Assembly (NCBI GenBank): GCA_031280145.1 | Contig: JAITHB010000134.1 | Coordinates: forward strand, 1 to 36,985 | Source of the DNA: Oscillospiraceae bacterium | GTDB lineage: Bacteria > Bacillota > Clostridia > Christensenellales > Aristaeellaceae | DNA length: 36,985 nucleotides | Direction of reading: 5' to 3' | Shown here: in pieces, positions 1 to 36,985 of the stretch | How positions within the stretch are numbered: position 1 is the stretch's first letter | Layout of the letters: each line of letters begins with the position of its first letter | The notes under the pieces: model-generated | Seen by the model: the letters and a program-made list of their open reading frames with translations, nothing else | What the model was told of the DNA's origin: nothing | Databases searched by the model: none | Made by a program: the position numbers and the translations under genes

Positions 1-1
1 G

Positions 2-392
2 GATGTATTTCGGCAGTTAACAGAGACGATGGAGCGCAACGAGAAGCTGGAAGCTGGAAACAGCAAGCTGCGCAAGGAAAATCGTGGTCTGAATGAGCGC
101 GTGGGAACGCTGGAGCGAAGGAGACAAAGGCGACAAGGGTGAAGACGGAAGCGACGGCGTAGACGGCGCACCGGGCGAGAAGGGCGACATCGGACCTGCG
201 GGTCCCAAGGGTGATACGGGCGCGACGGGTTCTGTAGGTCCGAGAGGCGCGACCGGTCCCGCAGGTCCGCAAGGTCCCATGGGTCCCACGGGTCCGCAGG
301 GTCCCAAGGGAGACCCGGGCGGCGGAGGCGTCGTCGGTAAGGGTACGGGTATCAGGGCGTGCGGGCGCAGCGGCAAACCGGACTTCAGATAA
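2..392 (+). pseudogene. Frameshifted collagen-like protein, 5' end outside window
   Basis: Two reading frames belong together. The frame from position 2 is open to the TGA at 140-142 and encodes a leucine zipper (leucines exactly 7 residues apart four times: KLEAGNSKL, then RKENRGL, then NERVGTL). The +1 frame from about 105 to the stop at 390-392 encodes about 22 uninterrupted G-X-Y triplets (GDKGDKGEDG onward), then a short Gly-rich tail. A coiled coil feeding a collagen stalk is a common trimeric arrangement. An ATG at 93 opens the collagen frame but has no ribosome binding site and lies inside the zipper coding, so I do not take it as the real start. One extra base near 105-118 would join the frames. 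No C-terminal globular domain is visible. It may be a spore-surface or phage-fibre type protein, or the break may be a sequencing error. Confidence 0.6.
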
Positions 393-394
393 TT

Positions 395-424
395 AAAGGG
401 GCGAGCCGATATGCTCGCCCCTTT
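395..424. terminator. Bidirectional hairpin terminator
   Basis: Perfect 11-bp stem AAAGGGGCGAG / CTCGCCCCTTT with an 8-nt loop, directly after the collagen-like stop codon on the plus strand and downstream of the minus-strand gene ending at 474. The stem is flanked by A and T runs on both sides, so it could stop both convergent transcripts. Confidence 0.75.
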
Positions 425-473
425 CGGGATTTTGTTATATGAATGGTCGGCGCGGAGTTCTTTTACGCTGAAC

Positions 474-2282
474 TTAATTCACCGTCTCGCCCGTCAGCGC
501 CTTCCACGCCTTGCGGATTGCGTTCTGGTGCTGTACGCCGTAGTTGGGGTCCATCTTGCGGCATTCTTCCATGTCGCGCAGGAAGTGTACGCACAGGTGC
601 CCGTCGAAGTTATTGTTGCTCAAGCTGCCCGAGAGGTGCTGCACGTTGTGCATCGTGGCAAGGCTGGTCACGCCGTCGGGGAAGGTTACGTAAACCGCCT
701 TGGGCGTCCATGTTTCGATGCCGCCGAACGCCTTGTTCATCGTCGTGGTGTCCGCCGCCGTCAGCGGTTCACTGTCCGCGTGTCTGCCCATCGACATGAA
801 CCTCAGCTTCCACTGAACCCCGGTGATCGGGTCTGTCACCGTGACGACCGTCCCCGACGGATACTTCGGCTTCACGTCGTTGAAGAAGTGCAGAAGCCTT
901 ACCTTGCCGACGCTCGTGCTGCCGCTTGTTCCGCTCGAACCCGAGCTTGAGCCGGACGAAGTTCCCGCCTTCTTCGCGAGCGAGGAATACAGAAGCGATA
1001 GCGTGGTGGGACCCGCGACGCCGTCGTTCTTCAGCCCGTTGTTCTTCTGGAACGCCATAACGCCGTCGCGCGTGCCGCTTCCGAATTCGCCGTCCGCGGA
1101 GAACGAGATGTATCCCAACTCCTTCAGGCGTTTCTGCATCTTCGTGACCTCCGCGCCCGAATCGCCGCGCTTGAGCGTGGTCGTTTCAGACGGGGTTGAA
1201 GTCGGCGTTGCGGTAGCCTTCGGGACTGCGGAGGAGCTTGACATCTTGGCGAGCGTTGCGGAGCCGACCTTGCCGTCCGCCGTGAGACCGTTCTTCTTCT
1301 GGAACTCGACTACGGCGGTCTCGGTTCCGCTGCCGAACACGCCGTCGGGAGAGAAGGTTATGTATCCCAGATTCCTCAATAACTGCTGGAACGATTTCAC
1401 CGCCGCGCCGCTGTCGCCGCGCTTGAGCGTTGCGGAAGTCGCGGTCGCGGTCGGCGTGGAAGTTACGGTTCCGACAGCGGGGATCGCGCTTGCGGAATTC
1501 ATGGCGGTGAGCGTGGCGGGGCCGACCTTGCCGTCCGCCGTAAGCCCGTTCGCCGTCTGGAACTTCTTTACGGCGGCTTCGGTTATGCTGCCGAATATGC
1601 CGTTGGGTTCGGTCTCCAAGTATCCAAGCTCACGAAGGCGCGTTTGCATCGTCTTGATTTGCGCGCTTGTTTCGCCCTTCTTCATCGGGTTCTCCGCCGT
1701 AACGCCGTCGACCGAAGCGGGGGCGGAGACGGTCGGAAGGTCTATTATCGGCGTTAACGCGGATGAGCCTGAGGTGGTTTGCCCCGCGGCGGCCTTCGCG
1801 CTTGCCGCGAACATCGTGCGCTGCGTCTCGCCGCCCGCTATGCCGTCGGCTTTGATTCCGTTGCGCTTCTGGAACGCTTTCACCGCGTCTTCCGTGTCTT
1901 CCATGAACTCGCCGTCGCGCTTGCCCGTGAAATAGCCAAGCTCGTACAGTCGGTTCTGCACTTCCTTCACCTGCGGACACTCGTTGCCCAATTCCAGCGG
2001 AATATAGCCGCTGCGCGTGAGCTGCACCAGAAGATCGGAGCGGATGTATCCTTTATAGCTGCCGTATCTTATGGCGTACCAATTGCCGCTCTTGCCCGTG
2101 ACGGTTAAGGTTTCGCCGCCCCTGATTATGGCGAGCTGCTTTGACGTTTCGCTTGCCGATTGACGGATCTTCACGTTATTGCGCGTATACCACGTCTCGT
2201 CCGCGAGCGTCGCGGACGGAAAGCACGCAAGAAACAGCGTTAACACAACAACTGCCGATATAATTCTCGTTAGGTTTCGCAT
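474..2282 (-). CDS. Secreted SH3b protein with four peptidoglycan-binding domains
   Basis: 602 aa. Start chosen at 2282: GGGAGG lies just upstream and a signal peptide follows at once (residues 1-28, ending SATLADE). Domains in order: bacterial SH3 (about 30-88); PG_binding_1 repeats at about 100-158, 200-261, 286-347 and 369-431, each with the LxxLGY...DGxFGxxTxxAVxxFQxxNGLxxDGxxG pattern; Thr/Ser/Pro linkers between them and a Ser/Gly linker at 440-458; then a conserved-looking C-terminal domain (460-602). The last domain carries GRHADSE near 499, a His-rich stretch at 545-549 and GHLCVHF at 561-567. I have seen this arrangement in clostridial cell-wall proteins but cannot name the domain. 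The His/Cys motif suggests a hydrolase or transpeptidase-like activity, by inference only. It most likely acts outside the cell on peptidoglycan. Confidence 0.85.
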   Translation of the reverse strand: MRNLTRIISAVVVLTLFLACFPSATLADETWYTRNNVKIRQSASETSKQLAIIRGGETLTVTGKSGNWYAIRYGSYKGYIRSDLLVQLTRSGYIPLELGNECPQVKEVQNRLYELGYFTGKRDGEFMEDTEDAVKAFQKRNGIKADGIAGGETQRTMFAASAKAAAGQTTSGSSALTPIIDLPTVSAPASVDGVTAENPMKKGETSAQIKTMQTRLRELGYLETEPNGIFGSITEAAVKKFQTANGLTADGKVGPATLTAMNSASAIPAVGTVTSTPTATATSATLKRGDSGAAVKSFQQLLRNLGYITFSPDGVFGSGTETAVVEFQKKNGLTADGKVGSATLAKMSSSSAVPKATATPTSTPSETTTLKRGDSGAEVTKMQKRLKELGYISFSADGEFGSGTRDGVMAFQKNNGLKNDGVAGPTTLSLLYSSLAKKAGTSSGSSSGSSGTSGSTSVGKVRLLHFFNDVKPKYPSGTVVTVTDPITGVQWKLRFMSMGRHADSEPLTAADTTTMNKAFGGIETWTPKAVYVTFPDGVTSLATMHNVQHLSGSLSNNNFDGHLCVHFLRDMEECRKMDPNYGVQHQNAIRKAWKALTGETVN

Positions 2283-2542
2283 TTGTTTCCCTCCCAAGCA
2301 TGGACATAGCCTCTTATCTAACGATAAAACGAAGTATGTTTCAAAAGAATTGCAATAGTATGAAATTTTTCTTTGCGTTTTGTCGCAAAGCGTAATCAAG
2401 AAATATTTATCGATTGGCAGGATTTTCTTGTTTCGCATCAAATATACTCACGATTGTTGCAATATGGATAATTTCGGTATCGTATACATGGCACTTTTCC
2501 GGAAATTACTTTTGAAATGATTGTAAACCGCTTAGGAAACGT

Positions 2543-2611
2543 CCTATAGATGATGTATAATTGAACTTAGCGGCACACCTATAAATGATGTGTAATTGAT
2601 CTTGGCGGACA
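2543..2611. repeat. Imperfect 34-35 bp tandem repeat in the divergent intergenic region
   Basis: Unit 1 (2543-2577) and unit 2 (2578-2611) share CCTATARATGATGTRTAATTGA, then CTTRGCGG and ACA. A degenerate partial third unit (GCAAATGATATGCC) follows to about 2630. The 406-bp gap 2283-2688 separates the divergent SH3 gene and cdaA and holds no other gene. Unit 1 contains TATAAT at 2556-2561 with only a weak TTAGGA 18 bp upstream. The repeat could be a regulator site or a duplicated promoter. Confidence 0.6.
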
Positions 2612-2688
2612 GCCGCAAATGATATGCCGAGTACTTTGGATGTTGGGGCAGGGGTAAGCGCGTGACTTTCCCCGCTCGGAGGATAACG

Positions 2689-3627
2689 ATGCAGATTTGG
2701 CAGCAATACGCAGCCATGTTTAAGAGTTTGCTCGCTTCCGTTCGCGTTGCGGACGTGGCGGATATATTGATAGTCGCATACCTTGTCTACAAACTGCTGA
2801 TGCTCACCTGGGAAACGCGCGCCAGCGCGGTGCTGAAGGGGCTTGCGGTGCTGCTTCTCGCGTCGTGGCTTTCAAGCCTGCTTGAGCTTCGCGCGCTCAA
2901 CTCCATAATAACAATAATTGTCAATTCGGGAACGGTCGTGCTGGTCGTTCTGTTCCAGCCGGAGATTCGCCGCGCGCTTCAGATAATCGGCAGCGGCAGC
3001 TCCGGCATACTGGACAGAATACGCTCGACCGACGAACACGCGAACGTCGCTAAGATTGTCTCCGAGATAACAGGCGCGCTGCTGAAGCTTTCAAAGCGCA
3101 GGGTCGGGGCGCTGATTGTCGTCGAGCAGAAAACGGGCCTTAAGGACGTAATTGACACAGGCACGACAATAGACTCGACAATCACGTCGCAGTTGATAGA
3201 AAACGTCTTCGAGCCGAACACGCCGCTGCACGACGGCGCTATGATTATCCGCGGAACGCGCATCATCGCGGCCGCCTGCTTCCTCACTATATCGGAGGAC
3301 CGCAGCATCTCGCGCGAGCTGGGTACGCGGCACAGAGCCGCGCTGGGCATCACCGAAACCACGGACGCAATCTCGCTTATCGTTTCGGAAGAAACGGGTA
3401 TTATCTCAGTCGCCCGTTCGGGCAAGCTTACGCGCCATCTTGACGCTGCGTCTCTCGGGCAGATTCTGACCGATATTTTCACCGCGCCTGAAACGATTAA
3501 TCCGCTTAAATCGTTATTATTAAAGAAGAATGATAAGAAAACCGATAAAAAGGCCGACAAGAAAACTGACAAAAAGACAAACGGCGCGGTCGAAAAGGCG
3601 AGGAGGGACGACGATGCAACAGGCTGA
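2689..3627 (+). CDS. cdaA: Diadenylate cyclase CdaA (DacA)
   Basis: 312 aa. Makes c-di-AMP from two ATP at the inner face of the membrane; the messenger controls potassium and turgor homeostasis and cell-wall functions in Firmicutes. Three hydrophobic segments (about 22-42, 50-66, 72-90) precede a DAC (DisA_N) domain with both signature motifs: HDGAMII (DGA at 182-184) and GTRHRAALG (RHR at 214-216). Start at 2689 because GGAGG lies 6 nt upstream. The C-terminus is unusual: about 35 residues made of repeated KKTDKKADKK-type units, a charged tail most CdaA proteins lack. It overlaps cdaR by 14 nt, the usual pairing. glmM, often third in this operon, is not here. Confidence 0.95.
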   Translation: MQIWQQYAAMFKSLLASVRVADVADILIVAYLVYKLLMLTWETRASAVLKGLAVLLLASWLSSLLELRALNSIITIIVNSGTVVLVVLFQPEIRRALQIIGSGSSGILDRIRSTDEHANVAKIVSEITGALLKLSKRRVGALIVVEQKTGLKDVIDTGTTIDSTITSQLIENVFEPNTPLHDGAMIIRGTRIIAAACFLTISEDRSISRELGTRHRAALGITETTDAISLIVSEETGIISVARSGKLTRHLDAASLGQILTDIFTAPETINPLKSLLLKKNDKKTDKKADKKTDKKTNGAVEKARRDDDATG

Positions 3628-4975
3628 ACCGCAGATGGAAACGACGCGCAAGAAGACTGTGAAGCCGGGTATCTTTTCGTCGCCCGTAAAACGCTTCCTC
3701 GCCGCGTGGCGGAAGCACCCGCAATATAAGATTATCGCGCTGATTATCGGTCTTGGCTTGTGGATATTCCAAACGTTCGCGGGAACGGAAATTCTGGTTG
3801 AGCGCACATTCCAAAACGTGAGCGTCAGCATCATCGGTCAGGACACGCTGCGCTCCAACGGCTTTATCATTCGGAATGATTTTTCATCAGAACCGATTTT
3901 GGTGACCATCCGCGTGAAAGTGCCGTGGCACAATCTGAACACTATAAAAGATTCCGATTACGCGATGCGCATCAACCTTACCGATTTAAATAACGCCGTC
4001 GGCGAGCAGAGCGTGGCGATTACTCCCGTCATAGCCAACAATCCATTGGGAATCGTGACTGAAGTATATCCGCCTGCCGTTTCAGTTACCGTGGAGCAGT
4101 ATACCAACAGCGGGTCGATTCCGATAACGGCGGTAATAGAAGGCTCGTCGAACCCAACGCTGTGGTACGATCCGAACCGCGTTATCGTAAGCCCTGACAG
4201 CGTTATCGTTTCGGGGCCGTTGTCGCTCGTGAGCCGCGTGCGAAGAGCGGAGGTCGTCATACAGGCTTCGGATTTATCAGAGACCCGCACGCACGACACG
4301 AAGTCCGCGCCGATAGCTCTGTATGACGAATACGGCGAACCGATAGTAAGCAACCAGCTTCGCATATCAAGCAGCTCCGTCACAATAAGGTCCGCAGAAG
4401 TGACGCTGGACGTATACCCGAAGAAGACGGTCGCGGTGGACACCTCAATGGCGGTAGTCGGAACGCCTGCCGCGGGATATGTGATAAAGAGCGTCGGGAC
4501 GATGCCGCGCACGATTACAATTGCGGGTTCGCGCGAAGTAATAGACCGCATATCAACGATATTCGCGGAATCCCCGCACGACGTCAGCGGGAAGTCCGCG
4601 GGCGGTATAACGGAGAGCCTGCGGCTCAGAATCTCGGCCGATCTGCAATATTCCAGCCATACGCAGGTCGTTTTCACAGCGCTTATCGAAGCGGATACGC
4701 GCGAGCGAACCTTCAAGAACGTTCCGATAGAAACGGAAGGGCTTAGCGCGTCGCTCTCCGCCGCGATTGAGCCCGCGCAGATGAACGTTACGCTGAACGG
4801 GAACTACTTCGACGTGGAAGCGCTGAGAGACGACGGCGTCTCATTATATGTTAACGCCGCGGAGCTTGCGGAGGGCACGTATGAGTTGGATGTGCTGTGC
4901 CATGCGGATAATGTGCGGCAGCTTACGTATAAGCTGCCTCAACCGCAGGTGAAGGTGACCATTACCAAGAGGTAA
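3614..4975 (+). CDS. cdaR: YbbR-domain protein CdaR, regulator of CdaA
   Basis: 453 aa. Membrane-anchored extracytoplasmic partner that modulates CdaA in characterised Firmicutes. A basic cytoplasmic N-terminus is followed by one transmembrane helix (about 39-57, IIALIIGLGLWIFQTF) and about four YbbR-type beta repeats, typified by PITAVIEG, SVTVRSAEV-like strands and VTVDTS/VTLNGN edges. The start at 3614 has GAGGGACG about 6 nt upstream and lies inside the end of cdaA, so translation is probably coupled. Confidence 0.9.
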   Translation: MQQAEPQMETTRKKTVKPGIFSSPVKRFLAAWRKHPQYKIIALIIGLGLWIFQTFAGTEILVERTFQNVSVSIIGQDTLRSNGFIIRNDFSSEPILVTIRVKVPWHNLNTIKDSDYAMRINLTDLNNAVGEQSVAITPVIANNPLGIVTEVYPPAVSVTVEQYTNSGSIPITAVIEGSSNPTLWYDPNRVIVSPDSVIVSGPLSLVSRVRRAEVVIQASDLSETRTHDTKSAPIALYDEYGEPIVSNQLRISSSSVTIRSAEVTLDVYPKKTVAVDTSMAVVGTPAAGYVIKSVGTMPRTITIAGSREVIDRISTIFAESPHDVSGKSAGGITESLRLRISADLQYSSHTQVVFTALIEADTRERTFKNVPIETEGLSASLSAAIEPAQMNVTLNGNYFDVEALRDDGVSLYVNAAELAEGTYELDVLCHADNVRQLTYKLPQPQVKVTITKR

Positions 4976-5003
4976 TTGTTCCGCGCCTATTAATTATTGT
5001 TGA

Positions 5004-5033
5004 GGCGGGAGGCATTGCGCCGCCCGCCCTTTT
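5004..5033. terminator. Terminator between convergent cdaR and sigF
   Basis: Stem GGCGGGAGGC (5004-5013) pairs with GCCGCCCGCC (5019-5028) with one mismatch and a 5-nt loop, followed by CTTTT on the plus strand. It ends the cdaAR transcript and may also block the convergent spoIIA transcript. Confidence 0.75.
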
Positions 5034-5077
5034 AATACAAACTGCATGTCGTGGACATCCCGAGCCACGCCGTGCCC

Positions 5078-5752
5078 TTACCCCGCCAATTTCCGCAATT
5101 TCATCAGCAGAGCCTTCTCCAAGCGGCACACCTGCGGCTGTCCCACGCCGAGAATCTTCGCGGTCTCCGACTGCGAGCGTCCGTCGAAGTAGCGCAAACG
5201 TATGAGCTTCCGCTCGCGCTCATCCAAGCCTTGAACGAGGTCGCGAATCAACACGCGCTCAAGCGGCAAAGCGGAGGTTTCATCCGCAATCAAGCCGTGC
5301 AGCGGCGTGTCGTCGTCTTCGTTTGACGCGGACGCGTCCAGCGAGATTGTCGGAATACGCGCTTCAAGCGACGCCGCAATATCTTCCGAGGAGACCCCGA
5401 GCGATCGGGCAATCTCAAGCACCGTCGGTTCACGCGCGAGCACCGCGCTCAAGCGGTCAGACTCGCGCCGCGCCTTCGCGCCCAAGTCTTGCAGCGGACG
5501 CGGAATATGCACCGCGTGGTCGCGGCGAAGGAACGCCTTCATCTCGCCGAGAATGTACGGAACGGCGTAGGTTGAGAACGCGATTCCGCGCGTGTCGTCG
5601 AACCGCTTCGCGGCTTCCGCCAAGCCAAGACAGCCCGACTGCACAATCTCGTCGCGGTCCGCGAAGCTGAAACGCTTCGCCGCGGCGTACACAAGGCGTA
5701 TATTCTGTTCTATTAAGACTTTCGTCTTTTCGTCTTTCGTGAGGGAATCCAT
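5078..5752 (-). CDS. sigF: Forespore sporulation sigma factor SigF
   Basis: 224 aa, somewhat shorter at the N-terminus than the ~255 aa family norm. First forespore-specific sigma factor, held inactive by SpoIIAB. Region 2 is clear (NIRLVYAAAKRF; CLGLAEAAKRFD; FSTYAVPYILGEMKAFLRRD), region 3 follows (TVLEIARSLGVSSEDIA), and region 4 ends the protein (LDERERKLIRLRYFDGRSQ; VGQPQVCRLEKALL). Sequence alone would not exclude SigG, but the third position in spoIIAA-spoIIAB-sigF settles it. It starts 3 nt after spoIIAB, so it is translated from the same message. Confidence 0.93.
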   Translation of the reverse strand: MDSLTKDEKTKVLIEQNIRLVYAAAKRFSFADRDEIVQSGCLGLAEAAKRFDDTRGIAFSTYAVPYILGEMKAFLRRDHAVHIPRPLQDLGAKARRESDRLSAVLAREPTVLEIARSLGVSSEDIAASLEARIPTISLDASASNEDDDTPLHGLIADETSALPLERVLIRDLVQGLDERERKLIRLRYFDGRSQSETAKILGVGQPQVCRLEKALLMKLRKLAG

Positions 5753-5755
5753 GCC

Positions 5756-6196
5756 TTACTTAGCCGATCCCTTCACCCTCTTAACCATGAATACGGACGT
5801 ACCCTGCCCCGGGCGGCTTGTGACGCGCACGTCGTCCATGAACGTCTGCATGACGGCGAAGCCCATGCCCGCGCGTTCCATTTCAGGCTGACTGGTGAAG
5901 AACGGCGTCATTGCCTGCGATATGTCGTCTATGCCGCAGCCCGTGTCGCTTACGTCAATGATGACGCGTCCGTCGTCCCACAGCGAAGCGTCAATCACGA
6001 CCTCGCCCGATTCGTCCTTATAGCCGTGTACAATGGCGTTCGTCACGGCTTCCGAGACCGCCGTCTTCACGTCGTTTATCTCTTCCAGCGTGGGGGAAAG
6101 CTGCGACATGAACGCGCTTACAGCAACCCTTGCGAAGCTTTCGTTTGCGCTTTTGCTGTCGAAGCACAGCCGCATATGGTTTTTTCTTATATTCAT
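5756..6196 (-). CDS. spoIIAB: Anti-sigma-F factor / SpoIIAA kinase SpoIIAB
   Basis: 146 aa, the family length. GHKL-type protein kinase that binds and silences SigF and phosphorylates SpoIIAA. N box EAVTNAIVHGY, G1 box DTGCGI and G2 box GMGFAVM are intact, as is the NESFARV segment near the N-terminus whose Arg contacts both SigF and SpoIIAA in studied homologues. The start ATG overlaps the spoIIAA stop by 4 nt (ATGA). Confidence 0.96.
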   Translation of the reverse strand: MNIRKNHMRLCFDSKSANESFARVAVSAFMSQLSPTLEEINDVKTAVSEAVTNAIVHGYKDESGEVVIDASLWDDGRVIIDVSDTGCGIDDISQAMTPFFTSQPEMERAGMGFAVMQTFMDDVRVTSRPGQGTSVFMVKRVKGSAK

Positions 6197-6516
6197 AATG
6201 AAGACGCCTCCCCGCGGCCGTTATCAAGAATGGTGTAAAGCCCCGTAAGTTTCATAACGCGGCGGATGTGCGCGCTTTCGCCCGTCACCGAAACGCCGCC
6301 GCCGCGCCGCGCAAGCGTTCTGTAACGCCCGATTATAACGCCTATTCCGCTGCTGTCCATGAAGGTGAGGTTGCGCATGTCCAGCGTTAGGTGGCGTATG
6401 CGCGTGTCTTCGATGAGGTTGTCCAGCTCTTCGCGGACGACCTGCGAACTGTTCTGATCGAGTTCGCCTTCGAGCATCACGGTTAACACAGTGCCTTGTC
6501 TTGAGTATTTTAACAT
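6193..6516 (-). CDS. spoIIAA: Anti-anti-sigma-F factor SpoIIAA
   Basis: 107 aa STAS-domain protein. When dephosphorylated by SpoIIE it displaces SigF from SpoIIAB in the forespore. The phosphorylation loop FMDSSGIGVIIGRY is intact; the second Ser (Ser56) matches the phosphorylated Ser58 of Bacillus. GELDQN early in the protein and the C-terminal TGLYTIL helix are typical. First gene of the operon. The phosphatase gene spoIIE is not in the window. Confidence 0.95.
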   Translation of the reverse strand: MLKYSRQGTVLTVMLEGELDQNSSQVVREELDNLIEDTRIRHLTLDMRNLTFMDSSGIGVIIGRYRTLARRGGGVSVTGESAHIRRVMKLTGLYTILDNGRGEASSL

Positions 6517-6551
6517 AAAATAACCACGCCTCGATATTTTTAAGAGATGTT

Positions 6552-6579
6552 AACTTCAATAAACACAAAGAAAATTCCT
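6552..6579 (-). promoter_or_regulatory. Candidate sigma-H promoter of the spoIIA operon
   Basis: On the minus strand upstream of spoIIAA, AGGAATTTT (plus-strand 6571-6579) is followed 13 nt later by GAAGTT (6552-6557). This resembles the sigma-H pattern (AGGA-rich -35, GAAT-type -10), and spoIIA is sigma-H dependent in Bacillus. The -10 match is imperfect. No better sigma-A promoter was seen nearby. Confidence 0.4.
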
Positions 6580-6673
6580 GCCGAAAATATGATTTGCGCG
6601 GCGGGAATCGTGCGACAAGATTCAAAACCGCTCGGTATTATATTGCGGAATCAAGGCGGTTTTTGCAGAAAAC

Positions 6674-6754
6674 GGTCGCCCCTACAGATTTTACAATATC
6701 CGCCCGATTGAACGCAGATAAACCCCTGTAGGGGCGACCGCCTCGGTCGCCCGC
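6674..6754. repeat. Modular palindromic repeat, spacer type A (copy 1)
   Basis: Inverted ends CGCCCCTACAG (6677-6687) and CTGTAGGGGCG enclose a spacer containing GATTTTACAATATC and GCCCGATTGAA. The right end continues as the palindrome GGGGCGACCGCCTCGGTCGCCC. The same spacer recurs in opposite orientation at 32535-32597. The gap 6517-6967 contains no convincing gene, only this element, the next one and the candidate sigma-H promoter. Confidence 0.8.
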
Positions 6755-6843
6755 GGTTATCAATACATCGCCCGTTTGAATGCAACCTACGGCAACGCCA
6801 ACAATGTTTGTTCACGTTCAATCATGCATACAACCAAACCCCT

Positions 6844-6971
6844 GTAGGGGCGATTTCCAATCGCCCGCCGGTCGGTCGTACGTCCCACCCACACCGCCGG
6901 ATGCGTATGTCTGCCTACGGCGAAATGGGACGTACGCGTAACAGGCGGGCGACCGAGGCGGTCGCCCCTAC
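6844..6971. repeat. Modular palindromic repeat, spacer type C (copy 1)
   Basis: 128 bp with outer inverted ends: GTAGGGGCGATTTCCAATCG on the left and CGACCGAGGCGGTCGCCCCTAC on the right. The ~75-bp centre (CGTACGTCCCAC ... GTATGTCTGCCTACGGCGAA ... GGGACGTACGCG) is related in reverse complement to the centre of the element at 32654-32779. The right end overlaps the stop codon of the next gene (6968-6970). Confidence 0.8.
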
Positions 6972-7525
6972 AAAGGTAATATTTGGAAATTCCCATTTTC
7001 GTTTCCTGTTTTTTCAATAATCCATTTTTCAATCTGTTGCGCGGTTTCCTCCGGCGTAAGGTCTGAATTGTCCAGCAATGTCATGGACGGTTCGGTCTTC
7101 TCACCGTTTTCTTGCAGCCAGCGATTGAAATGAAGAGATGATGCAATCCGGTTTTTATCATTGATGCCGCGGCCTTCACGCATTCGGCGCTCCATCACGT
7201 CGTCGCTGCATACGATGGCGAGGTAGTATATATCCGTGAAATATTTCCTTGCGCCGCAAACCTCAAAATGACGCGGTTCACCGCATCCGCACAGCACACA
7301 GGGCTTACCGATCTGCGAGATATTCGCGCACATGGTCAGCCACAGCTCCCGATAAGCGCGGTAGCCGTCGTCCGGATCGCCATCAAAAATATTGTTCCAT
7401 AGAATATCGCTTTCCAGTACAACGTAATCTGTTTCCCTTTGGAAAAGCACTTCACAGGCACAGGATTTGCCAACGCCGCTCGCGCCGGATACAATGAACA
7501 GCGGTTGTTTTTTCGTGGGTATCAT
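6968..7525 (-). CDS. P-loop nucleoside/shikimate-kinase-like protein
   Basis: 185 aa. Residues 8-21 form a beta strand and Walker A motif (LFIVSGASGVGKS), followed by ESDILWNN and a DxxxMERRMREGRG segment like the LID/Arg region of small-molecule kinases. No substrate can be assigned; it resembles the broad AAA_33 / nucleoside-monophosphate-kinase-like families. The TAG stop lies inside the terminal GTAGGGG of a palindromic repeat, so the last ~10 residues (NENGNFQILPL) may have been altered by repeat insertion. It stands alone, with no operon partner. Confidence 0.75.
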   Translation of the reverse strand: MIPTKKQPLFIVSGASGVGKSCACEVLFQRETDYVVLESDILWNNIFDGDPDDGYRAYRELWLTMCANISQIGKPCVLCGCGEPRHFEVCGARKYFTDIYYLAIVCSDDVMERRMREGRGINDKNRIASSLHFNRWLQENGEKTEPSMTLLDNSDLTPEETAQQIEKWIIEKTGNENGNFQILPL

Positions 7526-7583
7526 TTCGTTTCCTCACTTATCTTTCAAAAAGCATTCCATTTCCTTAAAGCAGAAATACACC

Positions 7584-9167
7584 CTACATCGAATCAATGA
7601 ACCTCACAAAAAGCGGGTGCGGCTTATCAGGGCGAGAAAGGAACTCCGGATGATATATCACGCCAAGGTAGAACGGATGCTCGGGACGCTCGAACGCTTC
7701 GATAAAGCCGTCCTGCTTGTCTATCGCGGGGAAGCGAACGCCCTTCTCCGTCAACTGCTGAACATACGCGTGGTTCACCTCAAAGCGGTTGCTGTGGCGT
7801 TCGCGCACCTCGCGCAGTCCGCCGTAGCATTTGGACAGAAGGCTGTCGGACGAGATAACGATGGTCTGCCCGCCCATGCGCGAACGCTCCGAGCCCGTTT
7901 TGTCCGCGCGTTCCTTTGGCATACGGATGATGGGATCGGGTGTGTTTACATCAACTTCCGTTGTGTGGCTGCGCGGCAGGCTAAGCAGACCGCGCGCGGA
8001 CATGACGAGCGCGAGCTGCATACCGTAACCGATGGCGAGGAACGGCAGCTTATGCATATACGCGTAGCCGGCGGCTGCGATTATCCCTTCCGCGCCGCGC
8101 TTGCCGTGACCGCCGGGCGCGATAATCGCGTCAAGCCCAGCCAGATACTTTTCCGCGCCGTCCACTTCTATAGACTGACCCGATATCCACTTTATGTTCA
8201 CGCCGATGCGCCGAAGCGTTCCCGCGTGGCGAAGAGCTTCCGCGATTGAGCGGTACGCGTCGTGCATCTCTACATACTTGCCGACCAAACCGACGTTCAC
8301 GGTGCGCTCCGTGTTCTTCGCGCGTTCGACCATGGCAATCCATTCGGTCAAATCCGCGTCGCGTCCGTGCATATCCAACGCGGAAAGAACCTTATCGCCC
8401 AAGCCCTCCGCTTCGAGCGCGAGCGGCGCTTCATATATATCCGACATATCCAAATTTTCGATGACGCACTCGGTCGTCACGTTGCAGAACAGCGCTATCT
8501 TCTCGCGGGATTCCGTTGTGAGGCTCACGTCGCAGCGGCAGACAAGCAGGTTCGGTTGAATACCGATTGAACGCAGCGCCTTCACGCTGTGCTGCGTGGG
8601 CTTGGTCTTTATTTCAAGCTCGCTTCCGACCGTCGGAAGGTATGTCACGTGGATGTAGCAGCAGTCGCAAGGCGGCGCCTCCCACTTCATCTGCCGGATG
8701 GCTTCGAGGAACGGGGCGCATTCCATATCGCCGACGGTGCCGCCTATCTCGATGATTGCAACGTCGCCGCCCGCGTCCGCCGCCGCGCAGATTATGCGGC
8801 GCTTTATCTCGTCGGTGACATGCGGAATCATCTGGATGGTCGCGCCGCGATACGCGCCCTTCTGCTCCTGTTCCATAATGGAGCGGTGGATAAGCCCCGT
8901 TGTGACGCTGGCTTCACCGCCGAGCGTCTCGTCCGTGAAACGCTCGAAGTGACCTATGTCGCGGTCGGTGGGAGTGCCGTCTTCCGTTATATATATTTCA
9001 CCGCGCTGAAGCGGGCTGAGCAAGCCCTGGTCAATATTGTAGTAAGGGTCCATCTTCTGCATTGAGACGGAAAGACCGCGCGCCTTCAGCAGTCGTCCGA
9101 GCGCGGCGGCGGTTATCCCCTTGCCCAGCGACGACGCGACGCCGCCCGTTACGAACACATATTTCAT
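7584..9167 (-). CDS. pyrG: CTP synthase with a substituted glutaminase nucleophile
   Basis: 527 aa, normal length. Converts UTP to CTP using ATP and nitrogen from glutamine or ammonia. Start at 9167 has GAGG 8 nt upstream; the GTG at 9176 and ATG at 9173 sit too close to it. The synthase half is intact: FVTGGVASSLGKG, EDGTPTDRDIGHFERF, GGTVGDMECAPFLEAIRQ, KTKPTQHSVKALR, SDIYEAPL. The class I glutaminase half keeps APGG, the TTE segment and the His/Glu pair (HPEF, His506/Glu508). The nucleophile motif normally reading GICLGMQ reads AIGYGMQ here, so Cys is Gly380 (GGT at 8028-8030), and the oxyanion motif GGFG reads GGHG. Glutamine hydrolysis should be lost. The enzyme may use free ammonia, or the sequence may be wrong. 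Confidence 0.93.
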   Translation of the reverse strand: MKYVFVTGGVASSLGKGITAAALGRLLKARGLSVSMQKMDPYYNIDQGLLSPLQRGEIYITEDGTPTDRDIGHFERFTDETLGGEASVTTGLIHRSIMEQEQKGAYRGATIQMIPHVTDEIKRRIICAAADAGGDVAIIEIGGTVGDMECAPFLEAIRQMKWEAPPCDCCYIHVTYLPTVGSELEIKTKPTQHSVKALRSIGIQPNLLVCRCDVSLTTESREKIALFCNVTTECVIENLDMSDIYEAPLALEAEGLGDKVLSALDMHGRDADLTEWIAMVERAKNTERTVNVGLVGKYVEMHDAYRSIAEALRHAGTLRRIGVNIKWISGQSIEVDGAEKYLAGLDAIIAPGGHGKRGAEGIIAAAGYAYMHKLPFLAIGYGMQLALVMSARGLLSLPRSHTTEVDVNTPDPIIRMPKERADKTGSERSRMGGQTIVISSDSLLSKCYGGLREVRERHSNRFEVNHAYVQQLTEKGVRFPAIDKQDGFIEAFERPEHPFYLGVIYHPEFLSRPDKPHPLFVRFIDSM

Positions 9168-9196
9168 ATTCATCACCTCAAAACGCCAATAGGCGA

Positions 9197-9225
9197 ATTA
9201 TATCATACAGCGCGGGTAAGGGCAA
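9197..9225 (-). promoter_or_regulatory. Sigma-A promoter of pyrG
   Basis: On the minus strand, TTGCCC (9220-9225) and TATAAT (9197-9202) are separated by 17 bp, about 30 nt before the start codon. A small CGCC-TATT-GGCG hairpin followed by TTTT lies in the short leader. The run of G at the start point used for CTP-sensing in Bacillus pyrG is not seen. Confidence 0.7.
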
Positions 9226-9288
9226 AGGCATTCGCCCGCCGCGCTTGCCTTCGCGTGGGGTATTTTGTTTGTGTGCAGAAAAACGCAA

Positions 9289-9317
9289 CACACAGGATAA
9301 ACAAGCCCGCATAATAT
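9289..9317 (+). promoter_or_regulatory. Sigma-K-like promoter of dpaAB
   Basis: CACA at 9289-9292, then 16 nt, then GCATAATAT (9309-9317). This matches the mother-cell sigma-K pattern mACm-N16-gCATAnnnT exactly. The Bacillus orthologues (spoVFA-spoVFB) are sigma-K dependent. The start point would fall near 9324, next to the ribosome binding site, giving a very short leader. Confidence 0.6.
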
Positions 9318-9336
9318 GATTTCGGGGGTGGACAAA

Positions 9337-10149
9337 ATGCAGTTGCTTATAATAGGCGGAGACCTTCGCGCGCACGGATTCGCGAGACTGGCGAGAACGG
9401 ACGGGCATGAGGTATTCACTTTCGGACACGGCGAGGAACAAGCTTCGGTAATACCGGACACATATGACATAGTCCTTCTGCCGATACCGATTGCCGAACA
9501 AGGCGGCTACATTCCCTGCGTCTTGTCTTCCGAACCAATACTTCTGCCGACCATATCAGGTCTTCTCACAGGCGGAATTTGGGGAGGAAGACAGGGTGCA
9601 ATGTTGTCTTCCGTACTTTTAAAGAACGGTCTTATATGCCAAGACCCAAACGAGATTGAAACGTACGCCGTCGCGAACGCGTATCTTTCCGCCGAGGGCG
9701 CGGTTGTTTCCGCGCTGGCGCGCTACCCTGACACGATAAAGGGCGCGCCCGTGCTTGTCGTGGGATACGGGCGGATAGGGCGAAGCCTTGTGCGGCTGCT
9801 TGCCGCGTGGGGCGCGGACGTAACCGTCGCGGCGCGGGATACCGTGCAGCGCGAGTGGGCGAAGGCGGAAGGCGCGAAGGCGGTCGATATGGCGGAGCTT
9901 TCTGACGCGGCGGCATCGAATAGGATAATATTCCAGACTGCGCCCGCTATGCTTATAAACGAAGTTGTCATACCATCGATAAGAAAAGGCACGCTGGTTT
10001 CCGACCTCACAAGGTCGGGAGTTGATATAGAGCGCGCGAGCGCGAACGGACTGATAGCGTGGCGCGACAGCGGCATTCCGGGCAAGTACGCGCCAGACGC
10101 CGCGGCGAAGATTCTTTATGACACGATAATGACGGCGCATAAAGCATAA
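9337..10149 (+). CDS. dpaA: Dipicolinate synthase subunit A
   Basis: 270 aa. With DpaB it oxidises the product of dihydrodipicolinate synthase to dipicolinic acid in the mother cell; DPA is then loaded into the spore core. The N-terminal half is DpaA-specific (MQLLIIGGDLRAHGFARLA; PIAEQGGYIPC), followed by an NAD(P)-binding Rossmann fold (VVGYGRIGRSLVRLLAAWGA). Start at 9337 is set by GGGGGTGG immediately upstream; the earlier ATG at 9316 lies inside the -10 element. dpaB follows after 17 nt. Confidence 0.94.
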   Translation: MQLLIIGGDLRAHGFARLARTDGHEVFTFGHGEEQASVIPDTYDIVLLPIPIAEQGGYIPCVLSSEPILLPTISGLLTGGIWGGRQGAMLSSVLLKNGLICQDPNEIETYAVANAYLSAEGAVVSALARYPDTIKGAPVLVVGYGRIGRSLVRLLAAWGADVTVAARDTVQREWAKAEGAKAVDMAELSDAAASNRIIFQTAPAMLINEVVIPSIRKGTLVSDLTRSGVDIERASANGLIAWRDSGIPGKYAPDAAAKILYDTIMTAHKA

Positions 10150-10166
10150 CTAATGAGGTGATTTAC

Positions 10167-10739
10167 ATGGCAAAGACAAAAATCGGATTCGCGCTGACCG
10201 GCTCATTCTGCACGTTCAAGCGCGTTCTTGATGTTGTAGAAGACTTGGTTAAACTTGGGTTTGACGTTCTGCCGATTCTTTCATACGCGTCGTCCGCTTC
10301 CGACACGCGCTTCATGAAGGCGGAATTCCTAAAGAGCGAACTTATGCGCGTTACGGGACACGCGCCGCTTGACACGCTCCAGCAAGTAGAACCGATAGGT
10401 CCCAAAAAGATGGTGGACGCGCTCGTTATCGCTCCGTGCACGGGCAACTCGCTGGCAAAGCTGGCGCACGGTATCGCCGACACGCCCGTTCTGCTTGCCG
10501 CGAAATCTACGCTGCGCAACGCGAATCCCGTCGTGATAGGCGTATCGACGAACGACGGACTCGCCGCCGCCGCGCAGAACATCGGCATCCTTCTCGCGCG
10601 CAAGAATATCTATTTCGTCCCGTTCGGGCAGGACGACCACATCGCGAAGCCCGCCTCCATCGTCGCGCACATGGAGAAGGTTGCGCAGACGCTGGAAGCC
10701 GCCTTGCAGGGGAAACAGGTTCAGCCGGTGCTGGAGTAA
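10167..10739 (+). CDS. dpaB: Dipicolinate synthase subunit B (flavoprotein)
   Basis: 190 aa, standard length. Flavoprotein-family partner of DpaA. Typical motifs: FALTGSFCTF at the N-terminus, VIAPCTGNSLAKLAHGIADT, and STNDGLAAAAQNIG. Start at 10167 has GAGGTG 6 nt upstream and gives the canonical MAKTKIGFALTGS beginning. Same operon and same sigma-K promoter as dpaA. Some Clostridia lack this pair and use EtfA instead; this genome has the dedicated enzyme. Confidence 0.95.
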   Translation: MAKTKIGFALTGSFCTFKRVLDVVEDLVKLGFDVLPILSYASSASDTRFMKAEFLKSELMRVTGHAPLDTLQQVEPIGPKKMVDALVIAPCTGNSLAKLAHGIADTPVLLAAKSTLRNANPVVIGVSTNDGLAAAAQNIGILLARKNIYFVPFGQDDHIAKPASIVAHMEKVAQTLEAALQGKQVQPVLE

Positions 10740-10740
10740 A

Positions 10741-10851
10741 CGAATGAAAAATTAAAAATGAACAATGAAAAATTAATACTTTAGGTTTGGTGTTATAGCT
10801 TTCCGTTCCAAAGTAATAATTTTTCATTGTTCATTCTTAATTTTTCATTCG
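10741..10851. repeat. Long inverted repeat built from AATGAAA-type heptamers
   Basis: Arms 10741-10782 and 10810-10851 match at 40 of 42 positions around a 27-nt loop. The left arm reads as five 7-nt units (AATGAAA, AATTAAA, AATGAAC, AATGAAA, AATTAAT). It fills the gap between convergent dpaB and the SDR gene and could act as a bidirectional terminator. Confidence 0.85.
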
Positions 10852-10857
10852 TATATC

Positions 10858-11637
10858 CTACGGCTGCTTCCCGATATACGCCAGAATGCCGCCGTCCACA
10901 TAAAGGACGTGTCCGTTGACGAAATCGGAGGCGGGCGACGACAGGAACACGGCGGGTCCCACAAGGTCGTCGGTCGTACCCCAGCGCGCCGCGGGGGTTT
11001 TGCTTATGATGAATTTGTTGAACGGATGCTCCGGCGTGCGAAGCGGCGCGGTCTGCGGCGTTTCGATGTAGCCCGGTCCGAGTCCGTTGCACTGGATGTT
11101 GAACTCGCCATATTCGCTCGCGATGTTGCGCGTCAGCATCTTGAGACCGCCCTTCGCGGCGGCGTACGCGGAAACGGTTTCGCGTCCGAGTTCGCTCATC
11201 ATCGAGCAGATGTTGATAATCTTGCCGCCGCGCTTCTCAATCATCCGCGGTATGACGGCTTTGGCGCAGATGAACGGCGCGTTGAGGTCAACGTCTATCA
11301 CTTTGCGGAAGTCTTCCGCGGACATTTCCGTCATAGGAATGCGCTTTATGATGCCCGCGTTGTTAACCAGTATGTCCACGCCGCCGAACTTCTCCGCGAC
11401 TGCCGCAACGAACGCCTGAACCTGCGGTTCGTCGGTCACGTCGCAGACCGCGCCGTACGCGTCTATGCCCGCTTCCTTATAAGCCTCGATTCCGCTGTCG
11501 ACCAAGCTTTGATTGATGTCGTTGAAGACGATTGCCGCGCCCGCCGCCGCAAGCCCCTGCGCTATCGAGAAGCCGATTCCGTATGACGCGCCTGTAATCC
11601 ACGCCGTCTTGCCTGTCAAATCAAAAAGGTTCCGCAT
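10858..11637 (-). CDS. Short-chain dehydrogenase, gluconate 5-dehydrogenase type
   Basis: 259 aa classical SDR. NAD(P)-binding GASYGIG near residue 16, NNAGI, catalytic Ser in NICSMMSE and YAAAKGG (Tyr/Lys). Overall it resembles gluconate 5-dehydrogenase / 2-deoxy-D-gluconate 3-dehydrogenase (IdnO/KduD), which interconvert keto- and hydroxy-sugar acids; the exact substrate cannot be read from sequence. Start at 11637 follows GGAGG by 5 nt; an ATG at 11649 lies before that site. It sits downstream of the M19 dipeptidase, whose stop is at 11649, so the two are probably co-transcribed. The functional link between them is unclear. Confidence 0.85.
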   Translation of the reverse strand: MRNLFDLTGKTAWITGASYGIGFSIAQGLAAAGAAIVFNDINQSLVDSGIEAYKEAGIDAYGAVCDVTDEPQVQAFVAAVAEKFGGVDILVNNAGIIKRIPMTEMSAEDFRKVIDVDLNAPFICAKAVIPRMIEKRGGKIINICSMMSELGRETVSAYAAAKGGLKMLTRNIASEYGEFNIQCNGLGPGYIETPQTAPLRTPEHPFNKFIISKTPAARWGTTDDLVGPAVFLSSPASDFVNGHVLYVDGGILAYIGKQP

Positions 11638-11648
11638 TTTATCCTCCA

Positions 11649-12581
11649 TTATATTTTACTTATATACCGCAGGAAACTCTCGCCCGCGATTCCGCGCACC
11701 GTCTGTTCGTCATACCTTGCGCGAAGCGCGTCGACGAGATTGCCCATCTTGCCGGGGTGTTCAAGACCGATCGGCGTAGATTCTATGCCGTCAAAGTCGG
11801 AACCGAAGCCGACGTTCCCCGCGCCGCCCAATTGGATTATATGGTCAATATGGTCGACGACGGTCTGAACGGTCACTGGGTTCGGCTTGTCTGAAAGGAA
11901 CGCGGGATAGAAGTTTATGCCTATCCAACCGCCGCGCAGGATGAGCGCGCGAATCTGGTCGTCGGTGAGGTTGCGCGAGTGGTCGCGCAAAGCGCGGCAG
12001 CAGGAATGCGACGCCATCGGTGACTTATCGGCGTGTTCGATTAAGTCCCAAAAGCCGCCTTCGCCAAGGTGCGATACGTCGATTGCGATACCAAGCCTGT
12101 TCATCTCGCGCACCGCCTCTAAGCCGAACGGCTTGAGCGGCTTGTCGCCGTCCTTGCAGTGCGGGTATCCAAGCTCGTTCTCGTTGTTCCACAGAAGAGC
12201 GCACATGCGCACGCCCCTGTCATAGAATTCGTGAACGCGCTCAATCGACCCCTCGAACACTTCCGCGCCTTCGACAGACAGAATGAAACCCGGCGCGTCT
12301 TCCTTCGCGCTCACAAATTCCTTGTATTGAACAAGCCCTTGCGCCGTCAATTCAGGTATGCTTTCAACCTGCGCCATCGCGCGTTCATACGGATGCCCCG
12401 CGGGTCCTATTGGTCCCGCCCAGAGCGTGGTCACTTGCAGCGTGACGCCGCCTTGCTTCATATGTTCGTACGTCACGACGGGGTTCACATCGGAAGAAGA
12501 TTGCGCGGGATGGCGTTCAATCCGACCCGCAAGCTTGGCAAGCTCGGTTAGGGTGTCGCAGTGGGTATCTATAATAATCAT
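11649..12581 (-). CDS. Membrane-dipeptidase family (M19) peptidase
   Basis: 310 aa zinc dipeptidase of the renal dipeptidase / PepM19 family. Metal ligands visible: DTHCDT at the N-terminus (HxD), the Glu in SVEGAEVF, His in DVSHLGEGG and His in MASHSCCRAL; GFGSDFDGI supplies the later Asp. No signal peptide with start at 12581 (AAAGGA 7 nt upstream), so it is predicted cytoplasmic. It likely hydrolyses dipeptides, possibly with D-residues. First gene of a two-gene unit with the SDR. Confidence 0.9.
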   Translation of the reverse strand: MIIIDTHCDTLTELAKLAGRIERHPAQSSSDVNPVVTYEHMKQGGVTLQVTTLWAGPIGPAGHPYERAMAQVESIPELTAQGLVQYKEFVSAKEDAPGFILSVEGAEVFEGSIERVHEFYDRGVRMCALLWNNENELGYPHCKDGDKPLKPFGLEAVREMNRLGIAIDVSHLGEGGFWDLIEHADKSPMASHSCCRALRDHSRNLTDDQIRALILRGGWIGINFYPAFLSDKPNPVTVQTVVDHIDHIIQLGGAGNVGFGSDFDGIESTPIGLEHPGKMGNLVDALRARYDEQTVRGIAGESFLRYISKI

Positions 12582-12610
12582 AGTGCAATCCTTTTCATTT
12601 CTCGCAACTA

Positions 12611-12639
12611 ATTTTACCATATAGTACTATAAAATGCAA
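12611..12639 (-). promoter_or_regulatory. Sigma-A promoter of the dipeptidase-SDR unit
   Basis: On the minus strand, TTGCAT (12634-12639), 17-bp spacer, TAAAAT (12611-12616). The -35 abuts the heptamer repeat at 12640. Confidence 0.65.
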
Positions 12640-12718
12640 AATGAAGAATGAAAAAATAATGGCTTGACTGTTGAAATCAAACCATTAATTCTTCATTATT
12701 AATTTTTCATTCTTAATT
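12640..12718. repeat. AATGAAA-type heptamer inverted repeat (second copy)
   Basis: Left arm AATGAAG-AATGAAA-AAATAATGG (12640-12662). The right arm (from about 12682) is, in reverse complement, AATTAAG-AATGAAA-AATTAAT-AATGAAG-AATTAATGG. Arms differ by whole 7-nt units. It lies between the dipeptidase promoter and the clpX stop. Confidence 0.75.
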
Positions 12719-12720
12719 AT

Positions 12721-13983
12721 CTACACCGCGCGGCTTCCCGTTTCTATATCGTCGTCCAGCACCAGAAGGGGCGGCTGTCCGCCGATGGTGTCCTGCGTTA
12801 TGATGCACTTGCGCACGTCGTTGCGGCTGGGCAGCTCAAACATCGTGTTCAGAAGAAGCCCCTCAAGCACCGCGCGCAGTCCGCGCGCGCCGCTCTTTCT
12901 GTCTATGGCGTTGCGCGCTATCATGCGCAGCGCGTCAGACTTGAACTCAAGCCCGATGTTGTCAAGCGCGAGCAGACTTTGATATTGCTTGACGAGCGCG
13001 TTGCGCGGCTCCGTCAGGATGCGCACGAGCGCGTCTTCGTCCAGCTTGTCGAGCGTCACGACTATCGGAAGGCGTCCCACGAATTCGGGGATGAGTCCGA
13101 ATTTCAGCAAATCCTCGGGGCGGATCTGTTCGAGAATCTTGCCGATATCGCGATCCTCCTTGCCGTGTATCTCAGCGCCGAAGCCCATGGATTTCTTGCC
13201 TATGCGGTTCTCGATTATCTTATCGATGCCGTCGAACGCGCCGCCGCAGATGAACAGAATGTTCGACGTGTCTATCTGTATGAATTCCTGATGCGGATGC
13301 TTGCGCCCGCCCTGCGGCGGAACGCTCGCGACGGTGCCTTCGAGTATCTTGAGCAGCGCTTGCTGAACGCCCTCGCCCGACACGTCGCGCGTGATGGACG
13401 GGTTGTCGCTCTTTCTCGCTATCTTGTCGATTTCGTCGATGTAGATGATGCCCTTCTGCGCGTTCGCGATATCGAAGTCCGCGTTCTGGATGAGGCGCAG
13501 CAGAATATTCTCCACGTCCTCGCCGACGTAGCCCGCTTCCGTGAGACAAGTCGCGTCCGCGATAGCGAACGGCACGTTCAATATTCTGGCGAGCGTCTGC
13601 GCGAGGAAGGTTTTGCCCGAGCCTGTTGGTCCAAGCATGACGATGTTGGACTTCTGAAGCTCGACGCCCGTCATTTGGACAGGCGAATTTATGCGTTTAT
13701 AATGGTTGTAGACGGCGACCGCGAGCGTGCGCTTCGCCTGTTCCTGCCCGATGACATACTCGTCGAGGATAGACTTGATGTCCTTCGGGCGAAGCTGGTC
13801 GGGCGAGCGCGTCGGCTGCGTAAGCCCCAGATCGTCTGCGATAATGTCTTGGCAGAGCATCACGCATTCGTCGCAGATATAGATTGACGGACCCGCGACA
13901 ATGCGGCGTACCTGATCCTGACCCTTTCCGCAGAAGCTGCAATGCGCCTGGTCGTTGCTGTTGTTGTTGATGTTTTTCGCCAT
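12721..13983 (-). CDS. clpX: ATP-dependent Clp protease ATPase subunit ClpX
   Basis: 420 aa AAA+ unfoldase. N-terminal zinc-binding domain CSFCGKGQ ... CDECVMLC (four Cys), Walker A GPTGSGKT, Walker [12 protein letters not shown], sensor and Arg-finger regions present; the ClpP-docking loop reads MGFG where IGFG is usual. Start at 13983 (MAKNINNNS) with GAGG about 10 nt upstream. It follows clpP with a repeat-filled gap in the order tig-clpP-clpX, a common bacterial layout. Threads tagged or damaged proteins into ClpP. Confidence 0.97.
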
Positions 13984-14004
13984 CGAAAAAATACCTCTGT
14001 TCAA

Positions 14005-14100
14005 AATTAAGAATGAAAAATGAAGAATGAAAAATTAATGGTTTTGAGCTTTAGAAGACAAACAATCAATTATTCATTTTTCATTTTTAATTCTTCATTA
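14005..14100. repeat. AATGAAA-type heptamer inverted repeat (third copy)
   Basis: Left arm 14005-14039 is five exact 7-nt units (AATTAAG, AATGAAA, AATGAAG, AATGAAA, AATTAAT). The right arm from about 14067 is the inverse with unit shuffling. It separates clpP and clpX and includes the clpP stop codon (14098-14100). Unlike the copy at 10741 it lies between co-directional genes. Confidence 0.8.
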
Positions 14101-14697
14101 TTTCTTCCCCTTCTCGCGGGGTTTGTAAATCTCGTCGATTATGCCGTAGGCAAGCGCTTCCTCAGCCGTCATGAAACGGTCGCGGTCGCTGTCGCGCTCT
14201 ACGCGCTCGACGGGCTGACCCGTCATCTCCGCCATGAGGCCGTTCATCTTGCGCTTGGTGTGGATGAGCCACTCCGCGTGAATCGATACGTCGCTCGCTT
14301 GACCGCGCGCGCCGCCCGACGGCTGATGGATAAGTATCTCGCTGTTGGGCAGCGCGAGGCGTTTGCCTTTGTCGCCCGCCATCAGAAGGAACGCGCCCAT
14401 CGACGCCGCAAGCCCTACGCACACCGTGCGCACCTGCGGCTTGATATACTTCATCGTGTCGTAGATTGCCATGCCCGCCGTGATCGAACCGCCGGGGCTG
14501 TTTATGTAGAAAGAAATATCCGAATCGGGATTCTCCATTTCAAGGAATAAAAGCTGCGCCACAATAATGTTGGCGGAATCGTCGTTCACTTCGCCGCCCA
14601 GAAAAACAATCCTGTCCTTGAGAAGGCGCGAGTATATGTCATAGCTGCGTTCGCCGCGGTTGGTTTGCTCGACTACCATCGGTATGAGTCCGCTCAT
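14098..14697 (-). CDS. clpP: ATP-dependent Clp protease proteolytic subunit ClpP
   Basis: 199 aa serine protease forming the barrel that partners ClpX. Catalytic triad Ser99 (GLAASMGAF), His124 (ILIHQPSGG) and Asp173 (DSDRDRF). SFYINSPGG is the oxyanion/strand motif. Start at 14697 follows GGAGG by 5 nt; the TTG at 14709 overlaps that site and is rejected. A short propeptide-like N-terminus ([12 protein letters not shown]) is typical. Confidence 0.97.
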
Positions 14698-14710
14698 CAA
14701 TTCCTCCAAT

Positions 14711-14733
14711 TCCGCCGTTTGTTTGTCGGCGGA
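14711..14733 (-). other. Hairpin in the clpP leader
   Basis: TCCGCCG (14711-14717) pairs with CGGCGGA (14727-14733) around a 9-nt loop, immediately 5' of the clpP ribosome binding site on the minus strand. On the plus strand it is followed by GTTTTT, but no plus-strand gene precedes it. It may stabilise the mRNA or occlude the binding site. Confidence 0.5.
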
Positions 14734-14747
14734 GTTTTTGTGAGTTC

Positions 14748-14777
14748 ATTTTACACTGGATACTATATGCAGTGCAA
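14748..14777 (-). promoter_or_regulatory. Candidate sigma-A promoter of clpP
   Basis: Minus-strand TTGCAC (14772-14777), 18-bp spacer, TAAAAT (14748-14753), about 50 nt before clpP. It suggests clpP can be transcribed separately from tig. No CtsR-type direct repeat was recognised. Confidence 0.5.
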
Positions 14778-14869
14778 CATGGCATAGTACGCGTCCTACA
14801 TTTTCGTCTTTTGCCGCTGCCGTCATTATGGTTTGCGCCATGGAAGATTATTCCTTAGAACTTTAACGT

Positions 14870-16210
14870 TTAAAGATCGCACGCGTCGGGTTCTTCGCCC
14901 TTGACGGCGTTCCGCTTGGCGACGTCGCGCAGATACGCGATGGTGTTCTTGCGGCCGATCATCTCGGTGAAGTTTTCCTTCAGGCGAGGATTATTGTCAA
15001 GCTGCTTCAGCGCTTCCTCGACGGACATGTTCTGCGTCAGCTTCGCCTCGGTTATCGCTTCTATGAGCTTATCCTTGTCGCGCTCTTCATCATACTTTAG
15101 TTTTTCGGTTTCCGCAAGTTTCTCCATACACATGAGAACCTTGAGACGCTCGCCCGCTTGCTTGCGGAACGATTCGCGGATGCCGCTCATATTGCGGATG
15201 CGCTCGAAGAAATCGTCGGCCTTCTTGCGGTCGTTGTTGAACGTGCGGTTGGCGTAGCGGTAGATGTCCTCCTCTACCTCACGCTCTATCATTATTTCGG
15301 GAATTTCCGTTTCGGAAAGCTCCGCGAGGCGCTCGAGCAGCTCGTTGTCCCACTCGTTCTCCGCGTTCGTCTTCGCCTTCTCTTCCAAATCCTTGCGGAC
15401 GGACGCGCGGTATTCCTCCAGCGTGTCAAACTCCGATACGTCCTTGGCGAACTCGTCGTCAAGCTCGGGCAGTTCCTTCTCGCTGATTGAGTTCAGCTTC
15501 ACATGGAAGACTGCGTCTTTGCCGTTCAGCTCATCGTTGCCGTACGCTTCGGGGAAGGTTACGTTTATATCCTTCTCTTCGCCCGCGCTCATTCCGATTA
15601 CCTGGTCTTCAAAACCGGGGATAAACTGACCGCTGCCGAGCGTCAATTCCTGGTCGTCCGCCGCGCCGCCGTCGAACGCCTCGCCGTCAACCGTTCCCGC
15701 GTAGTCGATGTTCACAACGTCGTCTTCCTTGGCGGGTCTGTCTTCCACTTCCAGGATTCGCGCGCCTTGCTCGCGCTTGCGCTGGATTTCCTGCTCGACC
15801 GCGTCGTCGTCCACAAAGTCTGAGGGACGCGCCACGTCGATGGTCATATAGTCGCCCAGCGTGACTTCGGGATAAACGGTTACGGCGACGGAGAAGAGGA
15901 ACGGCTCGCCCTTTTCCGCCTTGTCAATCGTTATATCGGGGTCGTCAACGGGTGTGAGGTTGTTATCTTTCAGCGTGCTGTCGTACACTTCCGGCAGAAG
16001 CGTGCGCGCCGCGTGAAACGCCATGTATTCGGAGCCGAAGTAACGCTCGATAATCGGGCGCGGAGCTTTGCCGGGACGGAAGCCCGGTATGCGCGCGCGT
16101 CCGCGGTCGCGCAGATAAACCCTATTGAGAGCGGAATCATATTCCTGCGCGTCATATTCATAATGGATAACTGCCTTGCCGGGTGAAAGCCTTTCAACGG
16201 TCGCTTGCAT
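14870..16210 (-). CDS. tig: Trigger factor (ribosome-associated chaperone, PPIase)
   Basis: 446 aa, standard length. N-terminal ribosome-binding domain with GFRPGKAP (about 45-52); FKBP-type prolyl isomerase domain in the middle (VVNIDYAGTVDGEAFDGG; GSGQFIPGFEDQVIGM); C-terminal helical chaperone domain (EDIYRYANRTF; MSVEEALKQL). Start at 16210 gives MQATVERLS with GGAG 8 nt upstream; earlier in-frame codons lack a site. Head of the tig-clpP-clpX cluster. Confidence 0.96.
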   Translation of the reverse strand: MQATVERLSPGKAVIHYEYDAQEYDSALNRVYLRDRGRARIPGFRPGKAPRPIIERYFGSEYMAFHAARTLLPEVYDSTLKDNNLTPVDDPDITIDKAEKGEPFLFSVAVTVYPEVTLGDYMTIDVARPSDFVDDDAVEQEIQRKREQGARILEVEDRPAKEDDVVNIDYAGTVDGEAFDGGAADDQELTLGSGQFIPGFEDQVIGMSAGEEKDINVTFPEAYGNDELNGKDAVFHVKLNSISEKELPELDDEFAKDVSEFDTLEEYRASVRKDLEEKAKTNAENEWDNELLERLAELSETEIPEIMIEREVEEDIYRYANRTFNNDRKKADDFFERIRNMSGIRESFRKQAGERLKVLMCMEKLAETEKLKYDEERDKDKLIEAITEAKLTQNMSVEEALKQLDNNPRLKENFTEMIGRKNTIAYLRDVAKRNAVKGEEPDACDL

Positions 16211-16281
16211 TTTACTACTCCTTAGCTTAACTGATTGCACACGATATATTAATGATGCACCGTAAACTATTACATCGGCGC

Positions 16282-16310
16282 ATTATAGCATATGAGAGAG
16301 GACGAATCAA
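16282..16310 (-). promoter_or_regulatory. Sigma-A promoter of tig
   Basis: Minus-strand TTGATT (16305-16310), exactly 17 bp, then TATAAT (16282-16287). The leader to the tig start is about 65 nt. Confidence 0.75.
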
Positions 16311-16414
16311 GCATACCATCTTTTGTATTGGTTGAAGCAACATTGTGCCTGTTTTGCGCGTCTTATTATTTAGAAGTATTTGGGAAACCCGAGCATGAAA
16401 GGCAGGCAGTATAG

Positions 16415-17380
16415 ATGAAGAGAATTTTCGCCGTCGTTATTTCGCTGATACTTATGACCGCGTCCTTCGCGCCCGCGATTGCGACGAGCCTCAACCCGCT
16501 CGCCGCGATGCTGATTCCGCCGGAGCAATACCCAACCTGGGAAGATTACTACGCCGATTTCTTTCAAGACAGCTACAGCTATTGCTACACCGCGCTGATG
16601 GGCTTGCCGGATTTCGATTACGCCGACGCGCTTGACGCGGACATGCAATACGCGTTCGTATGCATTGACGCGAGCAATATTCCGCTGCTCTACGTAAGGG
16701 TGAAAAGCGGCGTCGGGTTCCAATTCCTGTTCGCCAAGGAGCGCGGCGTAATCTGCTGCGTGATGGAAGGCAGATACAGAAGCGGATTCTCCATAATGGA
16801 ATCGGGGGTTATACATCAGACGTGGAGCAACAGCGCGTTCGAGTCCGGCGGGCAGTTCATAAAGCTTGTCTATTTGAACGGCTACTACATCTACAACATG
16901 ATGGACAGATACGAGTATGAATACTCCGCGGACAATAACGAAAACGGCATAACCGAAGGAACTGTTTTATTCGACGAAGCGGGCGGAATCGTCAATATAA
17001 AATTCTTCAGAAACGTCGACAAGCTTACAAATTGGCTGGGCGGTTTGCCTTATTACGGCGGCTACGCAATAGAGAACGAGCTCTTTTGGAAAACCGCAGC
17101 TTCGCCGTCGGCCGTGCCGTCCGCAGCCGACAACGCGACGGTCAGCACGGACAAACTGAACGTCAGAACCGCGCCTTCGACCGAGGCGGACAACGCCGTG
17201 GGCTTCATAATCAGGGGCGACCGCGTTCAGATTCTGCAAGCGGTTACATGCAGGACGTGGGAAGGTATGGGGCAGCAGGAATGGTATTATGTGCGCGTAC
17301 CCGGCGCAATCGCGGGTTATGAGCAGGCGGGACAGGGATTTTGCGGGTATGTGATGGCGGAGTATATTACCGCCGATTAG
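16415..17380 (+). CDS. Secreted protein of unknown function with C-terminal SH3 domain
   Basis: 321 aa. Signal peptide (about 1-23, MKRIFAVVISLILMTASFAP). The central ~200 residues (PEQYPTWEDYYADFFQDSY; YYIYNMMDRYEYEYSAD; LGGLPYYGGYA) are rich in Tyr/Phe and match no family I recognise. The last ~75 residues form a bacterial SH3 domain (DKLNVRTAPSTEADN ... QEWYYVRV ... FCGYVMAEYI). Probably exported and cell-wall associated. Monocistronic as far as can be seen. The start has AGGCAGG upstream. Confidence 0.75.
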   Translation: MKRIFAVVISLILMTASFAPAIATSLNPLAAMLIPPEQYPTWEDYYADFFQDSYSYCYTALMGLPDFDYADALDADMQYAFVCIDASNIPLLYVRVKSGVGFQFLFAKERGVICCVMEGRYRSGFSIMESGVIHQTWSNSAFESGGQFIKLVYLNGYYIYNMMDRYEYEYSADNNENGITEGTVLFDEAGGIVNIKFFRNVDKLTNWLGGLPYYGGYAIENELFWKTAASPSAVPSAADNATVSTDKLNVRTAPSTEADNAVGFIIRGDRVQILQAVTCRTWEGMGQQEWYYVRVPGAIAGYEQAGQGFCGYVMAEYITAD

Positions 17381-17447
17381 GTTTTCATGCGCCGTTGCGC
17401 TCCATATGGGGCAAAAGATATGTCCTGATTCAATGAGGTGGTATAGG

Positions 17448-17840
17448 ATGAACGAACAAACGGAATACTGGTTTACGATAGCCGACTATGATATTGAAAC
17501 GGCGAGGGTTATGCTTCTGGGAGGCAGATACCTGTATGTCGGCTTTATGTGCCACCAAGTAATAGAAAAGGCGTTAAAGGGCATAATCGCGCGTGATTTA
17601 ATAGAAGGAGTAATGCCGCCCAAAATTCATCATTTGTTGAAATTGGCGGAACTCGCAGGGCTATATAACGTTATGTCATCAGAACAACAGGCGTTTATTA
17701 AGAAGCTTAATCCTTTGAATGTTACGGCTCGTTATCCGCAGTACAAAGAGGCAATCGCATCGGGATTAAACGCAAAGGTATGTGGTGAATTTTTAACAGG
17801 AACAGAGGAATTGTTATGCTGGATAAAGCAGCAATTATAA
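17448..17840 (+). CDS. HEPN-domain protein, partner of the adjacent nucleotidyltransferase
   Basis: 130 aa, all-helical HEPN type (PF05168-like): WFTIADYDIETARVMLLGGRY, then HQVIEKALKGIIARD, then PPKIHHLLKLAE, and TARYPQY late in the protein. GAGGTGG lies 6 nt before the ATG at 17448. The compact R-x4-6-H RNase motif of HepT toxins is not obvious. It overlaps the next gene by 25 nt, so the two are coupled. Such HEPN-MNT pairs commonly act as toxin-antitoxin modules in which the nucleotidyltransferase modifies the HEPN protein; toxicity here is inferred. Confidence 0.85.
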   Translation: MNEQTEYWFTIADYDIETARVMLLGGRYLYVGFMCHQVIEKALKGIIARDLIEGVMPPKIHHLLKLAELAGLYNVMSSEQQAFIKKLNPLNVTARYPQYKEAIASGLNAKVCGEFLTGTEELLCWIKQQL

Positions 17841-18127
17841 ATACTGTTCAGCGTTACGCGGACGCGGTTATTAAAGAGTTCTCGCCTGCCGCTGTTATAT
17901 TGTTTGGTTCTTACGCGAAGGGCGTGGCAAATGACGACAGCGACATCGATGTCGGTGTTGTTTTTGACGGCTTTACCGGCGACTGGCTGAGCGTTTCGAC
18001 ACAACTGTGGAATTTGGCATACGATATTAGTTGGGACATTGAGCCGCACTTGCTGGACGTTTCGCAGGATAAGAGCGGGTTTGTTCGGCATGTGTTTAAC
18101 ACAGGGCAAGTAATATATCATGCGTAG
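17816..18127 (+). CDS. Minimal nucleotidyltransferase (MNT, MntA-like)
   Basis: 103 aa, the small single-domain pol-beta-type fold. The catalytic signature GSYAKGVANDDSDIDV fits GSX10DXD, with Asp43 and Asp45 as metal ligands. RBS GAGGAA before the ATG at 17816. Second gene of the HEPN-MNT pair. In characterised pairs the MNT protein AMPylates the HEPN toxin. The opposite order (MNT first) is also common elsewhere. Confidence 0.88.
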   Translation: MLDKAAIINTVQRYADAVIKEFSPAAVILFGSYAKGVANDDSDIDVGVVFDGFTGDWLSVSTQLWNLAYDISWDIEPHLLDVSQDKSGFVRHVFNTGQVIYHA

Positions 18128-18152
18128 GTCGGATTTTCCGACCTTTCCTTTT
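18126..18152 (+). terminator. Terminator of the HEPN-MNT pair
   Basis: AGGTCGGA (18126-18133) pairs with TCCGACCT (18137-18144), 3-nt loop, followed by TTCCTTTTC. The stem begins at the MNT stop codon. Confidence 0.75.
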
Positions 18153-18161
18153 CATTATCCA

Positions 18162-18190
18162 TTGCATTAGCGCCGAATATTGGTTATACT
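18162..18190 (+). promoter_or_regulatory. Sigma-A promoter of the AlaRS-like gene
   Basis: TTGCAT (18162-18167), 17-bp spacer, TATACT (18185-18190), 29 nt before the ATG. There is no room for a T-box leader. Confidence 0.7.
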
Positions 18191-18219
18191 ACCTTATCAT
18201 CAGAGGAGATTTCGCCAAT

Positions 18220-20007
18220 ATGAAAGATATAACCAGCGCCAGCTTGCGCGCGCTTTACCTTGAATTCTTCAAACAAAAAGGACACGCCGTAATACCGAGC
18301 GCGTCCGTCATACCGGAGAACGACCCGACCGTATTGTTTACCACAGCGGGAATGCACCCGCTCGTGCCGTATCTGCTGGGCAACCCGCATCCCGCGGGAA
18401 CGCGCTTGACGGACGTGCAGAAGTGCGTGCGCACCAGCGACATAGACGACGTCGGCGACTTCAGCCACCTCACGTTCTTCGAGATGATGGGCAACTGGTC
18501 GCTTGGCGATTACTTCAAGAAGGAAGCGATCGAGTGGTCGTGGGAGTTCCTCACCTCGCCCGAGTGGCTGGGGCTTGACCCCGAACGGCTCGCGTTCTCC
18601 GTGTTCGCGGGAGATGAAAACGCCCCGCGCGACGAAGTGAGCGCGGATTTGTGGCACTCCGTCGGTGTGCCGCGCGAGCGCATATTCTATCTGCCTAAGG
18701 AAAACAACTGGTGGGGACCCAATGGGCAGACAGGACCCTGCGGGCCGGACAGTGAAATGTTCATGATAACCGACACGCCGGCGTGCGGTTCTGACTGCTC
18801 CCCCGCGTGTTCGTGCGGACACTATCTCGAAATCTGGAACGACGTCTTCATGCAGTATAACAAGATCGCGGACGGAACATTCGTTCCGCTGCCCAAACCG
18901 AACGTCGATACAGGCATGGGTTTGGAGCGTACGCTGTGTGTTCTGACAGGCAAAAAATCGGTTTATGAGACTGACTTGTTCGCGGAGATCATCGCAAAGA
19001 TTGAAGAACTGACCGGGGAGAAGTACGGCGAAAGTACAGAAATAACGCGGGCGATACGAATAGTTTCAGACCACATGCGCACCTCCGTCTTCATGATTGG
19101 CGACGAGAAGGGCATAACGCCGGGCAAGGTTGACCAAGGTTATGTTTTGCGCAGGATCATCCGCCGCGCCGTCCGCCACGGCAAGAAATTAGGCGCGCCG
19201 AACGGGTTCACGGCGCAGGTCGCGCAGGTTATAATCGACAAATATAAGGATGTTTATCCCGAACTCGAGCGCAACGCTTCCTTTATTAAGGAACAGCTTG
19301 TGCTGGAGGAGGAGCAGTTCGAGCGCACCCTCCACAACGGCAGCCGCGAATTCGAGAAGGCGGCGGCGCGCGCGAAGGACGGCGTACTTGACGGGCTGAC
19401 CGCGTTCCATCTTTATGACACATACGGCTTCCCGATAGAGATAACGCGCGAGCTTGCGGCGGAGCATGGTCTCACGGTTGACGAGGCGGCGTACGCGGAA
19501 CACTTCGAGGCGCACCAAGCGTTGTCCAGAGCGGGAGCGGAGCAGCGCTTCAAGGGCGGTTTGGCGGACCATTCCGACGACACCGCCAAGCTGCACACGG
19601 CGACGCACCTTCTCAACGCCGCGCTGCGCAAGGTTTTAAGCCCCGACGTGAACCAGAAGGGCAGCAACATCACGGCGGAGCGCCTTCGCTTCGACTTCAA
19701 CTTCGCGCGCAAAATGACGAAGGAAGAGCTGGTCGAGGTTGAAAGGCTGGTCAACGAGGCGATTGCCGCGGACGCGGTTATAGACTGCCGCGAGATGACC
19801 GTCGAGGAAGCCCGAGAGGAAGGCGCGGTCGGCGTGTTCGAGGGCAGATACGGCGAGCGCGTGAAGGTGTACGCGATGGGCGGCTTCAGCAAGGAGATCT
19901 GCGGCGGTCCGCACGCGAGCCGCACGGGCGAGCTTGGGCATTTCAAGATTCAGAAGGAAGAAAGCTCCTCCGCGGGAGTGCGCAGAATCAAGGCGGTTCT
20001 TGAGTGA
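18220..20007 (+). CDS. alaS: Short alanyl-tRNA synthetase (no C-terminal domain)
   Basis: 595 aa against ~870 for standard AlaRS. The class II catalytic core (FTTAGMHPLVPYL; MGNWSLGDYFKKEA; GPCGPDSEMF; LEIWNDVFMQY; DTGMGLERTL), the tRNA-binding helical part (YVLRRIIRRAVRHG) and the editing domain (HTATHLLNAALRKVL; CGGPHASRTGELG) are all present. Editing zinc ligands HxxxH and CxxxH are kept, though CGGTH became CGGPH. The protein stops right after the editing domain, so the oligomerising, tRNA-elbow-binding C-Ala domain is missing. An inserted Cys cluster (ACGSDCSPACSCGHYLE) lies between motif 2 and LEIWN. Short forms of this kind are annotated in Clostridia as AlaRS-related; a full-length alaS may exist elsewhere. 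GAGGAG lies 11 nt before the ATG. Confidence 0.85.
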   Translation: MKDITSASLRALYLEFFKQKGHAVIPSASVIPENDPTVLFTTAGMHPLVPYLLGNPHPAGTRLTDVQKCVRTSDIDDVGDFSHLTFFEMMGNWSLGDYFKKEAIEWSWEFLTSPEWLGLDPERLAFSVFAGDENAPRDEVSADLWHSVGVPRERIFYLPKENNWWGPNGQTGPCGPDSEMFMITDTPACGSDCSPACSCGHYLEIWNDVFMQYNKIADGTFVPLPKPNVDTGMGLERTLCVLTGKKSVYETDLFAEIIAKIEELTGEKYGESTEITRAIRIVSDHMRTSVFMIGDEKGITPGKVDQGYVLRRIIRRAVRHGKKLGAPNGFTAQVAQVIIDKYKDVYPELERNASFIKEQLVLEEEQFERTLHNGSREFEKAAARAKDGVLDGLTAFHLYDTYGFPIEITRELAAEHGLTVDEAAYAEHFEAHQALSRAGAEQRFKGGLADHSDDTAKLHTATHLLNAALRKVLSPDVNQKGSNITAERLRFDFNFARKMTKEELVEVERLVNEAIAADAVIDCREMTVEEAREEGAVGVFEGRYGERVKVYAMGGFSKEICGGPHASRTGELGHFKIQKEESSSAGVRRIKAVLE

Positions 20008-20055
20008 AGAGTGAACAGTTAATAGTTATTAACTATTATTTACAAGCACTAAACT

Positions 20056-20181
20056 CTTAACTTTTAGCTTTTAGCTTATAACTTTTAACTTTTAACTTTT
20101 AGCTTTTAGCTTATAACTTATAACTTTTAGCGTTTAGCTTATACCTTATAACTTTTAATTTTTAGCTTTTAACTTTTAACT
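20056..20181. repeat. Array of 18 heptamers, class TTTARCT
   Basis: Exactly 126 nt, eighteen consecutive 7-nt units: mostly TTTAGCT, TTTAACT and TATAACT with single-base variants (TTTAGCG, TATACCT, TTTAATT). It fills the gap between the AlaRS-like gene and the YbjQ gene. There is no coding potential across it. Confidence 0.9.
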
Positions 20182-20209
20182 ACCCTCAGCTAGGAAAAGG
20201 AGAAGTATA

Positions 20210-20536
20210 ATGATCATCACCACCACACCATCCATCGAGGGACACGCGGTTGACACATACTACGGCGTAGTGTTCGGCGAAGTAGTCGCGGGCGTGAACT
20301 TCATGCGCGATTTCGCGGCTTCCATCAGGAATTTTATCGGCGGGCGTTCCGCGGCGTATGAAGAGGAACTCATGGGCGCGCGGCATGAAGCGTTGCAGGA
20401 GATGTCCGACCGCGCGGCGCAGCTTGGCGCGAACGCGGTTATCGGCGTGGATATCGACTACGAGGTACTGGGCGCGGAGAACAACATGCTGATGGTGACT
20501 GCAAGCGGCACGGCCGTTAAGATTTCGCGCAAGTAG
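20210..20536 (+). CDS. YbjQ family (UPF0145) protein
   Basis: 108 aa, standard length. [20 protein letters not shown] start, then [27 protein letters not shown] and [14 protein letters not shown] are the family hallmarks. These pentamer-forming small proteins are called heavy-metal binding from structural work, but their role is not established. AAGGAGAAG 5 nt before the ATG. Monocistronic. Confidence 0.92.
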
Positions 20537-20575
20537 TACGATGCAATGCTTGCCCCTTGCTTTATGGAGTAAAAA

Positions 20576-21421
20576 TTGTACGAGATAATTCGGAAGAAAC
20601 GTTTGAACGAGACGATAACCCTTATGACCGTCAATGCCCCGCGCGCGGCGCTTCACGCCAAACCGGGGCAGTTTGTCGTTCTGCGCGCGGACATATACGG
20701 CGAACGCGTTCCTCTGACAATCGCGGACAGCGACGGCGCGGCGGGTACGATTACGGTAATCTTCCAGTTGGTCGGCGCGTCCACAAGAAAGCTTGATATG
20801 CTCGAAGTCGGCAGCAGTTTGGCGGACGTGACGGGACCGCTCGGCAGACCGTCGGAACTGCAAGGCATAAAACGCGCCGCGATTGTCGCGGGCGGGCTGG
20901 GCGTTGCGATTGCGTATCCCATCGCGAAGGCGCTGCGCAGTCTTGGAGCGAGCGCAGACGGGTTCGTGGGTTTCCGCAGCGAGGGCTTGATTATATTGCA
21001 GGACGAGTTCACCTCGTTCTGCGACTATATCGACATACGCACCGACGACGGCAGCAACGGCAGCGCGGGCTTCGTTACAGACGGGCTTCGCGCAAGGCTT
21101 GAAGCGGGCGAGCGGTACGACGAAGTGATTGCGATAGGTCCGCTTCCGATGATGAAGGCGGTCTGCAACCTCACCAAACCATACGGAATCAAAACTACGG
21201 TCAGCATGAACTCTATTATGATAGACGGAACGGGCATGTGCGGCTGCTGCCGCCTGACAGTCGGCGGGCAGACGAAGTTCGCGTGTGTGGACGGTCCCGA
21301 TTTCGACGGTCATCTGGTCGACTTCGACGAAGCGGCGCGGCGCGGCAGGTTCTATTTGGCGGAGGAAAGGGAAGCGGAAGAACATCGGTGCCGCCTTTTG
21401 GAGAGTGCAATCAATGGCTGA
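20576..21421 (+). CDS. nfnA: NfnA / SudB-type FAD-[2Fe-2S] electron transfer subunit
   Basis: 281 aa, dihydroorotate-dehydrogenase-electron-transfer family. FAD-binding region with AKPGQFVVLRA and ERVPLTIAD, NAD-binding region with AGGLGVAIAYPIAKAL, and a C-terminal [2Fe-2S] motif DGTGMCGCCRLTVGG ... FACVDGPDFDGH. The start is a TTG at 20576 with GGAG 8 nt upstream; no better ATG fits the N-terminus. It overlaps the next gene by 8 nt. Together they resemble NfnAB, the bifurcating ferredoxin-NAD-NADP transhydrogenase, or sulfide dehydrogenase SudBA; the choice cannot be made from sequence by eye. Confidence 0.9.
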   Translation: MYEIIRKKRLNETITLMTVNAPRAALHAKPGQFVVLRADIYGERVPLTIADSDGAAGTITVIFQLVGASTRKLDMLEVGSSLADVTGPLGRPSELQGIKRAAIVAGGLGVAIAYPIAKALRSLGASADGFVGFRSEGLIILQDEFTSFCDYIDIRTDDGSNGSAGFVTDGLRARLEAGERYDEVIAIGPLPMMKAVCNLTKPYGIKTTVSMNSIMIDGTGMCGCCRLTVGGQTKFACVDGPDFDGHLVDFDEAARRGRFYLAEEREAEEHRCRLLESAING

Positions 21422-22826
21422 TATGGCAAAAACCAAAACTTACATGCCGCTTCTTCCGATAGATAAGCGCCGCGCCACGTTCGAGGAGGTCGCGCTCGGA
21501 TACACCGCGGAGCAAGCGCGGAAGGAAGCGGGACGCTGCCTCAATTGCAAGCACCGCCCCTGCGTTTCGGGCTGCCCCGTGAACGTCGCCATACCCGAAT
21601 TCATCGCGGCTATCCATGAGGGCGACGGAGAACGAGCGGGCGAGATTATCCGCAAGACGAACAGCCTTCCCGCCGTGTGCGGGCGCGTGTGTCCGCAGGA
21701 GAACCAGTGCGAGAAGCTCTGCGTGCGCGGCAGGCAGGGCGAACCTGTGGCGATAGGTCGGCTTGAGCGCTACGCCGCCGAATTTGAACCTCGGAATGGC
21801 GGCGGGCGGCAAAACGCCGAACCTATAAATGTAAACCACCCCGCCAAAACTGCGGTTTTGTCGGGGACCCCGGTAAAGGTTGCGGTGATAGGCTCCGGTC
21901 CCGCGGGGCTTTCCGCCGCGGGAACTCTTGCCAAAGCGGGATTTACTGTCTCAATATTTGAAGCGCTGCACAACCCCGGCGGCGTGCTGGCGTATGGGAT
22001 ACCCGAGTTCCGTCTGCCGAAGAATCTGGTGAAGAAAGAGATTGACGCTCTCACGAGCCTCGGCGTTTCCATAGAAACCAACGTCGTGATAGGCAAGTCG
22101 CTGACGCTCGACGATTTGCGCGGCGAAGGCTTCTCGCGCTTCGTCATATGCTCCGGCGCGGGGTTGCCGCAGTTCATGAACATCAAGGGCGAGACGCTGC
22201 CCGGCGTTCTTTCCGCGAACGAATTTTTGACGCGCGTCAACCTTATGAAGGCGTATCGCTTTCCCGAGTTTGATACGCCTGTGCGCGTCGGCAGGAAGGC
22301 TGTCGTTGTCGGCGGCGGGAACGTCGCGATGGACGCCGCGCGCTGCGCGCTTCGCCTGGGCGCGGAAGTGACTCTCGTCTACAGGCGCGGCAGGGAAGAG
22401 ATGCCCGCGCGCGCGGAGGAGATAGAACACGCGATTGAGGAAGGCGTACGCTTCGAGCTTCTGACAAACCCCGTCGAATACACGCGCAAGGAAGACGGAA
22501 CGGTCGGCGGCGTTTCGTGCGTCCGCATGGAGCTTGGCGAACCCGACGCGTCGGGACGGCGCAGGCCGCGCGAAATTGCGGGAAGCGAGTTTACGATAGA
22601 CTGCGACACGGCGATTATCGCAATCGGCAACGCGCCGAACCCCACGGTAACGTCCGCTTTGCCCGACCTCGCCACGCAGAAGTGGGGCGGCGTTATAGCG
22701 GACGACGACGGACGCACAAACCTGCCGAACGTGTACGCGGCGGGCGACGCCGTTTCGGGCGCTGCGACCGTCATTCTCGCGATGGGCGCGGGTATGCGGT
22801 GCGCGATGGATATAATCAATATGTAA
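21414..22826 (+). CDS. nfnB: NfnB / SudA / GltA-type flavoprotein
   Basis: 470 aa, related to glutamate synthase small subunit. N-terminal [4Fe-4S] ligands CLNCKHRPCVSGC (Cys42, 45, 50, 54) and CGRVCPQENQCEKLC; FAD fold IGSGPAGLSAAGTLAKAG; NAD(P) fold VVGGGNVAMDAARCALRLGA; C-terminal FAD contact VYAAGDAVSGAATV. The start at 21414 lies within the end of nfnA. Residues 141-154 (NHPAKTAVLSGTPV), in the linker between the Fe-S and FAD domains, are encoded by a 40-bp palindromic repeat that also occurs between genes in this window. No gltB-like large subunit is nearby, favouring the Nfn/Sud role. Confidence 0.92.
   Translation: MADMAKTKTYMPLLPIDKRRATFEEVALGYTAEQARKEAGRCLNCKHRPCVSGCPVNVAIPEFIAAIHEGDGERAGEIIRKTNSLPAVCGRVCPQENQCEKLCVRGRQGEPVAIGRLERYAAEFEPRNGGGRQNAEPINVNHPAKTAVLSGTPVKVAVIGSGPAGLSAAGTLAKAGFTVSIFEALHNPGGVLAYGIPEFRLPKNLVKKEIDALTSLGVSIETNVVIGKSLTLDDLRGEGFSRFVICSGAGLPQFMNIKGETLPGVLSANEFLTRVNLMKAYRFPEFDTPVRVGRKAVVVGGGNVAMDAARCALRLGAEVTLVYRRGREEMPARAEEIEHAIEEGVRFELLTNPVEYTRKEDGTVGGVSCVRMELGEPDASGRRRPREIAGSEFTIDCDTAIIAIGNAPNPTVTSALPDLATQKWGGVIADDDGRTNLPNVYAAGDAVSGAATVILAMGAGMRCAMDIINM
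21835..21874. repeat. 40-bp palindrome embedded in nfnB
   Basis: ACCACCCCGCC at the left and GTCGGGGACCCCGGT at the right; 12-bp stem CCCCGCCAAAAC / GTTTTGTCGGGG with one mismatch. It corresponds to the intergenic copies at 24675-24714 (inverted) and 35675-35712. It keeps the reading frame. Confidence 0.85.
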
Positions 22827-22853
22827 GGGGAAGGCTCAAGCTCACCCTTACAT
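22821..22853. terminator. Terminator between nfnB and the DUF3791-type module
   Basis: ATGTAAGGG (22821-22829) pairs with CCCTTACAT (22845-22853), followed on the plus strand by TTTATTT. It overlaps both convergent stop codons. Confidence 0.65.
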
Positions 22854-23048
22854 TTTATTTGCAATATAGCCCTTTATATCGTTTACGATATACTGCCGCC
22901 CCGTTGTGTGAAGCGCTTCATAGCAGCGTTTGATGTAATCCAAAACGCCGTGGCGGTTGAACAGCTTAATCACGGCTTTGCCGGATAAGTGTTCCGCCGC
23001 CTTGTACTCCTCAACACAATAGACCGCGAAGCGCGTCTTATCGTCCAC
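22848..23048 (-). CDS. Small DUF3791-type protein
   Basis: 66 aa. Start is probably the GTG at 23048 (VDDKTRFAVYC), with GAGGAGG 9 nt upstream. The pattern FAVYCVEEYKAAEHLSGK ... FNRHGVLDYIKRCYEALHT ... YIVNDIKGYI matches DUF3791 as I remember it. Function is unknown; members are often found as small, mobile, tandem-gene modules suspected to be toxin-antitoxin related. It starts 4 nt after the upstream gene. Confidence 0.75.
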   Translation of the reverse strand: MDDKTRFAVYCVEEYKAAEHLSGKAVIKLFNRHGVLDYIKRCYEALHTTGRQYIVNDIKGYIANKM

Positions 23049-23052
23049 CTGT

Positions 23053-23286
23053 CTATGCCTCCTCGGGGTACGTAATCCGTCCTGTCTGCTGTTCCTCGTT
23101 GAAAAGTTCAAACAACGCGGGAACGCTCAAGTGCCACAGCTTGGTTTCGTCCCGTTCCAATTGCGCGTAAAGCTGCGAGCTGTACAGCCGCGTGAACGCT
23201 TCTTGTTCTTCTATGGCAAGTCTGTCCATTATCAAACCTATCAAGCGCGGAACGATAAGTTCAAGAACGCCTTTGATGCTGTCCAT
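23053..23286 (-). CDS. Small partner protein upstream of DUF3791
   Basis: 77 aa. Start at 23286 (MDSIKGVLELIVP) with GGAAGGAG about 10 nt upstream; the longer open frame above it has no such site. Helical N-terminus (LIVPRLIGLIMDRLAIEEQEAF) and a conserved-looking C-terminus (DETKLWHLSVPALFELFNEE ... GRITYPEEA). I recall similar proteins beside DUF3791 but cannot name the family. Function unknown. Confidence 0.7.
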   Translation of the reverse strand: MDSIKGVLELIVPRLIGLIMDRLAIEEQEAFTRLYSSQLYAQLERDETKLWHLSVPALFELFNEEQQTGRITYPEEA

Positions 23287-23397
23287 AGTTTTACCGCTCC
23301 TTCCTAACAACACTTGCATTATATACGCATAAGCGAGCTTTGCCAACTGCGGCGGATTTGTTTTGGATGTGCCTAATCCTGCAAATGTCTTCCATTC

Positions 23398-23411
23398 TCG
23401 ATAATTATCGA
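23398..23411. promoter_or_regulatory. 14-bp perfect palindrome upstream of the solute-binding gene
   Basis: TCGATAATTATCGA, 9 nt upstream of the -35 at 23421. The size and position suit a dimeric regulator; no specific regulator is recognised. Confidence 0.4.
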
Positions 23412-23420
23412 ATCTTCGCG

Positions 23421-23449
23421 TTGCAAAAATGAATTTTGTGTGGTAGAAT
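23421..23449 (+). promoter_or_regulatory. Sigma-A promoter with overlapping inverted repeat
   Basis: TTGCAA (23421-23426), 17-bp spacer, TAGAAT (23444-23449). An inverted repeat GGTAGAAT-N7-ATTCTACC (23442-23464) covers the -10 and start point and could be an operator. A further stem CGCGGAC / GTCCGCG (23464-23494) lies in the leader, just before the ribosome binding site. Confidence 0.65.
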
Positions 23450-23516
23450 ACATGCAATTCTACCGCGGACGCGCGTAATATGGCGCGGTCCGCGTTGGAT
23501 AAAAAGGAGGAGTTAT

Positions 23517-24662
23517 ATGAAGAAACGTGTATGGGCTGTCGCTCTCGCGTGCGTCATGCTGGCCGCGATGGGCGTTATGCCTGCAATGGCGGAAGATACC
23601 ATCAAGCTTGGCGGACTTGCGCCGCTGACGGGACCTGTCGCGCAATATGGTCTGGCCGTCCAAAAGGGCGTCGACCTTTACATTGAGCAGCTTAACGCGG
23701 CCGGCGGAATCGACGGCAAAAAAGTCGAGATAATCTGGTACGACGAAAAGGGCGACGAACAGGAAGCCGTCAACGCGTACAATCTGCTCGTCGACATGGA
23801 CGAAGTCGTCGGCATAATCGGCGACGTCACAAGCAAGCCGATGTACGCCGTGGTTGACCGCGTGAAGGAAATCGGCATCCCGATAATCACCGCGTCCGCC
23901 ACGTCTTACGACATTACGACGGACAACCCGAGCGTATTCCGCTCATGCTTCCTCGACCCGTTCCAGGGAACAATCGCCGCGAACTTCGCTCTGGAAACGT
24001 TAGAGGCCAAGAAGGTCGCGGTCATCTACGACGTAGCTGACGACTATTGCATAGGGCTCGCGGAAGCGTTCAAGGCGCAGGCCGAAAAGAACGGGCAGGA
24101 AGTCGTGGCGTACGAAGGAAGCACGGCGACAGACGTAGATTTCACGGCGCAGTTGACGAACATCGCGGCGAAAGCGCCCGACGTGCTTTATGTCGCCCAT
24201 TACTATCAATCCGCCGCGCTCATCGTGCAGCAGGCGGCCAAGCCCGAAGTCGCGCTCGATTGCTACTTCCTTGGCGCGGATGGAATCGCGGGTATAGAGA
24301 ATGTTGTATCCGACCCCTCCCTGCTTGATAACAAATTCTTCTATACGGATCACTTGCCGACCGACTCCACCGATCCCGTCGTCGTAGACTTCCTCGCGGC
24401 GTTCGAGGCGAAGTACGGCGAACCCATCTCGATGGCGTTCAACGCTACAGGCTACGACGCGGCGCTGCTTCTGTGCGAAGCCATCAAAGCGGCGGGTTCG
24501 ACGGATTACGCGGCGGTAACGGCGGCGCTTAAAGCCACCGACGGCGTACAAGGCGTCACAGGCAAGTTCAGCTTCGACGACCACAACGACCCGATCAAAT
24601 CCGCCTATATCATGACGTTTGAGGGCGGCAAGCAGACGTTCCGCGTAAGACAGGATCCGTAA
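23517..24662 (+). CDS. Branched-chain amino acid type ABC solute-binding protein (orphan)
   Basis: 381 aa, Leu/Ile/Val-binding (Peripla_BP_6) family. Signal peptide about 1-25 (MKKRVWAVALACVMLAAMGV ... AMAED), then IKLGGLAPLTGPVAQYG, DEKGDEQEAVNAYNLLVD, GDVTSKPMYAVVD and ITASATSYDITTDNPSVFR. The mature protein begins without the lipobox Cys expected of a monoderm binding protein. GGAGGAG 5 nt before the ATG. No permease or ATPase genes follow, so the transport partners must be elsewhere, or the protein acts as a sensor. Ligand not assignable. Confidence 0.9.
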   Translation: MKKRVWAVALACVMLAAMGVMPAMAEDTIKLGGLAPLTGPVAQYGLAVQKGVDLYIEQLNAAGGIDGKKVEIIWYDEKGDEQEAVNAYNLLVDMDEVVGIIGDVTSKPMYAVVDRVKEIGIPIITASATSYDITTDNPSVFRSCFLDPFQGTIAANFALETLEAKKVAVIYDVADDYCIGLAEAFKAQAEKNGQEVVAYEGSTATDVDFTAQLTNIAAKAPDVLYVAHYYQSAALIVQQAAKPEVALDCYFLGADGIAGIENVVSDPSLLDNKFFYTDHLPTDSTDPVVVDFLAAFEAKYGEPISMAFNATGYDAALLLCEAIKAAGSTDYAAVTAALKATDGVQGVTGKFSFDDHNDPIKSAYIMTFEGGKQTFRVRQDP

Positions 24663-24674
24663 GACAAACAATTC

Positions 24675-24714
24675 ACCGGGGTCCCCGCCAAATCCGCAGA
24701 TTTGGCGGGGTGGT
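24675..24714. repeat. 40-bp palindrome, intergenic copy
   Basis: Perfect 12-bp stem CCCCGCCAAATC / GATTTGGCGGGG with a 4-nt loop, 12 nt after the solute-binding gene stop. It is the reverse complement of the copy inside nfnB. It could act as a transcription-attenuating hairpin. Confidence 0.85.
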
Positions 24715-24725
24715 TTATTCATCGG

Positions 24726-24925
24726 AACGCGGTTTGCGCCGCGTCAGACTGTCGACAAAAGCCCACAGGCGTTGTAAAGGGCGGGCGACCGCGGCGGTCG
24801 CCCCTACAGGGTGTATGCTATCGGTATACAGGAGCGCAATATGCTGTAGGGGCGAGCCCCCGGCTCGCCCGCGGGCATACAAAACAAACGTTTTTGTCGA
24901 CAGTCTGAACGCGGTTTACGCCGCG
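24726..24925. mobile_element. MITE-like element with terminal inverted repeats and flanking direct repeats
   Basis: TCAGACTGTCGACAAAA (24744-24760) is exactly inverted at 24892-24908. Outside these, ACGCGGTTTGCGCCGCG (24727-24743) is repeated directly at 24909-24925 with one mismatch. The interior (24781-24873) carries the modular palindromes with spacer type B (CAGGGTGTATGCTATCGG). No transposase. The gap 24663-25017 holds only this, the 40-bp palindrome and one more palindrome. Confidence 0.7.
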
Positions 24926-24933
24926 TTTTTTTT
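24909..24933 (+). terminator. Terminator hairpin at the right flank of the MITE-like element
   Basis: CGCGG-TTTACG-CCGCG followed by eight T. The left direct repeat has the same hairpin without the T run, so this may be the original terminator of the solute-binding gene, now displaced by the insertion. Confidence 0.6.
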
Positions 24934-24976
24934 GTGCGCGAAGCATGGTTCAGCGTTCCGCAGGGCATAATATCTT

Positions 24977-25000
24977 GTAGGGGCGATTTCCAATCGCCCG
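24977..25000. repeat. Solo modular palindrome upstream of the BofC-like gene
   Basis: GTAGGGGCGATTTCC then AATCGCCCG; 8-bp-class stem GGGCGATT / AATCGCCC. It ends 7 nt before the ribosome binding site (GGAGG) of the next gene and may affect its expression. Confidence 0.7.
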
Positions 25001-25017
25001 AACTTGCGGAGGATATT

Positions 25018-25575
25018 ATGGAAGCGGAACGCAAAAGAGACCATTCGGGGAAAATACTTCTTATCGTGCTTTTAACGGGGCTGCTGCTGGTCGCTGCGGG
25101 AATATATTTCTCATACAGATCAAAGCAGCCGCAGAATAATACGTCGCAGGAAACGGTTAAGACGGCGGTGTCGCGCGTCGCTGTTGGCGCGCAGCTTGAG
25201 CAGACGCTGAACTATCAACGATGCGGACACAGCGTGGTGCGAACCGTAACTTCGCCGCCCGAATGGGCGGGTCTTTCCGCCGACGAGCTGAACGACAAAA
25301 TAGATATGGCGTGGCGCGTGACGGAATTCTCGCCGGAGCGCATCCTGATGAGCGAGAACATCATGTCGTTCTGCCCCGCGCACTACGTGCTTATGCCCGA
25401 TGAGACAGGCATGGTCTGCGTATGGTCGAACCGCCTGGGCGACGGCATGGAACGCGTTTACGACACAGGCATAAACTTAACGGACACGCGCGAAGACGTG
25501 CGCGAGCTGATACGCGTCGGACGCGCCTTCGACACGCTTGACGAAGCGCAGGCGTACATAAAATCCGCGCGATAA
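25018..25575 (+). CDS. Single-pass membrane protein, BofC C-terminal-domain-like
   Basis: 185 aa. Start at 25018 with GGAGG 6 nt upstream. Short cytoplasmic head, one transmembrane helix (about 14-34, ILLIVLLTGLLLVAAGIYFS), then an extracytoplasmic domain: CGHSVVRTVTSPPEWAGLSA, DELNDKIDMAWRVTEFSPER and FCPAHYVLMPDETGMVCVW. The pattern Gly-His, then GLTxxEL, W-x-V-x-EF and C-x-x-HYVL resembles clostridial proteins annotated with a BofC C-terminal domain (sporulation control); I hold this at moderate confidence. A 49-aa ORF follows after 14 nt. Confidence 0.65.
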   Translation: MEAERKRDHSGKILLIVLLTGLLLVAAGIYFSYRSKQPQNNTSQETVKTAVSRVAVGAQLEQTLNYQRCGHSVVRTVTSPPEWAGLSADELNDKIDMAWRVTEFSPERILMSENIMSFCPAHYVLMPDETGMVCVWSNRLGDGMERVYDTGINLTDTREDVRELIRVGRAFDTLDEAQAYIKSAR

Positions 25576-25589
25576 CGGGAGGAACGCAA

Positions 25590-25739
25590 ATGAGCCTGAT
25601 GGACATGGATATGCCAAAAGATACGCTGCTTGACAGCGCAAACGCCGCGATGGTTTCGGAGCGCCCGCAATACATAACGCCGCGCGGCGGACTGCGCTGG
25701 CGGGTTATCGCGGGAGCGCGGATCCGCGCTAAAAAATGA
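25590..25739 (+). CDS. Possible 49-aa protein
   Basis: ATG at 25590 preceded by GGGAGG 8 nt upstream, open to TGA at 25737-25739. Begins MSLMDMDMPKDTLLDSAN and ends RWRVIAGARIRAKK: acidic start, strongly basic end. Third-codon composition is like the neighbours, and it follows the BofC-like gene closely, so it is probably translated. The last codons overlap a perfect palindrome AGCGCGGATCCGCGCT followed by six A. No family recognised. Confidence 0.5.
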   Translation: MSLMDMDMPKDTLLDSANAAMVSERPQYITPRGGLRWRVIAGARIRAKK

Positions 25740-25840
25740 CACTTTAATGACACTTTATTGAGAATTGTTTTTCCTGCGGAATGGAATTCGCGCGGTGAAT
25801 CGTCCTATCGGTGAATACTTAATTAAGCCGGAGGACGATT

Positions 25841-27169
25841 ATGCCGAGGAAAATTCCGAAATACAAGCCGATTAAGCGCCGGAAGACGCGCATGACGGGG
25901 CAAAACCGCCCGATGGGTTTTGTTTCCGTTTTGATTATACTCACATTCGTTGTGATTGGCGCGGTCGCGCTATACATGACAGGCATATTCGACCCCGTTG
26001 TCCTCGCGAATCCGCTCGTCGAAACTCCCGCGGACCAACTGAACATTCCGCCGATGCCAACGCGTCAGCCTGAAGCTTCGCTTCCGCAAGCAGCATACAC
26101 AATCGCTTCGTCCGCGAAGGTCTCGGGCATTACGGCCGAGCAACGCGAACAGGTGAAGCAGGATATAATCAACGCGAACCTTGAAGTCTATTCGACCATA
26201 ACCGCGGATTGGGACATCGACCAGATTCTGGAAGCCATGAAGGACGTGCCCGACTTCTATGTGAAGGACACAAGCCGAATAGTCATCCGCGCGTCCGAAC
26301 TGAACCCGAACAAGAATCTTCCCGACACTTGGACAAATATTCTTATGCTCGGCACGGACGACCGCGACGCGAATAAATCAGACGGACGCACCGACGTGAT
26401 GATTATCGCGTCGCTCAATTCTAAGACGGGCGAGATTAAGCTTTCCTCGCTCGCGCGCGACATGTTCGTAAATCTGCCGGTCGGCGGCGCGCACCGCATA
26501 AACGAAGCCCACGCCTACGGCGGACCGAACCTCGCGATGAAGACGGTAAACGAGCTGTTCGACATGAACATCACAAAGTATGTTCGCGTGAACCTGCACG
26601 GCGTGGTCGACATCATAGACGTGTTCGGCGGCGTTGACATCGAGCTTCAGCCGGGCGAAGCGGAGCAGATCAACTACAACGTTGCGGTTTCCGAAGATTA
26701 CGAGGGATTCGAGAAGAACCCCGACCGCGTTCCGATTCCCAAGGATAAGGTCGGCTTGACGCGCCTTGACGCCCTGCAAGCGCTCGGCTACGCGCGCATC
26801 CGCCACATCGATTCCGACTTCGCAAGAACCAACCGCCAGCGCGCTCTGCTTGACAAACTGCTCGGGATGGCGTTTACGGACGCTTCGCCCGCCAAGGTTC
26901 TGCTTCTGGCAAACGTTATGGTTCCGTACACCGCGACTAACCTCGCGCTTTCCGACATTGTGCGGATAGGCGCGAACATGGTTATGGCGGGGCTGTCGCC
27001 GATGGAGTCGCTGTCCGTGCCGATAGAAGGCGCGTTCAAATACGTGCAGATAGAAGTGCCGTCTGATGATGAAACCGCGGCGGCGACGGCTTCCGTTTTG
27101 GACGTCAACCTTACAAGAAACCGCGACGCGATCCACACGTTCATCTACGGAGAGGTTATCCCGAGGTAG
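25841..27169 (+). CDS. LytR-CpsA-Psr (LCP) family cell-wall ligase
   Basis: 442 aa. Basic cytoplasmic N-terminus, transmembrane helix about 27-48 (FVSVLIILTFVVIGAVALYM), a ~100-residue linker, then the LCP domain: TNILMLGTDDRDANKSDGRTD, LSSLARDMFVNLP, RINEAHAYGGPNLAM and RIRHIDSDFARTNRQRALL. The Arg/Asp residues that bind the polyprenyl pyrophosphate substrate are present. Such enzymes attach teichoic acids or other glycopolymers to peptidoglycan. GGAGG 6 nt before the ATG. The next gene starts 5 nt after the stop. Confidence 0.93.
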   Translation: MPRKIPKYKPIKRRKTRMTGQNRPMGFVSVLIILTFVVIGAVALYMTGIFDPVVLANPLVETPADQLNIPPMPTRQPEASLPQAAYTIASSAKVSGITAEQREQVKQDIINANLEVYSTITADWDIDQILEAMKDVPDFYVKDTSRIVIRASELNPNKNLPDTWTNILMLGTDDRDANKSDGRTDVMIIASLNSKTGEIKLSSLARDMFVNLPVGGAHRINEAHAYGGPNLAMKTVNELFDMNITKYVRVNLHGVVDIIDVFGGVDIELQPGEAEQINYNVAVSEDYEGFEKNPDRVPIPKDKVGLTRLDALQALGYARIRHIDSDFARTNRQRALLDKLLGMAFTDASPAKVLLLANVMVPYTATNLALSDIVRIGANMVMAGLSPMESLSVPIEGAFKYVQIEVPSDDETAAATASVLDVNLTRNRDAIHTFIYGEVIPR

Positions 27170-27174
27170 CCGCC

Positions 27175-27900
27175 GTGCCGCAGCTTGAAGCGTACAAAAA
27201 GGAATTGGACTATTCATACGCGCCGGGGCTTTATCCCTCGCGCGTATGTATTGAGAAGCGCCCCGACCTCGCGCGCCGCCTTCTTCTGTCGAAAGAAGCG
27301 AGCGGCGAAGGCGTGGATACTCTTATCCGTCTGGCGGAAGAAAAGCGTGTGCGCGTCGAGTATGCGGACAACGTTTTGAAGAAGCTGGGCAAAGAAATTG
27401 GTAAAGAGAACATCTACGCCGCGTGCGTGTTCGAGAAGCCGCGGGACGAGCCGGGCGAATCGCGGAACCACATCATGTTGGTGAATCCGTCCGACGCGGG
27501 CAACGTCGGCACAATCATGCGCAGCATGGCGGGCTTCGGTTTCCGCGACTTGCGGATTATCACGCCCGCCGCCGACTGCTTCCATCCAAACACGGTTCGC
27601 GCGTCGATGGGCGCGGTGTTTCATCTGCGAGTTTCTCTTTCACATGAATTTACCGGTACGTCGGATTGCCGCTCGTATTACCCTTTCATGCTGATTGACG
27701 GCGCGGCAACGTTGTCTTCTGTAGAAGAAGCGGCGGAACCGTACACGCTCATCTTCGGCAACGAAGGCGCGGGGCTTCCGCAAACGTTCGCAAACATCGG
27801 AACGCCGCTTATCATCGAACAATCGCGCGATATAGATTCGCTGAACCTTTCCGTCGCGGCGTCGGTCGCAATGTATCATTTCAGTTTGCTGAAAGAGTAA
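27175..27900 (+). CDS. SpoU/TrmH family RNA 2'-O-methyltransferase
   Basis: 241 aa, starting with GTG at 27175; GAGG lies at the end of the LCP gene. The ~90-residue N-terminal part is atypical. The SPOUT domain has NPSDAGNVGTIMRSMAGFG (motif 1), IFGNEGAGLP (motif 2) and IDSLNLSVAASVAMYHF (motif 3), with the knotted AdoMet site. Target RNA cannot be assigned. Translationally coupled to LCP upstream and close to the TIGR01440 gene downstream. Confidence 0.9.
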   Translation: MPQLEAYKKELDYSYAPGLYPSRVCIEKRPDLARRLLLSKEASGEGVDTLIRLAEEKRVRVEYADNVLKKLGKEIGKENIYAACVFEKPRDEPGESRNHIMLVNPSDAGNVGTIMRSMAGFGFRDLRIITPAADCFHPNTVRASMGAVFHLRVSLSHEFTGTSDCRSYYPFMLIDGAATLSSVEEAAEPYTLIFGNEGAGLPQTFANIGTPLIIEQSRDIDSLNLSVAASVAMYHFSLLKE

Positions 27901-27914
27901 TGATAGAGGTAACG

Positions 27915-28529
27915 ATGAGCGTTCTCGCCAATCCGTCGGATTTGTCCGCGGAATTCATCGCGGTATGCCAACAACAGTTGTCAGACATACTTAAAGAAGC
28001 CGCCGCCGCAGTTCCCGCCGATTGCGCGGGCGATTCGCCGCGCCTTCTTGTGATAGGCTGCTCGACCAGCGAAGTCGGCGGCGGACTCATCGGAACGAGC
28101 GCGTATGAAAACCTCGGTGCGGCTCTGGCGCGAACGGCAATCGAGTTTTGTAAAGGATTCCGAAAAGAATTCCCGAAAGAAAACAAGCTTCATCTTGCGG
28201 CGCAGTGCTGCGAGCATTTGAACCGCGCGCTTGTTGTATCGAAGGAAACCATGCGCGAGTTCAATCTGACGCGCGTGATCGCGCTGCCGACGCCTGAAGC
28301 CGGAGGCTCGTTCCCGTCGGCTGTGTATAACATGCTGGAGAACGCCGTGTTAGCGCGCGATGTTTCAGCTGATATCGGGCTGGACATCGGAGGAACGTTA
28401 ATCGGTATGCATGTCCGCCGCGTCGCGGTGCCCGTTCGCCTTTCCGCGCGAACGATCGGACACGCGCATGTTACCGCTGCGTATTCGCGTCCCGAATATA
28501 CGGGCGGCGCGCGAGCGAAGTATACTTGA
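27915..28529 (+). CDS. TIGR01440 / UPF0340 (YwlG-like) protein
   Basis: 204 aa. Start at 27915 with GAGG 6 nt upstream; the ATG at 27900 overlaps the preceding stop and lacks a site. Family motifs: GCSTSEVGGGLIGTSAY, QCCEHLNRALVV, EAGGSFPSAVY, DIGLDIGGTLIGMHVRRVAV and IGHAHVTAAYSRPEYTGG. Widely conserved in Firmicutes, function unknown. Last gene of the LCP-TrmH-TIGR01440 run. Confidence 0.9.
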   Translation: MSVLANPSDLSAEFIAVCQQQLSDILKEAAAAVPADCAGDSPRLLVIGCSTSEVGGGLIGTSAYENLGAALARTAIEFCKGFRKEFPKENKLHLAAQCCEHLNRALVVSKETMREFNLTRVIALPTPEAGGSFPSAVYNMLENAVLARDVSADIGLDIGGTLIGMHVRRVAVPVRLSARTIGHAHVTAAYSRPEYTGGARAKYT

Positions 28530-28603
28530 CGTTTTCTTGGCTACCGTTCAGTCCCTCCCCAAAAAAGAGTATAAACTATCGATATAAAATTATCAAATCC
28601 CTC

Positions 28604-28632
28604 TTGACAGAATGACCAAAAAAATGTAAACT
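28604..28632 (+). promoter_or_regulatory. Sigma-A promoter of the sugar ABC operon
   Basis: TTGACA (28604-28609), 17-bp A-rich spacer, TAAACT (28627-28632). About 50 nt to the lplB-like start. No clear operator palindrome was identified. Confidence 0.7.
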
Positions 28633-28680
28633 TTATCTGTAAGTTTGTTTTTACTTGAGATGTGTTTTGGGAGGATTCAA

Positions 28681-29673
28681 ATGACGTTAACGGCCGCGAA
28701 CAAACCGCCGCGCAAAAAAAACTCGTACAATCCCGCCAAAACAAAAAAGCTGCTCGCGCTGACTTCAATGGCGGCGCCCGGCGCGATATGGCTTATCATG
28801 CTTCGCTATCTTCCGATGGCGGGAATTATCATCGCGTTCCAGGATTACAAGGTGTACCCGAAAGGGCCGTCGCTCCTCAACAATATAATCCACAGCAAAT
28901 TCGTAGGCTTGGATAATTTCAAGTTTCTGTTCAGCTCCACCGACTCATGGATTATGATTCGCAACACGGTCGGCTACAATCTGGTGTTTATCGCGCTGGG
29001 TCTTGTCATATCCGTCGCGTTCGCAATCCTTCTGTTTGAACTGCCGCGCAAGCGTATAGCGAAAACGTACCAAACAGTGATGTTCTTCCCATACTTCCTA
29101 AGCTGGGTCGTCGTCTCCTACTTCCTGTTCGCGTTCCTGTCTCCCGACAAAGGGCTCATCAACATGACGCAGAAGGCGGCGTGGACGGGCGAGGGCGTAT
29201 TCCGAGGAACACAGTGGTACAGCACGACGGGACCGTGGCCCTACATTCTCACGTTCGCGAACGTATGGAAGAACACGGGCTATACGGCGATATTGTATCT
29301 TGCGACAATAACGGGCATCGACTTCTCGCAGTATGAAGCCGCGCGGATAGACGGCGCGAACCGCTGGCAGCAGATGAAGTATGTCACGCTTCCCAACATC
29401 AAGCCGATGATTACCATCCTTCTCATAATGAACCTCGGCAAGATATTCAACGCCGACTTCGGCTTGTTCTACTCGCTGCGGATGGGTTCGGGCGCGCTGA
29501 ACTCGGTTACGCAGGTTATCGACACATACGTTTACGCGGCGCTGATAAACACGCGCGGCAACCTCGGCATGACGACCGCCGCGGGTTTGTTCCAGAACGT
29601 GGTCGGGTTTATCTTCCTTATGAGCGCGAACGCCGTCGTGCGCAAGATTGACCCTGACAACGCGCTTTTCTAG
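28681..29673 (+). CDS. CUT1 sugar ABC transporter permease, LplB type
   Basis: 330 aa, about six membrane segments (for example MAAPGAIWLIMLRYLPMAG; VGYNLVFIALGLVISVAFAI; VMFFPYFLSWVVVSYFLFAF). The EAA loop for the ATPase is YEAARIDGANRWQQMKYVTL. Start at 28681 with GGGAGG 6 nt upstream. The LplB family typically imports oligosaccharides or glycan fragments; the ligand is unknown. First gene of permease-permease-binding protein. No ATPase gene is present, as is usual where a shared MsmX-like ATPase serves several importers. Confidence 0.93.
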   Translation: MTLTAANKPPRKKNSYNPAKTKKLLALTSMAAPGAIWLIMLRYLPMAGIIIAFQDYKVYPKGPSLLNNIIHSKFVGLDNFKFLFSSTDSWIMIRNTVGYNLVFIALGLVISVAFAILLFELPRKRIAKTYQTVMFFPYFLSWVVVSYFLFAFLSPDKGLINMTQKAAWTGEGVFRGTQWYSTTGPWPYILTFANVWKNTGYTAILYLATITGIDFSQYEAARIDGANRWQQMKYVTLPNIKPMITILLIMNLGKIFNADFGLFYSLRMGSGALNSVTQVIDTYVYAALINTRGNLGMTTAAGLFQNVVGFIFLMSANAVVRKIDPDNALF

Positions 29674-29682
29674 AAACGAGCT

Positions 29683-29731
29683 TTAGGTTTTAGGTACGAG
29701 GTATAAGGTACGAGGTATTAGGTGCGCAGGT
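29683..29731. repeat. Seven-unit heptamer array, class NNAGGTA
   Basis: TTAGGTT, TTAGGTA, CGAGGTA, TAAGGTA, CGAGGTA, TTAGGTG, CGCAGGT. It lies between the two permease genes. It is the same sequence class as the array at 36921-36985 read on its minus strand (CGAGGTG). Confidence 0.8.
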
Positions 29732-29786
29732 TCTAAAGAAACGCCTGACACGCTTGCGCGTCAGCCAAAGGAGTTTGAGTGAGCGT

Positions 29787-30713
29787 ATGACAACAGCAAT
29801 AAGCAAACGCAAGCCGAAAGATCTAACGCATGTGAGCCTTAAAACAGAAGCGCTGTTCCACGTTATTCTGGGCGGCTTCTGTCTGGCATGCGTCATTCCG
29901 TTTATATTCGTCATCATCATAAGCTTCACTGCGGAAGAATCCATCCGCACTATAGGCTTCTCGTTCACTCCGACCATTTGGTCGCTTGAATCGTACAGAT
30001 ACGTGTTCAGTTGGGGCGACCAACTGTGGCGGTCGTATTTGAACAGCTTCATCATAACCGTCGGCGGAACTATCCTCTCGGTCCTCATATGCGTTCTTTA
30101 TTCATACACGCTGTTTCGGCGCGACTTCAAGCTGCGCAAATTCTTCATCTTCTTCAGCTTCTTCACGATGATGTTCGGCGGCGGTCTCGCGCCCACCTAC
30201 ATGGTGAGCAAGAACATACTGGGCCTCAACAACAATTACTGGGCGATGATAGTCCCGATGCTCGTCAACCCGTTCCTGTTCATCGTCATGCGCACATTCT
30301 TCCAGACGACGATTCCCGACGCGCTGATTGAGTCCGCCTCAATTGACGGCGCGGGCGAATACCGTACGCTGTTCCAGATAATCGTGCCGATAAGCAAGCC
30401 CGGCATCGCGACAATCGCGCTGCTCACCGCGCTGGCGTATTGGAACGAGTGGTTCATACCGATGCTTTACGTATCCAACGCGAACCTCATACCGCTTCAA
30501 TATCTGCTGATGAAGATGCAGAACCAGATAGACTTCCTTGCCAAGAACAGCGCGATGATAGGCGCGGACGCGGTGAACATATTGGCGCAGACGCCGCGCG
30601 AGAACCTGCGCATGGCGCTCGTCGTGTTCATCGTGCTGCCGATAGCCTGCGCGTATCCCTTCTTCCAGCGCTATATCGTCTCGGGGCTTACGATAGGTTC
30701 CGTCAAGGGATAA
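29787..30713 (+). CDS. CUT1 sugar ABC transporter permease, YtcP type
   Basis: 308 aa, about six membrane segments (VILGGFCLACVIPFIFVIII; FFIFFSFFTMMFGGGLAPTY; ALVVFIVLPIACAYPFFQRY). EAA loop IESASIDGAGEYRTLFQIIV. The ATG at 29787 is 13 nt from AAAGGAG, a long spacing; a TTG at 29775 is too close to it, so the start is slightly uncertain. Works with the LplB-type permease upstream. Confidence 0.92.
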   Translation: MTTAISKRKPKDLTHVSLKTEALFHVILGGFCLACVIPFIFVIIISFTAEESIRTIGFSFTPTIWSLESYRYVFSWGDQLWRSYLNSFIITVGGTILSVLICVLYSYTLFRRDFKLRKFFIFFSFFTMMFGGGLAPTYMVSKNILGLNNNYWAMIVPMLVNPFLFIVMRTFFQTTIPDALIESASIDGAGEYRTLFQIIVPISKPGIATIALLTALAYWNEWFIPMLYVSNANLIPLQYLLMKMQNQIDFLAKNSAMIGADAVNILAQTPRENLRMALVVFIVLPIACAYPFFQRYIVSGLTIGSVKG

Positions 30714-30866
30714 GCAAGAATAACGAGAGCGAAATCGTTTTATATCGTACAAGGTTTATCGTTCCCGGTCCGCGCGCGCGGAATTCTTCAGAGTATCTTC
30801 AGGGACAAGCCCTGTCGATATAAGGTACGAAAAGGTCGAAACAAAAAAACGAAAGGGAGATACTAA

Positions 30867-32378
30867 ATGAAGCGCGCACTGTCATTAATCTTAAGCCTCA
30901 CCCTCATCCTCGCGCTGTTCACAGGCGTGAACTTCGCAAGCGCGGCGGACGACTTCTCTCAGGAAGTCACCGTTCAGATAATGCTGCACGGCAGCAACGT
31001 TACCGACCCCGCGCCCGTCATTGAAAAAATCAACGAATACCTCAAAGAAAAGCTCAACATGAAGCTCGACGTCATCTGGGGAACATGGGCGGACTTCGAC
31101 CAGAATTCAGTCCTTATGCTCGCCGGCGGCGATCCGTGCGACATCTACTTCACCTGCTCATGGTCGGCAAACGAATACGCGTCGTATGCCCGCAACGGTT
31201 CGTTCCTGCGTCTTGACGACCCGGAGAACGACCTCATCGCGGCTTACGCTCCTGACCTGTTCAAATCCATCCCCGCCATTCTCGGCGAAGGCGCGTTGGT
31301 TGACGGCGCTTCGGGCGAAGGCATCTACGCCATTCCCGGTTACAAGGATTTCGCCCAGCTCTACACCTGGGACATAAACACACCCCTTCTCACCGAACTT
31401 GGCTATACCCTTGAAGATATCAAGTCGTACGCTGATTTCGGACCGCTTCTTGCCGCCGCGAAAGCCCTCAAGGGCGACAGCTTCTATCCGCTGTATGTGG
31501 AACAGGGCGTTATGCAGCGCTTCGTCCTCAATCTGGATATCGTCGACAGCAGCCTCCTTCTCGGACTGCAGTTCGATACGGAGAATCCATCCCAGACCGA
31601 ACCCATCATCAAGTCCGTATACGAAATGCCGGAATATAAGGCATTCGTAGAAAAGACTTACGAATACTCGCAGGCGGGATACATCAACCCCGTTCACGCT
31701 GTCGCCGAAGCCTCCAACTCCGAGCGCAGCAACGCGCAGCTTAACGGCGCGTACCTCATCGGAACGCAAGTTTACGCCCCCGGCTACGAAGCACAGGCAA
31801 GCGCGGAGCGCGGATTTGAAGTTTCATTCGTTCCGCTGCACACGCAGTATACGTCAATCACCTCGCTTCGCGGCGCGATGATGGCCGTTTCCGCATACTC
31901 CAAGCATCCCGAACGCGCGGTCGCTTTCCTCAACCTGCTTAACACCGATCCGTACCTCATGACGCTCATGGCGTACGGCGTTGAGGGCGTCCATTACACA
32001 ATCAACGCGGACGGTCTGCTTGAATTCACAGACAAGCACAACGACTACATGCCATGGCGCAACGGCATCGGCAACATCACGCTGCTCCCGCCGCAGGCCG
32101 CCGAAGGCGCGGACATTTGGGATAAGTACGCGGCTCAGGCTGAAGCGCAAGTTCTCCCGACAGGAACATGGTCGTTCGACCAAACGCCGGTCGCGAACGA
32201 GATGGCTGCGCTTGCGAACGTCGCGGCAGAATACACAGGCGGACTTACGGCCGGCACGGTTGACCCCGCGGTCGTTCTCCCCGAGTTCATCGAGAAGCTT
32301 AAGGCGAACGGAATCGACAAGGTCGTCGAGGAAGCCAACCGTCAGCTTCAAGAATATCTCGCCAATCAAGCTGATTAA
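30867..32378 (+). CDS. Extracellular solute-binding protein of the sugar importer (LplA type)
   Basis: 503 aa. Signal peptide about 1-27 (MKRALSLILSLTLILALFTG ... ASAADD). Binding-protein body with VQIMLHGSNVTDPAPVIEKI, MLAGGDPCDIYFTC, AIPGYKDFAQLYTWDINT and HPERAVAFLNLLNTDPYLMT. Members are normally lipoproteins, but no lipobox Cys is present, so it appears to be secreted by signal peptidase I. AAGGGAG before the ATG. It ends the operon before a strong terminator. Confidence 0.92.
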   Translation: MKRALSLILSLTLILALFTGVNFASAADDFSQEVTVQIMLHGSNVTDPAPVIEKINEYLKEKLNMKLDVIWGTWADFDQNSVLMLAGGDPCDIYFTCSWSANEYASYARNGSFLRLDDPENDLIAAYAPDLFKSIPAILGEGALVDGASGEGIYAIPGYKDFAQLYTWDINTPLLTELGYTLEDIKSYADFGPLLAAAKALKGDSFYPLYVEQGVMQRFVLNLDIVDSSLLLGLQFDTENPSQTEPIIKSVYEMPEYKAFVEKTYEYSQAGYINPVHAVAEASNSERSNAQLNGAYLIGTQVYAPGYEAQASAERGFEVSFVPLHTQYTSITSLRGAMMAVSAYSKHPERAVAFLNLLNTDPYLMTLMAYGVEGVHYTINADGLLEFTDKHNDYMPWRNGIGNITLLPPQAAEGADIWDKYAAQAEAQVLPTGTWSFDQTPVANEMAALANVAAEYTGGLTAGTVDPAVVLPEFIEKLKANGIDKVVEEANRQLQEYLANQAD

Positions 32379-32392
32379 TACAAAAGTATAAA

Positions 32393-32424
32393 AAAATGGG
32401 GCGGCAGCGATGCCGCCCCATTTT
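32393..32424 (+). terminator. Strong terminator of the sugar ABC operon
   Basis: Perfect 14-bp stem AAAATGGGGCGGCA / TGCCGCCCCATTTT with a GCGA tetraloop, 15 nt after the binding-protein stop. Confidence 0.9.
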
Positions 32425-32517
32425 CCTGCCCGATGATCGTACGACCCTGTTTGCCGCAGATATCGTATGCCATATACATTGTTATCACCTACGGTGCGGC
32501 GGCGACGTACGCGGTAC

Positions 32518-32614
32518 AGGCGGGCGATTGGAAATCGCCCCTACAGGGGTTTACAACATTCAATCGGGCAGATATCGTAAAATCTGTAGGGGCGACCGGC
32601 CTCGGTCGCCCGCG
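32518..32614. repeat. Modular palindromic repeat, spacer type A (copy 2, inverted)
   Basis: Palindrome GGCGGGCGATTGGAAATCGC, then spacer A reversed (GGGGTTTAC, CAATCGGGCAGATATCG, TAAAATCTGTAGGGG), then palindrome GGCGACCGGCCTCGGTCGCC. The spacer and the following CAATACATCGCCCG flank also occur at 6674-6790. The gap 32379-32786 contains only the terminator and these repeats. Confidence 0.8.
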
Positions 32615-32653
32615 GGTTTCAATACATCGCCCGAGTGATATCACCATACATAT

Positions 32654-32779
32654 GTAGGGGCGATTTCCAATCGCCCGCACGTTACGCGTACGACCCATTT
32701 CACCGCAGACAGACATACGTATCATACGGTGTGGCGAGGACGTACGCGTTACAGGCGGGCGATTGGAAATCGCCCCTAC
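32654..32779. repeat. Modular palindromic repeat, spacer type C (copy 2)
   Basis: 126 bp: GTAGGGGCGATTTCCAATCG at the left, its inverse CGATTGGAAATCGCCCCTAC at the right, and a centre with TTACGCGTACGACCCATTTC, GACATACGTATC and GACGTACGCGTTACAG. Related to 6844-6971 in opposite orientation. It ends 8 nt before the stop codon of the collagen-like gene. Confidence 0.8.
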
Positions 32780-32786
32780 AGGGGTT

Positions 32787-33491
32787 CTATTCCTCCGCCG
32801 CCTGAGGTGTATCCGACGCAGGTTCCGCCGCAGCGTCCGCTTCGCGTACGCCCGCCCTGTGCATCCGAACGGGGCAACTGTCGAGCTTCTTTACGGAGAG
32901 GTACGTGCCGGATTCAACGTTGAATATAGCACCGTTTTCGAGTATAACACTTATACTAACGGTATTGTTTGGAAACAACTTGAGGGAATAGTTTCCTGAA
33001 ACAATATTTTTCTGTCCGGCAACAAAATGTTTACTGACTACTGATTGCGGAACTCTAAATCCATTTACATAAATCACTAATCCAACAATGCCAGTCTGCG
33101 TTACTATTCCGTCAAGCTGGTAATTGATTTCGTAATCGCCGCTCCGTTGGATGTAGAACACATCTGCAACAATGCCAATATTTTTATTGACACCAAGAAT
33201 ATCAAACGGAATCGGTTGCTCGTCATAAAGACCTGTGCTATTATTCAAGCTTGCACCAGCTCCGCTATTATACGCATATCCATACGCGCACAGCCCAAAC
33301 ATAAAAGGCGCGGGACGTCCGTCCCTTCCCCTGTGGCCGCGTGGTCCGCGCGGACCCCTCGGTCCTTCCGGCCCTCTTCTGCCCGGAGGTCCCGGTATTA
33401 ACTGAAAGTCTTCAAGGTTGCATTGCCCGTGTTTCCTCGGGCGGTCGTTGTGTTCGTAGTATTCAAAATCGTAATCGTCATAGTGTGCCAT
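32787..33491 (-). CDS. BclA-like collagen-stalk protein with C-terminal beta domain
   Basis: 234 aa. Asp/Tyr-rich N-terminus (MAHYDDYDFEYYEHND), a short collagen stretch of about eight G-X-Y triplets (GPPGRRGPEGPRGPRGPRG then HRGRDG), then a ~130-residue beta-rich domain (NIGIVADVFYIQRSGDYEIN; GIVGLVIYVNGFRVPQS; SVISLVIL-like strands; VESGTYLSVKKL) like the TNF/C1q-type head of exosporium BclA proteins, and an Ala/Glu-rich tail. Probably a trimeric spore-surface protein. AAGGAG before the ATG. The stop lies close to a palindromic repeat, so the tail may be repeat-shaped. Confidence 0.8.
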   Translation of the reverse strand: MAHYDDYDFEYYEHNDRPRKHGQCNLEDFQLIPGPPGRRGPEGPRGPRGPRGHRGRDGRPAPFMFGLCAYGYAYNSGAGASLNNSTGLYDEQPIPFDILGVNKNIGIVADVFYIQRSGDYEINYQLDGIVTQTGIVGLVIYVNGFRVPQSVVSKHFVAGQKNIVSGNYSLKLFPNNTVSISVILENGAIFNVESGTYLSVKKLDSCPVRMHRAGVREADAAAEPASDTPQAAEE

Positions 33492-33608
33492 ATTGTACTC
33501 CTTATGGTTATAATAATAGATATATAAATAAGTTTCCGCGCTTTATGTCACTATCAGCATATGTCAAAACTTGTCCCGCGTTACTGCTTGTCACGGCGGC
33601 GCGCAAAA

Positions 33609-33634
33609 GATAAGGCGCATCGCTGCGCCTTATC
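33609..33634 (-). terminator. Terminator of the small membrane protein gene
   Basis: GATAAGGCGCA (33609-33619) pairs perfectly with TGCGCCTTATC (33624-33634) around TCGC; TTTTG follows on the minus strand. Confidence 0.8.
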
Positions 33635-33650
33635 CGTTGACAAATCTGTC

Positions 33651-34046
33651 TTACTTTTCGATGTGATACGTGTCGACGACTTCCTGCGCGTACACAGGGG
33701 CGACAGTCTTCACGACCTTCTTCACAACCGGAGTCACTATTTCGGTCTGGCTGCAAACGGGGGTCGCCTGAGGCGCGGGCGCGCACTGCGGAGCCGCGGC
33801 GTAGGTGATGACAGGACGGTTGTGCACCGCGCCGTACTGCACCTGTGGGCAGTGCTTCGCTTGCACATACATCGGATTCGCGGCACACTGCGCAGCAGGT
33901 ACGCACTTGGCGAGACGCTTCGCGGCCCAATCACAGATGTGGGTCTTGTAATAGTTCACGAGCTTCTTAATCGCCCAAACCAAAAGGATGAGAAGAAGCA
34001 GAATAAGAAGAATAAGAGCGATATTCTGAGTGATCCAAGCTAACAT
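33651..34046 (-). CDS. Small Cys-rich membrane protein of unknown function
   Basis: 131 aa. N-terminal transmembrane helix (about 8-27, NIALILLILLLLILLVWAIK), then a basic stretch (KKLVNYYKTHICDWAAKRLA) and an Ala/Pro/Cys/Gln-rich tail with five further Cys (KCVPAAQC, KHCPQVQYG, PQCAPAPQATPVC). GGGAGG is 11 nt from the ATG. It lies next to the collagen-like gene and has its own terminator. The tail looks like a coat or envelope protein, but no family is recognised. Confidence 0.7.
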   Translation of the reverse strand: MLAWITQNIALILLILLLLILLVWAIKKLVNYYKTHICDWAAKRLAKCVPAAQCAANPMYVQAKHCPQVQYGAVHNRPVITYAAAPQCAPAPQATPVCSQTEIVTPVVKKVVKTVAPVYAQEVVDTYHIEK

Positions 34047-34256
34047 TTATTATTAACCTCCCGCAATTGCGGCGGGCAGCCTTCCCGAAAATGATTGTCA
34101 AATTGAAAGTCAAGTTGAAGCAGTCAACGGGGAAACCACCCGTCCGTACGAACATACTTTTCTTAATACAGAAAGCGTCCGTTGGAATATATTATGCGCC
34201 TGTCCCAAAATGTGTGCGTGTGATACAACTTCTTCATTTGTGTTTATCGGCGCCGC

Positions 34257-34285
34257 TTGCCAAGCGTCTCGGTTTTGTATATTAT
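34257..34285 (+). promoter_or_regulatory. Sigma-A promoter of rhaA
   Basis: TTGCCA (34257-34262), 17-bp spacer, TATTAT (34280-34285), 31 nt before the ATG. The rest of the 270-nt gap (34047-34316) shows no gene. Confidence 0.7.
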
Positions 34286-34316
34286 GAGGACAATGAATAT
34301 ATCGTCGGAGGTATCT

Positions 34317-35588
34317 ATGGATAAAGACACGATTCTCAAAAACTATGACGGCGCGAAGCGGGCGTTCGCGTCGCTCGGCGTTTCAACCGACGCGGCTGTC
34401 GCCAAGCTTAAGTCTATTCCCGTTTCGGTTCACAACTGGCAGGGCGACGACGTGCGCGGCTTTGAAGGCGGAAGCGAAGCCAGCCAGAACCTCGTGACGG
34501 GCAACTATCCCGGCAGAGCGAGGAACGGCGACGAGATGCGCCGCGACCTCGAATTCGCGATGAAGTTCTCGCCTCTTACGCACAAGGTGAACATCCACAG
34601 CATGTACGCGGAACCCGCGGCGCGCAAGGACAGATGCGACTATGACATTGAAGACTTCTCAAAGTGGGTAAATTGGGCGAAAGAGAACAAGCTCGGACTG
34701 GACTTCAACGTATCATACTTCACCCACGCCATGATGAACGACGGCAACTCGCTCGCCTCCCCCGACAAGAAAACGCGCGATTACTGGATAAAGAACGGTA
34801 TCGCGGGGCGCAGGATTTCCGCGGAGATAGGGCGGCGGCTCGGGCAGGTCTGCATGAACAACCTTTGGGTTCCCGACGGAACGAAGGATATTCCCGCGGA
34901 TAAATACGCGTGGCGCAAGCGTCTGACCGACTCGCTGGACGAAATATATGAAGCGAAGTACGACGACGCGCACACTCTCGACACCGTCGAGGGTAAGGTG
35001 TTCGGCGTCGGCACGGAGTCGTTCGTCGTCGGCTCGCACGATTTCTACCTTGCGTACGCGCTGAAGCGCGGCGTTGGCGTTACGTTCGACACGGGGCATT
35101 ATCACCCGACGGAGGACGCGGCGGACAAGATTTCCGCGGTAGTGCCGTTTGTGAAGTGTCTGCAATTGCACCTGACGCGCGGAATCCGCTGGGACAGCGA
35201 CCACGTGCTGATACAGGACGATTCGCTGCGTTCCATCCTGCGCGAGATAAACCGCATGGACGCGTTCTCTACAACAGAAAATCCCGAAAACAAGGTGCAT
35301 GTTGGGCTGGACTACTTCGACGCGTCCATCAATCGTGTCGGCGCGTGGATTATCGGGCTTCGCGCCGCTGGCAAGGCGCTGCTCGCCGCGCTGCTCGAAC
35401 CGACGCGTCTCCTTCGCGAAGCGGAAGAGCGCGACGACAAGACCCTCCGTCTCGCGTTGACCGACGAGCTGAACAATCTGCCCGTGAACGCCGTATGGGA
35501 TTATGTGTGCGAAACGTCGGGGAGCGGCGGGCGCGAATGGATTGACGCGCTGAAGATATATGAAGCCGAGGTTCAGTTGAAGAGGTAA
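34317..35588 (+). CDS. rhaA: L-rhamnose isomerase
   Basis: 423 aa, family length. Interconverts L-rhamnose and L-rhamnulose in the cytoplasm with divalent metal. Motifs: PVSVHNWQGDDVRGFEGG near the N-terminus, KLGLDFNVSYFTHAMMNDG, LWVPDGTKDIPAD, ESFVVGSHDFYLAYA and GVTFDTGHYHPTE. Start at 34317 with GGAGG 5 nt upstream; the longer upstream frame crosses the promoter. It stands alone: no rhamnulokinase, aldolase or AraC/DeoR regulator is in the window, so the rest of the pathway must be elsewhere. Confidence 0.93.
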   Translation: MDKDTILKNYDGAKRAFASLGVSTDAAVAKLKSIPVSVHNWQGDDVRGFEGGSEASQNLVTGNYPGRARNGDEMRRDLEFAMKFSPLTHKVNIHSMYAEPAARKDRCDYDIEDFSKWVNWAKENKLGLDFNVSYFTHAMMNDGNSLASPDKKTRDYWIKNGIAGRRISAEIGRRLGQVCMNNLWVPDGTKDIPADKYAWRKRLTDSLDEIYEAKYDDAHTLDTVEGKVFGVGTESFVVGSHDFYLAYALKRGVGVTFDTGHYHPTEDAADKISAVVPFVKCLQLHLTRGIRWDSDHVLIQDDSLRSILREINRMDAFSTTENPENKVHVGLDYFDASINRVGAWIIGLRAAGKALLAALLEPTRLLREAEERDDKTLRLALTDELNNLPVNAVWDYVCETSGSGGREWIDALKIYEAEVQLKR

Positions 35589-35660
35589 TTGACAATAAGT
35601 TGGGTTCGGGCGGCATTCTGCCGCTCCGGGCTGTCGACAAGGCTTGACGGTGTTGTAAAG

Positions 35661-35793
35661 GACGGGCGAACGACCCACCCCGCCAAATCTGCGGATTTGT
35701 CGGGGACCCCGGGAGGCGGTCGCCCCTACAGGATGTATGCTATCGGTATACAGGAACTCAATATGCTGTAGGGGCGAGCCCCCGGCTCGCCCG
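35661..35793. repeat. Modular palindromic repeat, spacer type B, interrupted by the 40-bp palindrome
   Basis: Flank CTGTCGACAA and GTTGTAAAGG match the MITE-like element at 24726-24925, as does spacer B (TGTATGCTATCGGTATACAG) and the right palindrome GGGGCGAGCCCCCGGCTCGC. The left palindrome, intact at 24781 (GGGCGACCGCGGCGGTCGCC), is split here by the 40-bp palindrome (35675-35712). The right terminal inverted repeat is lost. The 294-nt gap 35589-35882 contains no gene. Confidence 0.8.
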
Positions 35794-35882
35794 CCCTCTG
35801 CAACACGAAAAGTTTTTGCATATAATTATGAGGTGCGTCACCCCAATTGCCCCTGCAATTAATGTATTCACAGATGAATCGT

Positions 35883-36389
35883 TTACGCGTCCAACGCCCC
35901 CTGCCGAAACTCCGTAGTCAAAAACTCAAACTTTGCGGCGGCGGCAACGCCAAGCGCTTCAGGCGAAACCTCCATCATAAGCCCCCGCCGTCCCGCCGAA
36001 ACCAATATTTTGGAAAGCTGAAGCGCGGTCGCGTCTATATATGTAGGATACTTCTTCTTCATGCCGAGCGGACTGCACCCGCCGTGGACGTATCCCGTCG
36101 CGGTGACGAGCAGATTCATCGGAAGCATCGCCATAGACTTCTCGCCCGTAAGCTCCGCGGCATAACGCATGTTCAAGTCTTTGTCTACGGGAATCACGAA
36201 CACATACCGCCCGCCGCTTCTGCCGACAGTCACCAGCGTTTTGAACACGAGATGGTACGGCATACCGAGGGCGTCCGCCGCGCCGATTCCGCTGTCAACA
36301 ATAAAAGCCGTGGGGAACGGCCGCGGATTCGCCGTGAACCCCGCGTTCTCCATAATACGCATCGCGTTGGTTTTATCGTAATCCGCCAT
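35883..36389 (-). CDS. ybaK: YbaK-type Cys-tRNA(Pro) deacylase
   Basis: 168 aa. YbaK/EbsC family of trans-editing enzymes that remove mischarged Cys from tRNA-Pro. Typical sequence: KTNAMRIMENAGF at the N-terminus, LVFKTLVTVG, PVDKDLNMRYAAELTGEKS, GYVHGGCSPLGMKKKYPTY and MEVSPEAL. GGAG 5 nt before the ATG. It follows the glutaredoxin-like gene by 14 nt, so they are co-transcribed. Confidence 0.93.
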   Translation of the reverse strand: MADYDKTNAMRIMENAGFTANPRPFPTAFIVDSGIGAADALGMPYHLVFKTLVTVGRSGGRYVFVIPVDKDLNMRYAAELTGEKSMAMLPMNLLVTATGYVHGGCSPLGMKKKYPTYIDATALQLSKILVSAGRRGLMMEVSPEALGVAAAAKFEFLTTEFRQGALDA

Positions 36390-36403
36390 AGCTTCTCCTT
36401 AGT

Positions 36404-36685
36404 TTATCCGACGACCTGCGCGTCGCCGCCGTACGCCCTTTGCAGAACAGACTCGACTATCTCGCGCGTCGCCGCGCCCTCGTGCAGCTTCGTTCCGTCC
36501 ATGAAGAACGTGGGTACGTAATAGTAATCATATTTGTTCGCAATGTCGGGGCGCTTGCGCTCGTTGATTCGCGTTATCTGAACCTGCGCAAGCTCGGGAC
36601 GCTCGCGGATGATATCCTCAAGCCATTTTTCCGCTTGGGCGCAAAACGGGCATCCGTCAAAATAGAAGTATGTTAGGTTTTGCAT
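36404..36685 (-). CDS. Glutaredoxin/thioredoxin-like protein
   Basis: 93 aa thioredoxin-fold protein with redox motif DGCPFCAQAEKW near the N-terminus and cis-Pro loop YYVPTFFMDG. Start at 36685 (MQNLTYFYF) with GGAGG 8 nt upstream; the ATG at 36691 is too close to that site. Likely a cytoplasmic thiol oxidoreductase; partner unknown. Confidence 0.85.
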   Translation of the reverse strand: MQNLTYFYFDGCPFCAQAEKWLEDIIRERPELAQVQITRINERKRPDIANKYDYYYVPTFFMDGTKLHEGAATREIVESVLQRAYGGDAQVVG

Positions 36686-36714
36686 ATTCATTCCTCCGTA
36701 TTTGTTTTGCTGAT

Positions 36715-36743
36715 ATTATACCTCAAAACCCACGGAATATGAA
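36715..36743 (-). promoter_or_regulatory. Sigma-A promoter of the glutaredoxin-ybaK pair
   Basis: Minus-strand TTCATA (36738-36743), 17-bp spacer, TATAAT (36715-36720), about 30 nt before the start. Confidence 0.65.
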
Positions 36744-36788
36744 CGTCCGCGTTACGAAACTAATGAACAAAATTTAGTTCAAAAGTAC

Positions 36789-36817
36789 TTGAATTCGTTT
36801 CGATTTGCTTGTATAAT
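36789..36817 (+). promoter_or_regulatory. Sigma-A promoter reading toward the window end
   Basis: TTGAAT (36789-36794), exactly 17 bp, TATAAT (36812-36817). A near-palindrome GAACAAAATTTAGTTC (36763-36778) lies between this and the divergent promoter at 36715-36743. Confidence 0.7.
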
Positions 36818-36906
36818 AGGTACAAAGGTTGTGTGACCTGCCATATATCATGGGTTTCTTGTTTCCCGTTCCCAAAACGAATCCAAAAGAAAGAGTGGAG
36901 AAAAAA

Positions 36907-36985
36907 ATGAAAACAGAATGCACCTCGCACCTCGCACCTCGCACCTCGCACCTCGCACCTCGCACCTCGCACCTCGCACCTCGCA
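36907..36985 (+). CDS. Possible ORF entering a heptamer repeat, 3' end outside window
   Basis: ATG at 36907 with GAGTGGAG upstream and a strong promoter 90 nt before it. It encodes MKTEC and then (TSHLAPR) repeated, because three 7-nt units give seven codons; no stop before the edge. It may be a gene start whose body was invaded by the repeat, or chance translation of a repeat. Product unknown. Confidence 0.3.
   Translation, partial: MKTECTSHLAPRTSHLAPRTSHLAPR
36921..36985. repeat. Heptamer array CACCTCG, at least nine units
   Basis: Identical 7-nt units to the last base of the window. In reverse complement (CGAGGTG) it belongs to the class seen at 29683-29731. The perfect identity suggests recent expansion, and it may be where the assembly broke. 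Confidence 0.9.

Follow-up and report, generated by a model that had tools for sequence, protein, structure and literature searches.

The window, that is, the whole stretch of 36,985 nucleotides analysed here, carries a paralogous CTP synthase (PyrG) gene, in which the catalytic cysteine of the glutaminase half is replaced by glycine. This paralogue probably works as an ammonia-fed CTP synthase, unable to split glutamine and selectively kept alongside a glutamine-dependent PyrG in a gut-type bacterium. CTP synthase is treated and annotated as always glutamine-dependent, and in a survey of about 800 genomes, 100% of PyrGs were fused to a glutaminase domain, none lacking it (PMC3376133). No natural glutaminase-dead CTP synthase was found in a literature search, which was largely limited to open-access papers.

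The gene and its product

The gene (7584-9167, minus strand) starts with an ATG at 9167-9165, ends with a stop codon at 7586-7584, and encodes 527 amino acids. A GAGGTG element resembling a ribosome-binding site, read directly at 9174-9179, precedes this ATG with a spacing of 6, and other in-frame starts lie upstream (ATG at 9173, GTG at 9176). The product combines a synthase (amidoligase) domain, CTP_synth_N (8373-9164, 362 bits), with a class I glutaminase (GATase) domain (7593-8267, 81 bits), both placed by Pfam and residue alignment and fused over the full length, as in the CTP synthase family. It is 43-44% identical to the E. coli enzyme, and its AlphaFold2 model (pLDDT 91) superimposes on E. 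coli CTP synthase 5tkv with a Z of 49.7 and 1.2 Å over 515 residues; by fold, it is thus predicted to be a full two-domain CTP synthase. The NCBIfam model TIGR00337, named ‘glutamine hydrolyzing CTP synthase’, is passed with 623 bits (cut-off 462.75) despite the lost cysteine, so annotation transfer from the family score is wrong as regards the glutamine-hydrolysing activity. The match to PRK06186 (CTP synthase C-terminal-region-related (seleno)protein) reaches 102 bits, below the curated cut-off of 260.

The glutaminase half

Codon reading and alignment place Gly380 (GGT, 8028-8030, motif AIGYGMQ) at the position of the catalytic E. coli Cys379, as the first-pass annotation had reported. Glycine occupies this column in 32/32 members of the orthologue clade described below, against cysteine in 33/33 canonical PyrGs compared, and the Cys-His-Glu triad implied by the TIGR00337 name is therefore incomplete throughout the clade. 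A stand-in nucleophile was sought among the other cysteines, and this alternative was rejected, since none is conserved across the GATase domain of the clade. In this respect, the domain resembles ammonia-only amidotransferases, having no functional glutaminase nucleophile. The nucleophile of class I glutaminases sits at a strained backbone position, which may be why glycine is favoured at this site.

Much of the remaining pocket is preserved. The triad residues His515 and Glu517 (HPEF, 7641-7652) and the oxyanion glycine (E. coli Gly352) are present in 32/32 clade members, Arg470 and Gln383 in all but one, and Glu403 in all but two. In the window protein, the oxyanion segment reads GGHG (8103-8114), with histidine for Phe353, which corresponds to Drosophila Phe373, located at the glutamine entrance and the GTP stack (PMC8325340). 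The segment RHRHR has become RHSNR (7785-7799), combining R468S and H469N with an unchanged Arg470, and a further, clade-specific replacement in the glutamine pocket turns Gln513 into isoleucine or valine. The retained His515, Glu517, and Arg470 may support the domain interface, sense glutamine by binding it, or help to admit ammonium. The retention of His515, Glu517, Arg470, Gln383, and Glu403 exceeds what a dead domain needs and counts against the ammonia-fed reading.

The first-pass annotation had invoked three coordinated changes, two of which it misread. The tyrosine that follows the lost cysteine does not by itself inactivate, as it is also found in normal GuaA, which reads GICYGMQ, including that of the window genome itself, and GGHG leaves the oxyanion glycine in place, the histidine sitting at Phe353. 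Stronger evidence, absent from that annotation, comes from H57R, E68P, L109R, R468S, and H469N.

An ancient and conserved clade

A profile search through 308 genomes of the window genome's family retrieved the orthologue in 32 genomes of 15 genera, most of these sequences scoring well above the canonical copies. The 32 orthologues form one clade (SH-aLRT 100), separate from every canonical PyrG encoded in those genomes. When about 85,000 species genomes were scanned with a signature that detects only the G[YF]GMQ form, 27 clade members were retrieved, and none outside the clade's lineage. These belong to metagenome-assembled genomes (MAGs) named Christensenellaceae, Clostridia, Clostridiales, Oscillospiraceae, or similar, for example Candidatus Limiplasma, Candidatus Aphodomonas, and Candidatus Avichristensenella, and many of the MAG names point to rumen, chicken gut, or digester.

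The change from cysteine to glycine is ancient and fixed in the clade. Sequencing error is rejected, because every orthologue carries glycine, which bears out the earlier view that no base error is involved; the alignment of homologues suggested at that stage yields no clade member with a GICLGMQ-type cysteine. Judged from these alignments, the loss of glutamine hydrolysis is very likely real and old, every close homologue carrying glycine.

That the gene might be a duplicate that died recently or is now decaying, or a product of sequencing or binning error, is extremely improbable, and for the clade as a whole this explanation is refuted. The window branch is indeed longer than those of its sisters (0.49 vs. 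0.07-0.17), but the frame is open, the synthase residues are complete, glycine orthologues occur across the genera, and dN/dS is low, at about 0.1-0.3 between nearest clade pairs (approximate values, with dS of 0.8-1.0). The low dN/dS indicates that the window gene is not decaying, and the window copy deviates at only 2 near-invariant clade sites. In nearest-pair comparisons, the GATase half evolves faster than the synthase half. The median GATase/synthase divergence ratio is 1.51 in the clade vs. 1.30 in canonical PyrGs, so the GATase half of the clade is only mildly relaxed.

Synthase site, tunnel, and GTP coupling

The amidoligase half is intact, as had been noted at first together with the retained His/Glu pair. 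All the residues binding ATP, Mg, and UTP (K18, K40, D72, E140, Q114, D147, E149, K187, K189, Q192, K223, and F227, E. coli numbering) are present in the window protein, and most are present in 32/32 clade members, the sole exception to a complete site being aspartate for E140 in one sequence (L086).

The residues that couple the two halves have fared differently. By codon reading and alignment, the window protein has arginine (CGC, 8847-8849) at E. coli Leu109, a coupling residue that contacts GTP from the neighbouring subunit, and proline (CCC, 8970-8972) at Glu68 in the GTP cleft. It also has arginine (CGC, 9003-9005) at His57, at the ammonia-tunnel gate, a replacement found only in the window's 5-member subclade. 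All clade members have lost L109 (to H, R, K, or Q), E68 (to A or P), R468 (to G, S, D, or E), and H469 (to N); V60 is replaced in nearly all, R104 in most, and F353 in 25/32. The set of GTP-dependent coupling residues (L109, R468, E68, F353, R356, and R470) is therefore incomplete, R356 being mostly and R470 almost always retained.

In E. coli PyrG, the tunnel gate includes Val60, the modelled GTP cleft is lined by Glu68 and Arg468, and external NH3 can be kept from entering by GTP (PMC9138612). In the Drosophila enzyme, Leu107, Arg479, Phe373, and Arg376 contact GTP (PMC8325340). By alignment, the GTP-touching residues correspond to E. coli Leu109, Arg468, Phe353, Arg356, and Arg470, the equivalence of Drosophila Arg479/481 with Arg468/470 being drawn from the alignment. 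Weakened GTP control is therefore probable in the clade, as far as residue comparisons can indicate. GTP may still bind, since K297 and Y298, which contact its phosphates, and Arg470, which contacts its guanine, are retained.

Further clade-specific changes lie near the nucleotide site or the gate (I148M, F153Y, T51L/F, M52L, and V60A), and those at I148, F153, and T51/M52 could signal altered substrate use. The enzyme might then transfer another amine onto C4 of UTP or accept a different pyrimidine nucleotide, the former glutamine pocket now holding the new nucleophile. The pocket itself would fit such a change, with R468, H469N, and Q513I/V altered while His515 and Glu517 stay. Nevertheless, the UTP-contacting residues are all conserved, and none of the neighbouring genes that clade members have in common points to nucleotide modification or to an amine pathway, which makes a changed substrate quite unlikely.

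A second, canonical PyrG in the host genome

The window genome is a 2.19 Mb MAG, 93% complete. The search for a second pyrG that the first-pass annotation had proposed was successful: another PyrG (G000:C26), with the motif GICLGLQ, adjoins purA and is 44% identical to the window copy. The other amidotransferases of this genome also have their cysteine, namely GuaA (GICYGMQ, L186) and CarA (GICLGHQ), and so does a short class I glutaminase (GICLGMQ, L197). Since the other PyrG, GuaA, and CarA retain the cysteine, the nucleophile loss is specific to the paralogue, and with a PyrG of the normal type at hand, the cell need not rely on ammonia to make CTP.

A second PyrG match is found in 27/32 carriers, the window genome included, and it has the cysteine in all eight sequences read (L002, L093-L098, and L100). 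There is thus no support for the idea that the paralogue has displaced the normal enzyme. No second PyrG was found in the other five carriers, four of which are 91-95% complete. These single-copy cases prove little, since no PyrG at all was found in 97/308 genomes of the family, including 32/120 high-quality ones, some of them 97-99% complete. As a side observation, the canonical PyrGs of L002, L096, and L097 have arginine, glutamine, or serine at the nucleotide-site residue Phe227, otherwise mostly phenylalanine, which all Cys-less clade members retain.

The frequent presence of a canonical partner could also fit a regulatory pseudo-subunit, which would form mixed tetramers or filaments with the canonical PyrG, or titrate a ligand, its own catalysis being unimportant. 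Pocket histidine, glutamate, and arginine retained without a nucleophile are what a binding-only domain would have. This explanation is nonetheless unlikely: a pure regulator would not need all the ATP, Mg, and UTP residues, the paralogue shares merely 44% identity with the canonical partner of its genome, and no second PyrG was found in five carriers.

Glutamine synthetase is present in 30/32 carriers, including the window genome, and glutamine shortage is therefore rejected as the cause in this clade. As the genome has both glutamine synthetase and a normal PyrG, an ammonia-fed enzyme has no obvious need to fill.

Gene neighbourhood

The window pyrG is flanked by spoIIAA/spoIIAB/sigF-like and dpaA/dpaB-like dipicolinate synthase genes (5078-6516 and 9316-10739), suggesting that the host may be a spore-former. 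A sporulation-linked role was rejected, the association being incidental, as relatives have different neighbours. Downstream of pyrG, in the same orientation, lies a small AAA kinase-like gene (6968-7525). Among the neighbourhoods of relatives examined, no partner gene is shared across genera. Synteny is confined to subgroups: DUF1934 and a metallo-beta-lactamase-like gene lie upstream of the paralogue in two genera, and a SAM methyltransferase lies downstream in another group. No ammonia-related neighbour or operon is common to the clade members. In one relative (G033), and not in the others examined, a type III glutamine synthetase gene (L034:3088-5199) is found directly downstream of the Cys-less pyrG.

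A separate ammonia donor had been suggested as one source of nitrogen, which these neighbourhoods do not bear out, since none of those examined holds a linked donor subunit or glutaminase and the neighbours are not common across genera. An unlinked glutaminase could still dock on the dead domain and supply it with ammonia: split synthase/glutaminase pairs are common among other amidotransferases (PMC3376133), and the domain surface is retained. Such docking is very improbable, given the lack of any linked candidate in the neighbourhoods examined and the fact that the other GATase genes found in the window genome (CarA, GuaA, the second PyrG, and L197) are each explainable by their own pathway.

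Ammonia as the probable nitrogen donor

Two precedents point to free ammonia. The G352P variant of E. coli PyrG loses glutaminase activity and keeps the NH3-dependent reaction (PMC9138612), and carbamoyl phosphate synthetase 1 (CPS1), with serine for cysteine, has likewise lost its glutaminase and still uses NH3 (PMC4655335). Because glutaminase loss in PyrG and other amidotransferases spares the NH3-dependent reaction, NH3 is the best-inferred nitrogen donor, and the ammonia-fed reading follows from these precedents together with the intact synthase site. Thus, of the initial proposal of an ammonia supply, free NH3 stands as the best inference for the enzyme, and a dependence of the organism on ammonia for CTP does not, given the normal second PyrG, GuaA, and CarA.

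In the proposed mechanism, the synthase half would phosphorylate UTP with ATP, and then aminate it with NH3 from the medium or cytosol, which would probably enter through the inter-domain cleft, a passage plugged by GTP in ordinary CTP synthases. What is left of the glutaminase half would have a structural role and might also bind a ligand. The paralogue would be expected to have no glutaminase activity, to be active with NH3 with weak or no GTP dependence, and to serve at high ammonia, the cell running it beside the glutamine-dependent PyrG in the way that other cells combine AsnA with AsnB, or CPS1 with a glutamine-using CPS. A bolder version, which we consider doubtful, is that the clade is a dedicated GTP-uncoupled CTP synthase, whose His/Glu/Arg pocket and glycine would capture and deprotonate ammonium or take another amine, as one case of a convergent Cys-to-Gly switch to ammonia in class I amidotransferases (PyrG, GuaA, and CarA).

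The paralogue shares with canonical PyrG (E. coli, M. tuberculosis; TIGR00337) the whole fold, the synthase residues, the glutaminase His/Glu, and the oxyanion glycine, and differs by the Cys-to-Gly change and the replacement of L109, E68, R468, H469, and mostly V60. Mammalian CPS1 is similar in having a class I GATase domain without a nucleophile, in being fed by free ammonia, and in occurring in an organism that also has a glutamine-using enzyme (PMC4655335), but it is another synthase, has a serine replacement, and requires N-acetylglutamate. The single-domain NAD synthetase NadE is also an ammonia-only member of an otherwise glutamine-dependent family (PMC3376133), although it lacks the glutaminase domain altogether. 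Archaeal PurF’ is a paralogue with an altered active site beside a normal enzyme, its ammonia use being only proposed (PMC3261824), but it is a class II amidotransferase of unrelated fold. With its lineage-wide loss of the nucleophile alongside a normal PyrG, the paralogue constitutes a natural experiment on the coupling between GTP, tunnel, and glutaminase.

Cys-to-Gly replacements in other amidotransferases

Cys-to-Gly PyrGs also occur outside the clade, in L031, Tepidanaerobacter (L159), Cerasibacillus (L161/L181), L164, L165/L166, and L167/L168. They likewise have glycine at the nucleophile position and a synthase domain, but are at least partly of independent origin, keep E68, R468, and H469 in all cases, and are mostly the sole PyrG. 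About six Cys-to-Gly changes are needed on the PyrG tree, and one origin for all Cys-less PyrGs is disfavoured (AU p 0.04); independent origins are favoured, and not proven for each. In most genomes of these outside cases, the Gly PyrG is the only one found, including the isolate Cerasibacillus quisquiliarum DSM 15825, which suggests that it can serve as the CTP synthase.

This isolate (G341; L171, L181, and L187) has glycine in GuaA, PyrG, and CarA, CarA also reading NPE for HPE, and no match to glutamine synthetase (PF00120) was found in its genome. Tepidanaerobacter sp. EBM-38 combines glycine in PyrG and GuaA with a genome in which no glutamine synthetase match was found. Glutamine synthetase was not found in 7/19 genomes chosen for a Gly GuaA vs. 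2/32 clade carriers, these being uncorrected counts from partly incomplete genomes and from sets picked by a Gly-specific pattern. The change recurs in PyrG, GuaA, and CarA, in some cases in genomes that gave no glutamine synthetase match, and this suggests that ammonia-fed nucleotide synthesis may be more widespread in ammonia-rich habitats.

A GuaA-like motif with glycine for cysteine, GIGYGMQ, was seen in about 19 diverse genomes, among them Pelotomaculum, Tepidanaerobacter, Halanaerobiaceae, Campylobacteraceae, and others (L101, L109, L113, L114, L116, L121, L123, L125, L127, L130-L132, L134, L137, L145, L146, and L153-L155). In L031/L039 (G058) and L165/L166 (G336/G335), the sole PyrG found lacks both the cysteine and the histidine of the triad, the latter being replaced by glutamine (QPE) in L031 and by glutamate (EPE) in L165/L166. 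The nucleotide-site residues K189, K223, and F227 are also changed in L165/L166, and the CarA of G058 has serine in place of the cysteine.

Follow-up and report, generated by a model that had tools for sequence, protein, structure and literature searches.

A self-nesting 38-nt palindromic repeat in hairpins, mobile repeats and genes of an Oscillospiraceae bacterium genome

An interrupted repeat and its empty counterpart

The window analysed here, a 36,985-nt stretch of DNA, is contig 29 of a 189-contig assembly of an Oscillospiraceae bacterium (2,189,046 bases, 93.26% complete and 0.66% contaminated). It carries two copies of a repeat, termed R1, in which REP-type hairpins (hairpin A) are found. 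The copy at 24.8 kb is uninterrupted, and in the copy at 35.6 kb the first hairpin is split at its centre by a short palindrome, element B. Other copies of B lie downstream of one ORF and within a gltD-like ORF. The features concerned are the following.

21836–21873, + strand: in-frame B in a gltD-like ORF (21285–22826), with TAAA on either side
24676–24713, − strand: B copy without a host hairpin, just downstream of an ORF ending at 24662
24726–24744, + strand: hairpin AACGCGGTTTGCGCCGCGT, the left direct repeat beside R1
24745–24907, + strand: empty, intact R1 copy of 163 bp, with both terminal inverted repeats
24783–24802, + strand: intact palindrome GGGCGACCGCGGCGGTCGCC, the one named in the preliminary description
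24908–24926, + strand: hairpin AACGCGGTTTACGCCGCGT followed by a T run (terminator-like), the right direct repeat beside R1
35627–35800, + strand: B-carrying R1 copy, with the left terminal inverted repeat at 35627–35640 and the right one absent
35664–35673, + strand: left arm of the split REP-type hairpin A, GGGCGAACGA, one change from the usual GGGCGACCGA; carries the AACGA marker
35672–35673, + strand: left GA, apparent 2-nt target duplication, from alignment with the 24.8-kb copy
35674–35712, + strand: element B at the hairpin centre, CCCACCCCGCCAAATCTGCGGATTTGTCGGGGACCCCGG, a 38-nt quasi-palindrome plus one C (39 nt)
35713–35714, + strand: right GA, apparent 2-nt target duplication, from the same alignment
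35715–35724, + strand: right arm of the split hairpin A, GGCGGTCGCC; with the GTAG tag (CCCCTACA), 35715–35730
35734–35755, + strand: R1 spacer TGTATGCTATCGGTATACAGGA, with 97 genome matches at no more than 3 mismatches
35767–35794, + strand: second R1 hairpin, uninterrupted, GTAG-tagged, with a GAGCC stem, inverted relative to the first

The repeat at 35641–35793 matches the one at 24771–24872. The preliminary description had reported that the palindrome in this copy is interrupted centrally by another of about 40 nt, and this was confirmed. The flanks GTTGTAAAGG and CCCCTACAGG, the spacer and the second hairpin all match as it claimed, and the intact palindrome is present, although it begins at 24783 rather than at 24781. 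When the 35.6-kb copy is aligned with the 24.8-kb copy, the insertion appears as one 41-nt gap. The missing right terminal inverted repeat at 35.6 kb indicates that this R1 copy is truncated at its right end. Folding of single-stranded DNA gave −10.2 kcal/mol for B alone, −11.8 for the empty hairpin and −19.5 for the nest; nesting yields a single longer hairpin rather than a broken one.

Additional repeats are present in the window. REP-type A hairpins of either orientation are clustered at 6673–6990 and 32490–32786, and the clusters are partly similar. AT-rich runs with a 7-nt rhythm (AATGAAAAATTAAAAATGAA..., AACTTTTAACTTTTAGCT...) at 10743–10855, 12626–12729, 13991–14103 and 20003–20188 form a further dispersed repeat family, frequently as inverted pairs, and GCACCTC tandem repeats lie close to the contig end (36920–36978). 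No Rfam model matched the window.

Sequence and distribution of element B

Element B has the consensus CCACCCCGCCAAATCTGCGGATTTGTCGGGGACCCCGG, a 38-nt quasi-palindrome with the ends CCACC and CCCCGG and without an unpaired GTAG or CGTC tag. Its pattern matched 110 times in the 2.19-Mb genome, compared with 0 for the reversed pattern, and B followed within 6–30 nt by the palindrome arm CGGTCGCC matched 38 times, compared with 0 for the control. Given these counts, the B-in-palindrome arrangement is far beyond chance.

The B pattern had no match in any of the 199 relatives, of which 119 belong to the same family, 80 to the same order and none to the same genus. Nor did B turn up when 84,980 GTDB species and the IMG/VR viral contigs were scanned for exact matches, records very near the window's genome possibly being excluded from both, and a blastn search of the nested region against plasmids and phages gave no match. 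Looser B ends produced 2 matches in 1 of the 199 relatives, around an unrelated centre. As far as these collections show, B is a burst private to one genome.

Insertion sites and apparent target duplication

Pattern rules assigned 116 distinct single-B places to three classes: 52 at the apex of a REP-type hairpin, 17 at the apex of another B and 47 elsewhere, a few of the last being one-sided or cut by contig ends. Hairpin A (TGTAGGGGCGA...TCGCCC) hosts B in the stems GACC, GATT/GATA, GAGCC and GAGTC and in two untagged stems. Among the 110 places with at least 30 nt on each side, the flanks of B pair as a perfect stem of at least 6 bp in 45, compared with 3.8% of 3000 random positions; this count is low for the type-1 nests, because the AACGA change spoils their first pairs (score 5). 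Relative to the GTAG tag, B has an identical orientation in all 50 tagged A nests, which share descent and do not represent 50 events, and B-in-B copies are in the same orientation in 10 cases and the opposite one in 7. Grouped by eye, the junctions of tagged A hairpins fall into about 8 groups and those of B-in-B places into 9 or more. One copy (L174) sits within the GTAG tag rather than at the hairpin tip.

Two further arrangements were observed. At L183, an A hairpin with GATTGGACC contains B-in-B with a partial loss: the middle of the inner copy is missing, between short repeats. In a third host repeat (GGTCGCGCGAATCCG / GAACGCGCAAGCGTTC; L019, L146, L180, L016 and L042), B lies between two hairpins, at an identical point in several copies.

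The target duplication envisaged in the preliminary description takes the form of GA at the 35.6-kb copy and, imperfectly, of TR or TRAA at non-hairpin sites. Insertions into hairpins usually read GA-[B]-GA and add 41–42 nt; in GAGCC hairpins, no clear duplication is visible. The 43 B copies outside hairpins and outside B mostly have T-R-A-A-C on the left and G-G-T-R-A-A on the right. Left and right TR are equal in 17 of these 43 (permuted mean 8.6, a value of 17 being reached in 0 of 5000 permutations), and TRAA stands on both sides in 10 of them (permuted mean 4.5, reached in 5 of 5000). Junctions vary by 1–3 nt. The flanks of B appear to hold a short target duplication of 2–4 nt, imperfectly seen.

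A different route would be movement as single-stranded DNA through an HUH enzyme (RAYT- or IS200/605-like), with insertion beside a short motif and no real duplication. The hairpin-only nature of B, the near-constant TRAAC to its left at non-hairpin sites and its single orientation relative to GTAG hairpins are all consistent with this route. However, left and right TR covary, which fits duplication better than a fixed motif, and Y1_Tnp has no match in the genome; movement of this type is considered unlikely.

Copies of B in frame within genes

Several of the 47 places outside hairpins and outside B are in frame within recognisable genes, where a single B supplies 14 additional residues and B-in-B 28. 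In a Pfam scan of 20 ORFs with in-frame B, taken from 32 listed strand/locus choices, 19 matched a family. The insert falls within the span of a single Pfam domain in acetate kinase (L105), Uma2 (L140) and DUF445 (L202) proteins, and between domains in GltD (window), RsmB (L150), GH20 (L019) and GltB (L010), the GltB insert being a whole A[B]. It lies near the N-terminus in guanylate kinase, RNase III, PyrF and a class II tRNA synthetase, whose true start may be downstream. Genes with in-frame palindromic B keep their other domains. Several reading frames of B are used in different genes, indicating that the DNA is kept rather than one peptide.

Comparison with homologs delimits the insert in several of these proteins. 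For the DUF445 protein, all 3 relatives found (among 39) lack exactly the 14 B residues; a second own-genome match in this search comes from an unrelated ORF and consists of the B peptide alone. Alanine racemase (L009) is split by B-in-B and has 28 extra residues relative to 4luy, and RlmN (L151) has 28 relative to 6fz6, equal to 84 nt or two B units. Acetate kinase has a net excess of 11 residues over 2iir and 13 over 1tuu, in a length-variable loop. The GltD protein of the window shares 54–61% identity with proteins from uncultured Clostridia and from others, many of animal-gut origin. In its predicted model (mean pLDDT 81), the parts on either side of the B peptide (residues 141–153) fold, and the longest stretch below 50 (residues 138–149) overlaps that peptide; since linker length varies among relatives, GltD is weak evidence by itself.

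Host element R1 and the layers of insertion

R1 is MITE-like: it has terminal inverted repeats (CAGACTGTCGACAAA and their inverse), two inverted A hairpins around a spacer and no gene, and many copies are flanked by direct repeats of 15–30 nt. Empty copies measure 160–163 bp, copies with B 198–205 bp and copies with B[B] 242–246 bp, the 242-bp value being a cross-pairing in L008, so that the triple form is represented by 243 bp (two copies) and 246 bp. The outliers are one copy of 181 bp (L098) and three values from L008 (193, 242 and 275 bp), where two adjacent copies were cross-paired. The R1 ends (CAGRCTGTCGACAAA) matched 102 times in the genome itself and once in each of 5 of the 119 same-family relatives, and the search with these ends located no parent insertion sequence in either set. 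An IS1182-type origin of R1 was not supported.

The direct repeats beside R1 are themselves hairpins, some of them terminator-like (window 24726–24926; L080, L052, L097, L031, L073 and L004). Flank pairs scored at least 10 in 19 of the 32 R1 copies with both flanks, compared with 3.75% of permuted pairs. Duplication of a whole hairpin beside R1 looks unusual.

Among 51 R1 copies examined, a sample biased toward nests since B flanks were what was collected, 28 are nested, 22 empty and 1 unclear. The AACGA marker and an identical junction are common to 16 copies, including the one at 35.6 kb; the marker occurs without B in none of the 22 empty copies, and the string GGGCGAACGAGG is absent from the DNA examined. 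Because these 16 copies share both the junction and the private AACGA, which is never B-less, the B at 35.6 kb did not arise by a separate insertion. Several R1 copies with B sit at different sites, each between flanking repeats of its own (e.g., L052, L031, L063 and L198), and the composite therefore moved on: a single R1 copy acquired B, and R1[B] was then propagated. Four R1 copies (L011, L022, L081 and L088) contain a second B inside the first; their left inner junctions are identical, and L081 has lost some of the inner copy. The carried R1[B] gained this second B and was carried again as R1[B[B]].

At L067 and L039, the left arm of one hairpin type is joined through B to the right arm of another, as recombination through B would produce. 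Such mosaics, along with the single marker of the type-1 nest in 16 R1 copies, would be expected if B were immobile alone, having entered one hairpin once and been distributed from there solely through R1 or through gene conversion between similar hairpins. That account holds for the type-1 nest. Yet B is also found in unrelated stems, in its own centre both ways and in genes without R1 or a hairpin, and the isolated in-frame gene copies largely refute the account for B as a whole, which makes it very improbable.

The preliminary description had further proposed that the insertion took place after the first element had spread, and had set against this the possibility that the interrupted form is ancestral and the short form arose by deletion. 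The proposed order stands: B occurs in many unrelated contexts, relatives' genes are without it, and hairpins without an interruption are frequent (the 20-mer has about 137 near-palindromic places, with both strands read), which identifies B as the insert. The nest at 35.6 kb is an older insertion later carried by R1 rather than a fresh hit. Ancestry of the interrupted form is not supported. One partial loss, at L183, can be cited for it, but it requires precise loss of B from many hairpin types and from relatives' genes, and AACGA is absent from every short form seen; this account is scarcely credible.

Proposed mechanism

B is mobile, prefers hairpin apices, nests in itself and is carried by R1; independent insertions have occurred in several unrelated hairpin stems, at the centre of B itself in either orientation and, in frame, within genes. 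B is probably (at a probability of roughly 0.65) a non-autonomous miniature mobile element that adds 41–42 nt per insertion, including a 2–4-nt target duplication, through an enzyme supplied in trans and with a preference for hairpin tips. This enzyme would recognise the outer B stem and make a staggered cut leaving a 2–4-nt overhang. Its preferred target may be a GA-containing hairpin tip, single-stranded upon extrusion, or, elsewhere, a TRAA site, and a tip preference of this kind would resemble that of insertion sequences targeting the REP hairpin axis. Insertion at the tip disrupts neither the host hairpin nor the outer ends of B, so that nests stay mobile, and the 42-nt total keeps reading frames open, so that gene insertions survive.

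Considered as a MITE, B is palindromic, its duplication of 2–4 nt is imperfect, and a parent insertion sequence was not found in the DNA examined. An unpartnered B end, which would be a sign of an autonomous version, did not occur in 449 kb (redundant) of examined DNA. The enzyme search covered only three families, and Y1_Tnp (PF01797), DDE_Tnp_1_6 (PF13751) and rve (PF00665) each had 0 matches in this 93% complete assembly, in a genome crowded with gene-less mobile repeats. Assemblies of this kind often lose insertion sequences, so the absence of an enzyme carries little weight.

B could also spread via an RNA copy that is reverse-transcribed at a nick or in a loop, a route proposed for the GC clusters of yeast mitochondria. 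Its size, palindromy and 2-nt duplications are similar to those of GC clusters, for which RNA-mediated movement is favoured by the authors of PMC4478555 in the accessible part of that article; for B, such a route appears decidedly improbable. Returning to a trans-acting enzyme with tip preference, a broader view can be offered tentatively, at somewhat less than even odds: B may be a bacterial, gene-less element of about 40 nt that seeks single-stranded hairpin tips, its own included, and grows by nesting with its mobility and open frames preserved, a counterpart of the GC clusters.

Implications

Layered insertions are legible like strata in this one genome: first R1 multiplied, then it received B, then R1[B] multiplied in turn, and after a further B had gone into the existing one, the triple form was propagated as well. 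The genome also provides a lineage, distant from Rickettsia, in which a palindromic mini-element lengthens ordinary enzymes, by 14 or 28 residues. Because RPEs, REPs and GC clusters are likewise gene-less hairpins, the old question of their movement becomes more testable. In addition, such repeats fragment assemblies, many contigs here starting or finishing in R1, and produce shared peptides across unrelated proteins.

Comparison with known systems

The small dispersed repeats of cyanobacteria, treated by Elhai in 2008, are reportedly very small mobile repeats; B is like them in this respect. RPEs and intragenic REPs, according to the available portions of PMC3733652 and PMC10969869, resemble B as in-frame palindromes in functional genes, with several families per genome and clusters that encode longer inserts. 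This likeness is one of description. RPEs are about 150 bp in the same portion of PMC10969869, whereas B is 38 nt, has a host among the Clostridia and nests in its own centre.

With respect to REPs, Di Nocera and colleagues described GTAG and CGTC types, REPs lying in frame within O. terrae and R. conorii genes, and, in T. roseum, REPs within small palindromes (PMC3733652, in part). Hairpin A has an adjoining GTAG tag (TGTAGGGGCGA / CCCCTACA) like that of GTAG REPs, whereas B itself has none. R1 holds two A hairpins in inverted order, as REPINs do in the extracts available from PMC3733652 and PMC3116915, but differs from REPINs in its terminal inverted repeats and 15–30-nt direct repeats. Unlike RAYT-associated REPs, these repeats occur in an assembly in which no RAYT-type domain was found (PF01797, 0 matches). 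The insertion sequences ISPsy8, ISPpu9, ISRm22 and IS1397 have a fixed insertion point in REP palindromes with 2–6 bp repeats, and for ISPsy8 and ISRm22 that point is the REP symmetry axis (PMC1525189, excerpted text). These are full elements with a transposase, whereas B is gene-less and also enters itself and ordinary genes.

Mitochondrial GC clusters (GC42) are 42-nt palindromes with AG repeats (PMC4478555, accessible part), and B is likewise a palindrome of about 40 nt with a 2–3-nt duplication. GC clusters are mitochondrial, however, and B comes from a bacterial assembly; B works alike but is not classed as one of them, and in-frame gene insertion is absent from the descriptions of GC clusters in that part of PMC4478555. 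No report of all B traits combined in one bacterium was found in the literature searched, the original RPE and cyanobacterial papers lying outside its scope. Each of these traits has precedent, and B can be placed with the Rickettsia-palindrome-, REP- and GC-cluster-like kind, as a self-nesting member private to one genome.
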